From NCBI GenBank assembly GCA_021812165.1, contig JAKAOO010000002.1, forward strand, positions 1 through 53,385: 53,385 nucleotides of DNA. Direction: 5' to 3'. Both the position numbers and the translations under genes were made by a program. This document shows, in pieces, positions 1-53,385 of this stretch (position 1 is the first letter of the stretch; each line of letters begins with the position of its first letter). This DNA comes from Pseudomonadota bacterium (lineage in GTDB: Bacteria; Pseudomonadota; Alphaproteobacteria; ATCC43930; CGMCC-115725). The notes beneath the pieces are model-generated. The model made no database searches and was not told the DNA's origin. It worked only from the letters and a program-made list of their open reading frames with translations.

Positions 1-548
1 GCGAGCCCCGAGACATCGCCGAACCGCACCATGCCCGGTCGATCCTCCTCGCCGATCGCGATGACGAGGCGCAGATCGGGGAGCCGCGCCGCATGAAGAC
101 CGCCGGGCGGGGCATGCGCGATCTCGGGCGCGAGCTCATGGAGCATCGCCAGATAGTTGCTCGTCTTGAACGAGGGCGCGGTGATGAGCGCGACGCAGCC
201 CGATTTGTTGAGGGCGTATTCGAGCTCGGCCACGCGATAGGCGGGGTTGATGTTGACGAGAATGATCCCGGCCCTCGCGCTCGCCAACTGGGCGAGGACC
301 CACTCTGCATTGTTCGGCGACCAGATGGCGACCCGCTCGCCGCGCTTCAAGCCGAGCGCAAAGAGGCCGGCCGCAAAAGCGTCGACGCGCTCTTTCAGTT
401 CGGCATAGGACCAGCGAATTCCCTGATGGCGCACGACGAGCGCGTCGCGCTCGCCGAAGCGCCGGGCGATGCGGTCGAAATTGACGCCGATCGTCTCGCC
501 GATAAACGGCCGATCGCTCGCTCCGTGCACGTAGCTCAGCTCCGTCAT
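1..548 (-). CDS. Acyl-CoA synthetase (AMP-binding), N-terminal part, runs off the window
   Basis: The minus strand is open from an ATG at 548 to the window edge, giving about 182 residues beginning MTELSYVHG. The conserved N-terminal pattern of FadD-like ATP-dependent acyl-CoA ligases is visible: a 'W-S-Y-A-E-L' segment near residue 47, 'G-L-K-R-G-E-R-V-A-I-W-S-P-N' near 65-80, and 'A-R-A-G-I-I-L-V-N-I-N-P-A-Y' near 90-104. These enzymes activate fatty or aromatic acids to acyl-CoA through an acyl-adenylate. The AMP-binding P-loop and the C-terminal domain lie outside the window, so substrate class cannot be judged. The small membrane protein gene at 601-774 lies just upstream on the same strand. 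Confidence 0.85.
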   Translation of the reverse strand, partial: MTELSYVHGASDRPFIGETIGVNFDRIARRFGERDALVVRHQGIRWSYAELKERVDAFAAGLFALGLKRGERVAIWSPNNAEWVLAQLASARAGIILVNINPAYRVAELEYALNKSGCVALITAPSFKTSNYLAMLHELAPEIAHAPPGGLHAARLPDLRLVIAIGEEDRPGMVRFGDVSGL

Positions 549-600
549 GGCTCCCTCCCGCGCATTCCCGCCTGCCATTTTCGGCTCCTCACGGCTTGCG

Positions 601-774
601 TCAATGGAAGAGCGCGAAATAAAGGACGTAGAGCCAGGAGAGGATGCCGTCGATGATCGCCCACAGGATCGAATGTTGGTTCGTGTAGGAGATCGCGATT
701 GCGAGAGCCGAGCCGAAGCTCGCCCCCCATCTCGCGCCTTCGAAGCGGATGCTGTAAGCGCGTGGTCCGTTCAT
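601..774 (-). CDS. Small hypothetical membrane protein (57 aa)
   Basis: A short open frame of 57 residues, starting MNGPRAYS, has a hydrophobic C-terminal half (roughly residues 18-55, with 'A-L-A-I-A-I-S-Y' and 'I-I-D-G-I-L-S-W-L-Y-V-L-Y') that could form one or two membrane helices. The ATG at 774 is preceded by GAGAGG with good spacing, while the in-frame ATG at 798 has no ribosome-binding site, so 774 is preferred. Small proteins of this type, with a 'W-x-I-I-D-G-I-L-S-W-x-Y-V' core, are common in proteobacteria, but I cannot assign a function. It lies just upstream of the acyl-CoA synthetase gene on the same strand. Confidence 0.65.
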   Translation of the reverse strand: MNGPRAYSIRFEGARWGASFGSALAIAISYTNQHSILWAIIDGILSWLYVLYFALFH

Positions 775-909
775 GCCGCCTCTCTCACAATAAGCCATGG
801 GGCCAGTATAGGCTCGCCGCGCCTCGAAGCGAGGAGCAAAGCCGCGGCTTGACGGCCGGCGGCGGCGGGCGGAAGAATTCGCCCGTGTCAGCCGGGAGGG
901 AGAAGCGCG

Positions 910-1824
910 ATGGCCGAAATCCGCATCATCACAGAGGGGCTCAGATTCCCCGAAGGGCCGGTGGCGCTCGCCGACGGCTCGGTCGTCTTGGGCGAGATCG
1001 CCGGCGGGGCGGTGACGCGCGTTGCCCCGGACGGCAGGAAATCCCTCGTTGCGGCGACGGGCGGCGGGCCGAACGGCCTCGCTTTCGGGCCCGACGGCGC
1101 GCTTTATCTCTGCAACAACGGCGGCAACGAATACGCCCATGGCGGATTTCTCTCGACCGGTCCCGTCAAGGACTACAAGACCGGGTCCATCCAAAGGATC
1201 GATCTCAAAAGCGGCGGCGTGCGGACGCTCTATACCCATTGCGGCGGCAACAAGCTGTCGGCGCCCAACGACATCGTCTTCGACCGCGAGGGCGGGTTCT
1301 ATTTCACCGATCTCGGCAAACGATACGCCCGCCAGCGCGATCATGGCGGGATCTACTACGCGCTCCCCGACGGCTCGAAGATCGTCGAACTCGCCTATCC
1401 CTTTTTGACCCCGAACGGCGTGGGCCTTTCGCCCGACGAAAAGACGCTTTACGTCGCCGACACCGAGAGTTCGCGGCTCATCGCCTATGACATTCTCGCG
1501 CCGGGGCGCCTCACCATCGCGCCGTTCCCGGCGCCCTGGGGCGGGCGTCTCGTTTGCGGGCTGCCGGGATTCCAGCGCTTCGACAGCCTCGCCGTCGAGG
1601 CGAACGGGAATGTCTGCGTCGCCACTCTCGTCACAGGCCACATCACCGTCATCGCTCCGGACGGACGGGTGGTGCGGCAAGAGAAGATGCCCGACGTTTA
1701 TCCGACCAACATTTGCTTCGGCGGCCCCGGGATGAAGACCGCCTACATTACGCTTTCGGCAAGTGGAGAGCTTGCGGCGATCGATTGGCCCGAGCCCGGC
1801 CTCAAACTCAATTTCGCCGCTTGA
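910..1824 (+). CDS. SMP-30/gluconolactonase-like beta-propeller hydrolase
   Basis: The 304-residue protein has the SMP-30/LRE family signature: 'F-P-E-G-P' at residues 13-17 supplies the metal-binding Glu, 'A-P-N-D' in the middle and 'T-P-N-G-V-G-L-S-P-D' followed by 'Y-V-A-D-T' supply the Asn and Asp ligands. The family is made of six-bladed beta-propeller, divalent-metal lactonases that hydrolyse sugar lactones and related esters. There is no signal peptide, so it should be cytoplasmic. A GGGAGGGAG ribosome-binding site precedes the ATG. It is followed after only 7 bases by a zinc alcohol dehydrogenase, suggesting a two-gene operon for oxidation of an alcohol, aldehyde or sugar and opening of a lactone; the substrate is unknown. 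Confidence 0.88.
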   Translation: MAEIRIITEGLRFPEGPVALADGSVVLGEIAGGAVTRVAPDGRKSLVAATGGGPNGLAFGPDGALYLCNNGGNEYAHGGFLSTGPVKDYKTGSIQRIDLKSGGVRTLYTHCGGNKLSAPNDIVFDREGGFYFTDLGKRYARQRDHGGIYYALPDGSKIVELAYPFLTPNGVGLSPDEKTLYVADTESSRLIAYDILAPGRLTIAPFPAPWGGRLVCGLPGFQRFDSLAVEANGNVCVATLVTGHITVIAPDGRVVRQEKMPDVYPTNICFGGPGMKTAYITLSASGELAAIDWPEPGLKLNFAA

Positions 1825-1831
1825 GGGTCTG

Positions 1832-2920
1832 ATGAAAGCAGCCGTGCTCCATGCTCCGAACCAACCGTTGACGATCGAGGACATCGCTCTCGAGAAGCCG
1901 CGTTCGCGCGAGGTCTTGCTCCGAACCGCCTTTGCCGGCCTCTGCCACAGCGATCTCCATTTCATCGAAGGCCTCTACCAGCATCCGACCCCTTGCGTCT
2001 TGGGCCACGAATCCTCGGCCGTCGTCGAGGCGGTCGGCGAGGATGTGAGCTATGTGAAGCCGGGCGATCCCGTCATCACCTGCCTTTCCGTGTTTTGCGG
2101 CACCTGCCCGCAGTGCCTCACCGGGCACCCGAACCTTTGCGAGAACACCGACATCAAGATGCTGCCCGGCGTCTCGCGCCGTCTCAGTTGGAAAGGCGGC
2201 GAACGGATGCATCAGTTCATGAACCTTTCCTCCTTTGCCGAGGCGATGCTGGTGCACGAGAACGCGATCGTGAAGATCGACGCCGACATCCCTCTCGACC
2301 GCGCGGCGCTCGTCGGCTGCGGGGTGATGACCGGGGTCGGCGCCGTCTTCAATGCCGCCAAGGTCGAGCCGGGATCGAGCGTCGCCGTCATCGGTTGCGG
2401 CGGCGTCGGGCTGTCGGCGGTCAACGGCGCGGCGCTTGCCGGAGCCGAGCGGATCATCGCCATCGACACGGTGCCCTCGAAGCTCGAACTCGCCCGCGAG
2501 CTCGGCGCCACCGACACCGTGAATGCCAGCAACGCCGACCCGGTCAAGGCCGTCAGAGAAATGACGAAGGGCGGCGTCCACTATTCCTTCGAAGCCCTCG
2601 GCACCAAGTCGACCGCCGAACAGGCCTTCCAAATGCTGCGTGCGGGCGGGACCGCGACCATCATCGGCATGGTCCCGTTCGGCGTCAAAATCGAGCTTCA
2701 CGGTTTCGATTTTTTGCGCGACCGCAAGCTTCAGGGAACCTCGATGGGCGGCAACCGGTTTCGCGTCGACATGCCGCGGCTTCTGTCTCTCTGGCGTCAG
2801 GGGCGCCTCAAGCTCGACCACCTGATTTCCGGGCGCCTCAAGCTCGCAGAGATCAACGAGGGCTTTGCGGCCTTGAAATCGGGCGCGCCCGTCCGCCAGC
2901 TCATCGATTTCGGCGTCTGA
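1832..2920 (+). CDS. Zinc-dependent alcohol dehydrogenase (MDR family)
   Basis: The start is set at the ATG at 1832, preceded by GAGGGT that overlaps the stop of the SMP-30 gene; this gives 362 residues. Catalytic zinc ligands are visible: Cys38 in 'G-L-C-H-S-D', His59-Glu60 in 'L-G-H-E' and a Cys in 'V-G-C-G-V-M-T-G'. The structural zinc lobe has Cys89, 92, 95 and 103 ('C-G-T-C-P-Q-C-L-T-G-H-P-N-L-C'). The Rossmann motif 'V-I-G-C-G-G-V-G' follows. Such enzymes oxidise primary alcohols with NAD; the architecture resembles class III/NDMA-type dehydrogenases, but the exact substrate cannot be read. It is probably co-transcribed with the lactonase. Its end nearly touches the convergent antitoxin gene. 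Confidence 0.92.
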   Translation: MKAAVLHAPNQPLTIEDIALEKPRSREVLLRTAFAGLCHSDLHFIEGLYQHPTPCVLGHESSAVVEAVGEDVSYVKPGDPVITCLSVFCGTCPQCLTGHPNLCENTDIKMLPGVSRRLSWKGGERMHQFMNLSSFAEAMLVHENAIVKIDADIPLDRAALVGCGVMTGVGAVFNAAKVEPGSSVAVIGCGGVGLSAVNGAALAGAERIIAIDTVPSKLELARELGATDTVNASNADPVKAVREMTKGGVHYSFEALGTKSTAEQAFQMLRAGGTATIIGMVPFGVKIELHGFDFLRDRKLQGTSMGGNRFRVDMPRLLSLWRQGRLKLDHLISGRLKLAEINEGFAALKSGAPVRQLIDFGV

Positions 2921-2921
2921 C

Positions 2922-3554
2922 CTACTCCTCGATCTCGCGGACAAGCTCTTCCGCATTATAGATCGGCCAGTGATCGAGGCCGGTAATCCAGGGAGCCCGC
3001 GTGCGCAGGGAATCCCACTCTTCGCCGGCGAAATCCAGCGCGTCTCCAAGAGTAGGGAATTCCCGGCGGTCCGCCCAGGCCCCTCGGTGGCCGGGCGATA
3101 CTCCTGCCGACACCGGGCTCAAACGCAACACGACCGGGCCGTAATGCGGATCGCGCGTTCGATATCGCCGGCTGTCGAGGTCTTCGGACGGCACCCGGAG
3201 CACCGGCGCCAGTTTGCGCAAGCTGTCGCCTCTGCCCGCTTTGCGGCCGGTCTCGATCTCCGCAAGATAGCTTGCCGCGATGCCCGCTTGCGCGGCGAGC
3301 GCGCGCTGTGAAAAGCCGCGCTTTTCCCGCCAGACCTTGACCGGGCTTTCGCCGTTGAGAAGCCGCATTGCCTCGGCGGCAGTCAAATAATCCGCCCGCG
3401 CGGCCGTCTTGCCCACCACGTGCTCACGAGCGCGGCGCTCGACGACGGCGGCGCGATCCCGCGCGTCTTCCAGCTCTTCTTGCACCCTTTGCCAATCGTC
3501 GCGGCTGATCGTAACGGTATCCTCGGTCTCGCGCAGGATCCTTACCGAACTCAT
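2922..3554 (-). CDS. XRE-family antitoxin with long C-terminal extension
   Basis: From the ATG at 3554 the protein is 210 residues. Residues 1-75 carry a short N-terminal segment with a predicted helix ('W-Q-R-V-Q-E-E-L-E-D-A-R-D-R-A'), and about 75-125 form an XRE helix-turn-helix ('K-R-G-F-S-Q-R-A-L-A-A-Q-A-G-I'...'Y-L-A-E-I-E-T-G-R-K-A-G'). The start overlaps the stop of the upstream RelE-type toxin by 4 bases (ATGA), so the two are translationally coupled in the toxin-first order of HigBA-like modules. Typical antitoxins of this layout end after the HTH; here a further ~85 residues follow ('Y-G-P-V-V-L-R-L-S-P' to the end), which may be a fused second protein or DNA-binding accessory domain. 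Confidence 0.8.
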   Translation of the reverse strand: MSSVRILRETEDTVTISRDDWQRVQEELEDARDRAAVVERRAREHVVGKTAARADYLTAAEAMRLLNGESPVKVWREKRGFSQRALAAQAGIAASYLAEIETGRKAGRGDSLRKLAPVLRVPSEDLDSRRYRTRDPHYGPVVLRLSPVSAGVSPGHRGAWADRREFPTLGDALDFAGEEWDSLRTRAPWITGLDHWPIYNAEELVREIEE

Positions 3555-3802
3555 CTGTAAACCTCCCGGCGATGCGCGACCCGGTCGAGGATCACGTCGC
3601 CCTCTTCGATCGAGAACACCGCCCTCCACCGGCCCTGGCGTAATCTGTAAGAGCCGGCCTCGCCCTTCAGCGCAACCACGTTCGGATGCCGCTCGTCGGG
3701 TGCTGCGGCAATCCGTTCCAGGCGTTCCAAGAGGCGTTCCGCCTCGGCCCGCGGCAGTCCCGCAAGCTCCTTCATGACGGGCGGCGGGATGATGAGGGTC
3801 AC
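3551..3802 (-). CDS. RelE/ParE-superfamily toxin
   Basis: This 83-residue protein has the size and closing pattern of RelE/HigB-like mRNA interferases: an N-terminal helical half ('L-P-R-A-E-A-E-R-L-L-E-R-L-E-R-I'), then beta strands with 'G-S-Y-R-L-R-Q-G-R-W-R-A-V-F' and 'V-I-L-D-R-V-A-H-R-R-E-V-Y-R'. The 'Y-R-x-R-x-G-x-W-R' stretch and final 'H-R-R-E-V-Y' are characteristic of the family, which cleaves mRNA in the ribosome A site. The apparent start is GTG with a weak ribosome-binding site. It lies directly upstream of, and overlaps by 4 bases, the XRE antitoxin gene. All expected core elements are present, so the module may be functional. Confidence 0.85.
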   Translation of the reverse strand: MTLIIPPPVMKELAGLPRAEAERLLERLERIAAAPDERHPNVVALKGEAGSYRLRQGRWRAVFSIEEGDVILDRVAHRREVYR

Positions 3803-3923
3803 CCGCGGCGCTCGCTCATAGCGAGCATATTGTCATTCCTGCCGGTTACGGCAACATCTTTCGATCGTCTCGGCAGCGCGCGCTCCCGATGACGTGGACC
3901 GCCCGTCCGCCAGCTTATCGGCT

Positions 3924-5207
3924 TTACCGCGTGACCGCCCGCGCCGGCCGCCGCAGAAGCCAGAACGTAAGGGCGCCCAAAGAGTAGCTTGCGATCGACA
4001 GGTAAAACGCGAGCCGGTAGCTGCCGGTAAGGTCGAAGATCCGGCCGGCCGACCAAGCGCCCAGAGCCGCGCCGATGCCGCTGCCGATCGTGATGACCCC
4101 GAGGATCCGCCCGAGCTGGCGCCCGGCGAAGAGATCGGCGGTCTTGGCGGCGATCGGCGGCCCTCTTGCGCCCAAGGTGAGGCCGAATAAACACGCGAAG
4201 AGCCAGAAAAAGACGCGGTCCTCGGGTCCGGAGATGAAGAGAGCAAAGACGTCTCCGAGGATCGAAGCGGCGTAGGAGAAGATCGCCGAGAGCTCGCGCC
4301 CGACAAAATCGGAAAGAGTGCCCGTAAGGATGATGCCGACGATCGCGAGCGAGCCCCCGGCGCCGATCACCCCGGCCGCATAGAGTTTCGGAAAGCCTTC
4401 CGCGACGGCAAAGGCGAGCTGGTGCAGGGTCACGAGAAAGCTGCCGAAGCCGGTAAAAAGATAAACCGCGACGAGGAGCCAGAAATGCCGCGTGCGCATG
4501 GCGCGCGTGAGAGTCCAATCGGCGTGCGGCGCCGCGACCGGCGGCGGCGCCTTCGAGACGGCGGACGCGGGTACGACCTTCTCCCGCAAACCCTCCGCGC
4601 GGCGGAAGAGACGGGCCAAAGGAACGAGCAAGACCCCGATCAAAGCCGCTTCGGCGAGGTACGCCGCGCGCCAGCCGATCGCCGAGATCGTAAACTCGGC
4701 AACGGGGATCGCGAGTGCGCGGCCAAAGGCGCCTGCGGATTGCAGTACGGCCACCGCCATCCCGCGGCGGCGCACGAAATGCCGCGACAAGATCGGGACG
4801 AAGACGACGATCCCGAGCGCGCTCGCGCCGAAGGTCATGACGATCCCGTAAAGAAGGACGACCTGCCAAAGCGCCCACACTCCCGCATTGGCGACCGCGC
4901 CGAGCGCAAGAACAAGACCGCCGAAGAGGACCACGCGGCCCGCGCCAAGCCGGTCGGCGAGACCGCCGACGAGTGGCGAACTCGCGCCGGCCGCCAGTTG
5001 CGCGACCGAATAGCCGAGCGAAGTCGCCGCCCGGCTCCAGCCAAAGGTCGCGAGGTAGGCGAGCAGAAAGACGGGATAGGACTGCATCACGAGCGCGCTC
5101 ACGGCGAAAGCGGCGCCGGCGCCGCCGAGGACGAGCCAACCTTGGCGCGACGCCCCGACCCCTGCGCTCGATGCGCGATCCTCGCCTACCCGCATTCGCT
5201 GCCCCAC
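3924..5207 (-). CDS. MFS transporter
   Basis: The 427-residue protein has about twelve hydrophobic segments in two halves, with the MFS loop motif between TM2 and TM3 ('G-G-L-A-D-R-L-G-A-G-R') and a related motif in the second half ('G-T-L-S-D-F-V-G-R-E'). It belongs among monocarboxylate/oxalate-formate type antiporters by general look, but substrate is not readable. The GTG at 5207 is preceded by GAAGGG at suitable distance and is preferred over the ATG at 5195. It stands alone on the minus strand, 121 bases upstream of the toxin-antitoxin pair. Confidence 0.88.
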   Translation of the reverse strand: MGQRMRVGEDRASSAGVGASRQGWLVLGGAGAAFAVSALVMQSYPVFLLAYLATFGWSRAATSLGYSVAQLAAGASSPLVGGLADRLGAGRVVLFGGLVLALGAVANAGVWALWQVVLLYGIVMTFGASALGIVVFVPILSRHFVRRRGMAVAVLQSAGAFGRALAIPVAEFTISAIGWRAAYLAEAALIGVLLVPLARLFRRAEGLREKVVPASAVSKAPPPVAAPHADWTLTRAMRTRHFWLLVAVYLFTGFGSFLVTLHQLAFAVAEGFPKLYAAGVIGAGGSLAIVGIILTGTLSDFVGRELSAIFSYAASILGDVFALFISGPEDRVFFWLFACLFGLTLGARGPPIAAKTADLFAGRQLGRILGVITIGSGIGAALGAWSAGRIFDLTGSYRLAFYLSIASYSLGALTFWLLRRPARAVTR

Positions 5208-5743
5208 CCGTGCCCTTCATCGCAGCGGCTCGACACGCTCCGCGATCGGCGAGCCTATCGCAAGCGTAAGGAAATCGCCCTCTTCGATTTGAGGAGCGCG
5301 GGCAACCCGCGCGGGCGCCTCGGCGTTCCGAGGCGGCATCGCCCGAGCCGATCGTGCGTCGGCGGGCGGGCAGCTCCGCCGGATCAGGAATTGGCGTCCG
5401 GCAATCCGAATTGTGTCACGACGAATTTACGAAGTATACAATAGAGTACCGACATTTAGATGCGCAAAATACAATATTACTAGGTTGGTGTGTCGAATGA
5501 TTACTTATTCTTGTTGACGCGCTCTCTGCAATTGCTGCCTATATGTGTGGCTTGCCGCAGGGGACAGGGAATGCGGTGCCGGATGCGGCCTTTGGGCATT
5601 CTCGTCGGGGCGGAGCAGGTGTTGCGCGGGTGCCGCGCCCCGACCTCGCCGGTGCCGGGCCGCGAGTTCAGGCTCCGCAACCCGATGACCGGGCGCAAGC
5701 TTTGAAGAACCCTCCAGACGTGCAGCGGAATAGGGAGAGGAAG
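5208..5743 (+). other. Gene-free stretch with an AT-rich patch
   Basis: No convincing gene was found between the MFS start and the secreted protein at 5744. The portion at about 5425-5520 is clearly richer in A and T than its surroundings and probably holds promoter signals: a TTGACG hexamer lies at 5514-5519 and TATATG at 5540-5545, though their 20-base spacing is longer than ideal. Frames that extend the 5744 gene upstream through 5543 have no ribosome-binding site and an atypical composition. Confidence 0.5.
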
Positions 5744-6334
5744 ATGCATGCTTCGAAAGACCGCCGTTTGCCCGGCATCGCGGCGATCATGGTCGCGGCT
5801 CTCTTTGCCGCCGGTACCGCGGCGCCGGCGTTCGCCGACGGGCATGGCCCCGACAACAGCACCCTTCACGGCACCTACAGCGTTCGTTCTCTCGGCTATG
5901 ACGATTCCGCAACCCACCCCGACAGCGACGCAAGCGGCGCAGCGGGACCCGGCATTCCGGTTTCCACTTCGGGCGTCCTCGTCTTTGACGGAAACGGCCA
6001 TATCACCAGCGGCGACCTCTTCAACGCCTATGGTTTCGACGGAGCGACAAACGGCGGTCAGGGCTGCGTCGCGCAGTTGAGCGCGACCGGCACCTACACC
6101 GTCAATGCCGACGGAACGGTCGTCGTCACCCTCAACACGACCCTGACCAACGATGCCCCCGGCGGCGTCACGGATCCGTGCAGCCAGTCCGTCGGCTCGA
6201 CGGGCAGCGCGGTTTTGGCCGGAGGCGTCGGCCCCAATGGCAAACAGATCGATTTTACCGGCCTCTCCCCGACCGAGGTCGTGATCGATGGCGAGATGAC
6301 CCGCGCAAGCGGGAAGGGAAGCGGAGACAACTGA
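5744..6334 (+). CDS. Secreted hypothetical protein
   Basis: The ATG at 5744, with GGGAGAGGAAG just upstream, gives 196 residues. Residues 1-32 form a classical signal peptide: basic start (K-D-R-R), a hydrophobic core ('I-A-A-I-M-V-A-A-L-F-A-A-G-T-A-A') and an 'A-F-A' cleavage site. The mature part is rich in Gly, Asp, Thr and Asn, with repeated beta-strand patterns such as 'G-T-Y-S-V', 'G-V-L-V-F-D-G-N-G-H-I-T-S-G' and 'G-T-Y-T-V-N-A-D-G-T'. These resemble a family of small periplasmic or extracellular beta proteins seen in soil alpha- and betaproteobacteria. It has two Cys that could form a disulfide. Function is unknown. A hairpin terminator follows at 6397. Confidence 0.8.
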   Translation: MHASKDRRLPGIAAIMVAALFAAGTAAPAFADGHGPDNSTLHGTYSVRSLGYDDSATHPDSDASGAAGPGIPVSTSGVLVFDGNGHITSGDLFNAYGFDGATNGGQGCVAQLSATGTYTVNADGTVVVTLNTTLTNDAPGGVTDPCSQSVGSTGSAVLAGGVGPNGKQIDFTGLSPTEVVIDGEMTRASGKGSGDN

Positions 6335-6396
6335 ACGACGGCCCGATCGCGCGATCGCGGGCGCCGCATGCGCGGCACGGCCACGCTTTGAAAAAC

Positions 6397-6422
6397 GTGA
6401 GGCGGGCTTCGTTTCGCCTCAC
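6397..6422 (+). terminator. Probable intrinsic terminator after the secreted protein gene
   Basis: A perfect 8-bp stem (GTGAGGCG at 6397-6404 with CGCCTCAC at 6415-6422) encloses a 10-base loop. It is preceded by five A residues and followed by a pyrimidine-rich CTCTTTCCC run, so the U-tract is imperfect. Confidence 0.5.
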
Positions 6423-6526
6423 CTCTTTCCCGTCTTCCCTCGGGCCCTCTCTTGATCGCCCGCATGAACGATGATCTTTTACGCCTCTAAGAACCGAGCC
6501 GAGGCGATCGGGAAAGCCGGGCGAGG

Positions 6527-8089
6527 ATGCGGGTCGAAGAGGCGACGATCGAAGAGCTCGAACGGGCGCTCCGCTGCGGCGAGCTGACGGCAAGTGCGCT
6601 CACCGCGGCCTATCTCGCCCGCATCGCGGCTTATGACGCGAATCTCAATGCGGTTCGCGAGACCAATCCCGAGGCGCCCGAGATCGCCGCCTCGCGCGAC
6701 GCCGCGACGCGCAAGCCGCGCCCGCTCGAAGGCATCCCGATCCTTCTCAAAGACAATATCGCGACCGCCGACCGGCAGACGACGACGGCGGGTTCGCTCG
6801 CGCTCGCCAGAGCGCGGGCAAAGCGCGACGCAACCCTCGTGAGCCTCCTCTCGGCTGCCGGCGCCGTCATTCTCGGCAAGACCAATTTGACCGAATTCGC
6901 CAATATCCTCGCCCTCGATATGCCGGCCGGCTACAGCGCACTGGGCGGGCAGGTGAGAAACCCCTACCGCCCTCTTCTCGACGAACACGGCCTCCCTCTC
7001 GCTTCTCCCGGCGGTTCGTCGAGCGGCTCGGCGGTTGCGGTCGCGGCTTCTTTCGCGGCGGCCGCGATCGGCACGGAGACCGCGGGCTCGCTTTTGTCGC
7101 CGGCAAAAGAGAACGGCATCGTCACGGTGAAGCCGACGGTCGGGCTTCTCTCCCGCGCCGGGATCATCCCGATCGCCAAGAGCCAGGACACGGCGGGGCC
7201 GATGACGCGAACGGTGCGCGACGCCGCCATCCTTCTCAATGTCCTCGCCGCGCCCGATCCGCAGGACCCGCCGACGCTCGCCCAGAAGCGCCCCGCGGAT
7301 TACACGCGCTTTCTCGACAAGGACGGGCTCAAAGGGGCGCGGATCGGCATCCCGAGCGACCCCACAGACCCTGCGAACGACGTTTACTATGGCCGCTTGT
7401 CGGCGCCCGAGGCGCGCTTGATGGAGGAGGCGATCGCGGTTCTGGAGGATCTCGGCGCCACGCTCATCCGCGCCAATCTCTCGACCGCGGGTTGGATCGG
7501 CGGGCCCGGAACCGAGATCGCGATCCTCAATACCAACCCGCGCAGCGCCCGGCGATATCGCAAAGAGCGCCTCTCGCTCGTCCTCGTTTACGAGCTGAAA
7601 GAGGGCCTCGACGCCTATTTGCGCGATTGGGCCGAAGGGAGCGAGACGCAGAGCCTCGCCGAAATCATCGCCTTCAACGAGCGCCATCAAGAGGAAGCGT
7701 TGCGCTTCGGCCAGGACGTCTTTCTTGCGGCCGCGCAAACCCGCGGCGATCTTGCGGAAATCGAATATCGGGCCGCGCGGGGGAATGATCGGAGAAGCGC
7801 GCGCGAGGAAGGGCTCGACGCCTATTGCGATCGCCACCGTCTCGATGCGGTTCTTTTTCCCGGCGCCCGCGGGGCTCCGATCGCCGCCAAGGCCGGCTAT
7901 CCGAGCGTCCAAGTTCCGGCGGGCTTTGCCGAGAATGCCGACGGCGTCCCTCTGCCCTGCGGCATCACCTTTACCGGACAGGCTTGGAGCGAACCGCGTC
8001 TCCTCGCTTTTGCCTACGCCTTCGAACAGGCGACCAAAGCGCGCCGGCCGCCTCCCGGCTTTCCGCCGCTTCTCCGAAGCGGCGGCTAA
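6527..8089 (+). CDS. Amidase (amidase signature family)
   Basis: The 520-residue protein carries the Ser-cisSer-Lys machinery of the amidase signature family: Lys75 in 'L-L-K-D-N-I', the Gly/Ser-rich 'G-G-S-S-S-G-S-A' at 162-169, and the nucleophile in 'G-T-E-T-A-G-S' (Ser188). These cytoplasmic hydrolases cleave diverse amides; GatA is a relative, but no gatB/gatC lies nearby and the C-terminal half differs, so a GatA role is unlikely. The stretch 'A-K-S-Q-D-T-A-G-P-M-T-R-T-V-R-D-A-A' is typical of peptide-amidase-like members. The stop overlaps the convergent selenoprotein gene by 4 bases. The ribosome-binding site is weak. Confidence 0.9.
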   Translation: MRVEEATIEELERALRCGELTASALTAAYLARIAAYDANLNAVRETNPEAPEIAASRDAATRKPRPLEGIPILLKDNIATADRQTTTAGSLALARARAKRDATLVSLLSAAGAVILGKTNLTEFANILALDMPAGYSALGGQVRNPYRPLLDEHGLPLASPGGSSSGSAVAVAASFAAAAIGTETAGSLLSPAKENGIVTVKPTVGLLSRAGIIPIAKSQDTAGPMTRTVRDAAILLNVLAAPDPQDPPTLAQKRPADYTRFLDKDGLKGARIGIPSDPTDPANDVYYGRLSAPEARLMEEAIAVLEDLGATLIRANLSTAGWIGGPGTEIAILNTNPRSARRYRKERLSLVLVYELKEGLDAYLRDWAEGSETQSLAEIIAFNERHQEEALRFGQDVFLAAAQTRGDLAEIEYRAARGNDRRSAREEGLDAYCDRHRLDAVLFPGARGAPIAAKAGYPSVQVPAGFAENADGVPLPCGITFTGQAWSEPRLLAFAYAFEQATKARRPPPGFPPLLRSGG

Positions 8090-8700
8090 GAGCGGCGCCG
8101 CGCACCCGCCTTTTCGACGAGTTCCGCCAGAACCTCGTAAGGCTGGGCGCCAACGACCCCGCGGCGCCCGGCGACAAAGGTCGGAACCCCGGTGACACCG
8201 TAGGCGTAGGATTTCGCCCAATCGGCGTCGACCGCGTCCTTGAACGAGCGGCTCTCGATAACCGCGCGCGCATCATCCCGGGAAAGGCCGGCCGCGCCGG
8301 TAATATCGATCAGTACCTCCGGGTCGCCGATATTGCGCGCCTCGACGAAATAGGCGCGAAAGAAGGCGTCGTGCAGTTTTTCCCCTCCCGCCACCGTATC
8401 GGCCCATTTCCCGAGTTCCTGGGCGAGGCGGCTGTTGTAGGTGTGCGTGCGCCGGCCATAAGGGAGGCCCTCCCCATCCATGAGCGCCTTCATCCGCCGG
8501 TAGGCCGCTTCGGGATCGACGCCGCGGGCGGCATAAAAGTCGGCGAGGAGGCTCCCTTCGGCAGGCGTTTCGGGATGCAAGGGAAAGTGAACGAACTTCG
8601 TCTCGACGTCGAACGCGCCCTTCAGCTTTTCAATACGCACGGTACTGAGATAGCACCAGGGTCAGACGTAGTCGGAAAAAATCTCGAGTTCTACGCTCAT
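8086..8700 (-). CDS. FrnE/DsbA-family oxidoreductase, probable selenoprotein (U-P-W-C)
   Basis: Read from the ATG at 8700 (GGGAG five bases upstream), the frame encodes MSVELEIFSDYV, then TGA at 8662-8664, then PWCYLSTVRIEKL and 179 further residues to a TAG. FrnE-like DsbA proteins begin with exactly this strand followed by a C-P-W-C redox motif, so the TGA replaces the first catalytic Cys (residue 13) and Cys16 is the resolving residue. The rest of the fold is intact: a helical insertion, 'H-F-P-L-H-P-E-T-P', and the cis-Pro loop 'G-V-T-G-V-P-T-F-V'. Total length is 204 with selenocysteine, the usual size. A hairpin follows the TGA. The gene lies 22 bases after a quinone oxidoreductase gene and is probably co-transcribed with it. 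A plain Cys-to-stop mutation is the alternative. Confidence 0.8.
8630..8648 (-). promoter_or_regulatory. Candidate bacterial SECIS hairpin of the FrnE-like gene
   Basis: In the mRNA, bases 14-20 after the UGA (UCAGUAC) pair with bases 26-32 (GUAUUGA), seven pairs including one G-U, enclosing the loop CGUGC. The loop sits 21-25 nt after the UGA and its second base is G, matching the described bacterial SECIS rule (apical loop 16-37 nt from the UGA, G among its first two bases). SelB would bind here. An alternative, tighter hairpin (GGUGCU/AGUACC) overlaps it. Confidence 0.6.
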
Positions 8701-8722
8701 TGGGGCTCCCGGTTCTGCTCCC

Positions 8723-9724
8723 TCAGGGAACGAGGATGATCTTGCCGATGTGGCGGCTCGATTCCATCAGGCGGTGCGCTTCGGCGGCCTCCTCGAGCGG
8801 AAATCGGCGATAGGTGAAAGTTCGGAGCCTGCCTTCTTCCCATAACGGCCACACCCGCTCCAAGAGCGAGCGCATGATCGCCGCCTTTTCGGCAAGCGGG
8901 CGCGGACGCAAGGTCGAGCCGGTCACGGTCAGATGCTTTCTCTCGATAAGGCCGAAATCGGCTTCGACTCGTGAGCCGTGCATCAGGGCGACAAAGCACA
9001 GCCGCCCTTCGCGCGCCAGAAGATCGAGTTCGCGCGCGATATAGTCGCCCCCGACCATGTCGAGGATCGCATCGACCCCGCGCCCGTTCGTAAACTCCTT
9101 TCCTACTTCGACGAAATCCTGCGTCTTGTAGTTGATCGCGCGATCGGCGCCGAAATCGAGGCAGGCGCGGCATTTTTCATCGGAGCCGGCGGTCGCGAGC
9201 ACCCTCGCGCCAAAGGCTTTCGCAAGCTCTATCGCGGTGACGCCGATGCCGCTCGTCCCGCCTTGGACGAGGAATGTTTCGCCCGCCCCGAGCCGCATCC
9301 GATCGAAAACATTGCTCCACACCGTGGCAAAGGTCTCGGGAAGACCGCCCGCATCGACGAGATCGACCGCGGCGGGCACCCTCAGGCATTGCTCCGCGGG
9401 CGCGGCGGCATATTCGCTGTAGCCGTCGCCCGTCATGAGCGCGCAAACCTTGTCTCCGACCTTCCACTCGCGAACTCTCTCGCCGATCTTCAGAATCGTC
9501 CCCGAGCATTCGAGACCGGGGATTTCGGGCGCGCCGGGAGGCAGCGGGTATCTCCCCATCCGCTGCAGGCAATCGGCGCGATTGACGCCGGCGCCCGCAA
9601 TCCGGATCAGCACCTCGCCCGATTTCGGCTCCGGAACCGGTCGGGTTCCCGCAACCAGCATCTCGGGTCCGCCCGGGGCCTTGATCTCGATGACCTTTCG
9701 CGTCTCGGGGATGTTGGCGATCAA
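8723..9724 (-). CDS. NAD(P)H-quinone oxidoreductase (zeta-crystallin-like MDR)
   Basis: The 333-residue protein belongs to the zinc-free quinone oxidoreductase branch of the MDR superfamily. Visible marks are 'G-V-N-R-A-D-C-L-Q-R-M-G-R-Y' near 45-60, 'P-G-L-E-C-S-G' and the NADPH-binding 'V-Q-G-G-T-S-G-I-G'. The structural zinc Cys lobe is absent. These enzymes reduce quinones or enones with NADPH (PIG3/Qor type). The start is a TTG at 9724 preceded by AAGGAG at good distance; no better ATG was found. The selenoprotein gene follows 22 bases downstream on the same strand, so the two may serve one redox task, which is inference. Confidence 0.9.
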   Translation of the reverse strand: MIANIPETRKVIEIKAPGGPEMLVAGTRPVPEPKSGEVLIRIAGAGVNRADCLQRMGRYPLPPGAPEIPGLECSGTILKIGERVREWKVGDKVCALMTGDGYSEYAAAPAEQCLRVPAAVDLVDAGGLPETFATVWSNVFDRMRLGAGETFLVQGGTSGIGVTAIELAKAFGARVLATAGSDEKCRACLDFGADRAINYKTQDFVEVGKEFTNGRGVDAILDMVGGDYIARELDLLAREGRLCFVALMHGSRVEADFGLIERKHLTVTGSTLRPRPLAEKAAIMRSLLERVWPLWEEGRLRTFTYRRFPLEEAAEAHRLMESSRHIGKIILVP

Positions 9725-9883
9725 GAGCCGCTCCTTCAGTCGACCGCGCGATATTAGCCGCCCGGCGCGAGGAGTCGAGAGGGTGCGGCCTCGGTCGGCT
9801 TACCTCGATGGGCCTTTTTGCGCGCGAAGCGATGCCGCATTTCCGCCGAGAGAAAACCGGAAATGGCCGAGGCTCTCGCCCCC

Positions 9884-10180
9884 TCAGTGGAGCGACCAGT
9901 AATAGCCTATGGTCGGCGCTTTCTCGTTCTTGTTCGCCCCGATAAAAGGCCCGGTATAAAAGCTTGAATCGGGGTCTTCGGGCATGGGTTTCTTGACTGC
10001 CGGAGCAGCCGGCTCGGCGAGAACGATCTCCTTCGTGATGTTCGGGACGGCAAGGAAGTTGACGGTCGGTTGCGGCGGGTCGCAAGAAGGCCGCGCCGCC
10101 CTCCCGCATTTTCCGGCAGCAAAACCGCAGGCGGGCATCGCGAACGTCAAAGCCAGACCGATCGCAAAACGAAACTTCAT
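9884..10180 (-). CDS. Small secreted hypothetical protein (98 aa)
   Basis: The protein starts MKFRFAIGLALTFAMPACGFA, a signal peptide with a basic start and hydrophobic core; cleavage by signal peptidase I after 'G-F-A-A' or lipid attachment at the Cys in 'M-P-A-C' are both possible. The mature part is about 77 residues, Pro- and Ala-rich, ending 'P-T-I-G-Y-Y-W-S-L-H'. Two further Cys (in 'G-K-C-G-R-A-A-R-P-S-C') could form a disulfide. No family was recognised. It is a single gene on the minus strand, upstream of the quinone oxidoreductase by 159 bases. Confidence 0.6.
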   Translation of the reverse strand: MKFRFAIGLALTFAMPACGFAAGKCGRAARPSCDPPQPTVNFLAVPNITKEIVLAEPAAPAVKKPMPEDPDSSFYTGPFIGANKNEKAPTIGYYWSLH

Positions 10181-10342
10181 CGCCGCAACGGTCGGTTATC
10201 CCCGGAGGACGCAGGTTAGCCACGAATTTACGCTGCTGCAACCATAAATTTGCCGTTCTTCGGCCGCCATTTCGCCGCGGTCGAAGCCTTTCGCGCTAAG
10301 GTTCGAGCGCATTTCTTCCCGCCCACCCTGCGGAGAACTCCG

Positions 10343-11377
10343 ATGGAACTCATCGACCTTCGTTCCGATACGGTGACGAGGCCTTCTCTTGCCATGAGGC
10401 GAGCCATGGCCGAGGCGGAGGTGGGCGACGACCAGTATGGCGAGGACCCGACGATCAACCGCCTAGAGGAGCGGATCGCCCTTCTTCTCGGCAAGGAGGC
10501 GGCCCTCTTCGTGCCGAGCGGAACGATGGCCAACCAGATCGGATTGAAGCTCTTGACGCATCCCGGCGACGAAGTCGTCCTCGGAGAGGAGTCGCATATC
10601 GTCTGGCACGAAGCGGGCGCCGGAGCCGCCAATTCGGGCGTGCAGTTCGCGGTCGTGGGGGAAGGCGGACTTTTTGCCGAAGCCGATTTCCGCGCCGCGT
10701 ATAAGCCGCCGGGTCACATGGTGTATCCGCCGACCGCCCTCGTCGCGATCGAAAACACCCATAATCGCGGCGGCGGGATCGTTTTCCCGCAAGCCGATGC
10801 GGCGGCGATCTGCGCCGCCGCTCGCGCGCTCGGCGTCAAGAGCTACCTCGACGGCGCGCGGCTTTGGAACGCCGCCATCGCCGGCGGCAAGAGCCTCTCG
10901 GAATTGGCCCGGCCTTTCGATCTCGTTTCGGTCGCGTTGTCGAAAGGCCTCGGCTGCCCGGTCGGAAGCGTGGTCGCCGGCAAAGGCGACGACATCGCGC
11001 GGGCGCAGAGGGTGCGGCGCATGTTCGGAGGGGCGATGCGCCAAGCCGGGATTCTCGCGGCGGCGGGGGTCTACGCGCTCGACCACAATCTGGAACGCCT
11101 TGCCGAGGACCACGCCAACGCGCGCCTCATCGCCGAAACTTTGGCAGGGGTCAAGGGCGTCCGCCTCGATCTCGCGACGGTGCAAACGAACATCATCATT
11201 TTCCGCATGGCCGAAGGGGCGCCCGACGCGGCCTCGGTGGTCGCCCGCGCTCGCGAGAGAGGCGTTCTCGTTTCTGCTTTTGGCCCGCGCATCGGCCGCG
11301 CCGTTACCCACCTCGATGTCGGCCGCGAAGAGTGCCGGCGCGCCGCCCCTCTTCTTGCCGCCGCAATCAAAGGCTAA
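10343..11377 (+). CDS. ltaE: Low-specificity L-threonine aldolase
   Basis: The ATG at 10343 follows CGGAGA at good spacing and gives 344 residues starting [14 protein letters not shown], the hallmark opening of threonine aldolases. The PLP-binding Lys is Lys201 in '[14 protein letters not shown]', Asp170 in 'L-D-G-A-R-L-W-N-A' contacts the pyridine nitrogen, and His85 stacks on the ring. The enzyme splits L-threonine or L-allo-threonine into glycine and acetaldehyde. Length matches the family. It converges on the UGSC selenoprotein gene with a 4-base overlap of the ends and has no obvious operon partner. Confidence 0.95.
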
Positions 11378-11931
11378 GGCGTGGGCTGGGCCGGCGGTTG
11401 CCTTCCGAGCCAGATCGCGACGCATTGCGGGGCGGCCTCATTGGCGCGCGCGTCGATCTGCGCCTCCGAAAGGGTGCTTAAAGGATGCGCGATGACGGCC
11501 GCCTCCAGATCGGGCATGCCGAGCGCCTCTTTCTGCACGCGCGCCTCGTCAACGAATGCGCTCGTCACGATCATGGCCGTCGGGATGCCGGCCTCTTCCA
11601 GTCGTATGGCGTCATGCGTACAGCACGACGTGCACGACCCTCAGTCGCCGATCGCCGTCAGCACGATGTCGTTTTCGGCGGCGATCCTCTGAAGGAGCGC
11701 GGGATCGGCTTCTTTCGAAAAGCTTTCCTTGCGGTAATAGCTCACCCGGCCAAACGCGGCCTCCGCTTGGAGCCGGGAAGCGGTCCTCCGCAACAGCCGG
11801 CCGGCATTCCATTTCGTATTGTCGAGAACGCCGAGACGAAGCCCCGCAAGCCCGGCCGGACGCGGCGCGAGGGAGAGCGGTTTCACTTCGACCACTCCGC
11901 GCGGGTCAAAGACGAGAAGATCCTCGGCCAT
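11374..11931 (-). CDS. UGSC-family selenoprotein (in-frame TGA at the U of U-G-S-C)
   Basis: From the ATG at 11931 (AAGGAG eight bases upstream) the frame runs 96 codons to 'V-L-T-A-I-G-D', then TGA at 11641-11643, then '[10 protein letters not shown]' and on to a real stop at 11374, 185 residues in all. This is the layout of the UGSC-motif selenoprotein family known from marine metagenomes, in which Sec and the Cys three residues later form a redox pair; Cys103 and Cys104 follow. The fold resembles a small Rossmann-like domain ('[13 protein letters not shown]', '[10 protein letters not shown]'). It is the last gene of a four-gene operon, 18 bases after its partner. The biochemical role of the family is not established to my knowledge. 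Confidence 0.88.
11610..11630 (-). promoter_or_regulatory. Candidate bacterial SECIS hairpin of the UGSC gene
   Basis: In the mRNA, bases 11-18 after the UGA (CGUCGUGC) pair with bases 24-31 (GCAUGACG), eight pairs with one G-U, around the loop UGUAC at 19-23 nt. The loop is five bases with G second, the same design as the hairpin of the FrnE-like gene. This fits the bacterial SECIS consensus. Confidence 0.68.
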
Positions 11932-11949
11932 TCTCGGGCTCCTTCAAGG

Positions 11950-13059
11950 TCAAAGATAGCAGGTGCCGTCGACGCAGACGGGAGCGCGCGCACCCTCCCC
12001 TTCGATGCTGCGCAGAACCGGGGACGACATATGGCCCCAGCCCGGGATGAAGGCGGAAAACCGCCCCGACTCGCCGCCGACGACAAAAAGATGAATATGG
12101 TCGGGGGTGGGCACGATCGGGATCCGCGCATCGCTCTCGCGCTTATACCATTTCGGGAGGTTGCGGTTATAGATCTTGCCGTAGCGCCCGTTGAAGGAGA
12201 TCTCGGAAAAGAGGTTATGGGCGTTCATCGCGAGATAGCTTTTGACATCCTGCCGGCCCCAGCCTTTGCCCGCGATGGTCCGCGCATGCTCGGGGCCGAT
12301 GACGACGGCGCAGTGGCCGCTCGATACGGCGTTATTGTTGGCGATCGTGCTCATCGCCGAGACGATGCTGTCGAGGATCCCTTGCGCATCGTCGGCGATG
12401 TGGTTGGTGACGCTGTGCGGCGGCTCGGCGGCCAACAGGAAGACGGTCGAATCCGAGGGGTGGAAGCCTTTTTCAACGTGATAGGGCGCCCATGGGCTCT
12501 GGGCTTCGTTCTCGGCGACGGCGTAAGTATATTTGCCCGGCTGGCCCAATGTCGATTTGTCGAGATCGCCCGGCCGCCCGCCGCCGACATTCAAAAGAAT
12601 GAGACGCAGCGCCCGGCCGATCGTCGCATTGGCGCGATTGCCTGAACCGAAGGCACCTGAGCCGCCGTTCATGCCGATCCGCAGCGCGACCGGTCCGTTG
12701 ACGACGAGAAGCGGCGCCGCCATGTGCGTCGTCGCCTGGACGCCGTTCAGATTGAAGGCCCGCTCCCCCATCGCCAAAATCGCCGCGCGCACCACGGGCG
12801 CGTATTGCGGCTTGCAGCCGGCCATCACCATGTTGATCGCCAGAACCTCGCGCGAGAGGCTCCCGTAGCGCGGCGGCACCCGCATTTCGACGAATTGGGG
12901 CTCGCCCCCCAATGCCGCGACGACCGCATCGACCGCTTCCCGCGTCGGCGGCACGACCGGAAGACCGTCCGTCCAGCCCTCTTCGAAATACCATTCGACG
13001 AGGTCCGTCCCCGCCGGGACGCTGCGGGTGTTGCGATCTGCTAACCTTTCTTCGCCCAT
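11950..13059 (-). CDS. Conserved protein partnered with the UGSC selenoprotein
   Basis: This 369-residue cytoplasmic protein has no signal peptide. It starts with 'W-Y-F-E-E-G-W-T-D-G-L-P-V-V-P-P-T', has an apparently key Cys82 in 'M-A-G-C-K-P-Q-Y-A-P-V', a Gly/Asn-rich stretch ('G-M-N-G-G-S-G-A-F-G-S-G-N-R-A-N'), and ends with a Cys pair, C362-x4-C367 ('V-C-V-D-G-T-C-Y-L'). I do not know an enzymatic activity for it. Its position immediately before the UGSC gene, and its own redox-looking Cys residues, suggest that it exchanges electrons or a substrate with the selenoprotein; that is inference. GAAGGGAAG precedes the ATG. The M20 peptidase gene ends 10 bases upstream. Confidence 0.8.
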   Translation of the reverse strand: MGEERLADRNTRSVPAGTDLVEWYFEEGWTDGLPVVPPTREAVDAVVAALGGEPQFVEMRVPPRYGSLSREVLAINMVMAGCKPQYAPVVRAAILAMGERAFNLNGVQATTHMAAPLLVVNGPVALRIGMNGGSGAFGSGNRANATIGRALRLILLNVGGGRPGDLDKSTLGQPGKYTYAVAENEAQSPWAPYHVEKGFHPSDSTVFLLAAEPPHSVTNHIADDAQGILDSIVSAMSTIANNNAVSSGHCAVVIGPEHARTIAGKGWGRQDVKSYLAMNAHNLFSEISFNGRYGKIYNRNLPKWYKRESDARIPIVPTPDHIHLFVVGGESGRFSAFIPGWGHMSSPVLRSIEGEGARAPVCVDGTCYL

Positions 13060-13069
13060 CTTCCCTTCA

Positions 13070-14497
13070 TCACGCGGCGCGCGGCCGCGCCCAATGATCG
13101 GCGAGAACGCGCGCGATCACTTGCGTCAACCGCCGCGCCGTCGGCAGATGGAGGAATTCGTTGGGCCCGTGGGCGTTCGCGTGCGGACCCAAAACCCCGG
13201 TCACGACGAACTGGGCCGAAGGGAATTTCTCGCCGAGCATCGCCATGAAAGGAATGCTGCCTCCTTCGCCCATAAAGCCGGGCGGCGCGCCAAACGCAGC
13301 CTCGGAGGCGCGCGCGAGCGAGTCGTCGAGCCACGGCTCGAGTGTCGGCGCGTTCCAACCCGAGACCGGCCTTTCCGGCGTGAACGCGATCCGCGCGCCA
13401 TAAGGCGGTTTCTCTTCGAGCAGGCTCTTGATGACCGCGAGCGCCTTTTCGCCATCGAGGTTGGGCGGCAGGCGCAGCGAGAGCTTTGCGGCGGTCCTCG
13501 GCAAGAGCACATTGCCGGCGTTTTCGGGCGGCGGCAGACCGTCGATGCCGGTGACCGCGAGCTGCGGCCGCCACGTGCGGTCGAGGACCAGCTCCGCAGG
13601 ATCGCTTAGGGCCGGCATGGCGCCCGCAACAAACGGGAATTTGGTGAAGACGCCGCGGCCGAGCAAAGCGCCTGCGGCTCGCGCCTCGGCAAGCCGCCCG
13701 GGCGGGATCTCGCCATGAAGAGCGGCAGGCCGGACCCTCCCCGTTTCCTCGTCTTCGAGACGCGACAAAAGACGACGCAGAATGCGGAACGAGGATGGGA
13801 CGATTCCCGAAGCGTCGCCCGAATGGACCCCCTCTTCGAGCACCGCCACGTCGAGCGTGCCATTGACGATGCCGCGAAGCGAGGTCGTGAGCCACAGCCG
13901 GTCGTAGTCGCCGCAACCCGAGTCGAGGCAGATCACGAGCGAGGGCCGACCGAGGCGGCCGGCGAGATGATCGACGTAATACGGGAGGTCGGGGCTTCCC
14001 GATTCCTCGCAGGCTTCGATAAGCACGATCGCGCGCGCGTGCGGCACCCCCAATTCGCCGAGCGCACCGAGCGTGACGAGCGCGGCGAACATGGCGTAGC
14101 CGTCGTCGCCCCCGCCGCGCCCGTAAAGCTTCTCGTCTTTGAGGCGCGGCGTCCAAGGCCCGAAACCCTCCGCCCAGCCCGTCATTTCCGGTTGCTTGTC
14201 GAGATGCCCATAGAGAATGACCGGGTCCCCGCCCTCGCCCGGGACCTCGATCAACAGGAGCGGCGTGCGCCCCGGAAGCCTCACCACATCGAGGCTGCTG
14301 CCGGGAAGACCGGAAAGGCGACGCCGCGCCCAGCCTTCGAAAAGCCCGACCGCCTCCTCCATATGGCCGTGCGCGGCCCACTCAGGATCGAAAGCGGGCG
14401 ATTTGTTGGGGATGCGGATATATTCCGTGAGCGCCGGGACGACCTCGTCCCCCCAGCACTCGGCAACGAATTTTTCAAGCCTTCTGTCGTCGATCAT
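13070..14497 (-). CDS. M20-family metallopeptidase
   Basis: The ATG at 14497 has GGAGG six bases upstream and gives 475 residues; the longer frame to 14530 lacks this. M20 zinc-ligand blocks are visible: 'V-I-L-Y-G-H-L-D-K-Q-P-E' (His and Asp), 'G-R-G-G-G-D-D-G-Y-A-M-F-A' (bridging Asp), 'I-E-A-C-E-E-S-G-S' (catalytic Glu-Glu), and 'L-D-S-G-C-G-D-Y-D'. Close to the end, 'G-P-N-E-F-L-H-L-P' supplies the last His. Family members are dipeptidases and carboxypeptidases acting in the cytoplasm; the carnosinase-like subgroup fits best. It lies in one operon with a VOC protein upstream and the UGSC pair downstream. Confidence 0.92.
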   Translation of the reverse strand: MIDDRRLEKFVAECWGDEVVPALTEYIRIPNKSPAFDPEWAAHGHMEEAVGLFEGWARRRLSGLPGSSLDVVRLPGRTPLLLIEVPGEGGDPVILYGHLDKQPEMTGWAEGFGPWTPRLKDEKLYGRGGGDDGYAMFAALVTLGALGELGVPHARAIVLIEACEESGSPDLPYYVDHLAGRLGRPSLVICLDSGCGDYDRLWLTTSLRGIVNGTLDVAVLEEGVHSGDASGIVPSSFRILRRLLSRLEDEETGRVRPAALHGEIPPGRLAEARAAGALLGRGVFTKFPFVAGAMPALSDPAELVLDRTWRPQLAVTGIDGLPPPENAGNVLLPRTAAKLSLRLPPNLDGEKALAVIKSLLEEKPPYGARIAFTPERPVSGWNAPTLEPWLDDSLARASEAAFGAPPGFMGEGGSIPFMAMLGEKFPSAQFVVTGVLGPHANAHGPNEFLHLPTARRLTQVIARVLADHWARPRAA

Positions 14498-14526
14498 GAG
14501 CGGCCTCCGTTGGACCGCCCGCACCC

Positions 14527-15129
14527 TCATTCGGCCGGCGCGGGCACCCTTTCGCGCCTGCCAAAAGAAGGCGTGTCGGTGCGGTCGGCAAGCGACTCCT
14601 CGCCCTCGGTCGGCAGAACCTCGATCCAGTTGAGCGCGGCGTTGATGTCATCCTCCCACATCGCGCGCGGCATCTCATAGAGAAATTCGACGCCGTAGCC
14701 GTTCGGGTCGTTGATGTAGACGCTGTGCGTCACGCCGTGATTGACGCGCCAATTGAACCGGATCCCGCGGCTTTGCAGAAATGCGAGCTGCTTCAGCCAC
14801 GCCTCGCGGTCCGGCATCGTCAAGGCGACGTGGTTGATCGCGACCCTCCCTTCGCGCGGCGACCACTCTTCGGGCGCCGGCAGGTTCGGGTTTTCGACGA
14901 GGGCGATATCGTGATGCGCGAGCCTGCCGTCGTGATCGGCGCTGTAAAACCGCATTTTCGGCGGCGTCGGCCGGTCGCGGCTCGCCAGCAGGACGCCGAC
15001 CTGCTTCAAGCCCACGATCTCGGTCCAGAACCGGTGCGATTCCTCGATGTCGCGCACATTGAGGACGAGGTGATTGATGCCGCAGGGCGTTACGGCCTTG
15101 GCCGTGATGCCGGTATTCTCTTCTCCCAT
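14527..15129 (-). CDS. VOC-family (glyoxalase/extradiol dioxygenase-like) metalloprotein
   Basis: The 200-residue protein shows the two beta-alpha-beta-beta-beta modules of the vicinal oxygen chelate superfamily: 'I-N-H-L-V-L-N-V-R-D-I-E-E-S-H-R-F-W' near residue 20 with a metal His, 'I-N-H-V-A-L-T-M-P-D' near 98, and 'H-S-V-Y-I-N-D-P-N-G-Y-G-V-E-F-L' with the third ligand Glu. Members are lyases, isomerases or ring-cleaving dioxygenases. GGGAGAGG lies before the ATG. It is the first gene of the minus-strand operon that ends in the UGSC selenoprotein; the order suggests a catabolic pathway in which a metal-dependent step, a hydrolase and a redox pair cooperate, but no substrate can be named. 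Confidence 0.9.
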   Translation of the reverse strand: MGEENTGITAKAVTPCGINHLVLNVRDIEESHRFWTEIVGLKQVGVLLASRDRPTPPKMRFYSADHDGRLAHHDIALVENPNLPAPEEWSPREGRVAINHVALTMPDREAWLKQLAFLQSRGIRFNWRVNHGVTHSVYINDPNGYGVEFLYEMPRAMWEDDINAALNWIEVLPTEGEESLADRTDTPSFGRRERVPAPAE

Positions 15130-15285
15130 CGCGCCTCTCCCTATAGAGCTTTCAGCTCTCCCTTACTCCGCGCGCGCGGATCGGGCAAGATTCGGGTGGC
15201 GGCAAGAAGGCGCGGCGCATTCTCTTTGATCCGCGACGCGCATCGACCATATCGCGGGAATGGGGAAAGCCTGAGGAGGAAAACG

Positions 15286-16770
15286 ATGGCGGTCGTCGAG
15301 AACGTGCGGGCGCAGAGCCTCGAAACGGTGCCGATGCTGGTTGGCGGCGAGTGGATCGAAAGCGCCGACGGCCGCACGATCGCGGTCGAAAATCCGGCGC
15401 GCCGCGAGCGGATCGCGCTCGTGCCGCGCGGCGGCGCTGCCGATGTGGAGCGCGCGGTCAAGGCCGCCGCCGCCGCCTTTCCGGCCTGGTCGCGAGTGCC
15501 TCCGCGCGAGCGCGGGCGGCTGCTCCTCAAGATCGCGGACGCGATCGAAGCCCGCGTCGAGGAACTGGCGGTGACGATCGCGCGCGAGACGGGGAACGCC
15601 CTGCGCCCGCAAGCGCGTCCCGAAGCCAAGGGCGCCGCCGACATCTTCCGCTATTTCGGTGGGCTCGGCAGCGAACTCAAAGGCGAGACGATTCCTTTGG
15701 GCGAGCAGGTCCTCTCCTACACCCGGCGCGAGCCTTTGGGCGTCGTCGGCGCGATCATCCCGTGGAACGCGCCCGTCCTCCTCGCCGCCCTCAAGATCGC
15801 GCCCGCCGTTCTCGCCGGCAACACGCTCGTTTTGAAAGCGGCCGAGGACGCCCCGCTCGGGGTCTTGATGATGGCCGCGATCTGTGCCGAGCACCTGCCG
15901 GCGGGCGTGCTCAACGTTCTGACGGGTTATGGCGAGGAATGCGGCGCGCCGCTCGCGCATCATCCGGGCGTCAGAAAGCTCTCCTTTACCGGCTCGACCG
16001 AGGTCGGAAAGCTCGTCATGAGCGCGGCCGCCGAGCGCATCGTCCCGGTCTCTCTGGAACTCGGCGGCAAGAGCCCGTCGATCGTCTTTCCCGACGCCGA
16101 CGAGGATTGGGCCGTCCAAGGGATCATCGCGGCGATGCGCTTTACGCGCCAAAGCCAGTCCTGCACCGCGGGCTCGCGCCTTTTCCTTCACCGCGCGATC
16201 TTCGACTCCTTTTTGGCGAAGCTCAAAGCGAAGACGCAAGGCCTCAAGCTCGGCGACCCCCTCGAGGAGTCGACCGATATCGGCGCGATCATCAACGAGA
16301 AGCAGTGGAAGAAAGTGTGCGGGTATGTCGAAGAGGGTCTCAGCCATCCCGAGGCGCGTCTCATCATGGGCGGGCTTCCGCCCAAAGAGGGGCCGCTTGC
16401 AAAAGGCTATTTCGCCCTGCCGACGGTTTTCGCCGAGGTTTCGAACGAGTGGCGCATCGCGCGCGAAGAAATCTTCGGGCCCGTCCTCGTCGCCATCCCT
16501 TGGAGCGAGGAAGAGGAGGCGATCCGCATGGCGAACGACAGCCATTACGGCCTTGCCGCCTATGTCTGGACGCACGACATCGGCCGCGCACTCCGCACCG
16601 CGCATCGGATCGAAGCCGGCTGGGTGCAGATCAACCAGGGGCTTGGCCAGTCTCCCGGCCATTCCTATGGCGGCTACAAGGAGAGCGGCATCGGCCGCGA
16701 ATTCTCACTGGAGGGGATGCTCGACAGCTTCACCCAGAAGAAGAACGTGACCGTCAATCTGATGGTGTGA
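15286..16770 (+). CDS. NAD(P)-dependent aldehyde dehydrogenase
   Basis: The ATG at 15286 follows GAGGAGGAAAACG and gives 494 residues. The catalytic Cys293 lies in 'S-Q-S-C-T-A-G-S-R', the general base Glu258 in 'L-E-L-G-G-K-S-P', and Asn161 in 'I-P-W-N-A-P'. The second Gly motif 'S-F-T-G-S-T-E-V-G' is present, as is the closing 'Y-G-G-Y-K-E-S-G-I-G-R-E'. The protein oxidises an aldehyde to the acid in the cytoplasm; the betaine/aromatic aldehyde type is likely, but not certain. It is divergent from the VOC operon start (156 bases between), so both may share a control region. Confidence 0.95.
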   Translation: MAVVENVRAQSLETVPMLVGGEWIESADGRTIAVENPARRERIALVPRGGAADVERAVKAAAAAFPAWSRVPPRERGRLLLKIADAIEARVEELAVTIARETGNALRPQARPEAKGAADIFRYFGGLGSELKGETIPLGEQVLSYTRREPLGVVGAIIPWNAPVLLAALKIAPAVLAGNTLVLKAAEDAPLGVLMMAAICAEHLPAGVLNVLTGYGEECGAPLAHHPGVRKLSFTGSTEVGKLVMSAAAERIVPVSLELGGKSPSIVFPDADEDWAVQGIIAAMRFTRQSQSCTAGSRLFLHRAIFDSFLAKLKAKTQGLKLGDPLEESTDIGAIINEKQWKKVCGYVEEGLSHPEARLIMGGLPPKEGPLAKGYFALPTVFAEVSNEWRIAREEIFGPVLVAIPWSEEEEAIRMANDSHYGLAAYVWTHDIGRALRTAHRIEAGWVQINQGLGQSPGHSYGGYKESGIGREFSLEGMLDSFTQKKNVTVNLMV

Positions 16771-16781
16771 CCGCCCGGCAC

Positions 16782-16954
16782 GAGATTGCTTCCCCCCGGA
16801 ACGCCCGCAGGGCGGTCGTCCGGGGGTCGCAATGACATCGTAAGTTATTGTCGTGTATGGACGGCCCCCGTTGCGCAAGGAGTTTTTGGCGGATTGGGCG
16901 TGAGGCCGCGAGCGGTCATTGCGAGGAGCGCGGTAGCGCGACGAAGCAATCTCG
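16782..16954. repeat. Pair of inverted intergenic repeat elements
   Basis: Two copies of a common rhizobial-type intergenic repeat occur in opposite orientation. The first, 16782-16836, runs from GAGATTGCTT to CGCAATGAC and contains an inner palindrome with CCCCCGGA and TCCGGGGG arms. The second, 16915-16954, runs from GTCATTGCGA to GAAGCAATCTC. The outer arms are complementary to each other, so the pair can fold on a larger scale around about 80 bases. Confidence 0.6.
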
Positions 16955-16966
16955 GAGCTGCGCTGG

Positions 16967-17821
16967 CTACGCCGCTGCGGCTTCTCGGGCGCCGCGGCGA
17001 ACGAGCACGACCTTCTCCGCCGAGCGCCCGAGGAAATGGTAGCCCGAGCCGCCTTCGGCCAAAACGTCGAGGAATTCGTCGGGCCGGCGGATCTCGATGC
17101 TGCCGAGGATCTGCGCGCCCCGCCGCAGAAAAGCATCGGGCAAAAGCCCGACCGTCGGTCCCACCATCGCCACCCGGCAATGGGGCTTCGCGAGCGCCAA
17201 GAGATGGTCGAGCGTGTCGTTGATGAGGGTCGTCCCGGTGACGAGCAGAACGTCGGCCTCGGGAACGACTTCGTCCGCCTTTTCGGCGGGACGGAAAAAG
17301 GGCAGCTCCTCGGCTTTCAACGTTCGCGAATCCTGTTCGAGGACGAGATAGGGTTGGCCGCGGCGTTTCAGCTCCTTCAAAAAGGGGACGAAGGCGCCGA
17401 CCACGACGACCGTCTCGCCGGGGCGGATCTCCGCGGCATCGAAGGCGTCAACCCCGGCGCGAAGCTCGAATTCGGGATGCGGGCGGCGTTTCCAGCACAT
17501 ATCGGCGAGCGCGTTCATCGCTGCGATCCCCGCCGCCCTCCTGATGCCATGCGGCGAGAGCGCCTCTGCGGCGAGATCGCGCGCCGGCCGCCCGCGGAGC
17601 TTCCCGGGAAACGGCATCGCCATCACCGAAGAGGGGCAGCAGACGGCCTCGGGGATCGTTCTGATCGGGGTCGCGCACGCCCCGGCGCTGCCGCCTTCGA
17701 GCTTCACGCCGGTGAAAAAAAGCCCGATCACGGCTCTCTCGACCGCGAGGCTCCCGAGTTCGGGACCGAGGATCGCCTCGATTGCGGCGAGGGTTTCCTT
17801 GAGGATGGGATCCTTTTCCAT
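16967..17821 (-). CDS. DUF364-like putative heavy-metal chelation/Rossmann protein
   Basis: From the ATG at 17821 (AAGGAAG upstream) the protein is 284 residues. It has an N-terminal alpha/beta part with a Cys-rich loop ('A-G-A-C-A-T-P-I-R', 'A-V-C-C-P-S-S-V-M') and a Rossmann-like second half: 'V-V-V-V-G-A-F-V-P', 'A-D-V-L-L-V-T-G-T-T-L-I-N-D-T', 'V-A-M-V-G-P-T-V-G-L-L-P'. This matches the DUF364/DUF4213 family, proposed to chelate metals or take part in cofactor metabolism. The role here is unknown. A longer TTG start at 17839 would fall in a tandem repeat and has no ribosome-binding site. It follows the amidase at 17864 on the same strand. Confidence 0.82.
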   Translation of the reverse strand: MEKDPILKETLAAIEAILGPELGSLAVERAVIGLFFTGVKLEGGSAGACATPIRTIPEAVCCPSSVMAMPFPGKLRGRPARDLAAEALSPHGIRRAAGIAAMNALADMCWKRRPHPEFELRAGVDAFDAAEIRPGETVVVVGAFVPFLKELKRRGQPYLVLEQDSRTLKAEELPFFRPAEKADEVVPEADVLLVTGTTLINDTLDHLLALAKPHCRVAMVGPTVGLLPDAFLRRGAQILGSIEIRRPDEFLDVLAEGGSGYHFLGRSAEKVVLVRRGAREAAAA

Positions 17822-17834
17822 CGGGTCTTCCTTT

Positions 17835-17876
17835 GTCAAAGGGGCGGCGTCAAAGGGGCGGCGTCAAAGGGGCGGC
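17835..17876. repeat. Three tandem copies of a 14-bp unit
   Basis: The unit GTCAAAGGGGCGGC occurs three times without gaps at 17835-17848, 17849-17862 and 17863-17876. The array covers the last codons of the upstream amidase (its stop is inside the third copy) and the space before the DUF364-like gene. Copy number may vary between strains by slippage. Confidence 0.9.
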
Positions 17877-19264
17877 CGGCGCGCGGGTTGTGTCCTCTCG
17901 AAGGCGCGGGCCGCGATCAGCACGCGATGGTCGGCGTAAAGGGGACCGACGATCTGGAGGGCGATCGGCAAGCCGCCGGAGGTGAGCCCGCAGGGAATTG
18001 CCGCCGCCGGCTGGCGCGTCATGTTGAAAGGATAACTGAAGGGCGTCCAGTCGATCCAGACGCGCTCTAGCTTGGGATCGTTCAGATCCTGTCCGGCCGG
18101 CAAAGCCGGGATCGGCATCATCGGCGTCAAAAGGAGGTCGTATTTGCGGTGGAAGGCGGCCATCTCTCGCGCGAGGTCCGTGCGGGCGATATCCGCGCCG
18201 AGATAATCGCGGGCCGAGAGCGCCTCGCCCTCTTCGGCGAGGGCGAGGAGGCCCGGATCGGCAAGCACGCGCTCTTCGCGCGAGGCGCCTTCGAGAAGTT
18301 TGGCGCAGCCGGCCCGCCAAAGCGTCAGGAACGCCTCGCGCGGCGAGGGAAAGACGCTCTCGACCTCCTCGATCTCGGCGCCCTCAGCGGAAAACTTTTT
18401 TGCGGCCTCTCTCACTGCGGCCGCGATCTCCGGCTCTACCCTCGCGTAACCGAGGGAGGGGCTGAAGGCGATGCGCCAGCCTTTGACGCCGCTCTCGATG
18501 CCGTCGCGATAATCCCGCCTCTCCTGCGGCAATGCGTAGGGGTCGCGGTCGTCGGGAAGCGAGATGACGGAGAACATGAGCGCCGCGTCGGCGACGGTTC
18601 GCGCCATCGGCCCCACCGTCGAGAGCAGCCCCATGGCCGAGGACGGATACGCGGGAACGCGGCCAAAGCTCGGTTTCAGACCGAAAACTCCGGTGAATGC
18701 CGAGGGGATGCGGATCGAGCCGCCGCCGTCGCTGCCGAGATGAAGAGGGCCGATCCCGGCGGCGCAGGCGGCCGCGGCGCCGGCGCTCGAACCGCCCGTC
18801 GTGCGCGCGCGGTTCCAGGGGTTGCGGGTGATCCCGAAGAGGGGGCTGTCGCCGACGGCTTTCCAACCGAATTCGGGGCTCGTCGTCTTGCCGAGGATGA
18901 CGGCGCCCGCCTCGCGCAAACGCGCCGTCGCCGGCGCGTCTTCCGACCAATCCTGATCGCGCTTGACGAGCTTCGAGCCGCGCAGCGTCGGGTGCCCCTT
19001 CATCAGGATGAGGTCCTTGATGGTTACCGGGACACCGTCGAGAGGGCCGCTCGGGTTCCCTTGGAGCCAGCGCCGTTCGGATTGGCGCGCGCTTGCGAGC
19101 GCCCCGTCGCGGTCGACGATTGAAAAGGCGTTGAGCTGCGGCTGGAGCCGTTCGAGTCGCTCCAAAAGCGCGCTTGCCACCGCGACGGGCGACAAAGCCT
19201 TTTTGCGGTAGAAGTCCAAGAGCGCCGTTGCCGAAGCGTAAGCGATGTCGAGATCACCGGCCAT
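17864..19264 (-). CDS. Amidase (amidase signature family)
   Basis: Starting at the ATG at 19264 (GGAGAAG upstream), the protein is 466 residues beginning MAGDLDIAYASA. It has the family triad: Lys in 'V-T-I-K-D-L-I', cis-Ser in 'T-T-G-G-S-S-A-G-A-A-A', and the nucleophile in 'L-G-S-D-G-G-G-S-I-R-I-P'. It is closer to GatA-like and aryl-acylamidase-type members than the enzyme at 6527. No GatB or GatC lies nearby, so a catabolic role on a small amide is more likely. The last residues are encoded by the first unit of a 14-bp tandem repeat. The DUF364-like gene follows after 42 bases. Confidence 0.92.
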   Translation of the reverse strand: MAGDLDIAYASATALLDFYRKKALSPVAVASALLERLERLQPQLNAFSIVDRDGALASARQSERRWLQGNPSGPLDGVPVTIKDLILMKGHPTLRGSKLVKRDQDWSEDAPATARLREAGAVILGKTTSPEFGWKAVGDSPLFGITRNPWNRARTTGGSSAGAAAACAAGIGPLHLGSDGGGSIRIPSAFTGVFGLKPSFGRVPAYPSSAMGLLSTVGPMARTVADAALMFSVISLPDDRDPYALPQERRDYRDGIESGVKGWRIAFSPSLGYARVEPEIAAAVREAAKKFSAEGAEIEEVESVFPSPREAFLTLWRAGCAKLLEGASREERVLADPGLLALAEEGEALSARDYLGADIARTDLAREMAAFHRKYDLLLTPMMPIPALPAGQDLNDPKLERVWIDWTPFSYPFNMTRQPAAAIPCGLTSGGLPIALQIVGPLYADHRVLIAARAFERTQPARRPPL

Positions 19265-19394
19265 ATTCTTCTCCGCCCCGAGAAAGCTCACCCGATGCGC
19301 CGGTTATCCGCCAATTGGCGCGCATCTCGCAACGTTCTCCTGCATCGGCGGGCGGGCTGGAGCGCCGCGACACGCATTCCCGAAAAGGGCTCCT

Positions 19395-20057
19395 CTAGCG
19401 ATGCTTGAAATGCGCACGCCCCGGAGCGGCGGCCGGATGGGCGGCGCCCGCATGAGGCGCGTGGAAACCGCCGAAGCGATGGATCGCAGGGGCTGGAGCG
19501 AAGTGGACAGCAGGCGAGTGGAAACCGCCGAAGCGATGGATCGCCGGGGCCGGAGCGAAGTGGGCACGGGCGTGGAAGCCGCCGAAGCGATGGACCGCGG
19601 GGGCTGGAGCGAAGTGGGCAGCGCGCGGATGTAGGGGTCCGAATCCCTGTGCTCTGAAGCGGCGGACGCGATGAATATGGTGCCGGCGGATGTGATGAAC
19701 ATGATGCAAGTGGACGCGATGAATATGATGCAAGTGGACGTGGTGAAACCGATGGCGAAAGCCAAGCCCGGCGCCAAACGGGTAGCCAAAACCGAAGCCG
19801 AAAGCCTCGTAATCCGGGCACGCGGTTTCATAGGGAAATTCCGGAAAATAGTAGTAATCGCACTGATAGTAATAGGTATCGTAATTCGGGTAATAGCGAA
19901 AAGGATTGGGCGGGTACGAACCGTATTGGGCGGTGCCGGGCAGAGCGCAGGCGGCGGTAAATCCGGAAATACCGGCGACCACGCCAAGCATCGCCGCGCG
20001 CCGAAGCCACTGCCGGATCGTGCGAGGGGGCACGAGGAGGCACGCGAGATCCCGCAT
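19395..20057 (-). CDS. His-rich repeat lipoprotein
   Basis: The frame from the ATG at 20057 encodes 220 residues. Residues 1-37 form a basic start, a hydrophobic stretch and a lipobox-like 'F-T-A-A-C', so the mature protein should be a membrane-anchored lipoprotein. A Tyr-rich segment follows ('Y-Y-P-N-Y-D-T-Y-Y-Y-Q-C-D-Y-Y-Y'), then His runs ('H-H-V-H-L-H-H-I-H-R-V-H-L-H-H-V-H-H-I'), and three repeats of an 18-19-residue unit with core 'H-F-A-P-A-P-A-I-H-R-F-G-G-F-H'. About one in five residues of the second half is His, which suggests zinc, copper or nickel binding outside the cytoplasm. No known family was recognised. Confidence 0.7.
   Translation of the reverse strand: MRDLACLLVPPRTIRQWLRRAAMLGVVAGISGFTAACALPGTAQYGSYPPNPFRYYPNYDTYYYQCDYYYFPEFPYETACPDYEAFGFGFGYPFGAGLGFRHRFHHVHLHHIHRVHLHHVHHIRRHHIHRVRRFRAQGFGPLHPRAAHFAPAPAVHRFGGFHARAHFAPAPAIHRFGGFHSPAVHFAPAPAIHRFGGFHAPHAGAAHPAAAPGRAHFKHR
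19461..19628. repeat. In-frame 54/57-bp tandem repeats within the His-rich gene
   Basis: Copies begin at 19461, 19518 and 19572 with GTGGAAACCGCCGAAGC or a one-base variant. Spacing is 57 and then 54 bases, both multiples of three, so the reading frame is kept. The repeats encode the 'H-F-A-P-A-P' units. Confidence 0.85.
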
Positions 20058-20528
20058 TTTCCCCAACCTTTCGAAAATGATCTGGGAAGGGAGAAGCGGC
20101 AAGACAATGAGCCGCAGGTCACCCTTGCTCGCTGGCGAGCGCAGCGGGCGGCGCCATCCTCCGCACTGCCTGTCGGAAGAGGCAAGAATCCGAACCGTCC
20201 TCGTTCCGGCCGCATGAGGATCCTTCAACACGTTGCGGCATATTAGCGCAATATCCGATCGCGGACCGCCGGTTTGCACGGCCGCTTGGGTTCTGATACG
20301 GGTCGGCGCAGCCGCGGCGCGCAGAACCGGTGCGCGGCGGCAACTCGGCTGCGAGGGGCACTTTCGCACCGGGCCGAACCGGGTTCGGCGGTGCGGCGTC
20401 GCTGGCGCCCGTGGCGTGTTTCAAGCTGCGGCAGAGTGGCGTCGAAGCCGCCGGGATGCCATAGTCGAAAGCGCGGGGCGCGCTCAGGCGAGCGGCCGCG
20501 GCGCGCCGAGGAGCGAGGAAACGCGGTC
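20058..20528. other. Divergent intergenic region between lipoprotein and ABC importer genes
   Basis: These 471 bases hold no gene that I can support; the open frames here lack ribosome-binding sites and have atypical composition. The region should contain promoters for both directions. A small inverted repeat, ATATT-AGCGC-AATAT, lies at 20240-20254 and could be an operator, though nothing else supports this. Confidence 0.45.
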
Positions 20529-21389
20529 GTGGGTGCACATTTCTGGCTCATCCAGATTTTCAACGGCATCTCCTACGGGGCGCTTCTCTTTCTGGTGGGG
20601 AGCGGCCTCTCGCTCATTTTCGGCGTCATGCGCATCGTCAATTTGGCGCACGGCTCGTTTTTCCTTCTCGGCGGGTACATCGCGCTTTCGGTGATCGCCG
20701 CAACCGGATCCTGGGAGCTTTCGATCCCAGCGGCCGCCCTCGGGGTCGCAATCCTGGGCGTGGGCCTCGAACGCGTGTTCTTGCGGCGGGTGGGGTTCGA
20801 CGTTCTGCGGCAGGTGCTTTTGACGGCCGGCTTTGCCTTTCTCTTCCAGCAGGCGGCGCTCGACATCTGGGGCGGCGACTTTATGAACATTACGCCGCCG
20901 GCCGCGCTGACGAGGAGCGTCGTCGTCGGCGGGCTCTACCTGCCTCTCTATCGGGTCTTCATGATTGCCTTGGCAGCGGCGATCGGCCTCTTGCTGTGGC
21001 TGGTGCTGGAGCGAACGCGCCTCGGCGCCGCGATCCGCGCCACCGTCGATGACGCCGAGATGGCGCGCGGCGTCGGCATCGATACGCAGCGGATTTCGGT
21101 GGTGGTTTTCGCTCTCGGAGCCTTCCTCGCGGGGCTCGGAGGGGTTATCGGCGGCGCCTTTCTCGGCGTCTATCCGGGCCTTGATTTCGAGATCTTGCCG
21201 ATCGCGTTTGCCGTCGTCATCATCGGCGGCATGGGCAGCCTCGGCGGCGCCGCGGTCGGCGCGCTGGTGGTCGGTCTCGCCAACAATCTCGGCCAGGCTC
21301 TGTTCCCCGCTTTGGCGTATTTCACCCTTTACGCGCCGATGGCGCTGTTGCTGGCAGTGAAGCCGACCGGCTTGTTCGGGCGGGAGTGA
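20529..21389 (+). CDS. livH: Branched-chain amino acid-type ABC permease (LivH)
   Basis: The likely start is GTG at 20529, with AGGAA about 12 bases upstream, giving 286 residues. The protein is very hydrophobic (about eight membrane segments) and has the LivH marks 'L-I-F-G-V-M-R-I-V-N-L-A-H-G' near residue 30 and the EAA-like loop 'G-A-A-I-R-A-T-V-D-D-A-E-M-A-R-G-V-G-I'. It forms the inner-membrane channel with LivM. The importer is a hydrophobic-amino-acid-transport type that in soil bacteria also carries amides, urea or aromatic acids, so branched-chain amino acids are not proven substrates. It opens a five-gene operon. Confidence 0.93.
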   Translation: MGAHFWLIQIFNGISYGALLFLVGSGLSLIFGVMRIVNLAHGSFFLLGGYIALSVIAATGSWELSIPAAALGVAILGVGLERVFLRRVGFDVLRQVLLTAGFAFLFQQAALDIWGGDFMNITPPAALTRSVVVGGLYLPLYRVFMIALAAAIGLLLWLVLERTRLGAAIRATVDDAEMARGVGIDTQRISVVVFALGAFLAGLGGVIGGAFLGVYPGLDFEILPIAFAVVIIGGMGSLGGAAVGALVVGLANNLGQALFPALAYFTLYAPMALLLAVKPTGLFGRE

Positions 21390-21396
21390 GAGCGGG

Positions 21397-22425
21397 ATGA
21401 ACAGCGGGCGCCGGGTGGCAGTGGCGGCCACGGCCATCCTCGCCTTCGCGATTCTGGCGCACTTCGCGAATTCCTTCACGATCCTGTTGCTGACGCGAGC
21501 CCTCGCTTTCGCCATCCTCGCGATGAGCGTCGACCTGCTTTTGGGCTTTACCGGGCTCGCATCGCTGGGGCAGGCGGCCTATCTCGGCATCGGCGCCTAT
21601 CTGACGGCGATTCTGGCGACGAGATTTGGTTTCGGTCTCGGCTGGGATTTCTGGCTCGTCATCGTTCTGGCGATCCTTGCCGGCGCGGCGTTGGCGGCGC
21701 TTTTCGGCCTGTTGGCGCTCCGCACCAGCGGCGTTTATTTCCTGATGGTGACCCTCGCGCTTGGCCAGTGCGTGTGGGGTCTCGCCTATCGCTGGGATTG
21801 GCTGACCGGAGGCGACAACGGCATCAACATGCCGGGGCGGCCGAAGTTCGGCATCTCGTTCGCGAGCGATCATGTCTATTTTTATCTCGTGCTCGGGTTT
21901 TTCGCGCTTTCCTTGCTTCTTCTTTATGTCCTCGTCAGATCGCCGTTCGGAAAGAGCCTCGAAGGCATCCGCGAACGCGAAGCGCGCATGCGGATTCTGG
22001 GTTACAATGCTTGGCTGCACAAATATATTGCGTTTGTCATCGCCGGCGGTCTGGGCGGCCTTGCCGGGGTTTTGTGGGTGCACGCCAACGGTGAGGTGAG
22101 CCCCGACGACTTGGTCTTGACGACCTCCGTCGACGCGCTTTTGATGGTCGTGCTCGGGGGCGCGGGGACCTTGGTCGGCGCCGTCTTCGGCGCCGGTATC
22201 GTCTTTTTCGTGCGCGACTATCTGAGCACGCTGGTGCCCTGGTGGCAATATGTGTTGGGGGGGGTCTATGTTCTGACGATCCTTTATCTGCCGGGAGGCC
22301 TCACCGGCATCCCGCAGCGGCTGCGGCGGGTGGGGCTTTCCTCAAGCAAAGCGCAGAAGAGAGAAGGCGCGGCGGACGCGCCTCTCGGCAAACAAGTCTC
22401 ACCATCAATCCGGAGGGAGCTATGA
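21397..22425 (+). CDS. livM: Branched-chain amino acid-type ABC permease (LivM)
   Basis: The 342-residue second permease has the LivM pattern: 'L-L-L-G-F-T-G-L-A-S-L-G-Q-A-A-Y-L-G-I-G-A-Y' near residue 50, about nine to ten hydrophobic segments, and the ATPase-contact loop 'L-E-G-I-R-E-R-E-A-R-M-R-I-L-G-Y'. It starts 7 bases after livH. Its stop overlaps the start of the binding-protein gene by four bases (ATGA). The last 30 or so residues are polar and poorly conserved. Confidence 0.94.
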   Translation: MNSGRRVAVAATAILAFAILAHFANSFTILLLTRALAFAILAMSVDLLLGFTGLASLGQAAYLGIGAYLTAILATRFGFGLGWDFWLVIVLAILAGAALAALFGLLALRTSGVYFLMVTLALGQCVWGLAYRWDWLTGGDNGINMPGRPKFGISFASDHVYFYLVLGFFALSLLLLYVLVRSPFGKSLEGIREREARMRILGYNAWLHKYIAFVIAGGLGGLAGVLWVHANGEVSPDDLVLTTSVDALLMVVLGGAGTLVGAVFGAGIVFFVRDYLSTLVPWWQYVLGGVYVLTILYLPGGLTGIPQRLRRVGLSSSKAQKREGAADAPLGKQVSPSIRREL

Positions 22426-23696
22426 GAGGAAAAGAGTTGGGGGGAAACAAGGCGTCTTCGGCGGCACTCGCCCTACTCTTCGCCACGGCGGCAAGCCTGC
22501 TGCCGGCCGCGAGCGCGAGCGCGAGCGAGGTGCGCATCGGTTTTATCGCTCCGCTCACCGGTCCGTCTGCCCAGGTCGGCAAGGACATGCTCAACGGCCT
22601 CAAGATGTATTTGAAAGAGGCCCACTACAACTTCGGCGGCGCCAAGGTAAAGCTCTTCGTCGCGGACAGTGAAGGCAAGCCGTCCGTTGCCGTCCTCAAA
22701 GCCGAGCAGCTGATCCGCCAGGACAAGGTGAACCTGTTCATGGGCGGCCTTCTCGCCTCGGAGGGTTACGCCCTTGCTCCCGTCAGCACCCGCGAGAAGA
22801 CCGTCTACGTCGATTCAATCCCGTCTGGGGACGACCTGACGCAAAGGTTGGGCCCGAAATACCCCTACCTCATCCGCACCGGTTGGTCGAGTTCGCAACC
22901 GAGCCATCCTTTCGGCCAGTGGGCTTGCCAGCACGGCTACAAGAAAATCGATGCGATCGCTGCCGATTACGTTTTCGGCTACGAGGTCGTCGGCGGATTT
23001 CAGCAGACGTTTGAGGGTTGCGGCGGCAAGATCATCCAGAAGCTCTGGCCGCCTCTCAACACCATCGATTTCGGGCCTTACATCCCGCAGCTCAAGCCCA
23101 ACGCCGACGCGGTCTTCAGCGTGATGGTGGCGTCGATGTCGCTGCAATTCCCAAAGCAGCTCAAGGCCAGCGGCTGGAAGAAACCGGTCTTGGGCGGCGG
23201 CACCAGCTATGACGAGTTCGTTCTGCCGTTCATGGGCGACGAGGCGATCGGCGCCGTCACGGCCCTGCAATACAGCGCCGCGATCAAGACCGCGAGGAAC
23301 GAGGCGTTCGTCAAGAAATATCGGGCAGCCTACGGCAAGGTGCCGTCTTATTATTCGGAAAGCAATTACACGAGCGGCGAACTCATCAACGACGTCATGA
23401 AAGAAACGCACGGCAAGTGGCCCGGGGCGAAACAGTTCATCGCGAAGATGGCGGCCCTCAAGATAAACGCCGTACGCGGCCCCATCAGCTTCGACAAGTT
23501 CAGGAACCCGATACAGAATGTCTATATAAGAAAAGTCGAGAAAAAGAGAATGTTCGGGTATCCCAAAAAGGAACTCTGGAACGTCGTGATCAAGACCTAT
23601 CCGCACGTCAGCCAGTTCTGGCATTACAATGTGGAGAAGTATTTGAAGCAACCTCCATACAGCCGCAGCTATCCGCCTTGCCGCTTTTGCAAGTGA
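22422..23696 (+). CDS. Periplasmic ABC substrate-binding protein (Liv/urea/amide type)
   Basis: The ATG at 22422 has GGAGGGAG upstream and overlaps the livM stop, giving 424 residues. Residues 1-34 are a signal peptide ('L-A-L-L-F-A-T-A-A-S-L-L-P-A-A-S-A-S-A'). The mature part opens with 'V-R-I-G-F-I-A-P-L-T-G-P-S-A-Q-V-G-K-D', the standard start of the Peripla_BP_6 fold, and continues with 'Y-V-F-G-Y-E-V-V-G-G-F'. These proteins capture the substrate and deliver it to LivHM. It sits between the permease and ATPase genes. The C-terminal end has a Cys pair ('P-C-R-F-C-K'), unusual for this family. Confidence 0.92.
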   Translation: MRGKELGGNKASSAALALLFATAASLLPAASASASEVRIGFIAPLTGPSAQVGKDMLNGLKMYLKEAHYNFGGAKVKLFVADSEGKPSVAVLKAEQLIRQDKVNLFMGGLLASEGYALAPVSTREKTVYVDSIPSGDDLTQRLGPKYPYLIRTGWSSSQPSHPFGQWACQHGYKKIDAIAADYVFGYEVVGGFQQTFEGCGGKIIQKLWPPLNTIDFGPYIPQLKPNADAVFSVMVASMSLQFPKQLKASGWKKPVLGGGTSYDEFVLPFMGDEAIGAVTALQYSAAIKTARNEAFVKKYRAAYGKVPSYYSESNYTSGELINDVMKETHGKWPGAKQFIAKMAALKINAVRGPISFDKFRNPIQNVYIRKVEKKRMFGYPKKELWNVVIKTYPHVSQFWHYNVEKYLKQPPYSRSYPPCRFCK

Positions 23697-23729
23697 AGGT
23701 GGCGTTCTTCCCCGCGCGAGATCGAGATC

Positions 23730-24506
23730 GTGCCGCGCCTTGAGCCCGAAAGCGAAAGGCGCGGCCGCGCGGTTCTGGAGCTGCGCGCGCTCTCGAAGAG
23801 CTTCGGCGGCCTTCTCGCGGTAAGTCGCGTCGCTCTCCAGATATTCCCCGGCGACCGCAAAGCGATCATCGGCCCCAACGGCGCCGGGAAGACGACGCTT
23901 TTCAACCTCGTTACCGGCCTTCTGCGGGCGAGTTCGGGCGAGGTGCTCCTGTTCGGCCGCGATGTCACGCGCTGGCCTCCAGAGAAGCGGACCGCGCTCG
24001 GAATGGCGCGAACCTTTCAGGTGACGAGCCTTTTCCCGGGGCTCAGCGTTTTCGACAACGCGCTCTTGGCGGTGCAGGGAAAGCGCCCGATGAAATACGT
24101 CATGTGGCGCCCTCTCTTGTCCTATGGCGAGGTGTGCGGGAAGGCGCGCTTCTTGCTGGCGCGCGCGGGCTTCGAGGACCGGCGCGAGGTTCTCGTGCGA
24201 AACCTTTCGCATGGCGAGCAGCGCCAGCTCGAAATCGTGCTCGCTCTCGCCGGCGATCCGCGGCTTCTGCTTCTCGACGAGCCGACCGCCGGCCTCTCCT
24301 CGGGCGAGTCGCAGGAGATGGCGGAATTCTTGCGGGGGCTCGATCGCGAACTGGCGGTCCTCTTGATCGAACACGACATGGACATCGTCTTCGACGTCGC
24401 CGATCACATCTCGGTCCTCCATTTCGGAGAGATCCTCGAAGCCGGACCCTGCGACGAGATCCGCAAGAGCGAGAGGGTGCGAGCCATTTATTTCGGGAAC
24501 GCCTAG
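23730..24506 (+). CDS. livG: ABC transporter ATPase (LivG)
   Basis: The 258-residue ATPase has Walker A 'G-P-N-G-A-G-K-T-T-L', signature 'L-S-H-G-E-Q-R-Q-L', Walker B 'L-L-L-L-D-E-P-T-A-G-L-S' and the switch His in 'L-L-I-E-H-D-M-D'. The GTG start at 23730 has only a weak ribosome-binding site; residues 1-12 vary and a later start is possible. The stop TAG is directly followed by the GTG of livF. It powers the importer with LivF at the inner face of the membrane. Confidence 0.93.
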   Translation: MPRLEPESERRGRAVLELRALSKSFGGLLAVSRVALQIFPGDRKAIIGPNGAGKTTLFNLVTGLLRASSGEVLLFGRDVTRWPPEKRTALGMARTFQVTSLFPGLSVFDNALLAVQGKRPMKYVMWRPLLSYGEVCGKARFLLARAGFEDRREVLVRNLSHGEQRQLEIVLALAGDPRLLLLDEPTAGLSSGESQEMAEFLRGLDRELAVLLIEHDMDIVFDVADHISVLHFGEILEAGPCDEIRKSERVRAIYFGNA

Positions 24507-25205
<699 letters not shown>

Positions 25206-25218
25206 CGGCGGAGCACGC

Positions 25219-25261
25219 CGTCCCCGGATCAGGTCCGGGGCAGCCCCGGCGAAAGCCGGGG
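25219..25261. repeat. Palindromic repeat overlapping the amidohydrolase 3' end; possible bidirectional terminator
   Basis: CCCCGGATCAGGTCCGGGG at 25222-25240 is followed by a perfect stem CCCCGGC (25244-25250), GAAA loop, GCCGGGG (25255-25261). Such 'CCCCGG...CCGGGG' elements are scattered in alphaproteobacterial genomes. It lies between convergent genes and could stop transcription from both sides, although no T-run follows. Confidence 0.6.
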
Positions 25262-26686
25262 TCGTCGCAGGACGCGGCCTGGGCGCTCGCCCGTCGTTTT
25301 GCCTTCGCTCCAGACCGGGCGGCCGCCCACAAAGACGTGCTCGATGCCGGTCGAGGCCAGCGTCGGCTCTTCGAAGCTCGCGCGATCGCCGACGCTCGAA
25401 GGGTCGAAGACGGTGATGTCGGCCCAATTCCCGAGGGCGATCCGGCCGCGCCCTTCGAGGCCGAACCGCAGCGCCGGCAGAGAGGTCATCCGCCGCACCG
25501 CCTCTGCGAGCGGGAAAAGCCCGACTTCGCGGCTGTAATGGCCGAGAACGCGCGGGAAGGTGCCCCAGAGACGCGGATGCGGATGGCGGTCGTGAGGGAG
25601 GCCATCGGAACCGATCATCGTGTGCGCAAAGCCGAGGACCCGCCGCACATCCGCTTCGTCCATCATGAAATAGATCGCCCCTGCCGGCTTCAGCCGTTCG
25701 GCCGCCTCCTCTTCGCTCACCCCCCACTCTTTCGCGATCGCGGAAAGCTCGCGTCCGGCCGCCTCGGGGACGCTTTTCGACCAGGTGACGAGAACCCTTT
25801 CCGACGAACCGAGGCGCCCCGAATGCAACACCGTCGACGATGCGGTATAGGGATAGGCGTCGGCGCCGACCTCCTGGCGCGCCATCGCCCGCTCGAAAAG
25901 CGCCAGCGCCTCCTTCGTGCGCCCGAAATTTTCGCGCCCCGCGGCCTTCAAATGCGAGATGACGACGGGAATGCCGCCCGCGCGCCCGACGGCAAAGCTC
26001 TCTTCGAGGCTCTCTCTGAGACGAGCGCCCTCGTCGCGCATGTGCGTCGCATAAATCCCTCCGGCCTTTTTGAGGACGCGGGCGAGGGCTTCGATCTCCG
26101 CGGGCGGCGCATGGAAAGCGGGAGGATAGGCAAGCCCGCTCGACATCCCGATCGCTCCCGCCGCCAGCGCCTCTTCGAGCCCTTCCGCCATCGCGCGACG
26201 CTCCTCGCCCGAAGCCGGACGGTCGAGTTCCTTCATGGCGCCGACGCGCAGCGTCGAATGGCCGACGAGAGGGGCGGCGTTGAGTGCCGCGGGCGATGAT
26301 TCGAGCGCTTCGAGATAATCGGCAAAGCGCGGATAGCGAAAGTCTCCGGCTTCGCCCAGAAGATCGAAAGGCGGCGGCGGCGCGCTCCGAGGAACGAGGG
26401 GTGCGAGCGAGATCCCGCAATTGCCGGTGACGACCGTCGTCACGCCCTGGCTCGCCTTCATCGCCATCTCGGGATTGACGAGAAGGGCGCGGTCGTCGTG
26501 GGTATGCGCGTCGATAAAGCCGGGCGCGACCACCAGCCCCGAACAATCGATCTCGCGCGCCCCTCTCCTTCTCTCCACCTTGCCGACCGCAGCGATGCGC
26601 TCGCCCGCGATTCTGACATCGGCGCGGAACGCCGGCTTCCCGCTGCCGTCGATGACTTCGCCTCCACGCAGGATGAAATCCGTCAT
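25229..26686 (-). CDS. N-acyl-D-amino-acid deacylase-like amidohydrolase
   Basis: From the ATG at 26686 the protein is 485 residues starting MTDFILRGGEVIDGSG. Visible marks are 'G-F-I-D-A-H-T-H-D-D' (metal His pair), 'V-V-T-G-N-C-G-I-S' (a Cys typical for D-aminoacylases), 'Y-A-T-H-M-R-D-E' and 'I-S-H-L-K-A-A-G' (metal ligands), and 'M-I-G-S-D-G-L' with the catalytic Asp. Family members remove N-acyl groups from D-amino acids or act on dipeptide-like substrates. The last ~10 residues are read from a palindromic intergenic repeat, so the native stop may have been lost. It converges on the ABC importer operon. Confidence 0.9.
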   Translation of the reverse strand: MTDFILRGGEVIDGSGKPAFRADVRIAGERIAAVGKVERRRGAREIDCSGLVVAPGFIDAHTHDDRALLVNPEMAMKASQGVTTVVTGNCGISLAPLVPRSAPPPPFDLLGEAGDFRYPRFADYLEALESSPAALNAAPLVGHSTLRVGAMKELDRPASGEERRAMAEGLEEALAAGAIGMSSGLAYPPAFHAPPAEIEALARVLKKAGGIYATHMRDEGARLRESLEESFAVGRAGGIPVVISHLKAAGRENFGRTKEALALFERAMARQEVGADAYPYTASSTVLHSGRLGSSERVLVTWSKSVPEAAGRELSAIAKEWGVSEEEAAERLKPAGAIYFMMDEADVRRVLGFAHTMIGSDGLPHDRHPHPRLWGTFPRVLGHYSREVGLFPLAEAVRRMTSLPALRFGLEGRGRIALGNWADITVFDPSSVGDRASFEEPTLASTGIEHVFVGGRPVWSEGKTTGERPGRVLRRPRLSPGLPRT

Positions 26687-26876
26687 TGTGCCACCCATCG
26701 ACAACCGCCCGTTCCGCCTTCCGGAGCGAGGATCTTCCGTGAAGCAGAAATTATCGCGCCCGGCGTCAGTTCCGGCAATAGCACCGGCAATAGCACCGGC
26801 AAGCCGACGCCCGCCTTCGCACTCGATGTGACGCCGTCGGGGATCGCAACTCGATCCTTTACAAGCGGGACGATAT

Positions 26877-26890
26877 GCGATACGTATCGC
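26877..26890. promoter_or_regulatory. 14-bp perfect palindrome upstream of higB, probable HigA operator
   Basis: GCGATAC-GTATCGC is a perfect palindrome ending three bases before the higB ATG. It is flanked on both sides by CGATATG (26871-26877 and 26890-26896). A TTTACA box at 26858-26863 may be a -35 element. The position fits autorepression by HigA, as known for this antitoxin family. Confidence 0.6.
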
Positions 26891-26893
26891 GAT

Positions 26894-27175
26894 ATGATCC
26901 GCTCGTTCGCGGACAAGCGCGCGGCGGCCATCTGGATGGACCGCATGCCGAAGGGCTTTCCGAGCGATGTTGCGAAGGCGGCGCGCCGCAAATTGCGGAT
27001 GCTGGCCGCGGCAGCGCGGCTTCAGGATCTGCGAGGCCCGCCCGGAAACCGCTTCGAAGCGTTGGCGGGCGACCGGGCCGGGCAACACAGCATCCGCATC
27101 AACGACCAATGGCGCCTGTGCTTCGTCTGGCAAGACGGCGATGCATACGATGTCGAGATCGTCGATTACCATTAG
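26894..27175 (+). CDS. higB: HigB-type mRNA interferase toxin
   Basis: The 93-residue protein starts MIRSFADKRAAAIW and matches the HigB plasmid-maintenance killer family: 'R-R-K-L-R-M-L-A-A-A-A-R-L-Q-D-L-R-G-P-P-G-N-R', 'Q-H-S-I-R-I-N-D-Q-W-R-L-C-F' and 'V-E-I-V-D-Y-H' at the end. These toxins cleave mRNA on the ribosome. The ATG follows the palindrome so closely that there is no normal ribosome-binding site. HigA starts 8 bases after its stop. All core residues look intact. Confidence 0.93.
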   Translation: MIRSFADKRAAAIWMDRMPKGFPSDVAKAARRKLRMLAAAARLQDLRGPPGNRFEALAGDRAGQHSIRINDQWRLCFVWQDGDAYDVEIVDYH

Positions 27176-27183
27176 GAGAGGGA

Positions 27184-27501
27184 ATGAAGAGCATCCGTAC
27201 CGAAGACTTGGATCGGCTGGACTTGTCGGATGTCGCCGGCGCCGAACGCATCGGACCGGTGACGCCCGGTGAAGTATTGCGCCAAGACTTCATGGTGCCC
27301 CTTGGTCTATCGGGGCGCGCGCTCGCCCGCGAACTCGGCGTTCCGTCGAACCGCATCACCGAAATCGTCGCCGGTCAGCGCGCCGTGACCGCCGAAACTG
27401 CGATCCTTCTCGGAGAGCGTTTCGGAACTTCCGCGGAGTTTTGGCTCAACCTGCAGATGGCGCACGATCTCGAAGAGGCCCGCGGGCGCCGAGCGGCGTA
27501 A
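27184..27501 (+). CDS. higA: HigA-type antitoxin
   Basis: The 105-residue protein has the HigA family XRE helix-turn-helix: 'P-G-E-V-L-R-Q-D-F-M-V-P-L-G-L-S' followed by 'L-A-R-E-L-G-V-P-S-N-R-I-T-E-I-V-A-G-Q-R' and 'F-G-T-S-A-E-F-W-L-N-L-Q-M-A-H-D-L'. AGGAGAGG precedes the ATG. It neutralises HigB and represses the operon, most likely at the palindrome before higB. A degraded PIN-like gene follows 18 bases downstream. Confidence 0.94.
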   Translation: MKSIRTEDLDRLDLSDVAGAERIGPVTPGEVLRQDFMVPLGLSGRALARELGVPSNRITEIVAGQRAVTAETAILLGERFGTSAEFWLNLQMAHDLEEARGRRAA

Positions 27502-27519
27502 TTCTGCGCGCCTGATCCG

Positions 27520-28053
27520 ATGCCTCTGACGGTAACATTCGATACCAACACGCTCGACTCGGTGGTCGTGCCCGACAGGGCACAGCGCGAGAGCGGGGCA
27601 AGCGGAGTCGTCGTTCGCGATGCGATTCAGAACGGCCGCATACAGGGCTCTTTCAGTGAACGGCTTATTCCTCTGCTTCGGGTGGAATCAACATTTAGCC
27701 GTCATGGCCGGACTTGACCGGCGGATGAAATCGGCAAGCGCGGCGTGGGTGAAGCAGTCGCCGTCAAGCTCGGCTTGGAACTTAGCAGGCGCGATGGCGC
27801 GCCTCTGGAATTGTTCCACCAAGGGCTTGGACGCGCGCGGAACACATTCGAGCGCAAGAAGGTGATAAAGGCGATTGGCGAGTGGGCCGACGGCGACAGC
27901 GTCGCGGCCCATTACGGATTTGGCATCGAGCTATCTTGCAGCGACGATTTCGGAAAGGGGGGCTCAAACCCGTCGGTGCTCGACCCCAACAACCGGGGAT
28001 GGCTCACGCCACAGTTCGGCATGCAGTTCGTTACGCTAGCCGAGTTGGCATAG
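27520..28053 (+). pseudogene. Degraded PIN-like protein gene
   Basis: The frame begins MPLTVTFDTNTLDSVV, a PIN-domain-like start with an acidic active-site Asp, and ends 'A-H-Y-G-F-G-I-E-L' to 'F-V-T-L-A-E-L-A', which also looks like the end of such proteins. In between, at about 27670-27725, the frame passes through a piece resembling a rhizobial intergenic repeat (CGTCATGGCCGGACTTGACC) and meets a TGA at 27715-27717. The two halves remain in one frame but total only about 178 codons, so a central part appears deleted. The TGA is inside the foreign piece and not at a redox residue, so I read it as a true stop. It may have been part of the higBA neighbourhood. Confidence 0.6.
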
Positions 28054-28191
28054 AGAGTAGCCGGTTGAACCGCCGGCCCCCACCGGCTTCGCCGCGCACT
28101 CCGCCGCACAAGGACCGAGCGTCTCCTCTCGCGGCGCAGAGAATGGTCAGCGCTGCCGCGGCAGGGCCGAGGCGAGCGACCATCCGCTTGG

Positions 28192-29373
28192 CTACTGAAG
28201 CGGCTCTTTGCGCAGGATATTGAAGTCGCAGCCGGGAGGCGTGCCGCAATTCCTTTCTTCCCTCTCTCGATCGTGCCGCGGCTTCTCCATTATAGCCTGC
28301 ACTTCGATGCAAAAAGCCGGTATCACCTCGCCCACTCGGCGATTGAGCCGCCACCACCAGCGATAATTGTCGAGCGATTGCAGCAGCCCGCCGGAAATCA
28401 CCCGAAAACCCCTGACCTTCACCACTCTGAGGCCAGAGTGGGTCTTCATCGCCGAAAGGAACGAGAAGAGAGAAAACGCCTGGCGGTGGCCCCGAGACTG
28501 GCGGCGCGAAAGGAGGGCATCGATCTTCGGAACGACGTGCTTTCTTATCAAATGGAGCGGCGGCGGAAAGATGGGGACGCCGACGATCGCCCGGCCGCCC
28601 GGCTTGAGGACGCGACCCAGCGTCGCAATTGCGAGATCGATCTCGTCGAGGTGCTCCAGCACCTGCTCGCAAACGACGACATCGTAAGCATTCGATCGGA
28701 TCTCCGGATACCCGCCCACGAGATCGCCGACAAAGACCTCCTCATATGCCTCTCTTTGGTAGATCTTCGCGCCGTCGAGGTTGGCGCCCGAGACAGCCAA
28801 CTTCTCGAAATGAGGCTTGGCTGCGAGGTGGCGGAGCTCGGCTGCGACGCCGCATCCGATGACGAGCAGCCGCAGCTTTTCGCATCCCGCGGCGCCTGCC
28901 CAATCGCTGATATCCTCAGCCAACGCGTCGTAGCGGGATTGGCGCAGGCTATAAAACTGCCGGCGCGCAGGATCGACGCCGAACGCCAAGGGCGGTCTTG
29001 AGAATTCGTCGCCGAGGGGGCTCGGCAACTTCGGTCCACGCCCCTGCGGATCGCCGGGAAAGACGCGCTCCGCCGACGCCCGATGCTCCGCCATCACGTG
29101 AGAGGGCACCAAAAGGCGGGCAACAAACAAGCCGAGCGCGAGGACTGCGGCATCGTCGAAGAAGCCGATCACCGGGAGATAGTCGGGCAACAGTTGGAAG
29201 GGCGATGCGACGTAACCGAGCGAGATGACCGCTGCGCCTCTCACGAGCCACGGTGTGCGTCGATCGCGGGCTAGGAGGTACATCACATAGGCGCCACGCA
29301 AAACGAATTTCGCAGACGTTTTCGCCCGCGCGGTCACCCATCTCCACGGTAGGACGCCCTCTATCCGCGGCAT
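28192..29373 (-). CDS. DUF1232-methyltransferase fusion protein with an IlvD-like tail
   Basis: The 393-residue protein has three parts. Residues 20-105 look like a DUF1232 (YkvA) membrane segment: 'R-D-R-R-T-P-W-L-V-R-G-A-A' and 'S-P-F-Q-L-L-P-D-Y-L-P-V-I-G-F-F-D-D'. Residues about 140-360 are a class I SAM methyltransferase ('L-L-V-I-G-C-G-V-A-A-E-L', 'V-V-V-C-E-Q-V-L-E-H-L', 'V-L-K-P-G-G-R-A-I-V-G-V-P'). The last 13 residues, 'G-C-D-F-N-I-L-R-K-E-P-L-Q', match the C-terminus of the neighbouring dehydratase. The DUF1232 part suggests anchoring at the inner membrane, with methylation of a lipid or surface molecule; this is inference. The gene starts 36 bases after the dehydratase stop. Confidence 0.82.
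   Translation of the reverse strand: MPRIEGVLPWRWVTARAKTSAKFVLRGAYVMYLLARDRRTPWLVRGAAVISLGYVASPFQLLPDYLPVIGFFDDAAVLALGLFVARLLVPSHVMAEHRASAERVFPGDPQGRGPKLPSPLGDEFSRPPLAFGVDPARRQFYSLRQSRYDALAEDISDWAGAAGCEKLRLLVIGCGVAAELRHLAAKPHFEKLAVSGANLDGAKIYQREAYEEVFVGDLVGGYPEIRSNAYDVVVCEQVLEHLDEIDLAIATLGRVLKPGGRAIVGVPIFPPPLHLIRKHVVPKIDALLSRRQSRGHRQAFSLFSFLSAMKTHSGLRVVKVRGFRVISGGLLQSLDNYRWWWRLNRRVGEVIPAFCIEVQAIMEKPRHDREREERNCGTPPGCDFNILRKEPLQ
28210..28234. repeat. Direct repeat, copy 1 (dehydratase 3' end fragment)
   Basis: This 25-base segment inside the 3' end of the methyltransferase gene matches 29434-29458 in the dehydratase gene at 24 of 25 positions. Both encode 'G-C-D-F-N-x-L-R'. The two copies are 1.2 kb apart and bracket the methyltransferase gene. 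Confidence 0.85.
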
Positions 29374-29409
29374 GTCACGCCAGATCTGCGTGCAGGATGA
29401 AACCGGTCA

Positions 29410-31110
29410 TCATTCCTCCGGAAGTGGGGTTCGGCGCAGGAAATTGAAGTCGCAGCCGCGGTCGGCCTGCAAAATCTCCTGGCGGTAAAGCCTTGCATAG
29501 CCGCGCGGCGGCATGGGCGGGGGCGCCCACTCGCGCCGCGCCAGATCTTCCGGCGAGACGAGGAGGTCGAGACGGCGCTCCTTGACCGAAAGGCGGATCT
29601 TGTCGCCCGTTCGCACCCGGCCGATCGGGCCGCCGCTCGCGGCGTCGGGCGTCACGTGAAGGACGATCGAGCCATAGGCGGTCCCGCTCATCCGCGCGTC
29701 GGAGATGCGCACCATGTCGCGGACCCCGCCGCGGGCGAGCTTTTGCGGGATCGGCAGATAGCCGGCTTCGGGCATCGCCGCGGGGCTCGCCGGGCCCGCA
29801 TTCTGCAAGACGAGGAAATCCTCGGGCGAGACCTCGAGTTCGGGGTCGTCGATCCGCGCCGAGAGATCTTCGAGCGAAGAAAAGACGACCGCGCGCCCCT
29901 CTTTTTCGAACAGCCGCGGGTCGGCGGCCGAGCGCTTGAAGATCGCCCCTTTGGGCGCGAGCGAGCCGAAGAGGGCGACGAGCCCGCCCTTCTCTTGGAA
30001 CGGCTCGGCGAGAGGCCGGATCACCGCGCGGTCGACGGGTTCCGCGGGCGCGGCGAGGCGCTCGCCGAGGGTGTCCCCCGCAACCGTCAGGCAATCGAGG
30101 TGAAGGAGCGGCTTCAACTCGCGCAACACGGCGCCCAACCCTCCGGCGGCGAAAAGATCCTCCATGTAATGGGCGCCGGTCGGCTTCAGATCGACGAGGA
30201 CCGGGGTTTCCTCGGAAAGTTCGTTGAGGCGATCGAGCGAAAGGTCGATCCCGGCGCGGCCCGCGATCGCCGTCAAGTGGATGACCGCGTTGGTCGAGCC
30301 GCCGATCGCCAGAAGCGTGCGCAGAGCGTTTTCGACCGCCTCTCTGGTGACGATGCGCTCGGGGGTGAGGCCGCTTCCCGCCAGCGCCATCGCCGCCGCT
30401 CCGCTCGCTTCCGCCGCCCGCAGCCGGTCGGCGTGAACGGCGGGGATCGCGGCGGTGCCGGGAAGGATCATGCCGAGCGCCTCGACGAGCGAGGCCATCG
30501 TGCTCGCGGTCCCCATGACGGCGCAGGTCCCCGCGGTCGTCGCGAGATGGCTCTCGACCTCGGCGATTTCGTCGGACGCGAGTTCGCCGGCGCGAAACTT
30601 CGCCCAAAAGCGCCGGCAATCGGTGCAGGCGCCGAGCCGCTCGCCGCGCCAGCGCGCGGACAGCATCGGCCCGGCGACGAGAAGGGTCGCCGGACGGCCC
30701 GCCGAGAGGGCGCCCATGAGCGCGGCCGGCACCGTCTTGTCGCAGCCGCAAAGGAGGACGACGGCGTCCATCGGCTGGGCGCGGATCATCTCCTCGATGT
30801 CCATCGCCATCAGATTGCGGAACATGAGGCTCGTCGGGGAAAGAAAGACCTCGCCCAAGGAGATCGTCGGAAAGACGAGAGGCAAACCGCCCGCCGCGAG
30901 AACCCCGCGCTTCACCGCCTCGATCATCTCGGGAAAATGGCGATGGCAGTTGTTGAAACCCGAGGAGCTGTCGGCGATGCCGATGACGGGGCGGGAGAGC
31001 ATTTCGCTCGAATACCCCATCGACCGGGCGAAGGAGCGGCGCAGATAAAGCGCAAAATCGGGGTCTCCATAATGAGTGAGCCCGCGCTCCAGCCCCAAAG
31101 ATCCAGTCAT
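29410..31110 (-). CDS. IlvD/EDD-family dehydratase (sugar-acid or dihydroxy-acid type)
   Basis: The ATG at 31110, close behind GGAGGAG, gives 566 residues. Three Cys positions typical of the [2Fe-2S] branch are present: Cys55 ('N-N-C-H-R-H'), Cys123 ('C-G-C-D-K-T-V-P-A') and Cys196 ('G-T-C-A-V-M-G-T-A-S-T-M'). Their spacing equals that of L-arabinonate dehydratase. These enzymes remove water from sugar acids or dihydroxy acids. The housekeeping IlvD usually has other residues around the first Cys, so a sugar-acid catabolic role is more likely. The gene is divergent from an XRE regulator gene, 313 bases away, and is followed by the methyltransferase gene that shares its tail. Confidence 0.9.
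   Translation of the reverse strand: MTGSLGLERGLTHYGDPDFALYLRRSFARSMGYSSEMLSRPVIGIADSSSGFNNCHRHFPEMIEAVKRGVLAAGGLPLVFPTISLGEVFLSPTSLMFRNLMAMDIEEMIRAQPMDAVVLLCGCDKTVPAALMGALSAGRPATLLVAGPMLSARWRGERLGACTDCRRFWAKFRAGELASDEIAEVESHLATTAGTCAVMGTASTMASLVEALGMILPGTAAIPAVHADRLRAAEASGAAAMALAGSGLTPERIVTREAVENALRTLLAIGGSTNAVIHLTAIAGRAGIDLSLDRLNELSEETPVLVDLKPTGAHYMEDLFAAGGLGAVLRELKPLLHLDCLTVAGDTLGERLAAPAEPVDRAVIRPLAEPFQEKGGLVALFGSLAPKGAIFKRSAADPRLFEKEGRAVVFSSLEDLSARIDDPELEVSPEDFLVLQNAGPASPAAMPEAGYLPIPQKLARGGVRDMVRISDARMSGTAYGSIVLHVTPDAASGGPIGRVRTGDKIRLSVKERRLDLLVSPEDLARREWAPPPMPPRGYARLYRQEILQADRGCDFNFLRRTPLPEE
29434..29458. repeat. Direct repeat, copy 2 (native dehydratase 3' end)
   Basis: This is the segment of the dehydratase gene that encodes 'G-C-D-F-N-F-L-R-R', identical but for one base to 28210-28234. 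The gene context suggests that this copy is the original and the other was brought by duplication or recombination. Confidence 0.85.
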
Positions 31111-31423
31111 CATCTCCTCCGTAATGGCGATCCGAGAAAAACCCGAGAGGCGTATCCTTAAAAGGGAAGTCGTTTTATCAGAATTTGTCACACTCTTTTT
31201 TCAAACGACCTCGTCGCAGCCGGGCGAAAAAAGACTTTGACGCGCGCGAAGAGCGTGAGCCGTAAGCCTTGTTGATTGCAGCCGCGGAAGATTGCCCGAA
31301 CCGTCATTCTCAACGCCGACCCTGGAACGCGGGAATTTAAATGCTTATCTGGTGTTTACAGAAGAGAGACGGCGAGACCCGCAACGAGGGGCGCGCCGCG
31401 GTTTAGGAATGGGGTGAACAGCT
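31111..31423. other. Divergent intergenic region with AT-rich patches
   Basis: This region separates the dehydratase gene (minus) from the XRE gene (plus). Two AT-rich patches, around 31160-31205 and 31335-31365 (GAATTTAAATGCTTATC), probably hold promoters, but no clear -35/-10 pair was found. No gene is visible. Confidence 0.45.
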
Positions 31424-31795
31424 ATGGCCAAGCCCAAAAGAGGGCGCTCGACTGCCGCAATCGACGATTTCGTCGGAGCGCGGATCCGCGAACGGCGAAT
31501 CATGATGGGCCTCACGCAGCAACAGCTCGCCGAGATGATCGGCGTTACCTATCAGCAGGCGCACAAATACGAGCGCGGCATCAATCGGGTCTCCGCCGGT
31601 CGCCTTTATGAGATTGCGCGCGCCCTCAACGCCCCGATCAGCTACTTTTACGAGGGGGTCGGCGAGGAGCCGCCGCGCCAGGTGACGCCGCACCAGCGCA
31701 TGCTTCTCGAGATCGCGCGCAATTTCGCCGAGATCCACAACGAGAAGCATCAGGAGGCGGTGAGCCAGCTCGCCCGCGCACTCGCCGGTCGCTGA
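31424..31795 (+). CDS. XRE-family transcriptional regulator
   Basis: The 123-residue protein has a basic start (M-A-K-P-K-R-G-R-S), then a classic XRE helix-turn-helix at about 20-75: 'I-R-E-R-R-I-M-M-G-L-T-Q-Q-Q-L-A-E-M-I-G-V-T-Y-Q-Q-A-H-K-Y-E-R-G-I-N-R-V'. The 'Y-Q-Q-A-H-K-Y-E-R-G' recognition helix and 'P-I-S-Y-F-Y-E-G' end are typical of a regulator group widespread in alphaproteobacteria. A helical C-terminal part may dimerise. GGGGTGA precedes the ATG. Its target is unknown; the divergent dehydratase is a reasonable guess only by position. Confidence 0.88.
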   Translation: MAKPKRGRSTAAIDDFVGARIRERRIMMGLTQQQLAEMIGVTYQQAHKYERGINRVSAGRLYEIARALNAPISYFYEGVGEEPPRQVTPHQRMLLEIARNFAEIHNEKHQEAVSQLARALAGR

Positions 31796-32004
31796 TCGGC
31801 AAGCCCGCGAGGCTTCCTCCCGCAAAATCCGCGCCAAGAAGGCGGCGGAAGTGTGGAGGGTGCGCCCTCATCTGCGTTGTCCTCACCCGCGCGTCGGGGT
31901 CTTTTCCTTTTCCCTGATTAGCGGCTAATCTCGCGCGCGAGAAAGGCTCTCGCCGGCGAGGGCTTGCGCTGGCGCAGGCCGCGGCAAGGATGAGGAGGGA
32001 TGAG

Positions 32005-33663
32005 ATGAGCGAGATCGACGGCGCCACGCTGATGGCGAAAAGCCTCAAAGAGCAGGGGGTCGAGTACGTCTTCGGGGTGGTCGGGTTTCCGGTCCGACCG
32101 ATTGCCGACGCCGTGCAGAAGGTGGGCCTCACCTATGTCGGGATGCGCAACGAGCAAACGGCCTCTTATGCCGCGCAAGCCGCCGGCTATATGACGGGCC
32201 GTCCCGGCGCCTGCACCGTCGTCACCGGACCCGGCGTCGTGCACGCTCTCGCCGGTCTTGCCAACGCGCAGCAGAATTGCTGGCCGATGGTCCTGATCGG
32301 CGGCGCTTCGGAAACCTACCGCGGCGGCATGGGCGCCTTTCAGGAAGAGCGCCAGGTGTTGATCGCTTCCCCCTTCTGCAAGTTCGCGCACACGATCGAG
32401 CACGTCCACCGTATCCCCTATTATGTCGAGATGGCCGTGCGGCATTCGATCTACGGCCGCCCCGGCGCCACGTATCTCGACATTCCCGACGACATCATCA
32501 CCGGCACATGCGACGACGAAAAAGCGATTGAGGTCGCCAAATGCTCCGATCCGCCGCGCATGGTCGCGCCGCAGGAGGAGGTCGAGCGCGCGCTCAACGT
32601 GCTCGAGCGGGCCGAGCGGCCTCTCGTCATCGTCGGCAAGGGCATGGCCTGGGCGCGCGCCGAAGGGGAGGTGCGCTCCTTTATCGAAAGGACGCAACTT
32701 CCCTTCCTCGCGACGCCGATGGGGAAGGGCGTCATGCCCGACACCCACCCGCTTTCGGTCGGCGCCGCGCGCAGCCTCGCGTTGCAGAATGCCGACGTGA
32801 TCTTTTTGATGGGCGCGCGTTTCAACTGGATCCTCCATTTCGGCCTGCCGCCGCGCTACAACAAGGATGTTCGGGTGATCCAGCTCGACATCGCGGCCGA
32901 AGAGATCGGCCACAACAAGGCGAGCGAGGTGGGGCTCGTCGGCGACGGCAAGGCGATCGTCGGCCAGCTCAACAAGGCGCTCGCAAGCCGCCAGTGGTTT
33001 TATCCGAAAGACACGCCGTGGCGCGCCGCGATCGCCAAAAAGGGGACCGAGAATGCGGCGACGATCAAGGTGCAGCAGGAGGACGATCTGGCGCCTGCCA
33101 ATTACTACCGGGCCTTGCGGGACGTCGCCCCGTGGGTCCCGGAAAACGCGATCATCATCAGCGAGGGCGCCAACACGATGGATATCGGGCGCACGCAGCT
33201 TATGAACCACCGGCCGCGCGAGAGGCTCGACGCCGGAACCTACGGCACGATGGGGATCGGCATGGGCTTTGTCGTCGCGGCTGCGGTCGTCCACCGCGAC
33301 CGCCCGATCGTCCATGTCTCGGGCGACTCGGCGATCGGCTTTTCGGGGATGGAGATGGAGACGGTCTGCCGCTACGGCCTCCCCGTCAAGATCGTCGTCT
33401 TCAATAACGGCGGCATCGGCCCCGGCATGCCCGAGATCCCGCCCGACCCGCTCCATAATTTGAAAACCAATGCCCTCATCTGGGGCGCGCGTTACGACAA
33501 GATGATGGAAGCCTTCGGCGGCAAGGGCTTTTTCGTCGAGAACCCGAAGGACCTGAAAGGCGCGCTGCAGGAAGCGTTGAACTTTAGGGGCCCCGCCCTC
33601 GTCAACGTCAAGATCTCCCAAGGCGCCGACAGGAAGCCCCAGCAGTTCCGCTGGCACAGCTGA
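32005..33663 (+). CDS. ThDP-dependent 2-hydroxyacyl-CoA lyase / oxalyl-CoA decarboxylase-like enzyme
   Basis: The ATG at 32005 has GGAGG upstream, giving 552 residues; an in-frame ATG at 31990 overlaps that site. The N-terminal part carries the cofactor-activating Glu in 'M-R-N-E-Q-T-A-S-Y-A-A-Q-A-A-G-Y', and 'G-A-S-E-T-Y-R-G-G-M-G-A-F-Q-E' and 'I-Y-G-R-P-G-A-T-Y-L-D-I-P' match the HACL/Oxc subgroup rather than acetolactate synthase. The ThDP/Mg motif is 'G-D-S-A-I-G-F-S-G-M-E-M-E-T' ending in 'F-N-N-G-G'. Such enzymes cleave 2-hydroxyacyl-CoA to formyl-CoA and an aldehyde, or decarboxylate oxalyl-CoA. A CaiB/BaiF transferase gene occurs 10 kb downstream. A strong terminator follows. Confidence 0.9.
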   Translation: MSEIDGATLMAKSLKEQGVEYVFGVVGFPVRPIADAVQKVGLTYVGMRNEQTASYAAQAAGYMTGRPGACTVVTGPGVVHALAGLANAQQNCWPMVLIGGASETYRGGMGAFQEERQVLIASPFCKFAHTIEHVHRIPYYVEMAVRHSIYGRPGATYLDIPDDIITGTCDDEKAIEVAKCSDPPRMVAPQEEVERALNVLERAERPLVIVGKGMAWARAEGEVRSFIERTQLPFLATPMGKGVMPDTHPLSVGAARSLALQNADVIFLMGARFNWILHFGLPPRYNKDVRVIQLDIAAEEIGHNKASEVGLVGDGKAIVGQLNKALASRQWFYPKDTPWRAAIAKKGTENAATIKVQQEDDLAPANYYRALRDVAPWVPENAIIISEGANTMDIGRTQLMNHRPRERLDAGTYGTMGIGMGFVVAAAVVHRDRPIVHVSGDSAIGFSGMEMETVCRYGLPVKIVVFNNGGIGPGMPEIPPDPLHNLKTNALIWGARYDKMMEAFGGKGFFVENPKDLKGALQEALNFRGPALVNVKISQGADRKPQQFRWHS

Positions 33664-33670
33664 GAGGTCC

Positions 33671-33704
33671 GAGAAAGGGGCACTCCTAGGAGCGCCCCTT
33701 TCTC
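33671..33704. terminator. Strong hairpin terminator after the lyase gene
   Basis: GAGAAAGGGGC (33671-33681) pairs perfectly with GCCCCTTTCTC (33694-33704), and the inner part contains a second small stem, CTCC/GGAG. The 11-bp stem lies eight bases after the stop of the lyase gene. The T-run is part of the stem arm. Confidence 0.8.
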
Positions 33705-33843
33705 GTGATCCGCAATCGCCCCGGCGGCTGTGTCAGTTTAATGGAACGGCCAATGACCAACGCTGCGGTTTCGGGAAGCGAATTTGACCTAACGTGCGGG
33801 CAAGACTCTTGCGCCGACAGTCATTTTCGTGGGCTACGGGGTT

Positions 33844-34215
33844 ATGAAGTTCTTCACGCTCGGCACCTCGCTGACGCATTGGCTCGACACCTACCTACCG
33901 GTCGCCGGCGGGATCGGGTCGTGGGTCGCGGTTCTTCTTTGGACGGCAGCCGTTTGGGGCGATCGGAAACCGAGCGTGCTCCGGACGTTGTGTGCGCTGG
34001 CGGCCTTCATCCCCATGTTGTATTCCATCTACTCAATCGGCTATCTTGGGGTCTATACTGTTTATTGCTCGGTTTTTGACTTTTTCTCAGTGCTCGGAAT
34101 CCTGTTCGGCATCATCTGCACCGGTCTGGGATACCGCATGGCATGGGGCCTCGCCGCGCTTACCGGCTTGCCGACCACGAGCTTGGCGTCACAGGGGGGG
34201 AAAGTAGCGACGTAG
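33844..34215 (+). CDS. Small hypothetical membrane protein (123 aa)
   Basis: Starting at the ATG at 33844, the protein has three or four hydrophobic segments: 'A-G-G-I-G-S-W-V-A-V-L-L-W-T-A-A-V-W', 'L-C-A-L-A-A-F-I-P-M-L-Y-S-I-Y-S-I-G-Y', 'F-F-S-V-L-G-I-L-F-G-I-I-C-T-G-L' and 'W-G-L-A-A-L'. No family was recognised. Base composition is less GC-rich than the neighbours, and it lies beside a RAYT/REP element, so it may be recently acquired. The alternative GTG at 33829 has no ribosome-binding site. Confidence 0.6.
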   Translation: MKFFTLGTSLTHWLDTYLPVAGGIGSWVAVLLWTAAVWGDRKPSVLRTLCALAAFIPMLYSIYSIGYLGVYTVYCSVFDFFSVLGILFGIICTGLGYRMAWGLAALTGLPTTSLASQGGKVAT

Positions 34216-34242
34216 GATGGGTTGAGCGGAGCGGAACCCATC
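34216..34242. repeat. REP hairpin, left of the RAYT gene
   Basis: GATGGGTT (34216-34223) and AACCCATC (34235-34242) form an 8-bp stem around GAGCGGAGCGG. A second AACCCATC occurs at 34253-34260, at the end of the transposase gene. Confidence 0.85.
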
Positions 34243-34258
34243 ACCCTGCGAAAACCCA

Positions 34259-34792
34259 TCACCTTTCTCCGAATGCGCCCGTCTCATCGTCGGGCTCCCC
34301 GGCCCAGTCTTCGGGATAGGCGCCGCGCCTCACCCAATGGCGAAAGGACGAATACGGCCAGTCCCGCGCCCTCGCTGCATGGCCGTGCTTCACGGGATTG
34401 AAATGGATGTAATCCAAGTGCCGGTTAAAATCGTCCTCGTCGCGCAGCGTATGCTCCCAATACCGCCGCTGCCAGATCCCGCGCTCGCTTTTGCCGGCGC
34501 GGCTCGCAGAAATCGGCTCGCCTCGCGGCAAGCGGTGCGAAAAGGCGCTCTTGATGAGGCGCCAACGCAGCGCGAAATCCGCGTCCTCTTCCGGCAGGGA
34601 CCAGATCGCATGCAGATGGTCCGGCAGAATCACGGCGGCGTCGAGGGTAAAGGGATGCCGCGTTCGCACCCATCGAAACGCCGCCCGCAAGAGGCCGATA
34701 TGTGCGGTCAACAGCGCGCGCCGACGGTCGGCCAAATTGACCGTGAAGAAATAGGTGCCGCCGGGAAGGAAATTGCGCCGATAATTTGCCAT
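34259..34792 (-). CDS. REP-associated tyrosine transposase (RAYT, IS200/IS605 Y1 family)
   Basis: The 177-residue protein starts MANYRRNFLPGGTYFFTVNL, the usual opening of RAYTs. The HUH metal motif is 'D-H-L-H-A-I-W' near residue 60, and the nucleophilic Tyr is in 'H-L-D-Y-I-H-F-N-P-V-K-H-G' near residue 130. The end 'W-P-Y-S-S-F-R-H-W-V-R-R-G' is also typical. It nicks and rejoins single-stranded DNA at REP hairpins. Length is normal and no frameshift is visible, so it should be functional. Confidence 0.95.
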   Translation of the reverse strand: MANYRRNFLPGGTYFFTVNLADRRRALLTAHIGLLRAAFRWVRTRHPFTLDAAVILPDHLHAIWSLPEEDADFALRWRLIKSAFSHRLPRGEPISASRAGKSERGIWQRRYWEHTLRDEDDFNRHLDYIHFNPVKHGHAARARDWPYSSFRHWVRRGAYPEDWAGEPDDETGAFGER

Positions 34793-34817
34793 CGCATTAT
34801 CCAGGCCGAGTGACCCA

Positions 34818-34853
34818 ATGGGTTTCCCCCAGCTTTCGCCGGGGTCAACCCAT
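34818..34853. repeat. REP hairpin, right of the RAYT gene
   Basis: ATGGGTT (34818-34824) pairs with AACCCAT (34847-34853); the inner part (TCCCCCAGCTTTCGCCGGGGTC) forms a second stem of C and G runs. The outer arms equal those of the left hairpin. Confidence 0.8.
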
Positions 34854-34922
34854 CCTACCGCCCTAGCGCCGTCAGCGAAAACCTCTCACCTACTTTCGAA
34901 CCCGCGGTGCAGTCTCCATATA

Positions 34923-34940
34923 TGACCAACTACATGGTCA
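34923..34940. promoter_or_regulatory. Inverted repeat upstream of the phd-like remnant, probable operator
   Basis: TGACCA (34923-34928) and TGGTCA (34935-34940) are separated by six bases and lie 10 bases before the antitoxin start. Phd/YefM-type antitoxins bind short palindromes at this position. A TATATG sequence overlaps the left arm and may be part of the -10 region. Confidence 0.55.
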
Positions 34941-34950
34941 CGGAGGCACG

Positions 34951-35067
34951 ATGAAAACGGTCAGCCTCGCCGAAGCCAAGGCGCATCTGAGCGAACTGGT
35001 CGAGGAGGCCACCACCGGCGAGCCCGTCTGCATCACGCGCCGCATGCGAGACGCCGAACGTTACTGA
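34951..35067 (+). pseudogene. Phd/YefM-type antitoxin with internal deletion
   Basis: The 38-residue frame starts MKTVSLAEAKAHLSELVEEA, the N-terminal DNA-binding start of Phd/YefM antitoxins, continues to 'C-I-T-R', and then jumps to 'R-M-R-D-A-E-R-Y', which looks like the native C-terminus. About 40 central residues appear to be missing in frame. GGAGG lies upstream. The stop overlaps the start of the toxin remnant (TGATG). Such a short form might still bind DNA. Confidence 0.75.
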
Positions 35068-35189
35068 TGCTCTATCTCGACACCTCTCTGCTCGTCGCGG
35101 CGTTGACCAACGAGAGGAAAAGCGTGAGTGTGCGGCTGTAACTCGACAAACGGGAGCCGAATGAGCTGGCGATCAGCGATTGGGTTGTC
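35067..35189 (+). pseudogene. VapC/PIN toxin remnant
   Basis: The frame starts MLYLDTSLLVAALTNE, a clear PIN-domain VapC start with the first active-site Asp, but is stopped by TAA at 35139-35141. After the TAA the same frame continues 'L-D-K-R-E-P-N-E-L-A-I-S-D-W-V-V', which is also VapC-like, and then ends abruptly. The rest of the gene has been lost and the downstream DNA belongs to a hicB-like gene in the opposite direction. The stop is TAA, so recoding is not an option. Confidence 0.75.
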
Positions 35190-35401
35190 TGCGGTGGACC
35201 CGATGCCTGGGACCAGTTTCGGCGCTTCCGTAATTGGACGCCGGCGTCGCGACAGTCTTCGATGTAAAGCTCGATCGCTTCGCGAATGTTGGCGAGCGCC
35301 TCGGTCCGCGAATCGCCTTGGCTGACGCAGCCAGGAAGAGCGGGAACGCAGGCGACATAGCCGCCATCGGCCGCCTGTTCCAAAACGACGGTGTAGCGCA
35401 T
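35072..35401 (-). pseudogene. HicB-like antitoxin, truncated and read into the vapC remnant
   Basis: Residues 1-53 from the ATG at 35401 are a good HicB N-terminal domain: 'Y-T-V-V-L-E-Q-A-A-D-G-G-Y-V-A-C-V-P-A-L-P-G-C-V-S-Q-G' and 'A-L-A-N-I-R-E-A-I-E-L-Y-I-E-D-C'. After 'D-A-G' the sequence stops resembling the family and the frame runs through the antisense of the vapC remnant, to 109 residues. The break point lies near 35235. No HicA toxin is present. AGGGG precedes the ATG, so the fragment may still be expressed. Confidence 0.7.
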
Positions 35402-35787
35402 CGCGAATTCCCCTTTCGTAGAACTTTAGCGGGCGAAGCCGCCCTCACCAGGCTCGATCGGCGAGCCTGCGGTGATGCGCCGCTTTTTTCCCTTCGCCAG
35501 GGTTGACAGGCGGCCGCGCAGAGCCTATTTCGGCCGCGGGTCGGGCGAGCGCCCGGTCCGTTTGAACGGCACCTTTGGAAGATGGAACCTCGACCTAGAC
35601 AGAAGCTCGCGGAGCCTCCCAGTCGCCAGCGCGCGACGGCCGCTTCGCGTCACCCGCCCCGGGTGAAGGATCGGGGTCCCGCGGCCGGCGCGGCATCGCC
35701 TTTGCCATAAACGCCGACCGCTAGGGGCTGTCCGCCCTCCCCCCGGGCCGGTTACCGCAACCGAACTCGGGAATGGAGGGAGCGAGG
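35402..35787. other. Gene-free stretch upstream of the Nramp-like carrier
   Basis: About 386 bases with no supportable gene. There is no clear metal-responsive operator or riboswitch that I can recognise. The part at 35640-35770 is very GC-rich with several short C-runs. Confidence 0.4.
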
Positions 35788-37437
35788 ATGACTGCCCTTG
35801 CCACCCACGAAGCGGCTCTCGAAGCGCAGGCACCGCTTGCGGCGCCGGCGCTTGCCGACGAGAGCCCGTTCCGCCGCATCAATGGCGCCTTTGGCACGAT
35901 CGGAGAGCCGGGCGAAGCCTCGCGTTCCGGCTGGGCGAGGTGGCTGAAGGCGCTTCTCGCGATCCTCGGCCCCGGCATCATCGTCATGGTCGGCGACAAC
36001 GACGCCGGCGCTTTCGGCACCTATGCCGCCGCCGGGCAGAATTACGGCATCCATCTCTTGTGGACGCTTCTCCTGCTGATCCCCGTTCTTTATGTGAACC
36101 AGGAGATGGTGCTGCGTCTCGGCGCGGTCACGGGAACCGGTCATGCGCGCCTCATCCTGAAGCGCTTCGGCCGGTTTTGGGGCGCCTTCAGCGTCATCGA
36201 CCTCTTTCTCTTGAATGCGCTGACGATCGTCACCGAGTTCATCGGCATCAGCCTCGGTCTCGGCTTTCTCGGCGTCCCCAAAGTCGTGGGGGTGGTGAGC
36301 GCCGCGATCCTCGTCATGGCCGCCTCGGCGACCGGGAATTTCCGGCGCTTCGAGCGGTTTGCGCTCTTCCTTTGCTTTTTGAGCCTGCTTCTGATCCCGG
36401 TCTTTCTGATCGTGCACCCGCCGCTCTCGCAGCTGGCGGAGGGTCTCTTCGTGCCGACCCTGCCGCGTGGCGGACCGCTCGGCGACCTCGTCATGCTGAT
36501 CGTCGCGATCGTCGGCACGACGATTGCCCCCTGGCAACTCTTCTTTCAGCAGAGCTATGTGATCGACAAGGGGATCACCGCCCGTTTCATCCCGCATGAG
36601 CGCGCCGATCTCGCGATCGGCATCGTTCTGGCGATCGTCGGCGCGATCGCGCTCATGGCGTTCAGCGCCGCGACTTTCGCAGGCCACGGCGAATTCGGCC
36701 ATTTCCGCGATGCGGGAAGCGTCGCTCTCGGCATCGCCAGATATGTGGGCGCCCTTCCGGCCGTGCTCTTCGCGATCGCGCTCATCGATGCGAGCCTCAT
36801 CGGCGCCTCCGCGGTCTCGCTCGCGACCGCCTATGCGCTTGCGGACGTCTTGGCGCTCGATCATTCGCTCGACAAGAAGCCGGCCGAGGCGAAGACGTTT
36901 TACGGCGTCTATTGCGGCCTCATCGTGCTCGCCGCGGCAATCGTCCTCACTCCGGACGCGCCGCTCGGCCTTCTGACGAACCTGGTGCAGAGCCTTGCCG
37001 GCGTCCTTTTGCCGAGCGCGACGGTCTTTCTGCTGCTTCTTTGCAATGACGAAGCCGTGCTCGGGCCCTGGGTCAACGGCCGCGCCCTCAACCTCTTTAC
37101 GGGCGCCGTGATCGCGGTTCTGATCCTGTTGTCGATGATCCTCACGGCATCCGTTCTCTTCCCCGCGATGAGCGGCAAGACGATGCTTTTGATCCTCGCC
37201 GCCGGCAGCGCTGCGGCACTCGCAACCGCAGCTGCAGTGGGCTGGCGCACGCAGCCGAAAGCCCCGCGCGGGAAGGCGCGCCGCGAGAATTGGCGGATGC
37301 CGCCCCTCGAAACCCTGCCGCCCGCTTCCCTCTCGACTGAGGGCCGGGTCTGGCTTGCAGCTCTCCGCCTTTATCTCGCGGTTGCCGGCGGCCTCGTCCT
37401 CTTCCGCATCGCCGCGCTCGCGATCACCGGCGTCTAG
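35788..37437 (+). CDS. Nramp-related divalent metal transporter with atypical ion-site motifs
   Basis: The ATG at 35788 has GGAGGG upstream and gives 549 residues. About eleven hydrophobic segments and the order of motifs match the Nramp fold: TM1 'G-P-G-I-I-V-M-V-G-D-N-D-A-G-A-F' and TM6 'V-G-T-T-I-A-P-W-Q-L-F-F-Q-Q-S'. Canonical Mn/Fe carriers have D-P-G-N in TM1 and M-P-H in TM6. Here the Met that selects for transition metals is replaced by Ala ('I-A-P'), and TM1 reads D-N-D-A-G. This pattern resembles the Nramp-related magnesium transporters. A soluble tail of about 60 residues precedes a last hydrophobic helix. The stop shares a CTAG with the convergent gene. Confidence 0.87.
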   Translation: MTALATHEAALEAQAPLAAPALADESPFRRINGAFGTIGEPGEASRSGWARWLKALLAILGPGIIVMVGDNDAGAFGTYAAAGQNYGIHLLWTLLLLIPVLYVNQEMVLRLGAVTGTGHARLILKRFGRFWGAFSVIDLFLLNALTIVTEFIGISLGLGFLGVPKVVGVVSAAILVMAASATGNFRRFERFALFLCFLSLLLIPVFLIVHPPLSQLAEGLFVPTLPRGGPLGDLVMLIVAIVGTTIAPWQLFFQQSYVIDKGITARFIPHERADLAIGIVLAIVGAIALMAFSAATFAGHGEFGHFRDAGSVALGIARYVGALPAVLFAIALIDASLIGASAVSLATAYALADVLALDHSLDKKPAEAKTFYGVYCGLIVLAAAIVLTPDAPLGLLTNLVQSLAGVLLPSATVFLLLLCNDEAVLGPWVNGRALNLFTGAVIAVLILLSMILTASVLFPAMSGKTMLLILAAGSAAALATAAAVGWRTQPKAPRGKARRENWRMPPLETLPPASLSTEGRVWLAALRLYLAVAGGLVLFRIAALAITGV

Positions 37438-39110
37438 ACGGGCGCAAAAGAGCCGTCGAGGGCGACGTCGAAGAGGAAGGGCCGGTTCTCGGCGAGGACC
37501 GAAGGGAGCCGCTCCGTAAGCTCGGCGAGCTTTGTGATGCGCTCTCCCTCGATGCCCTGCGCGCGGGCGAGACCGACGAAGTCGAGCGCCGGATCGACGA
37601 GATCCATGGCGACATAGCGCCCGCTCTGGTGGGCAAAACCGCGCAACGCGTTGGTGCGCTGTTTCAAGATCCGGTAGCTGGCGTTGTTGAGGATGATAAA
37701 GACGACGGCCGCCCTCTCATGCGCGGCGGACCACAGCGCCTGGCAGGTGTACATGGCGCTGCCGTCGCCGATGAGGGCGACGACCGGCCGCTCGGGGAGA
37801 GCGATCTTGGCGCCGATCGCCGCCGGGATCCCCCAGCCGATGCCGCCGCCCCGATTGCCGAAAAAGCTCTGAGGATCGTCGCTTTTGAGAAAGGAGCGCA
37901 GTCCAGCGCCCGAGGAAATCGCTTCGTCGATGACGACGGCTTCGGGCGGCAGAAGGCTGCCGACCGCTTCCATCAAGGCGAGGGGGCGGATCGGCTTCAG
38001 GCCCGCCTCCTCCCGCGCCCGCGCCCGCAAGGCTTCGCGCGCCGCCGCGGCCGCCTGTTTCTCCGAGGTGAGGCGCGCCGCGGCCGCCTCGCGCTCGCCT
38101 GGGCTGCGCGCGGCGTCGATTTCTTCGCAGAGTTCCGGCAGCGTCGCCTTCGGATCGCCGAAGATCGCCACCGCCTCCGGATAGTTCTTGCCGAGTTCCC
38201 AGGGATCGGTGTCGAGATGAACGATCCGAAGCCCCTGCGGCACCGGCTCGACCTCGGAAGGGAGCGACATCGTGAAAAGATCGCCACCGACCGAGAAGAG
38301 AACGTCCGATTGTTCGAGGATCTCCCGTATCGCCGGCGCGAGACGCGTCATCGAGCCGCGGAAAAGCGGATGGGAAGCCGGGAACGAGGCGGTGTTGGGG
38401 ATGCCTTCGGCATAGACGGGCGCGGCGAGGAGTTCGGCGAGGCGCACGATCTCGGCAAAAGCCCGGCTTTTTGCGACGGCGTCGCCGGCGATCAGAAGCG
38501 GGCGCTCGGCGCGCGCCAGGACCCTCGCCGCGGCCCTCAGCGCGTCGGGGTCGCCGCGCAGCCTCGGCGCCACCCGCGTCGGGTTTGCCGGCTTAAGATC
38601 GATCTCGTCATTGAGGACGTCGGTCGGGAGCGAGAGAAAAACCGGGCCGGTCGGCGGCGAGAGAGCCGCCTTCGCCGCGCGGCGCAGGAGGCGCGGCAAA
38701 TCCTCGATCCGCCGGACCTCCTCCGCCCATTTGACGAGAGGCCGGGCGATCCTCGGCAGATCGCCCCAAAGAATCGGCTCGGTGACGGTAAAGCTCTGGT
38801 CGTGCTGGCCCGCCGTGACGAGAATCGGGGAGCCCGCCTTCATCGCGTTGTAGAGCATCCCCATCGCATTGCCGAGACCGGGCGAGACGTGGAGAGAGGC
38901 AAAGGCGAGGCCGCCTGAGGCCTGGGCATAGCCGTCCGCCATCGCCATCACCGCCGCCTCCTGAAGACCGAGGACGTAGCGCATTCCCTCTTCGACGGCG
39001 AGGGCGTCCATCAGAGGCAGTTCGGTGGTGCCCGGATTGCCGAAGATGACGCTCACCCCCTCTTCTTTCAGAAGCTGCAAGAACGCCCGTTTACCCGACA
39101 TTTTCGCCAT
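37434..39110 (-). CDS. Benzoylformate decarboxylase-like ThDP enzyme
   Basis: The 558-residue protein starts with AAGGAGGG well placed before the ATG at 39110. ThDP-enzyme marks are 'F-G-N-P-G-T-T-E-L-P-L-M-D-A-L', Glu in 'G-L-Q-E-A-A-V-M-A-M-A-D-G-Y-A-Q-A', 'L-H-V-S-P-G-L-G-N-A-M-G', and the Mg motif 'G-D-G-S-A-M-Y-T-C-Q-A-L-W' to 'L-N-N-A-S-Y'. The 'S-L-H-x-x-x-G' and 'S-H-P-L-F-R' His residues match the two catalytic His of benzoylformate decarboxylase, while the catalytic Ser of 'N-P-G-S' is Thr here. It decarboxylates a 2-oxo acid. Acetolactate synthase is less likely. Confidence 0.88.
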   Translation of the reverse strand: MAKMSGKRAFLQLLKEEGVSVIFGNPGTTELPLMDALAVEEGMRYVLGLQEAAVMAMADGYAQASGGLAFASLHVSPGLGNAMGMLYNAMKAGSPILVTAGQHDQSFTVTEPILWGDLPRIARPLVKWAEEVRRIEDLPRLLRRAAKAALSPPTGPVFLSLPTDVLNDEIDLKPANPTRVAPRLRGDPDALRAAARVLARAERPLLIAGDAVAKSRAFAEIVRLAELLAAPVYAEGIPNTASFPASHPLFRGSMTRLAPAIREILEQSDVLFSVGGDLFTMSLPSEVEPVPQGLRIVHLDTDPWELGKNYPEAVAIFGDPKATLPELCEEIDAARSPGEREAAAARLTSEKQAAAAAREALRARAREEAGLKPIRPLALMEAVGSLLPPEAVVIDEAISSGAGLRSFLKSDDPQSFFGNRGGGIGWGIPAAIGAKIALPERPVVALIGDGSAMYTCQALWSAAHERAAVVFIILNNASYRILKQRTNALRGFAHQSGRYVAMDLVDPALDFVGLARAQGIEGERITKLAELTERLPSVLAENRPFLFDVALDGSFAPV

Positions 39111-39155
39111 CGAATCCCTCCTTTCGCGCGGCCCGCGACAGTGCCCGAACGCCGC

Positions 39156-39917
39156 TCAGGCCCCTTTGCCCGAGAGGTCGCGGATCATCTCGATTTCGAT
39201 CTCCTGAACCTCGAGCAAATGCGCCCAATGCTGGTGGATGAGCTGATCGATCTTTTCGCTGATCCCGCGCACCTCGAGTTCGGCGCGCAGGTTGACCTTG
39301 TAGTCGTTCTCGGCGCGCAGGCGGTCGCGCGCTTCCTGGCGGTTCTGGCTCATCATGATGACCGGAGCCTGGATGGCCGCGAGCAGGGAAAGGACGAGGT
39401 TCAACAGGATGTAGGGATAAGGATCAAAGGGGTGCCGCAGGAGCACGATGCTGTTGACGACGATCCACACCGCCATCACGCCGAAGAAGATGAAGATGAA
39501 GCGCCAGCTGCCGCCGAAATCGGCGACCGTGTCGGCAACGCGCTCGCCGAAAGTGCGGGTCTTGTCGAAACTCTTGTTCAGATTTTCCGCAAGGAGCTCG
39601 CCCTGTTTGATGCTCTCCATCACCTCCTGCTCGAGCACGCCGAGGGCACCGCGGTCGTTCTCCATGGCCGTCCGCACGTAGTCGAGCCGGACGGCGTTGA
39701 GGCAGGGGCGGCAGATAAAGCTCGCCTCCGACCAGGCGGGAGCGCGCGAAGCGATAAGCTTGCCGAGACTTTCGCGAATAAGGCTCGCCGGCAAAACCTG
39801 CTCTCTCGGGAAAGACCGCTTGCAGAGCTCGCAAACGTAGAGCGCGCGGCGGCGGTTTCGCGCCGGCGTCGCACTGTCGTCTGCGGCACTTGCCGATAGC
39901 GGCCTCGTCCCCGGCAT
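39156..39917 (-). CDS. DUF1003 membrane protein with N-terminal zinc-ribbon-like Cys motif
   Basis: Starting at the ATG at 39917 (GAGGATAAGG upstream), the protein is 253 residues. Residues 25-75 have two C-x2-C pairs ('Y-V-C-E-L-C-K-R', 'F-I-C-R-P-C-L'), likely a zinc ribbon. The DUF1003 core follows: 'G-E-R-V-A-D-T-V-A-D-F-G-G-S-W-R-F-I' with two membrane helices ('F-G-V-M-A-V-W-I-V-V-N', 'I-L-L-N-L-V-L-S-L-L-A-A-I-Q-A-P-V-I-M-M-S-Q-N-R-Q') and a cytoplasmic coiled-coil-like end. The function of DUF1003 is not known to me. It lies 2 bases after the VOC gene on the same strand. Confidence 0.88.
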   Translation of the reverse strand: MPGTRPLSASAADDSATPARNRRRALYVCELCKRSFPREQVLPASLIRESLGKLIASRAPAWSEASFICRPCLNAVRLDYVRTAMENDRGALGVLEQEVMESIKQGELLAENLNKSFDKTRTFGERVADTVADFGGSWRFIFIFFGVMAVWIVVNSIVLLRHPFDPYPYILLNLVLSLLAAIQAPVIMMSQNRQEARDRLRAENDYKVNLRAELEVRGISEKIDQLIHQHWAHLLEVQEIEIEMIRDLSGKGA

Positions 39918-39919
39918 CC

Positions 39920-40453
39920 TTATCCTCGCGGCCAGTCGCGGCGGATGGGGTCCTTGCCGTCCCAACCCTGCGCGGCTTCGCGCACCGCATCGAAAATGCG
40001 GCGGCGGGTCGGGGTCAACTCGGCCATCTCGACGATCGTTCCGGGGTGACCCTCGTTGAGAAAATAGATAAAGGGGCCGCGCGGGCTTCCGCCTTCCTGC
40101 CCAATCTCCCAGCCGCTTTTGAGCGCCCGTTCCCGCAGCTCGTGATAATTTTCGGGCCAACTCGACCAGTGTTGCATCCCTTCGTGTCCCGCGGCGAGGA
40201 AATCGCGGTAAAGGCTCGGATAGGTGTCGCGCTGCTCAATGAGTTCGAGCTGCACCTCGCCCGAATTGGCGAGAGCGATCGAGATGTGGATGTCGTCGTA
40301 ATTCCGGCCCTTGTAGCGAAATGCGTCGAGCGGCAATTTCTCGGTGTAGAACCAGGGACCGATGCCGCACACCTCGATCCAGTGGCGCATCGCCTTGTCG
40401 ATGTCGCGGACGACGATGCCCACCTGGCGCATCGGCCCAAACAAACGGCTCAT
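39920..40453 (-). CDS. VOC-family protein (methylmalonyl-CoA epimerase/glyoxalase-like)
   Basis: The 177-residue protein begins MSRLFGPMRQVGIVVRDIDKAMRHW, the first VOC module. 'G-P-F-I-Y-F' and 'P-G-T-I-V-E-M-A-E' near residue 145 give the second metal Glu. 'H-I-S-I-A-L-A-N-S-G-E-V-Q-L-E-L-I-E' supplies the middle ligands. GGGAGGATGAA precedes the ATG. It lies in a tight minus-strand group with a MaoC dehydratase upstream (11 bases) and DUF1003 downstream, so an acyl-CoA or 2-oxo acid isomerase role is plausible; the substrate is unknown. Confidence 0.88.
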   Translation of the reverse strand: MSRLFGPMRQVGIVVRDIDKAMRHWIEVCGIGPWFYTEKLPLDAFRYKGRNYDDIHISIALANSGEVQLELIEQRDTYPSLYRDFLAAGHEGMQHWSSWPENYHELRERALKSGWEIGQEGGSPRGPFIYFLNEGHPGTIVEMAELTPTRRRIFDAVREAAQGWDGKDPIRRDWPRG

Positions 40454-40464
40454 TTCATCCTCCC

Positions 40465-40983
40465 TCAGTAAAGGGCGCGTTCCTCGGCGCCCGCCTCTCG
40501 CTTCGGCACGAGGACCGTGCGCTCGAAGGTCATAAACACGGTGCCGTCCGCCTTTTTCCCGGTCGTGCGCACGGTGACGATGCCCTCGTCCGGCCGTTTC
40601 CTCGACTCGCGTTTCGCGAGCACCTCGCTTTCGGCGTAGATCGTATCGCCGACAAAGACGGGAGAGAGAAGCCGGATGTCGTTCCAGCCGAGATTGGCGG
40701 TCGCCTTTTGGCTCACATCGCTGACGCTCATCCCGCAGAGGATCGCGAGCGTCAGGCAACTATTGACGACAGGGCGGCCGAATTCCGTTTTCGCGGCATA
40801 GGCGGCGTCGAAATGGAGGGGATGCTGGTTCATCGTCAACAGCGTAAACCAGGTGTTGTCGGCCTCGCCGATCGTCCGCCCGGGACGGTGTTCATAGACC
40901 TCGCCGACCGCGAAATCCTCGTAACAGCGCCCGTAGCTCTCGCGGGTTCGGCCGGGCGCGACTTCCTTCGCGACTGCGACCAT
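40465..40983 (-). CDS. MaoC-like hot-dog dehydratase
   Basis: The 172-residue protein has a single hot-dog domain with the MaoC hydratase motif: 'D-F-A-V-G-E-V-Y-E-H-R-P-G-R-T-I-G-E-A-D' followed by 'N-Q-H-P-L-H-F-D-A-A-Y-A' (the catalytic Asp/His pair is Asn/His-like, 'N-x-H-P-x-H') and 'G-R-P-V-V-N-S'. These enzymes hydrate enoyl-CoA esters, and the mesaconyl-CoA/beta-methylmalyl-CoA type has this look. GGGAGGAACC precedes the ATG. It is divergent from the MmgE/PrpD gene, with 122 bases between. Confidence 0.92.
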   Translation of the reverse strand: MVAVAKEVAPGRTRESYGRCYEDFAVGEVYEHRPGRTIGEADNTWFTLLTMNQHPLHFDAAYAAKTEFGRPVVNSCLTLAILCGMSVSDVSQKATANLGWNDIRLLSPVFVGDTIYAESEVLAKRESRKRPDEGIVTVRTTGKKADGTVFMTFERTVLVPKREAGAEERALY

Positions 40984-41105
40984 GGTTCCTCCCTCGGGTG
41001 GCGAGCCGAGTTTATGACGAGCCGGCGCGCGGCGTCGAGGGAACCCTTGCACGCGCCATCCGGTGGCGCGAAATTGGCGGCGCCACCAGACCATGGAGGG
41101 TCCCC

Positions 41106-42512
41106 ATGCCATCCTCCGCCCCGCGCCGCGTTTCTCTCGTTTCCGAGAGGCTCGCGCATTTCGCCCTGACGCTTACCTTCGATCGCATCCCCGCCGCGGT
41201 CGTCAATCGCGCGAAGCACCTGATGCTCGACGCCGTCGGCATCGCCCTCGCCTCGACCGGGTTCGATTTCGCGCACCGCACGCTTTCGGCGTTGCGCGCG
41301 CTTTCCGGAGGCGGCGAGGTGCCGGTCATCGGCTTTTCCGAGCGCCTTCCTTTGCGCGACGCGGCGCTCCTGGACGGCGTCCTCATCCACGGTCTCGATT
41401 ATGACGATACCCACACCGAAGGCGTCGTCCATACCTCGGCAAGCCACTTGCCCACGGTTCTCGCCCTCGGCGCCGCGCGCCACGAAAGCGGCGAGGAAGC
41501 GCTCGCCGCCTATGTCGCCGGGGTCGAGGCGGCGGCGCGGCTCGGCGCCGTCGCCAAAGGCGGCTTTCACCAGGTCGGGTTTCACCCGACGGGCCTCGTC
41601 GGCGCTTTCGGGTGCGCGCTCGCCGCCGGGAAGCTCCTCGGGCTCACCGCGGAACAACTGGTGATGGCGCAAGGCATCACCCTATCGGCTGCCTCGGGAA
41701 GCCTCGAATTCCTCGAAGACGGCGCCTGGACGAAACGCTTTCACCCGGGCTGGGCCGCGGTCGCCGGGATCACCGCCGCCCATTTGGCGCAGCACGGTTT
41801 CGTCGGCGCCCGGCGCGCCTATGAAGGCCGCTTCGGCCTTTACCGCAGCCATCTGCAAGAGCGTTTCGAGGAGAAGAACCTCGGCCTCGCGACCGCGGGC
41901 TTGGGCGAGGTGTGGGAAGTGATGCAGGTCGCGGTCAAGCCCTTTCCCGCCTGCCATTTCACCCATGCCTGCGCCGACGCGGCGATCGCTCTCCGGGAAA
42001 GGGGGCGGCTCGATCCCTCGGCGATCGAACGCGTGACGGCGCTCGTCCCGGCCGAGGTCGTCAAGACCGTCTGCGAACCCGAAGCCAACAAAAAGCGTCC
42101 CCAAAACCCCTATGACGCGCAATTCTCGATCCCCTTTATCGTCGCTTCGGCGCTTCTTCGCGGGCGCTTCAGCTTGGACGAGCTCGCCCCCGAGGCGATC
42201 GCGGATCCTCAGATCCTCGCTCTCGCCGACCGGGTCGGCTACAAGGTCGACCCGAATTCGGGCTTTCCGCGCTATTATTCCGGGGAGCTTCTGGTCGAGA
42301 CGACCGATGGGCGCCCTCTTTCCCACCGCGAGGCGATCAATCGCGGCTCCAGCGAGCGGCCCTTGAGCGAGGCTGAGATCGTGCGGAAATTCCACGACAA
42401 TGCGGGGCGCGCGACCTCGCCCGAGCGGGCGCGCGAGATCGCACACGCGATGCTCTCTCTCGAGGAGGCGGGCGATGTCGCGACCCTCGCCCGCACGCTC
42501 GGCGGGGGGTGA
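41106..42512 (+). CDS. MmgE/PrpD-family protein
   Basis: From the ATG at 41106 (GGAGGG upstream) the protein is 468 residues. MmgE/PrpD marks are 'G-L-D-Y-D-D-T-H' near residue 98, 'H-T-S-A-S-H-L-P-T-V-L-A-L', 'G-F-H-P-T-G-L-V-G-A-F-G-C-A-L' and 'K-P-F-P-A-C-H-F-T-H-A'. The family contains 2-methylcitrate dehydratase, cis-aconitate decarboxylase and iminodisuccinate epimerase, so it acts on di- or tricarboxylic acids in the cytoplasm. The lack of prpB and prpC nearby argues against a propionate role. The acyl-CoA dehydrogenase starts 5 bases after its stop. Confidence 0.92.
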   Translation: MPSSAPRRVSLVSERLAHFALTLTFDRIPAAVVNRAKHLMLDAVGIALASTGFDFAHRTLSALRALSGGGEVPVIGFSERLPLRDAALLDGVLIHGLDYDDTHTEGVVHTSASHLPTVLALGAARHESGEEALAAYVAGVEAAARLGAVAKGGFHQVGFHPTGLVGAFGCALAAGKLLGLTAEQLVMAQGITLSAASGSLEFLEDGAWTKRFHPGWAAVAGITAAHLAQHGFVGARRAYEGRFGLYRSHLQERFEEKNLGLATAGLGEVWEVMQVAVKPFPACHFTHACADAAIALRERGRLDPSAIERVTALVPAEVVKTVCEPEANKKRPQNPYDAQFSIPFIVASALLRGRFSLDELAPEAIADPQILALADRVGYKVDPNSGFPRYYSGELLVETTDGRPLSHREAINRGSSERPLSEAEIVRKFHDNAGRATSPERAREIAHAMLSLEEAGDVATLARTLGGG

Positions 42513-42517
42513 GAGGA

Positions 42518-43669
42518 ATGGCGATCGAGGAGGAACAGGAGCGGCTGATCCTCGAAAGCGTCGGCCGCTTTCTCGAACGCGAGGCAAAGCCTCACGTCAT
42601 GGCGCTCGAGCACGACGACATCTATCCGGCCGAGATCGTCGAAGGGATGAAAGCGCTGGGGCTTTTCGGCGCGACGATCGCGAGCGAGTATGGCGGGCTC
42701 GGCCTCAGGGCCGGAACTTACGCGAAGATCGTCGAAACCGTCTCGCGCGTCTGGATGTCCCTTTCCGGCCTTTTCAACTCGCATCTCATCATGGCGGCGG
42801 CGGTCGAACGCTTCGGCACGCCCGCACAGAAAGAGGAATTCCTGCCGCGCTTTGCGAGCGGGGAATTGCGCGGCGGTCTCGCCTTGACCGAGCCCGATTG
42901 CGGCACCGATTTGCAAGCGATCCGCACCACCGCCCGCCGCGAGGGCGAAGAGTACATCATCAACGGCACCAAGACCTGGATCTCGAACGGCATCTATGGC
43001 GAGATCTTCGCCCTTCTCGTCAAGACCGATCCCGCGGCCGAGCCGCGCCATCGCGGCATGAGCCTTTTCCTCGCGCAAAAAGGGCCGGGCTTTACCGTCG
43101 GGCGGAAGCTCGAAAAGCTCGGTTACAAGGGGATCGATTCCGCCGAGCTCGTCTTCCGCGATTATCGCGTTGCCGCCGATCGTCTCATTGGAGGCGCTGA
43201 GGGTCACGGCTTGCAGCACGCTCTCTCGGGCCTCGAACTGGGGCGCATCAATGTCGCCGCGCGCGGCGTCGGCGTCGCGCAGGCCGCCCTCGACGAAGCG
43301 GTTCGCTACGCCCAGATCCGCAAGACCTTCGGCAAGCCGATCGCCGAGCATCAGGCGATCCAGCTGAAGCTCGCCGATATGGCGACCGAAGTCATGGCGG
43401 CGCGTCTTCTCGTCCAGCATGCGGCCGCCGCCTATGATCGCGGCGAACGCGCGGACATGGAAGCCGGGATGGCAAAGCTTTTCGCCTCGGAGGCCGCGAT
43501 CCATACGAGCCTCGAAGCGATGCGCATTCACGGCGGCTACGGCTATTCGAAAGAGTTCACCGTCGAGCGGCTTTACCGCGACGCGCCTCTTCTCGCCATC
43601 GGCGAAGGCACCAACGAATTGCAGCGCATCATCATCGCCCGCCAGCTCATCGCCCGGAACCGGGTGTAG
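42518..43669 (+). CDS. Acyl-CoA dehydrogenase
   Basis: The ATG at 42518, preceded by GAGAGGA, gives 383 residues. Typical marks are 'L-T-E-P-D-C-G-T-D-L' (FAD contact), 'I-N-G-T-K-T-W-I-S-N-G', 'R-K-T-F-G-K-P-I-A-E-H-Q-A-I-Q' and the catalytic Glu in 'I-G-E-G-T-N-E-L-Q-R'. It oxidises an acyl-CoA to the enoyl-CoA and passes electrons to ETF. It is coupled to the MmgE/PrpD gene and is followed, after a palindromic repeat, by a CoA-transferase gene. Together with MaoC across the divergent promoter this suggests degradation of a branched or dicarboxylic acid as CoA ester. Confidence 0.95.
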   Translation: MAIEEEQERLILESVGRFLEREAKPHVMALEHDDIYPAEIVEGMKALGLFGATIASEYGGLGLRAGTYAKIVETVSRVWMSLSGLFNSHLIMAAAVERFGTPAQKEEFLPRFASGELRGGLALTEPDCGTDLQAIRTTARREGEEYIINGTKTWISNGIYGEIFALLVKTDPAAEPRHRGMSLFLAQKGPGFTVGRKLEKLGYKGIDSAELVFRDYRVAADRLIGGAEGHGLQHALSGLELGRINVAARGVGVAQAALDEAVRYAQIRKTFGKPIAEHQAIQLKLADMATEVMAARLLVQHAAAAYDRGERADMEAGMAKLFASEAAIHTSLEAMRIHGGYGYSKEFTVERLYRDAPLLAIGEGTNELQRIIIARQLIARNRV

Positions 43670-43699
43670 TTCACGTGACCTCGGCCTCGCCCCGTAAAG

Positions 43700-43768
43700 C
43701 CCCTCACCTTCCCGCTGCGCGGGTCCCTCCCTCTCCTCGCAATGCGGGGAGAGGGTTGGGGTGAGGGG
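43700..43768. repeat. Long palindromic intergenic repeat
   Basis: CCCCTCACC (43700-43708) pairs with GGTGAGGGG (43760-43768). Within it, CCCGC-TGC-GCGGG forms one hairpin and CCCTCTCC...GGGAGAGGG a second, giving a cloverleaf-like fold. Elements of this sequence type are scattered between genes in many proteobacteria. It lies between the acyl-CoA dehydrogenase and CoA-transferase genes. Confidence 0.8.
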
Positions 43769-43791
43769 CCGCGATCGGGGGAAGAGCGCGC

Positions 43792-44976
43792 ATGCTCCCT
43801 CTTTCCGGCCTTCGCGTCGTCGCGATCGAGCAATATGGCGCGGGGCCTTACGGCTCGATGCAATTGGCCGACCTCGGCGCCCTCGTCATCAAGATCGAGA
43901 ATCCGGCGGAAGAGGGCGACATGGCGCGCCGCGTCGGGCCTTTCTTTACGGGTGCCGGCGAGAGCCTTTTCTTCCACAGTTTCAACCGCAACAAGAAGAG
44001 CTTGACGCTCGACCTCAAAAAGCCCGCGGCGCGGGAGGTTCTCCTGGCGCTCGCCCGGCGCGCCGACGCCTTCCTCGACAATCTGCGCGGCGATCTGCCG
44101 GAGACGCTCGGGCTCACCTATGAGGCCCTCGCGCCCGCCAATCCGCGCCTCGTCTGCACCCATCTTTCGGCCTATGGGCGCGAGGGCTCGCGCGCGAATT
44201 GGCCCGGCTACGACTATCTGATGCAGGCCGAGGCGGGTTATCTCTCGTTGACGGGCGAGCCCGACGGCCCGCCCCAGCGCATGGGGCTTTCGATCGTCGA
44301 TCTGATGACGGGGCTCTTTGCCGCCTTCGCCCTCCTCGCCGGGGTCATCGAAGCGCGCAGCACCGGGCGCGGCCGCGATCTCGATGTCAGCCTGTTCGAC
44401 TGCGCGCTCCAAAACCTCTCCTATCTCGCAACCTGGTATTTGAACGCCGGCCATGTCCAAGGCCGCGAGCCCAATTCGGCCCATCCTTCGCTGGTGCCGA
44501 GCCAGCTTTACCGAACCCGCGACGGCTTCATTTTCATCATGTGCAACAAAGAGAGGTTCTGGCCGATCCTTTGCGAAAAATTGGGCCATCGCGAATGGGC
44601 GCGGGATCCGCGCTTCGGGACCTTCAAGGAGCGGCTCCAAAACCGCGCGCTCGTCACCGAGCTTTTGGACGGCGCGCTCTCGGCGCGGACGACGGCGGAG
44701 TGGCTCGCGCATTTCGCAGGCAGCGTCCCCGCCGCGCCGATCAACGACGTCCAGGGCGCCCTCGACAACCCGTTCGTCGCCGCATCCGGCCGCGTTCGCG
44801 ATTATAAGGAAAGCGGAAGCGGGCCCGTCCGCATGGTCGCTCCGCCCGTCGCGAGCGGCGAGGAGCCGCCCTTGAAAGCCGGCCCCGCGCTCGGCGCCGA
44901 TACCGATTCCGTTCTTCGCGAATGCGGGTTCTCCCCGCGCGAGATCGCCGCGCTCAAGGCGGAAAAAGTCGTCTGA
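43792..44976 (+). CDS. CaiB/BaiF-family CoA-transferase
   Basis: The 394-residue protein starts MLPLSGLRVVAIEQYGAGP, the usual opening of class III CoA-transferases. 'I-K-I-E-N-P', 'F-F-H-S-F-N-R-N-K-K-S-L-T-L-D-L' and 'S-I-V-D-L-M-T-G' (with the catalytic Asp) are present. 'P-A-A-P-I-N-D-V' near the end is also typical. These enzymes move CoA between carboxylic acids, for example formyl-CoA:oxalate or succinyl-CoA:mesaconate. It probably activates the substrate for the neighbouring dehydrogenase and hydratase. GGGGGAAGAG lies before the ATG. Confidence 0.94.
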   Translation: MLPLSGLRVVAIEQYGAGPYGSMQLADLGALVIKIENPAEEGDMARRVGPFFTGAGESLFFHSFNRNKKSLTLDLKKPAAREVLLALARRADAFLDNLRGDLPETLGLTYEALAPANPRLVCTHLSAYGREGSRANWPGYDYLMQAEAGYLSLTGEPDGPPQRMGLSIVDLMTGLFAAFALLAGVIEARSTGRGRDLDVSLFDCALQNLSYLATWYLNAGHVQGREPNSAHPSLVPSQLYRTRDGFIFIMCNKERFWPILCEKLGHREWARDPRFGTFKERLQNRALVTELLDGALSARTTAEWLAHFAGSVPAAPINDVQGALDNPFVAASGRVRDYKESGSGPVRMVAPPVASGEEPPLKAGPALGADTDSVLRECGFSPREIAALKAEKVV

Positions 44977-44994
44977 CCCGCGCCACCCGGCGCC

Positions 44995-46269
44995 CTACTG
45001 CGCGGCCAGTTCCGGTGGCGGCAGACCCTCCGGCCGATCCTCGTCGATCATCGTCGCCGGGATCGACTTCGTCGCTTTGGCGCCGATCTCCTTCAAGTGT
45101 TCGACCTGGCGCACGATGTTGCCGCCGCCGAGAGCGAGCTTCCCCATCGCGCCGTCATAGGATTTGCGGGCATTCGTAAGCCGCTCGCCGAGAGTCTGCA
45201 TATCGCCCAAAAACCCGACAAACTTGTCGTAAAGCTTGCCCGCACGGTCGGCGATCTCTTCCGCATTGCGGTTCCGCCGTTCGACATGCCAGAGATTGGC
45301 GACGGTGCGCAACGCGACCATCAACGTCGTTGGGGTCGCGATCGCCACGTTGTTTTCGGCGGCAAAAGCGGCAAGGCTTCTATCCGCTTCGAGCGCGGCC
45401 GCGAGTGCGGCCTCGATCGGCACGAACATGATGACGTAATCGAGGCCGCTCTTTGCGGCGCTTGCGTAGGCCTTGCTGCCGAGCTCGCGGATATGCCCCC
45501 TGACGGAGGCCAAGTGTTGGCTCAAGGCCGCGGCCCTTTCGGCCTCCGTTTCGCCGTTGACGTAGTTCTCGAAGGCGGTGAGCGAAACCTTGGAGTCGAT
45601 GACGACGCATTCTCCGCGCGGCAGGTTGACGACGACGTCGGGGCGCAGGCGCGAGCCGTCCTCTCCGCGATAGCTTTCCTGCTTCAGGTATTCTTCGCCC
45701 TCTCTGAGGCCCGACCTTTCGAGGATGGTCGAGAGAACCATCTCGCCCCAGGCCCCTTGAACGACGGATTTCCCTTTGAGCGCCCGCGTCAGATTTTGCG
45801 TTTCCGCGCTCATGACGAGGCTGCGCTCGGAAAGCTGCCGGATCTGCTCGGCGAGCGCCGAGCGGTCTTTCGCGGTTTCGGTATGAGCCGTCTGCAAGCC
45901 CTGCTGGAACTCGACGAGCTTTTCGCGAAGCGGCGCCAAAAGCCCTTCGACCTGCTCCCTGTTCTGCCGCGTAAAGGTCTCGCCGTGCCGGCTCAGGATC
46001 TCTTCGGCGAGAAGCTTGAACTCTTTCGACATCGTCTCGCGCGCTTCGCCGAGAAGCGCGAGTTTCTCCGCGGCCTGTTTGCGCTCGTGGGCGAGAGCTT
46101 CATTGGCCGACGCCAACTGGAGGTCGGCGCCCGCCTTGGCGTCTTGCAAGGCGCCGAGCTCTCGCGTTCGCCGCGCCAATTCCCGCCGCAAAAAGAGAAC
46201 GGCGAAAAGGGCCGCGATCAGAAATGCGCTAAGAGCCGCCACGAAGGCATAAGCCAGTCCGCCCGTCAT
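44995..46269 (-). CDS. rmuC: DNA recombination protein RmuC
   Basis: The ATG at 46269 follows AAGGAAG and gives 424 residues. One N-terminal membrane helix (residues about 5-25, 'Y-A-F-V-A-A-L-S-A-F-L-I-A-A-L-F-A-V-L-F-L') is followed by a long coiled coil to about residue 170 and then the RmuC nuclease-like domain: 'V-V-Q-G-A-W-G-E-M-V-L-S-T-I-L-E-R-S-G-L', 'R-P-D-V-V-V-N-L-P' and 'V-V-I-D-S-K-V-S-L'. The last has the D-x-K of PD-(D/E)XK-type nucleases. RmuC limits inversion at short repeats. Length is normal. It is convergent with the CoA-transferase gene. Confidence 0.94.
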   Translation of the reverse strand: MTGGLAYAFVAALSAFLIAALFAVLFLRRELARRTRELGALQDAKAGADLQLASANEALAHERKQAAEKLALLGEARETMSKEFKLLAEEILSRHGETFTRQNREQVEGLLAPLREKLVEFQQGLQTAHTETAKDRSALAEQIRQLSERSLVMSAETQNLTRALKGKSVVQGAWGEMVLSTILERSGLREGEEYLKQESYRGEDGSRLRPDVVVNLPRGECVVIDSKVSLTAFENYVNGETEAERAAALSQHLASVRGHIRELGSKAYASAAKSGLDYVIMFVPIEAALAAALEADRSLAAFAAENNVAIATPTTLMVALRTVANLWHVERRNRNAEEIADRAGKLYDKFVGFLGDMQTLGERLTNARKSYDGAMGKLALGGGNIVRQVEHLKEIGAKATKSIPATMIDEDRPEGLPPPELAAQ

Positions 46270-46470
46270 TCCTGTCTTCCTTTGCCCCGGCTCGCCGGGA
46301 TCGCCCGTCGACCGGGCCGATCGATCTTGGCCCTCGGAATTGTCACCGAAGTCGTTTCGCCTCTCAAGCTCCGCCGCCACTGGCAGCGGTCAGTGTTTGA
46401 AATTATGACAACTGGTCCACCTTGCGATATGTTCCCAACCGCTGATTCTCCCTTTAGCGTCGGAACGCTG

Positions 46471-47169
46471 ATGAATCTTGAACAAACGGTGACGCTCTTG
46501 ACGACCAACGGTCATCAAATCGTATCGCAAGAGCCTCTTTCGAACGGATACGGTGATCAACTCAGGCTTTCCGGTGGGCAGATCGTTTGCATTTATCACA
46601 CCGGCAGGGTCGTAATCCAAGGCAAGAATCGCGGAGCTCTGGCCGGCCTTTTTGAAGGAGCGCCTGCGGCGGCCCCAGGCAAATCGGCATCGAGAGCGGC
46701 GGCTATTCCGCTGTTGTCTCGCGAGGTGTTCGTCGTTTATGGGCACGCGGAAAAGGCTAGGACAGAACTTGAGGCCATGCTCCGTCGTTGGGGGCTTGAG
46801 CCACTGATCCTTGATCAGCTTACCTCCGGCGGCGCCACAATCATCGAAAAACTTCAGCGCGCCCAGGGCGAGGCCAATTTCGCCGTCGTGCTTGCAACTC
46901 CCGACGACGAAGGGCACAGGAGGGATCATCCCGAAGAAAAGACTTATCGAGCACGGCAAAATGTTGTCCTAGAACTTGGTATGGTGCTTGCCCTCCTGGG
47001 GCGATTGAAAGTTGCTATTTTACTTCAAACGGGAGCAGGAATGGAGAGATCATCCGACATTCAGGGATTAATTTATATCTCGTTCAAGGACGACGTGAAG
47101 GAAACTGCTCTGACACTGTCGAAAGAGATCGATGCTACTGGCATCAAGATCGACTTGAGTCGCGTCTAG
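46471..47169 (+). CDS. TIR-like (PF10137-type) nucleotide-binding protein, candidate defence effector
   Basis: Residues 84-232 match the predicted nucleotide-binding TIR-like domain also found in Cap12-type immune proteins: 'V-F-V-V-Y-G-H-A-E-K-A' at the start, 'L-A-T-P-D-D-E-G' in the middle, and 'R-A-R-Q-N-V-V-L-E-L-G-M-V-L' with candidate catalytic Glu168, then 'S-S-D-I-Q-G-L-I-Y-I-S'. Relatives hydrolyse NAD. The N-terminal 65 residues ('G-D-Q-L-R-L-S-G-G-Q-I-V' and 'H-T-G-R-V-V-I-Q-G-K') look like a small beta-rich ligand-binding domain similar to the TBP-like N-domain of RNase HIII. In-frame ATGs at 46405 and 46429 are alternative starts. The gene is less GC-rich than its neighbours, suggesting acquisition. 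Confidence 0.83.
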   Translation: MNLEQTVTLLTTNGHQIVSQEPLSNGYGDQLRLSGGQIVCIYHTGRVVIQGKNRGALAGLFEGAPAAAPGKSASRAAAIPLLSREVFVVYGHAEKARTELEAMLRRWGLEPLILDQLTSGGATIIEKLQRAQGEANFAVVLATPDDEGHRRDHPEEKTYRARQNVVLELGMVLALLGRLKVAILLQTGAGMERSSDIQGLIYISFKDDVKETALTLSKEIDATGIKIDLSRV

Positions 47170-47254
47170 AGAGGCAGGGCGGAAAAGCGCCGCCGGCGCG
47201 CGTCGCCGAAATTGGGCAAGGGGTTTCGGTCCCTGCGGCATCTTCTGCATCTTG

Positions 47255-47527
47255 TTACCGAGGAATTTGGTACCGGATTGTATAGGCTGCCGCCTGCCCG
47301 CTTGGCGTCTCAAAGATCACCTCATCTTTTCCCTGGATAATCTCCGCACGCATCACGCTGCAGCATGAAGACATTGCGTGGTTCTCGCCAGATTTCGGCG
47401 GATACCTGCCCAGCGTTCGGTGCAATTCGCCAGCGTTGACTTCGTGGTGCGGCCTCCCTTGATTGGTTGCGCGACGAAGCTGCGCCCTTAACTCGGTTCG
47501 AAAGTCGTCCACGGCGGGCAGCGGCAT
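47255..47527 (-). CDS. Small conserved protein of unknown function (90 aa)
   Basis: The ATG at 47527 has GGAGATC upstream. The protein has a helical start ('V-D-D-F-R-T-E-L-R-A-Q-L-R-R-A'), then 'V-N-A-G-E-L-H-R-T-L-G-R-Y-P' and 'N-H-A-M-S-S-C-C-S-V-M', and ends 'G-Q-A-A-A-Y-T-I-R-Y-Q-I-P-R'. From memory this pattern (G-E-L-H-R ... H-x-M-x-x-C-C ... T-I-R-Y-x-x-P-R) recurs in small proteins near restriction or HNH-type genes, but I cannot confirm this here. It converges on the TIR-like gene, 85 bases away, and may be part of the same acquired patch. Confidence 0.6.
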   Translation of the reverse strand: MPLPAVDDFRTELRAQLRRATNQGRPHHEVNAGELHRTLGRYPPKSGENHAMSSCCSVMRAEIIQGKDEVIFETPSGQAAAYTIRYQIPR

Positions 47528-48007
47528 GGCTGATCTCCGAAGTGCTTTCTGCCAAGAGTATACGAAGAGAGAGTGTGATGCGAAACCCGCGTCAAGGGCC
47601 TGTTACGATCGAGCTGAGGGACTGCCCGTCACTGGCTGAAACTGGCGCCGGCGGCGTCAACGGCTGGGCGCCCGTTTTACGCGGCTTTTTTCCCGAGGGG
47701 CAGCTCCCGCCGGGTCCCGTGGGGCGACGCGATCTTGTTCTGCTCCTCGGGTTGAATTTGAGCGCGTTGTCCCCTATTTGTTCGACGGATCGAGTCGGCG
47801 GAAGGGTGATGCGTAATCGGATTTCTGGGCGCGGCCGGGTGCGGAGGCCGTTGCAACCAGCGCCTGCAATGACCTGTTCATTTCCTGCAAATAACAGGGC
47901 ATCAGGAGCGCCGTTCTCAATTATTGGTTGTGCCTTCGACCGGAGCGGGACCACCCTCTAGTTTGTTGATCGCGCGGTGCCGACCGCCTATCTCGTAGCT
48001 TTGAAGG
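47528..48007. other. Gene-free stretch upstream of queC
   Basis: About 480 bases with no supportable gene. Open frames exist on both strands (47592-47954 minus, 47467-47961 plus), but neither has a good ribosome-binding site, a recognisable motif or natural composition. It could be a degraded piece of mobile DNA. No preQ1 riboswitch-like element is visible before queC. Confidence 0.4.
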
Positions 48008-48736
48008 ATGTCCGGTTCAGAAACAGCGTTGGCGGCGGCGCGTGCCCTTGTCCTTTTTTCCGGGGGACAGGATTCGGCGACCTGCCTCGCCTGGGCGCTC
48101 GCGCGTTTCGCCGCGGTCGAGACCGTGGGCTTCGATTATGGCCAGCGGCATCGGGTCGAGCTCGAATGCCGGCTCGCCTTTCGCGAAGGGTTGCGGCGCG
48201 CATTCCCGAACTGGGCGGAAAAGCTCGGAGAGGACCATGTGATCGATCTCGGCGTCCTCGGCCGTCTTTCCGACACCGCGCTGACGCGCGAGCGCGCGAT
48301 CGCGTTCGGCGAAAGCGGGCTTCCGAATACTTTCGTGCCCGGCCGCAACCTCCTTTTCTTCACGTTTGCGGCCGCGATCGGCTATCGCCGCGGTGCGCGC
48401 CATCTCGTCGGCGGCATGTGCGAGACCGATTATTCGGGCTACCCCGATTGCCGCGACGACACGCTGAAAGCGCTCCAGGCGGCGCTCTCGCTCGGCATGG
48501 ATCACCGCTTCGTCATCCACACCCCGCTCATGTGGCGCGACAAGGCCCAGACCTGGGCACTCGCGGAAGAGCTCGGCGGAGAGAGGCTCCTCTCGCTCAT
48601 TCGCGAAGAGACGATGAGCTGCTATTTCGGCGAACGCGAGACGCGCCATCCCTGGGGTAAGGGCTGCGGCGAATGCCCCGCCTGCGCGCTTCGCCGCGCC
48701 GGCTGGGAGCGCTTTACCGTGAGCCGGACCCCGTGA
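48008..48736 (+). CDS. queC: 7-cyano-7-deazaguanine synthase QueC
   Basis: The 242-residue protein has the PP-loop '[11 protein letters not shown]' at about residues 15-25, 'F-V-P-G-R-N-L-L-F' in the middle and a C-terminal zinc site with four Cys in '[13 protein letters not shown]' and 'M-S-C-Y-F'. It converts 7-carboxy-7-deazaguanine to preQ0 with ATP and ammonia, a step in queuosine tRNA modification. GAAGG precedes the ATG. Its stop overlaps the queE start by four bases. Confidence 0.97.
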
Positions 48737-49365
48737 GCTACGCGGTCAAGGAGATCTTTTACACGCTTCAAGGCGAAGGCGCGCAGAGCGGGCGCGCCGC
48801 CGTCTTCTGCCGCTTTGCCGGCTGCAATCTGTGGTCGGGGCGCGAGGCCGATCGCAGCGAGGCGGCCTGCCGCTTTTGCGACACCGACTTCGCCGGCGCC
48901 GACGGCACGAATGGCGGCCGTTATGCGGACGCCGAGGCGCTCGCCCGGCGCGTCGCTTCCCTCTGGCCGAAAGGAGAAAAAGGCCGCTTCGTCGTCTGCA
49001 CCGGCGGCGAGCCTCTTCTCCAGCTCGATCCGTCGCTCGTTGCGGCCTTTCACGACGAAGGCTTCGCGGTCGCGGTGGAGACCAACGGCACGATTGCGGC
49101 TCCAGCGGGGCTCGACTGGATCTGCGTCAGCCCCAAAGCAGGGGCGCCCTTCGTTCTCGACACGGGAGACGAACTCAAAATCGTGATCCCGCAACAGGGG
49201 CTCGATCCTCTCGACTTCGAGGGGCTCCCGTTCAAGCGCTTTTCGGTGCAGCCCATGGACGGGCCGCAGGTCGCGCGCAACACCGAGCTGGCGATCGCCT
49301 TTTGTCTCGCCCACCCGCTCTGGCATCTTTCCTTGCAAACCCACAAGCTCGGCGGCTTTCGTTGA
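48733..49365 (+). CDS. queE: 7-carboxy-7-deazaguanine synthase QueE (radical SAM)
   Basis: The GTG at 48733 overlaps the queC stop (GTGA), giving 210 residues. The iron-sulfur cluster site has the extended QueE spacing: Cys31, then Cys46 and Cys49 ('G-C-N-L-W' ... 'A-C-R-F-C-D-T-D-F'). Also visible are 'Y-T-L-Q-G-E-G' and 'C-T-G-G-E-P-L-L-Q'. It turns CPH4 into CDG, the substrate of QueC, so the two neighbouring genes act in sequence. Length is normal. Confidence 0.96.
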
Positions 49366-49457
49366 GCGCGGGCGGGCTCAGGGCGAACCCCGGCCCGGCG
49401 GGCGAGGTCGTCAGCAAACGCTGGCAACCGGCAGACCGGCAGATTAGAATTGTGCTC

Positions 49458-49766
49458 ATGGATGCATCCCGGATCATCGCTTTGCTGCGCGAGCACGAAG
49501 CCGAATTGCGCGCCGCCGGAATCGAGCGGCTCGCGATATTCGGTTCCGTTGCGCGCGGGGAGGATAGCGACGCATCGGACGTGGACATCGTCGTCCGCCT
49601 AAGTCCGGAAGCTACGCAGGGTGGCTTCGCCTATTTCGGCAGATTGGAGGCGCTGGCCGGGCGCCTTCGCGAGATTCTCGGTCGCCCGGTCGACGTTATT
49701 CCGGAACCGATCCGCAAGGAGCGCCTGCGCCGCAGCATCGAGAAAGAATCGACGCTTGCCTTCTGA
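49458..49766 (+). CDS. MNT-type minimal nucleotidyltransferase
   Basis: The 102-residue protein has the nucleotidyltransferase motif 'I-F-G-S-V-A-R-G-E-D-S-D-A-S-D-V-D-I-V-V' at about residues 28-47, with the G-S and D-x-D residues. It is of the MntA type, which as an antitoxin adds AMP to a HEPN toxin. The start could also be GTG at 49452; neither has a clear ribosome-binding site. The expected HEPN gene directly downstream is only a remnant, so this antitoxin has probably lost its target. Confidence 0.87.
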   Translation: MDASRIIALLREHEAELRAAGIERLAIFGSVARGEDSDASDVDIVVRLSPEATQGGFAYFGRLEALAGRLREILGRPVDVIPEPIRKERLRRSIEKESTLAF

Positions 49767-49935
49767 CAAGCTTATCCGTGGCAAGCCATACGCGGCCTCG
49801 GCAATGTGTTGCGTCACGCTTATGATGACGTGGACCCGGACGCGATTTGGCGGATTGTCCGCGACGACCTTCCCAGCCTGAAGGCGGCGGTCCAACGTGC
49901 GTTGGCGGATCTCCGCTCCAGGAGGCGACGATGAC
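49756..49935 (+). pseudogene. HEPN (DUF86, HepT-like) toxin remnant
   Basis: A TTG at 49756, overlapping the nucleotidyltransferase stop, begins 'P-S-D-K-L', the usual opening of this toxin family. Then the frame changes and a good C-terminal half follows: 'W-Q-A-I-R-G-L-G-N-V-L-R-H-A-Y-D-D-V-D-P-D-A-I-W' and 'D-D-L-P-S-L-K-A-A-V-Q-R-A-L'. The R-x4-6-H region is changed and about 60 residues between the two parts are missing. The toxin should be inactive. The junction is near 49770. Confidence 0.8.
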
Positions 49936-49982
49936 CAACGCGATCAGTGAGCTGTTGCTGCAATGGGCGACGGGAGGACTTG

Positions 49983-50705
49983 ATGAGGGCTTCGGGACGC
50001 GCCGCTGATGAGATGCGCCCGGTCACCCTCGAACCGGGTGCGGCCAAATACGCCGAAGGCTCTTGCCTCACCAAATTCGGCGACACCCATGTGCTTTGCA
50101 CCGCCTCGGTCGAGGATCGCGTGCCGTTCTTTTTGCGCAACACGGGCAAGGGCTGGATCACCGCCGAATACGGCATGCTGCCGCGTTCGACCTTGACCCG
50201 CACCGAGCGCGAGGCGGCGCGAGGGCGGCAAAGCGGGCGCACGCAGGAGATCCAGAGGCTGATCGGCCGCAGCCTCAGAGCGGTCACCGATCTCGCCCGC
50301 CTCGGCGAGAGGCAGATCCGCATCGATTGCGATGTCCTGCAGGCCGACGGCGGCACCCGCACCGCCGCGATCACCGGCGCCTATGTCGCGCTTCACTTGG
50401 CGCTGCGCCAGCTCGTCACGAACCGAGTGCTGACGGGCCTTCCGATCGAGGACAGCGTCGCCGCCATCTCCTGCGGCGTCATCGGCGGCTCGGCCGTCCT
50501 CGATCTCGACTACGCCGAAGATTCGCAGGCGCAAACCGACGCCAATTTCGTTCTGACCGGAACGGGCGGCATCGTCGAGATCCAGGCAACCGCCGAAGGC
50601 GCGCCGTTCGACGAGGCGCATTTTAGCGAGATGCTCGCTCTCGCGCGCGCCGGCATCGCCGAGCTTGGCCGCCGTCAGAAAGCGGCGCTCGGTTTGGGCT
50701 CCTGA
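49983..50705 (+). CDS. rph: Ribonuclease PH
   Basis: The ATG at 49983 with GGGAGG upstream gives 240 residues. The RNase PH pattern is clear: '[14 protein letters not shown]', '[16 protein letters not shown]', '[10 protein letters not shown]' and '[17 protein letters not shown]'. It trims tRNA 3' ends by phosphorolysis. It starts the widespread alphaproteobacterial run rph-rdgB-hemW with 2-base spacing to the next gene. Confidence 0.97.
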
Positions 50706-50707
50706 GC

Positions 50708-51307
50708 ATGCCGCGGCGCTTTTCGGGCGACCGGATCGTCATCGCCAGCCACAATCGGGGCAAGGTGCGCGAGTTGGCCCTCCTCATCGAGCCTTTCGGC
50801 ATCGCCGCCATCCCTGCGGGCGTCCTCGGTCTAGCCGAGCCCGAAGAGAGCGGCGAAACCTTCGAAGAGAATGCGGGCCTCAAAGCGCGCGCGGCGGCGA
50901 CGGCGAGCGGGATTGCGGCCTTGGCCGATGATTCGGGCCTCGTCGTCCCTGAGCTTTCGGGGATGCCCGGGATCCATTCCGCGCGTTGGGCGGGCGAGAA
51001 GAGAGATTTCCGCATCGCCATGGAACGCGTTCATCGTGAACTGGGGAATCGCGACAGAAGCGCGCGCTTTGTCGCGGTCCTCTCTCTCGCTTGGCCGGAT
51101 GGGCATACCGAATGCTTCCGCGGCGAGGTCGCGGGGCGTCTCGTCTGGCCGCCGCGGGGCGAGCGCGGTTTTGGCTACGATCCGATCTTTGTTCCCGAAG
51201 GCGGGACCCTGACGTTCGGCGAAATGGCGCCGGCGGAAAAGCATCGCATCAGCCATCGTGCCCGCGCCTTCGAAAAGCTCGTCGCGGCGTGCTTCAGCGG
51301 GCGCTGA
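50708..51307 (+). CDS. rdgB: RdgB/HAM1 XTP/dITP pyrophosphatase
   Basis: The 199-residue protein has '[12 protein letters not shown]' near the start, '[11 protein letters not shown]', 'A-D-D-S-G-L-V-V' (catalytic Asp), 'A-R-W-A-G' and '[10 protein letters not shown]'. It hydrolyses dITP, XTP and other non-standard purine nucleotides to clean the nucleotide pool. It starts 2 bases after rph and ends 1 base before hemW, so all three are co-transcribed. Confidence 0.97.
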
Positions 51308-51308
51308 C

Positions 51309-52535
51309 ATGGCGGAGCCCCTCGCGGTCTATATCCACTGGCCGTTCTGCGTATCGAAATGCCCGTATTGCGACTTCAACAGCCATGTCCGCGAAACCGT
51401 CGATCCTGCGCGCTGGACGCGGGCGCTCCTTTCGGATCTCGATCACGCCGCCGAGCTTGCCCCGGAGCGCGAGATCGTCTCGATATTTTTTGGCGGCGGA
51501 ACCCCCTCTCTGATGCCGCCCGAAAGCGTCGCGGCGCTCATCCGGCGGGTGCGGGCGCTCTGGCGGATTGCGCCAAGCGTCGAAATCACGCTCGAGGCCA
51601 ATCCGAATTCGGCCGAAAGGGAGCGCTTTCGCGGCTATCGGGAGGCTGGCGTCAACCGCCTCTCGCTCGGAGTTCAGGCGCTCGATGACGAGGATTTGAA
51701 GCGTCTCGGTCGGCGCCACGACAAAAGGGAAGCGCTCGCCGCCATCGATGCCGCGCGCGAGGTCTTTGCGCGTTATTCCTTCGATCTCATCTATGCGCGT
51801 GCGGGACAAAGCGAGGGAGCATGGCGGCGCGAACTCGAGGGAGCGCTTCCTCTCGCGCGCGATCATCTCTCCCTCTACCAGCTCACGCTCGAACCCGGGA
51901 CCCGCTTTGCCGCCCTCGCCGCCGCAGGCGCGCTTTCCTTGCCGGACGAGGAGCACGCCGCCGCTCTTTACGAGTTGACGCAGGAAACGCTCGGCGCCGC
52001 CGGCCTTCCCGCCTACGAGATCTCGAACCATGCGCGTCCCGGCGCCGAATGCCGCCACAACCTCGCCTATTGGCGCTATGAGGATTATGTCGGGATCGGA
52101 CCTGGCGCCGAGGGGCGCATCACCCGCAGCGGCGCAAAAGTTGCGACCCGGCAGACGCGCAGCCCCGAGCACTGGCTCAGTGCCGTCGAGGCCGCAGGAA
52201 CGGGGCTCAACGAGACCTTCGCGCTCTCCCGCGAGGAAGCGACCCTCGAAATGCTGATGATGGGTCTGAGACTCGCCGAAGGGATCGCACGGCCCGCTTT
52301 CGAACGCGTCGCCGGATGCGACATCGAAGCGCTTTTCGGTTCCCCCCTTCGCACGCTTTGCGACGGCGGATTTCTGGCGCTCGACAACGAGCGGCTCGTC
52401 GCGACTGACGCGGGAAGAGAGCGCCTCGACGCGGTGCTCGCTGCCCTCCTTGTCAAGACCCGGTTCAGTAGCCGAGGTTGCGGAAGCTCTGAGGCGCGGC
52501 GCTCACCACCTCGTCTCCTTCCGGCTCGACTTTGA
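51309..52535 (+). CDS. hemW: HemW-type radical SAM protein
   Basis: The ATG at 51309 gives 408 residues. The cluster Cys are Cys14, Cys18 and Cys21 in 'H-W-P-F-C-V-S-K-C-P-Y-C-D-F-N', as in HemW/HemN-like proteins; 'F-F-G-G-G-T-P-S-L-M' and 'N-R-L-S-L-G-V-Q' follow. The shortened coproporphyrinogen-oxidase-like form is a haem chaperone rather than HemN. After the expected end at 'V-L-A-A-L-L' the frame continues for about 28 unrelated residues, overlapping the convergent gene by 71 bases; the ancestral stop seems lost. Confidence 0.95.
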   Translation: MAEPLAVYIHWPFCVSKCPYCDFNSHVRETVDPARWTRALLSDLDHAAELAPEREIVSIFFGGGTPSLMPPESVAALIRRVRALWRIAPSVEITLEANPNSAERERFRGYREAGVNRLSLGVQALDDEDLKRLGRRHDKREALAAIDAAREVFARYSFDLIYARAGQSEGAWRRELEGALPLARDHLSLYQLTLEPGTRFAALAAAGALSLPDEEHAAALYELTQETLGAAGLPAYEISNHARPGAECRHNLAYWRYEDYVGIGPGAEGRITRSGAKVATRQTRSPEHWLSAVEAAGTGLNETFALSREEATLEMLMMGLRLAEGIARPAFERVAGCDIEALFGSPLRTLCDGGFLALDNERLVATDAGRERLDAVLAALLVKTRFSSRGCGSSEARRSPPRLLPARL

Positions 52536-53385
52536 GCACGGCGAGCCCGCGCTCGACGAGGCCGTCGCCGGCAAAGCGGAAAAGGCCGTCGACGCCGCTA
52601 AACCCGCGCGGATTGAGGATCGCGCCGCGCGAAAAGGGCCTTCCGCCCTCGCCGTTTGCAAGAACCGCGGCGAGGCCCGAGGCGTCGTAGGCGAGCGAGG
52701 CAAGACGCGGCGGCTGGTAATGATAGGCACTCTCGAAGCGTTGCGCGAACCCGCGCCAGGACGAAGGATCGGGAGCCGCGAACCAGCCTCCGATGAGTTC
52801 GCTTTGACGCCTCGTGCCGGGCTCGTCCCACAACCCGCTTCCGAGAAGCTGCACGCGGCGCGGTTTGAGACCGGCTGCGGCAAGAGCGCGGGCGATTTGA
52901 TCGAGCGTTTTTCCGCCTTCCGGCAGCATCAACGCGTCGAAGTCCGGCGCCTTTTCGGAGCTGTCGGCGCCTTTCCCCAAAAGCTGCGCCACCGCCGCCG
53001 TGACGCCGCCTTGTCGCGGGTCAAAATAGGCGACTTCCGTGACCTCGCCGCCGCTTCGGTCGGCGACATCGCGCAATGCGCCGACCATCAGGTGGCCGTA
53101 AGGGGTATCGGGGGCGAGCGCCGCAAAGCGCCGAAGGCCCTCTCTGCGCGCATAGATCACCTCGCGAATCACCTCCTGGCGCGGCAAAAAGCCCATCAGA
53201 AAGACATTTCCGCCGGCGAGATCCGTATCGGTCGAGAAGGCGATGACATCGACCCCCGCCTCATCGGCAATCGGTCTCACCGCATTGACCTCGGAGGCGA
53301 GAAGCGGCCCGATGATGAGGCGCACGCCCTTTTTGAGGACGGCCTTCGCGGCCTTTGCCGCGCCCTGCGGGGTTCCTGCGGTGTC
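52465..53385 (-). CDS. Penicillin-binding protein activator (LpoA-like), C-terminal part
   Basis: The frame is open at the window edge and covers about 306 residues. It has the periplasmic-binding-protein fold of the LpoA-like/Peripla_BP_6 group: 'V-R-L-I-I-G-P-L-L-A-S-E-V', 'F-S-T-D-T-D-L-A-G-G-N-V-F-L-M-G-F', 'F-A-A-L-A-P-D-T-P-Y-G' and 'S-L-A-Y-D-A-S-G-L-A-A-V-L'. In alphaproteobacteria a gene of this type commonly lies next to hemW, convergent or followed by rsmI. It is thought to be an outer-membrane lipoprotein affecting peptidoglycan synthesis; the signal sequence is beyond the window. Its end overlaps hemW. Confidence 0.87.
   Translation of the reverse strand, partial: DTAGTPQGAAKAAKAVLKKGVRLIIGPLLASEVNAVRPIADEAGVDVIAFSTDTDLAGGNVFLMGFLPRQEVIREVIYARREGLRRFAALAPDTPYGHLMVGALRDVADRSGGEVTEVAYFDPRQGGVTAAVAQLLGKGADSSEKAPDFDALMLPEGGKTLDQIARALAAAGLKPRRVQLLGSGLWDEPGTRRQSELIGGWFAAPDPSSWRGFAQRFESAYHYQPPRLASLAYDASGLAAVLANGEGGRPFSRGAILNPRGFSGVDGLFRFAGDGLVERGLAVLKVEPEGDEVVSAAPQSFRNLGY

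Follow-up and report, generated by a model that had tools for sequence, protein, structure and literature searches.

A transposase leaves its target sequence on both sides of the DNA that it inserts, and such target-site duplications usually measure a few base pairs. Homology-facilitated illegitimate recombination of foreign DNA would introduce a gene whose joints share short stretches of identity. The closest description that we found for the kind of scar reported here is that of transposed genes in Arabidopsis (Woodhouse et al. 2010; PMC2869330). There, direct repeats of genic target sequence, 34 to 550 bp long in Table 4 of that study, often lie on either side of the transposed genes (PMC2869330). 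The repeat was present at the orthologous gene-free site in 5/9 cases and the flanks were genic in 5/9, and the repeats were explained by insertion of circular products (PMC2869330).

We analyzed a stretch of 53,385 bp (contig JAKAOO010000002.1 of assembly GCA_021812165.1, Alphaproteobacteria), referred to here as the window, in which a methyltransferase gene stands between a dehydratase gene and an amidohydrolase gene. As in the Arabidopsis cases, a single gene appears at a new place between direct repeats (67 bp, 53/67 identical), and the elements of the repeat occur once at the gene-free orthologous site, here in two related genomes (G013 and G001). Unlike those cases, the host is a bacterium, no parental site was found, the repeat forms the end of the inserted gene's own reading frame, and its right copy appears to have been split later. 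The presence of the target on both sides of the insert is shared with transposase target-site duplication. In contrast to a transposon or IS insertion, however, the duplication spans 67 bp, the frames scanned contained no transposase, leaving the methyltransferase as the sole recognized gene of the insert, and no inverted repeats of at least 18 nt were found at the insert ends. The comparison with homology-facilitated illegitimate recombination differs in that the present locus comes without a known donor sequence with which the joints could be compared.

In the literature, which was covered only in part and therefore weighs little as negative evidence, we found no bacterial precedent of this exact scar; the same partial coverage yielded nothing on DUF1232 combined with a methyltransferase. 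The locus would be a clear example of single-gene acquisition by a bacterium in the absence of a visible mobile element, with the target duplicated on both sides and the insertion common to sister species and missing from relatives. It suggests that a duplicated target can leave both disrupted neighbors whole and give the newcomer an operon place and a stop codon. As one case with little bearing on function, it is of modest interest as a relic of gene gain.

The duplicated gene junction

Three genes on the minus strand make up the locus. The first encodes an IlvD/Edd-type dehydratase of 566 aa (29410..31110; PF00920, 1.2e-104; PF24877, 9.6e-53), which scores 790.9 bits against the NF004784 'dihydroxy-acid dehydratase' subfamily profile (cut-off, 539). 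Behind it lies a gene for a protein of 393 aa (28192..29373), in which Pfam places DUF1232 (YkvA; PF06803, 3.6e-10) and then a class I SAM methyltransferase domain (PF08241, 9.4e-10) in a single frame; against solved structures, the methyltransferase domain gave weak matches only (best E, 0.003). The third is an amidohydrolase-family gene of 485 aa (25229..26686; PF07969, 2.7e-37), whose best NCBIfam profile, NF006560, was matched with a score under its cut-off.

The dehydratase and methyltransferase genes end alike. Positions 29416..29458 (copy A) and 28192..28234 (copy B) are identical at 34/43 bases (79% over 43 nt), with a core in which 24/25 bases agree (29434-29458 and 28210-28234). Both copies are the 3' ends of minus-strand genes and are read in the same frame, as GCDFNFLRRTPLPEE and GCDFNILRKEPLQ, each followed by a stop; the dehydratase C-terminus reads ...ADRGCDFNFLRRTPLPEE and that of the DUF1232-methyltransferase ...TPPGCDFNILRKEPLQ, copy B providing the last 13 codons and the stop of the latter. 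The 25-base match and the shared ending had both been reported in a first-pass annotation of the window, and both were confirmed, coordinates and identity included.

Apart from the tail pair and two tandem arrays, the window contains no same-strand 25-mers that match each other with 1 mismatch or none, and 20/20 third-order Markov simulations of the window lacked such a pair. A search of the organism's own 3.66-Mb draft assembly for the degenerate core (at most 2 mismatches) returned exactly two places and no third, and a reversed-pattern control search returned 0. The tail DNA motif, present twice in the window, occurred once in each of 19/19 stretches of 1.8-6.2 kb fetched around other dehydratases.

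The tail is the dehydratase's own. A family-wide search located dehydratases at 36 places in 27/39 genomes, of which 30 were read and the other 6 left out; one of those read was cut off before the tail. All 29/29 tails read carried the motif, as GCDF (27) or GCDL (2), followed by a short stretch.

A second scar was found directly behind the dehydratase stop, before the methyltransferase. The 24 bases at 29392..29415 on the minus strand (ATGACCGGTTTCATCCTGC, with an ATG at 29410) read MTGFILHADLA and a stop, and resemble the head of the amidohydrolase (ATGACGGATTTCATCCTGC), whose start now lies 2.7 kb further on. After the ATG, the stub agrees with the amidohydrolase head at 16/21 bases. In a comparison with all 1266 ATGs of the window on both strands, unrelated ATGs reached at most 12, and only the stub itself and the amidohydrolase exceeded that value; in local alignment, 9/2000 shuffles scored as well. 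We also considered the stub as a second dehydratase head, both beginning with MMTG behind GGAGGA, and rejected this with 9/21 agreements against the amidohydrolase's 16/21. The methyltransferase may be translated by re-initiation behind the dehydratase, since the stub's frame of 11 codons stops 1 nt before the methyltransferase ATG.

Tail and stub together form a left junction copy of 67 bp (29392..29458, minus strand), which begins with copy A and holds a dehydratase tail and an amidohydrolase head. Joining copy B (28192-28234), as the first part, to the working head of the amidohydrolase (26668-26691, minus strand), as the second, gives a right junction copy that matches the left one at 53/67 positions. 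On the left, tail and head adjoin directly; on the right, their order is preserved, with a segment at 26692..28191 separating them by 1500 bp. The complete scar is thus a duplicated gene junction and not merely a duplicated tail: the first-pass annotation had correctly taken the duplicated stretch for the dehydratase tail, but had missed the stub and with it the wider extent, across the dehydratase/amidohydrolase junction.

Relatives with and without the methyltransferase

Empty sites, which the first-pass annotation had suggested looking for, are present in relatives. G013 and G001 have no methyltransferase between dehydratase and amidohydrolase, and each locus has one dehydratase tail and one amidohydrolase head. 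The spacers between the last aligned dehydratase codon and the amidohydrolase are longer (85 bp in G013 and 217 bp in G001), so that these junctions are not base-for-base equal to that of the window. Generally, an amidohydrolase match was obtained in 8/20 loci searched; in the other 12/20, the amidohydrolase was not in the fetched stretch, some of these stretches being cut short by the end of a contig. Dehydratase and amidohydrolase are about 1 kb apart in G002, and other sequence separates them in G014, G032, and G028.

A search of 38 other genomes of the family yielded four relatives of the methyltransferase at E<=1e-20. Three of them (G032, G062, and G061) lie on contigs different from that of their dehydratase and have neither the dehydratase-type tail nor DUF1232. 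The first-pass annotation had proposed to align homologues for absence of the tail; it is indeed missing from these three, and none of the homologues found carries the same tail away from a dehydratase. As a side observation, of the family genomes searched, only G000, the window's genome, and G005 showed the DUF1232-methyltransferase fusion; in G032, G061, and G062, the relatives are methyltransferases alone.

The fourth relative, in G005, occupies the same place as in the window. Dehydratase, methyltransferase (73% identical to that of the window), and amidohydrolase follow one another there, with no higBA segment, and the G005 protein aligns with the window's over both the DUF1232 and the methyltransferase parts. 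The dehydratase tree groups G000 with G005 as sisters (support, 100/99), within a 12-row clade whose inner order it does not resolve. Since the gene order is shared with this sister, where higBA is absent, the methyltransferase most likely entered in the common ancestor of the two, and higBA later in the window's lineage. A weaker stub is seen at the same place in G005. It agrees with the window's amidohydrolase head at 14/21 bases, a value reached by 2/1266 ATGs of the window, and with its own amidohydrolase head at 11/21; in local alignment, 151/2000 and 331/2000 shuffles, respectively, were as good.

Across the class, 1/385 genomes, the window's own, had an orthologue of the methyltransferase at E<=1e-30 among the matches listed, in which at most 4 candidates were scored per genome. 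Among named genome contigs, a search that may omit records near the window's genome, the sole locus was a 34-residue match in Sinobaca, which is not an orthologue. A plasmid donor was rejected as well: 27 plasmid records match, 0 of them with 80% coverage of the protein, and in the 8 listed the match is confined to the YkvA part.

A probable insertion and competing histories

We consider it probable that the methyltransferase entered the junction with a target duplication of about 67 bp in the common ancestor of the two species. In an earlier ancestor, the dehydratase gene would have been followed directly by the amidohydrolase gene, and a DNA segment with little beyond the DUF1232-methyltransferase gene would have been inserted where the two meet. 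About 67 bp of target, namely, the 15 codons that end the dehydratase and the 6 that open the amidohydrolase, would thereby have been duplicated to both sides. The left copy would have kept the dehydratase whole and left the amidohydrolase stub behind; the right copy would have kept the amidohydrolase whole, its dehydratase stub becoming the in-frame C-terminus and stop of the methyltransferase. The 1.5-kb higBA segment would have entered the right copy later, in the window's lineage only. We infer that a single event lies behind both duplicated pieces and that it is older than the split of the two species. That the methyltransferase was inserted behind the dehydratase, as the first-pass annotation had proposed, is supported by the empty sites and by the tail-free homologues elsewhere.

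The inserted segment (about 28235-29391), which holds the methyltransferase frame, is gene-sized: the left edge lies 18 bp ahead of the methyltransferase ATG, the right edge 13 codons short of the stop codon. It would have arrived as a circle or fragment integrated by short homology, or through a tandem duplication followed by deletion. No recombinase was identified, nor was a donor locus, the homologues in G032, G061, and G062 being without the tail. Ku was found in 6/9 genomes of the genus; it was not found in the draft genomes of the two carriers, G000 (95.9% complete) and G005 (84%), or in that of G007. End joining by Ku/LigD (NHEJ) is thus unsupported in the carriers, and the ancestor may have had Ku. 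The fused tail itself is most likely a passive scar, probably without special function.

It is unlikely, but has to be reckoned with, that two events were involved, in which the methyltransferase came first, as seen in G005, and a later template switch at CGGCTGCG copied the tail in the window's lineage only. In favor of such a sequence, the methyltransferase ends of G000 and G005 share TTGCGGCNCGCNTCCCGGCTGCG (21/23) and then diverge, and CGGCTGCG, which is found at these ends, also occurs in the dehydratase tail. The G005 end agrees with the window's tail up to GGCTGCG, after which there is a stop; the shared GGCTGCG lies 42 bp before the amidohydrolase ATG in G005, not far from the 47 bp seen in the left copies. 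Past GGCTGCG, the right flank in G005 resembles the dehydratase tail no better than shuffles do, the fraction of shuffles as good being 0.47-0.84 in global and 0.15-0.81 in local alignment. G005's own dehydratase tail matches the methyltransferase end with a score of 14, in another register and with gaps. This score was reached by 2/2000 shuffles, by 0/504 other same-strand windows of the G005 contig, by 5/539 opposite-strand windows, and by 10/2666 plus-strand windows of the stretch analyzed here, and the tails of 11 other genomes scored only 7-11 against the same G005 end. These alignments disagree: G005 may have a decayed tail, at best barely recognizable. Either most of the tail has disappeared from G005, or the window's lineage acquired it later. 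The claim of the first-pass annotation that the methyltransferase was fused to a second copy of the tail stands as to the fusion, which may be younger than the insertion, as the G005 end differs.

The age of copy B bears on the same choice. Between the two species, the three genes have diverged by 37-44% at fourfold sites, and therefore an unconstrained copy as old as the split would be expected to have changed, in the window's lineage, at about 22-26% of its positions. Only 1/25 core bases of copy B differs from copy A, for which P is about 0.005-0.018 under neutral decay since the split, and this near-perfect core suggests youth, as expected if the tail was copied late. Over their last bases, however, copies A and B differ at 8/18, which does not look young, and a separate accident would have had to add precisely the piece that a junction duplication with a stub predicts. 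Copy B is either younger or was held back by selection or gene conversion, and the history may have involved a single event followed by uneven decay, two events, or a short gene conversion. We favor one event on grounds of parsimony, since both stubs would follow from a single junction duplication.

More doubtful is that copy B is the relic of a full second dehydratase, left by a tandem duplication in which the body of the second gene was replaced by the methyltransferase. The joint of such a duplication would also leave an amidohydrolase stub behind the first copy, and the differences between copies A and B (1/25 in the core and 7/15 in the bases next to it) mirror those between functional tails of different species, copy A and the G005 tail differing at 2/25 and 7/15. 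The 20 loci examined by tblastn, some of which end soon after the gene, nevertheless show one dehydratase match each, and the interval from the stub to the methyltransferase start showed no trace of a dehydratase, its 18 bases being too few to judge.

It seems quite improbable to us that the tail was kept by selection, the methyltransferase using its GCDFN end, for example, in docking with the dehydratase complex. Such selection would account for a copy B core that is better preserved than neutral decay predicts, and the insertion would then amount to the one-step creation of a functional C-terminus from duplicated target DNA.

An assembly artefact in the form of a chimeric contig is very improbable: the draft assembly comprises 312 contigs, but another species, G005, shows the same gene order with a clearly diverged methyltransferase protein (73% identity), and the two copies in the window are not identical. 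Chance or convergence on the GCDFN motif is already contradicted, for although the core codons are strongly constrained in dehydratases and high identity is easily retained once there, the tail is unique in window and assembly, did not arise in the simulations (0/20), lies in frame at the 3' ends of neighboring genes, is missing from the three methyltransferases at other sites, and has a second scar alongside.

The higBA segment

Within the 1.5-kb segment interrupting the right junction copy lie two plus-strand genes, a HigB gene (26894-27175; PF05015, 1.6e-18) and a HigA gene (27184-27501; TIGR02607, 1.6e-28, over the cut-off). From these profile matches and their order, a HigB-like toxin followed by a HigA antitoxin, they are predicted to form a HigBA type II toxin-antitoxin pair. 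The operon runs on the other strand. In G005, there is no space for the segment and no DNA that matches it; partial DNA matches occur at other places in relatives.

Two frames without a known family follow, one at 27520-27717 (MPLTVTFDTNTLDSVV...) and the other, of 102 aa and without a Pfam match, at 27745-28053. They may represent one gene broken at a dispersed repeat of about 57 bp, a truncated copy of which lies at about 27665-27719. The genome has this repeat at 10 places, including that in the window, and it looks like a small non-autonomous (REP/MITE-like) element. In 8/9 of the other copies, it continues with a similar GC-rich stretch (CGGCCATCCACGTG or close to it), at which the window copy breaks off. 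Elsewhere in the window, the two tandem arrays adjoin each other (19455-19622 and 19664-19747); their periods, 57 and 24 bp, are each divisible by three.
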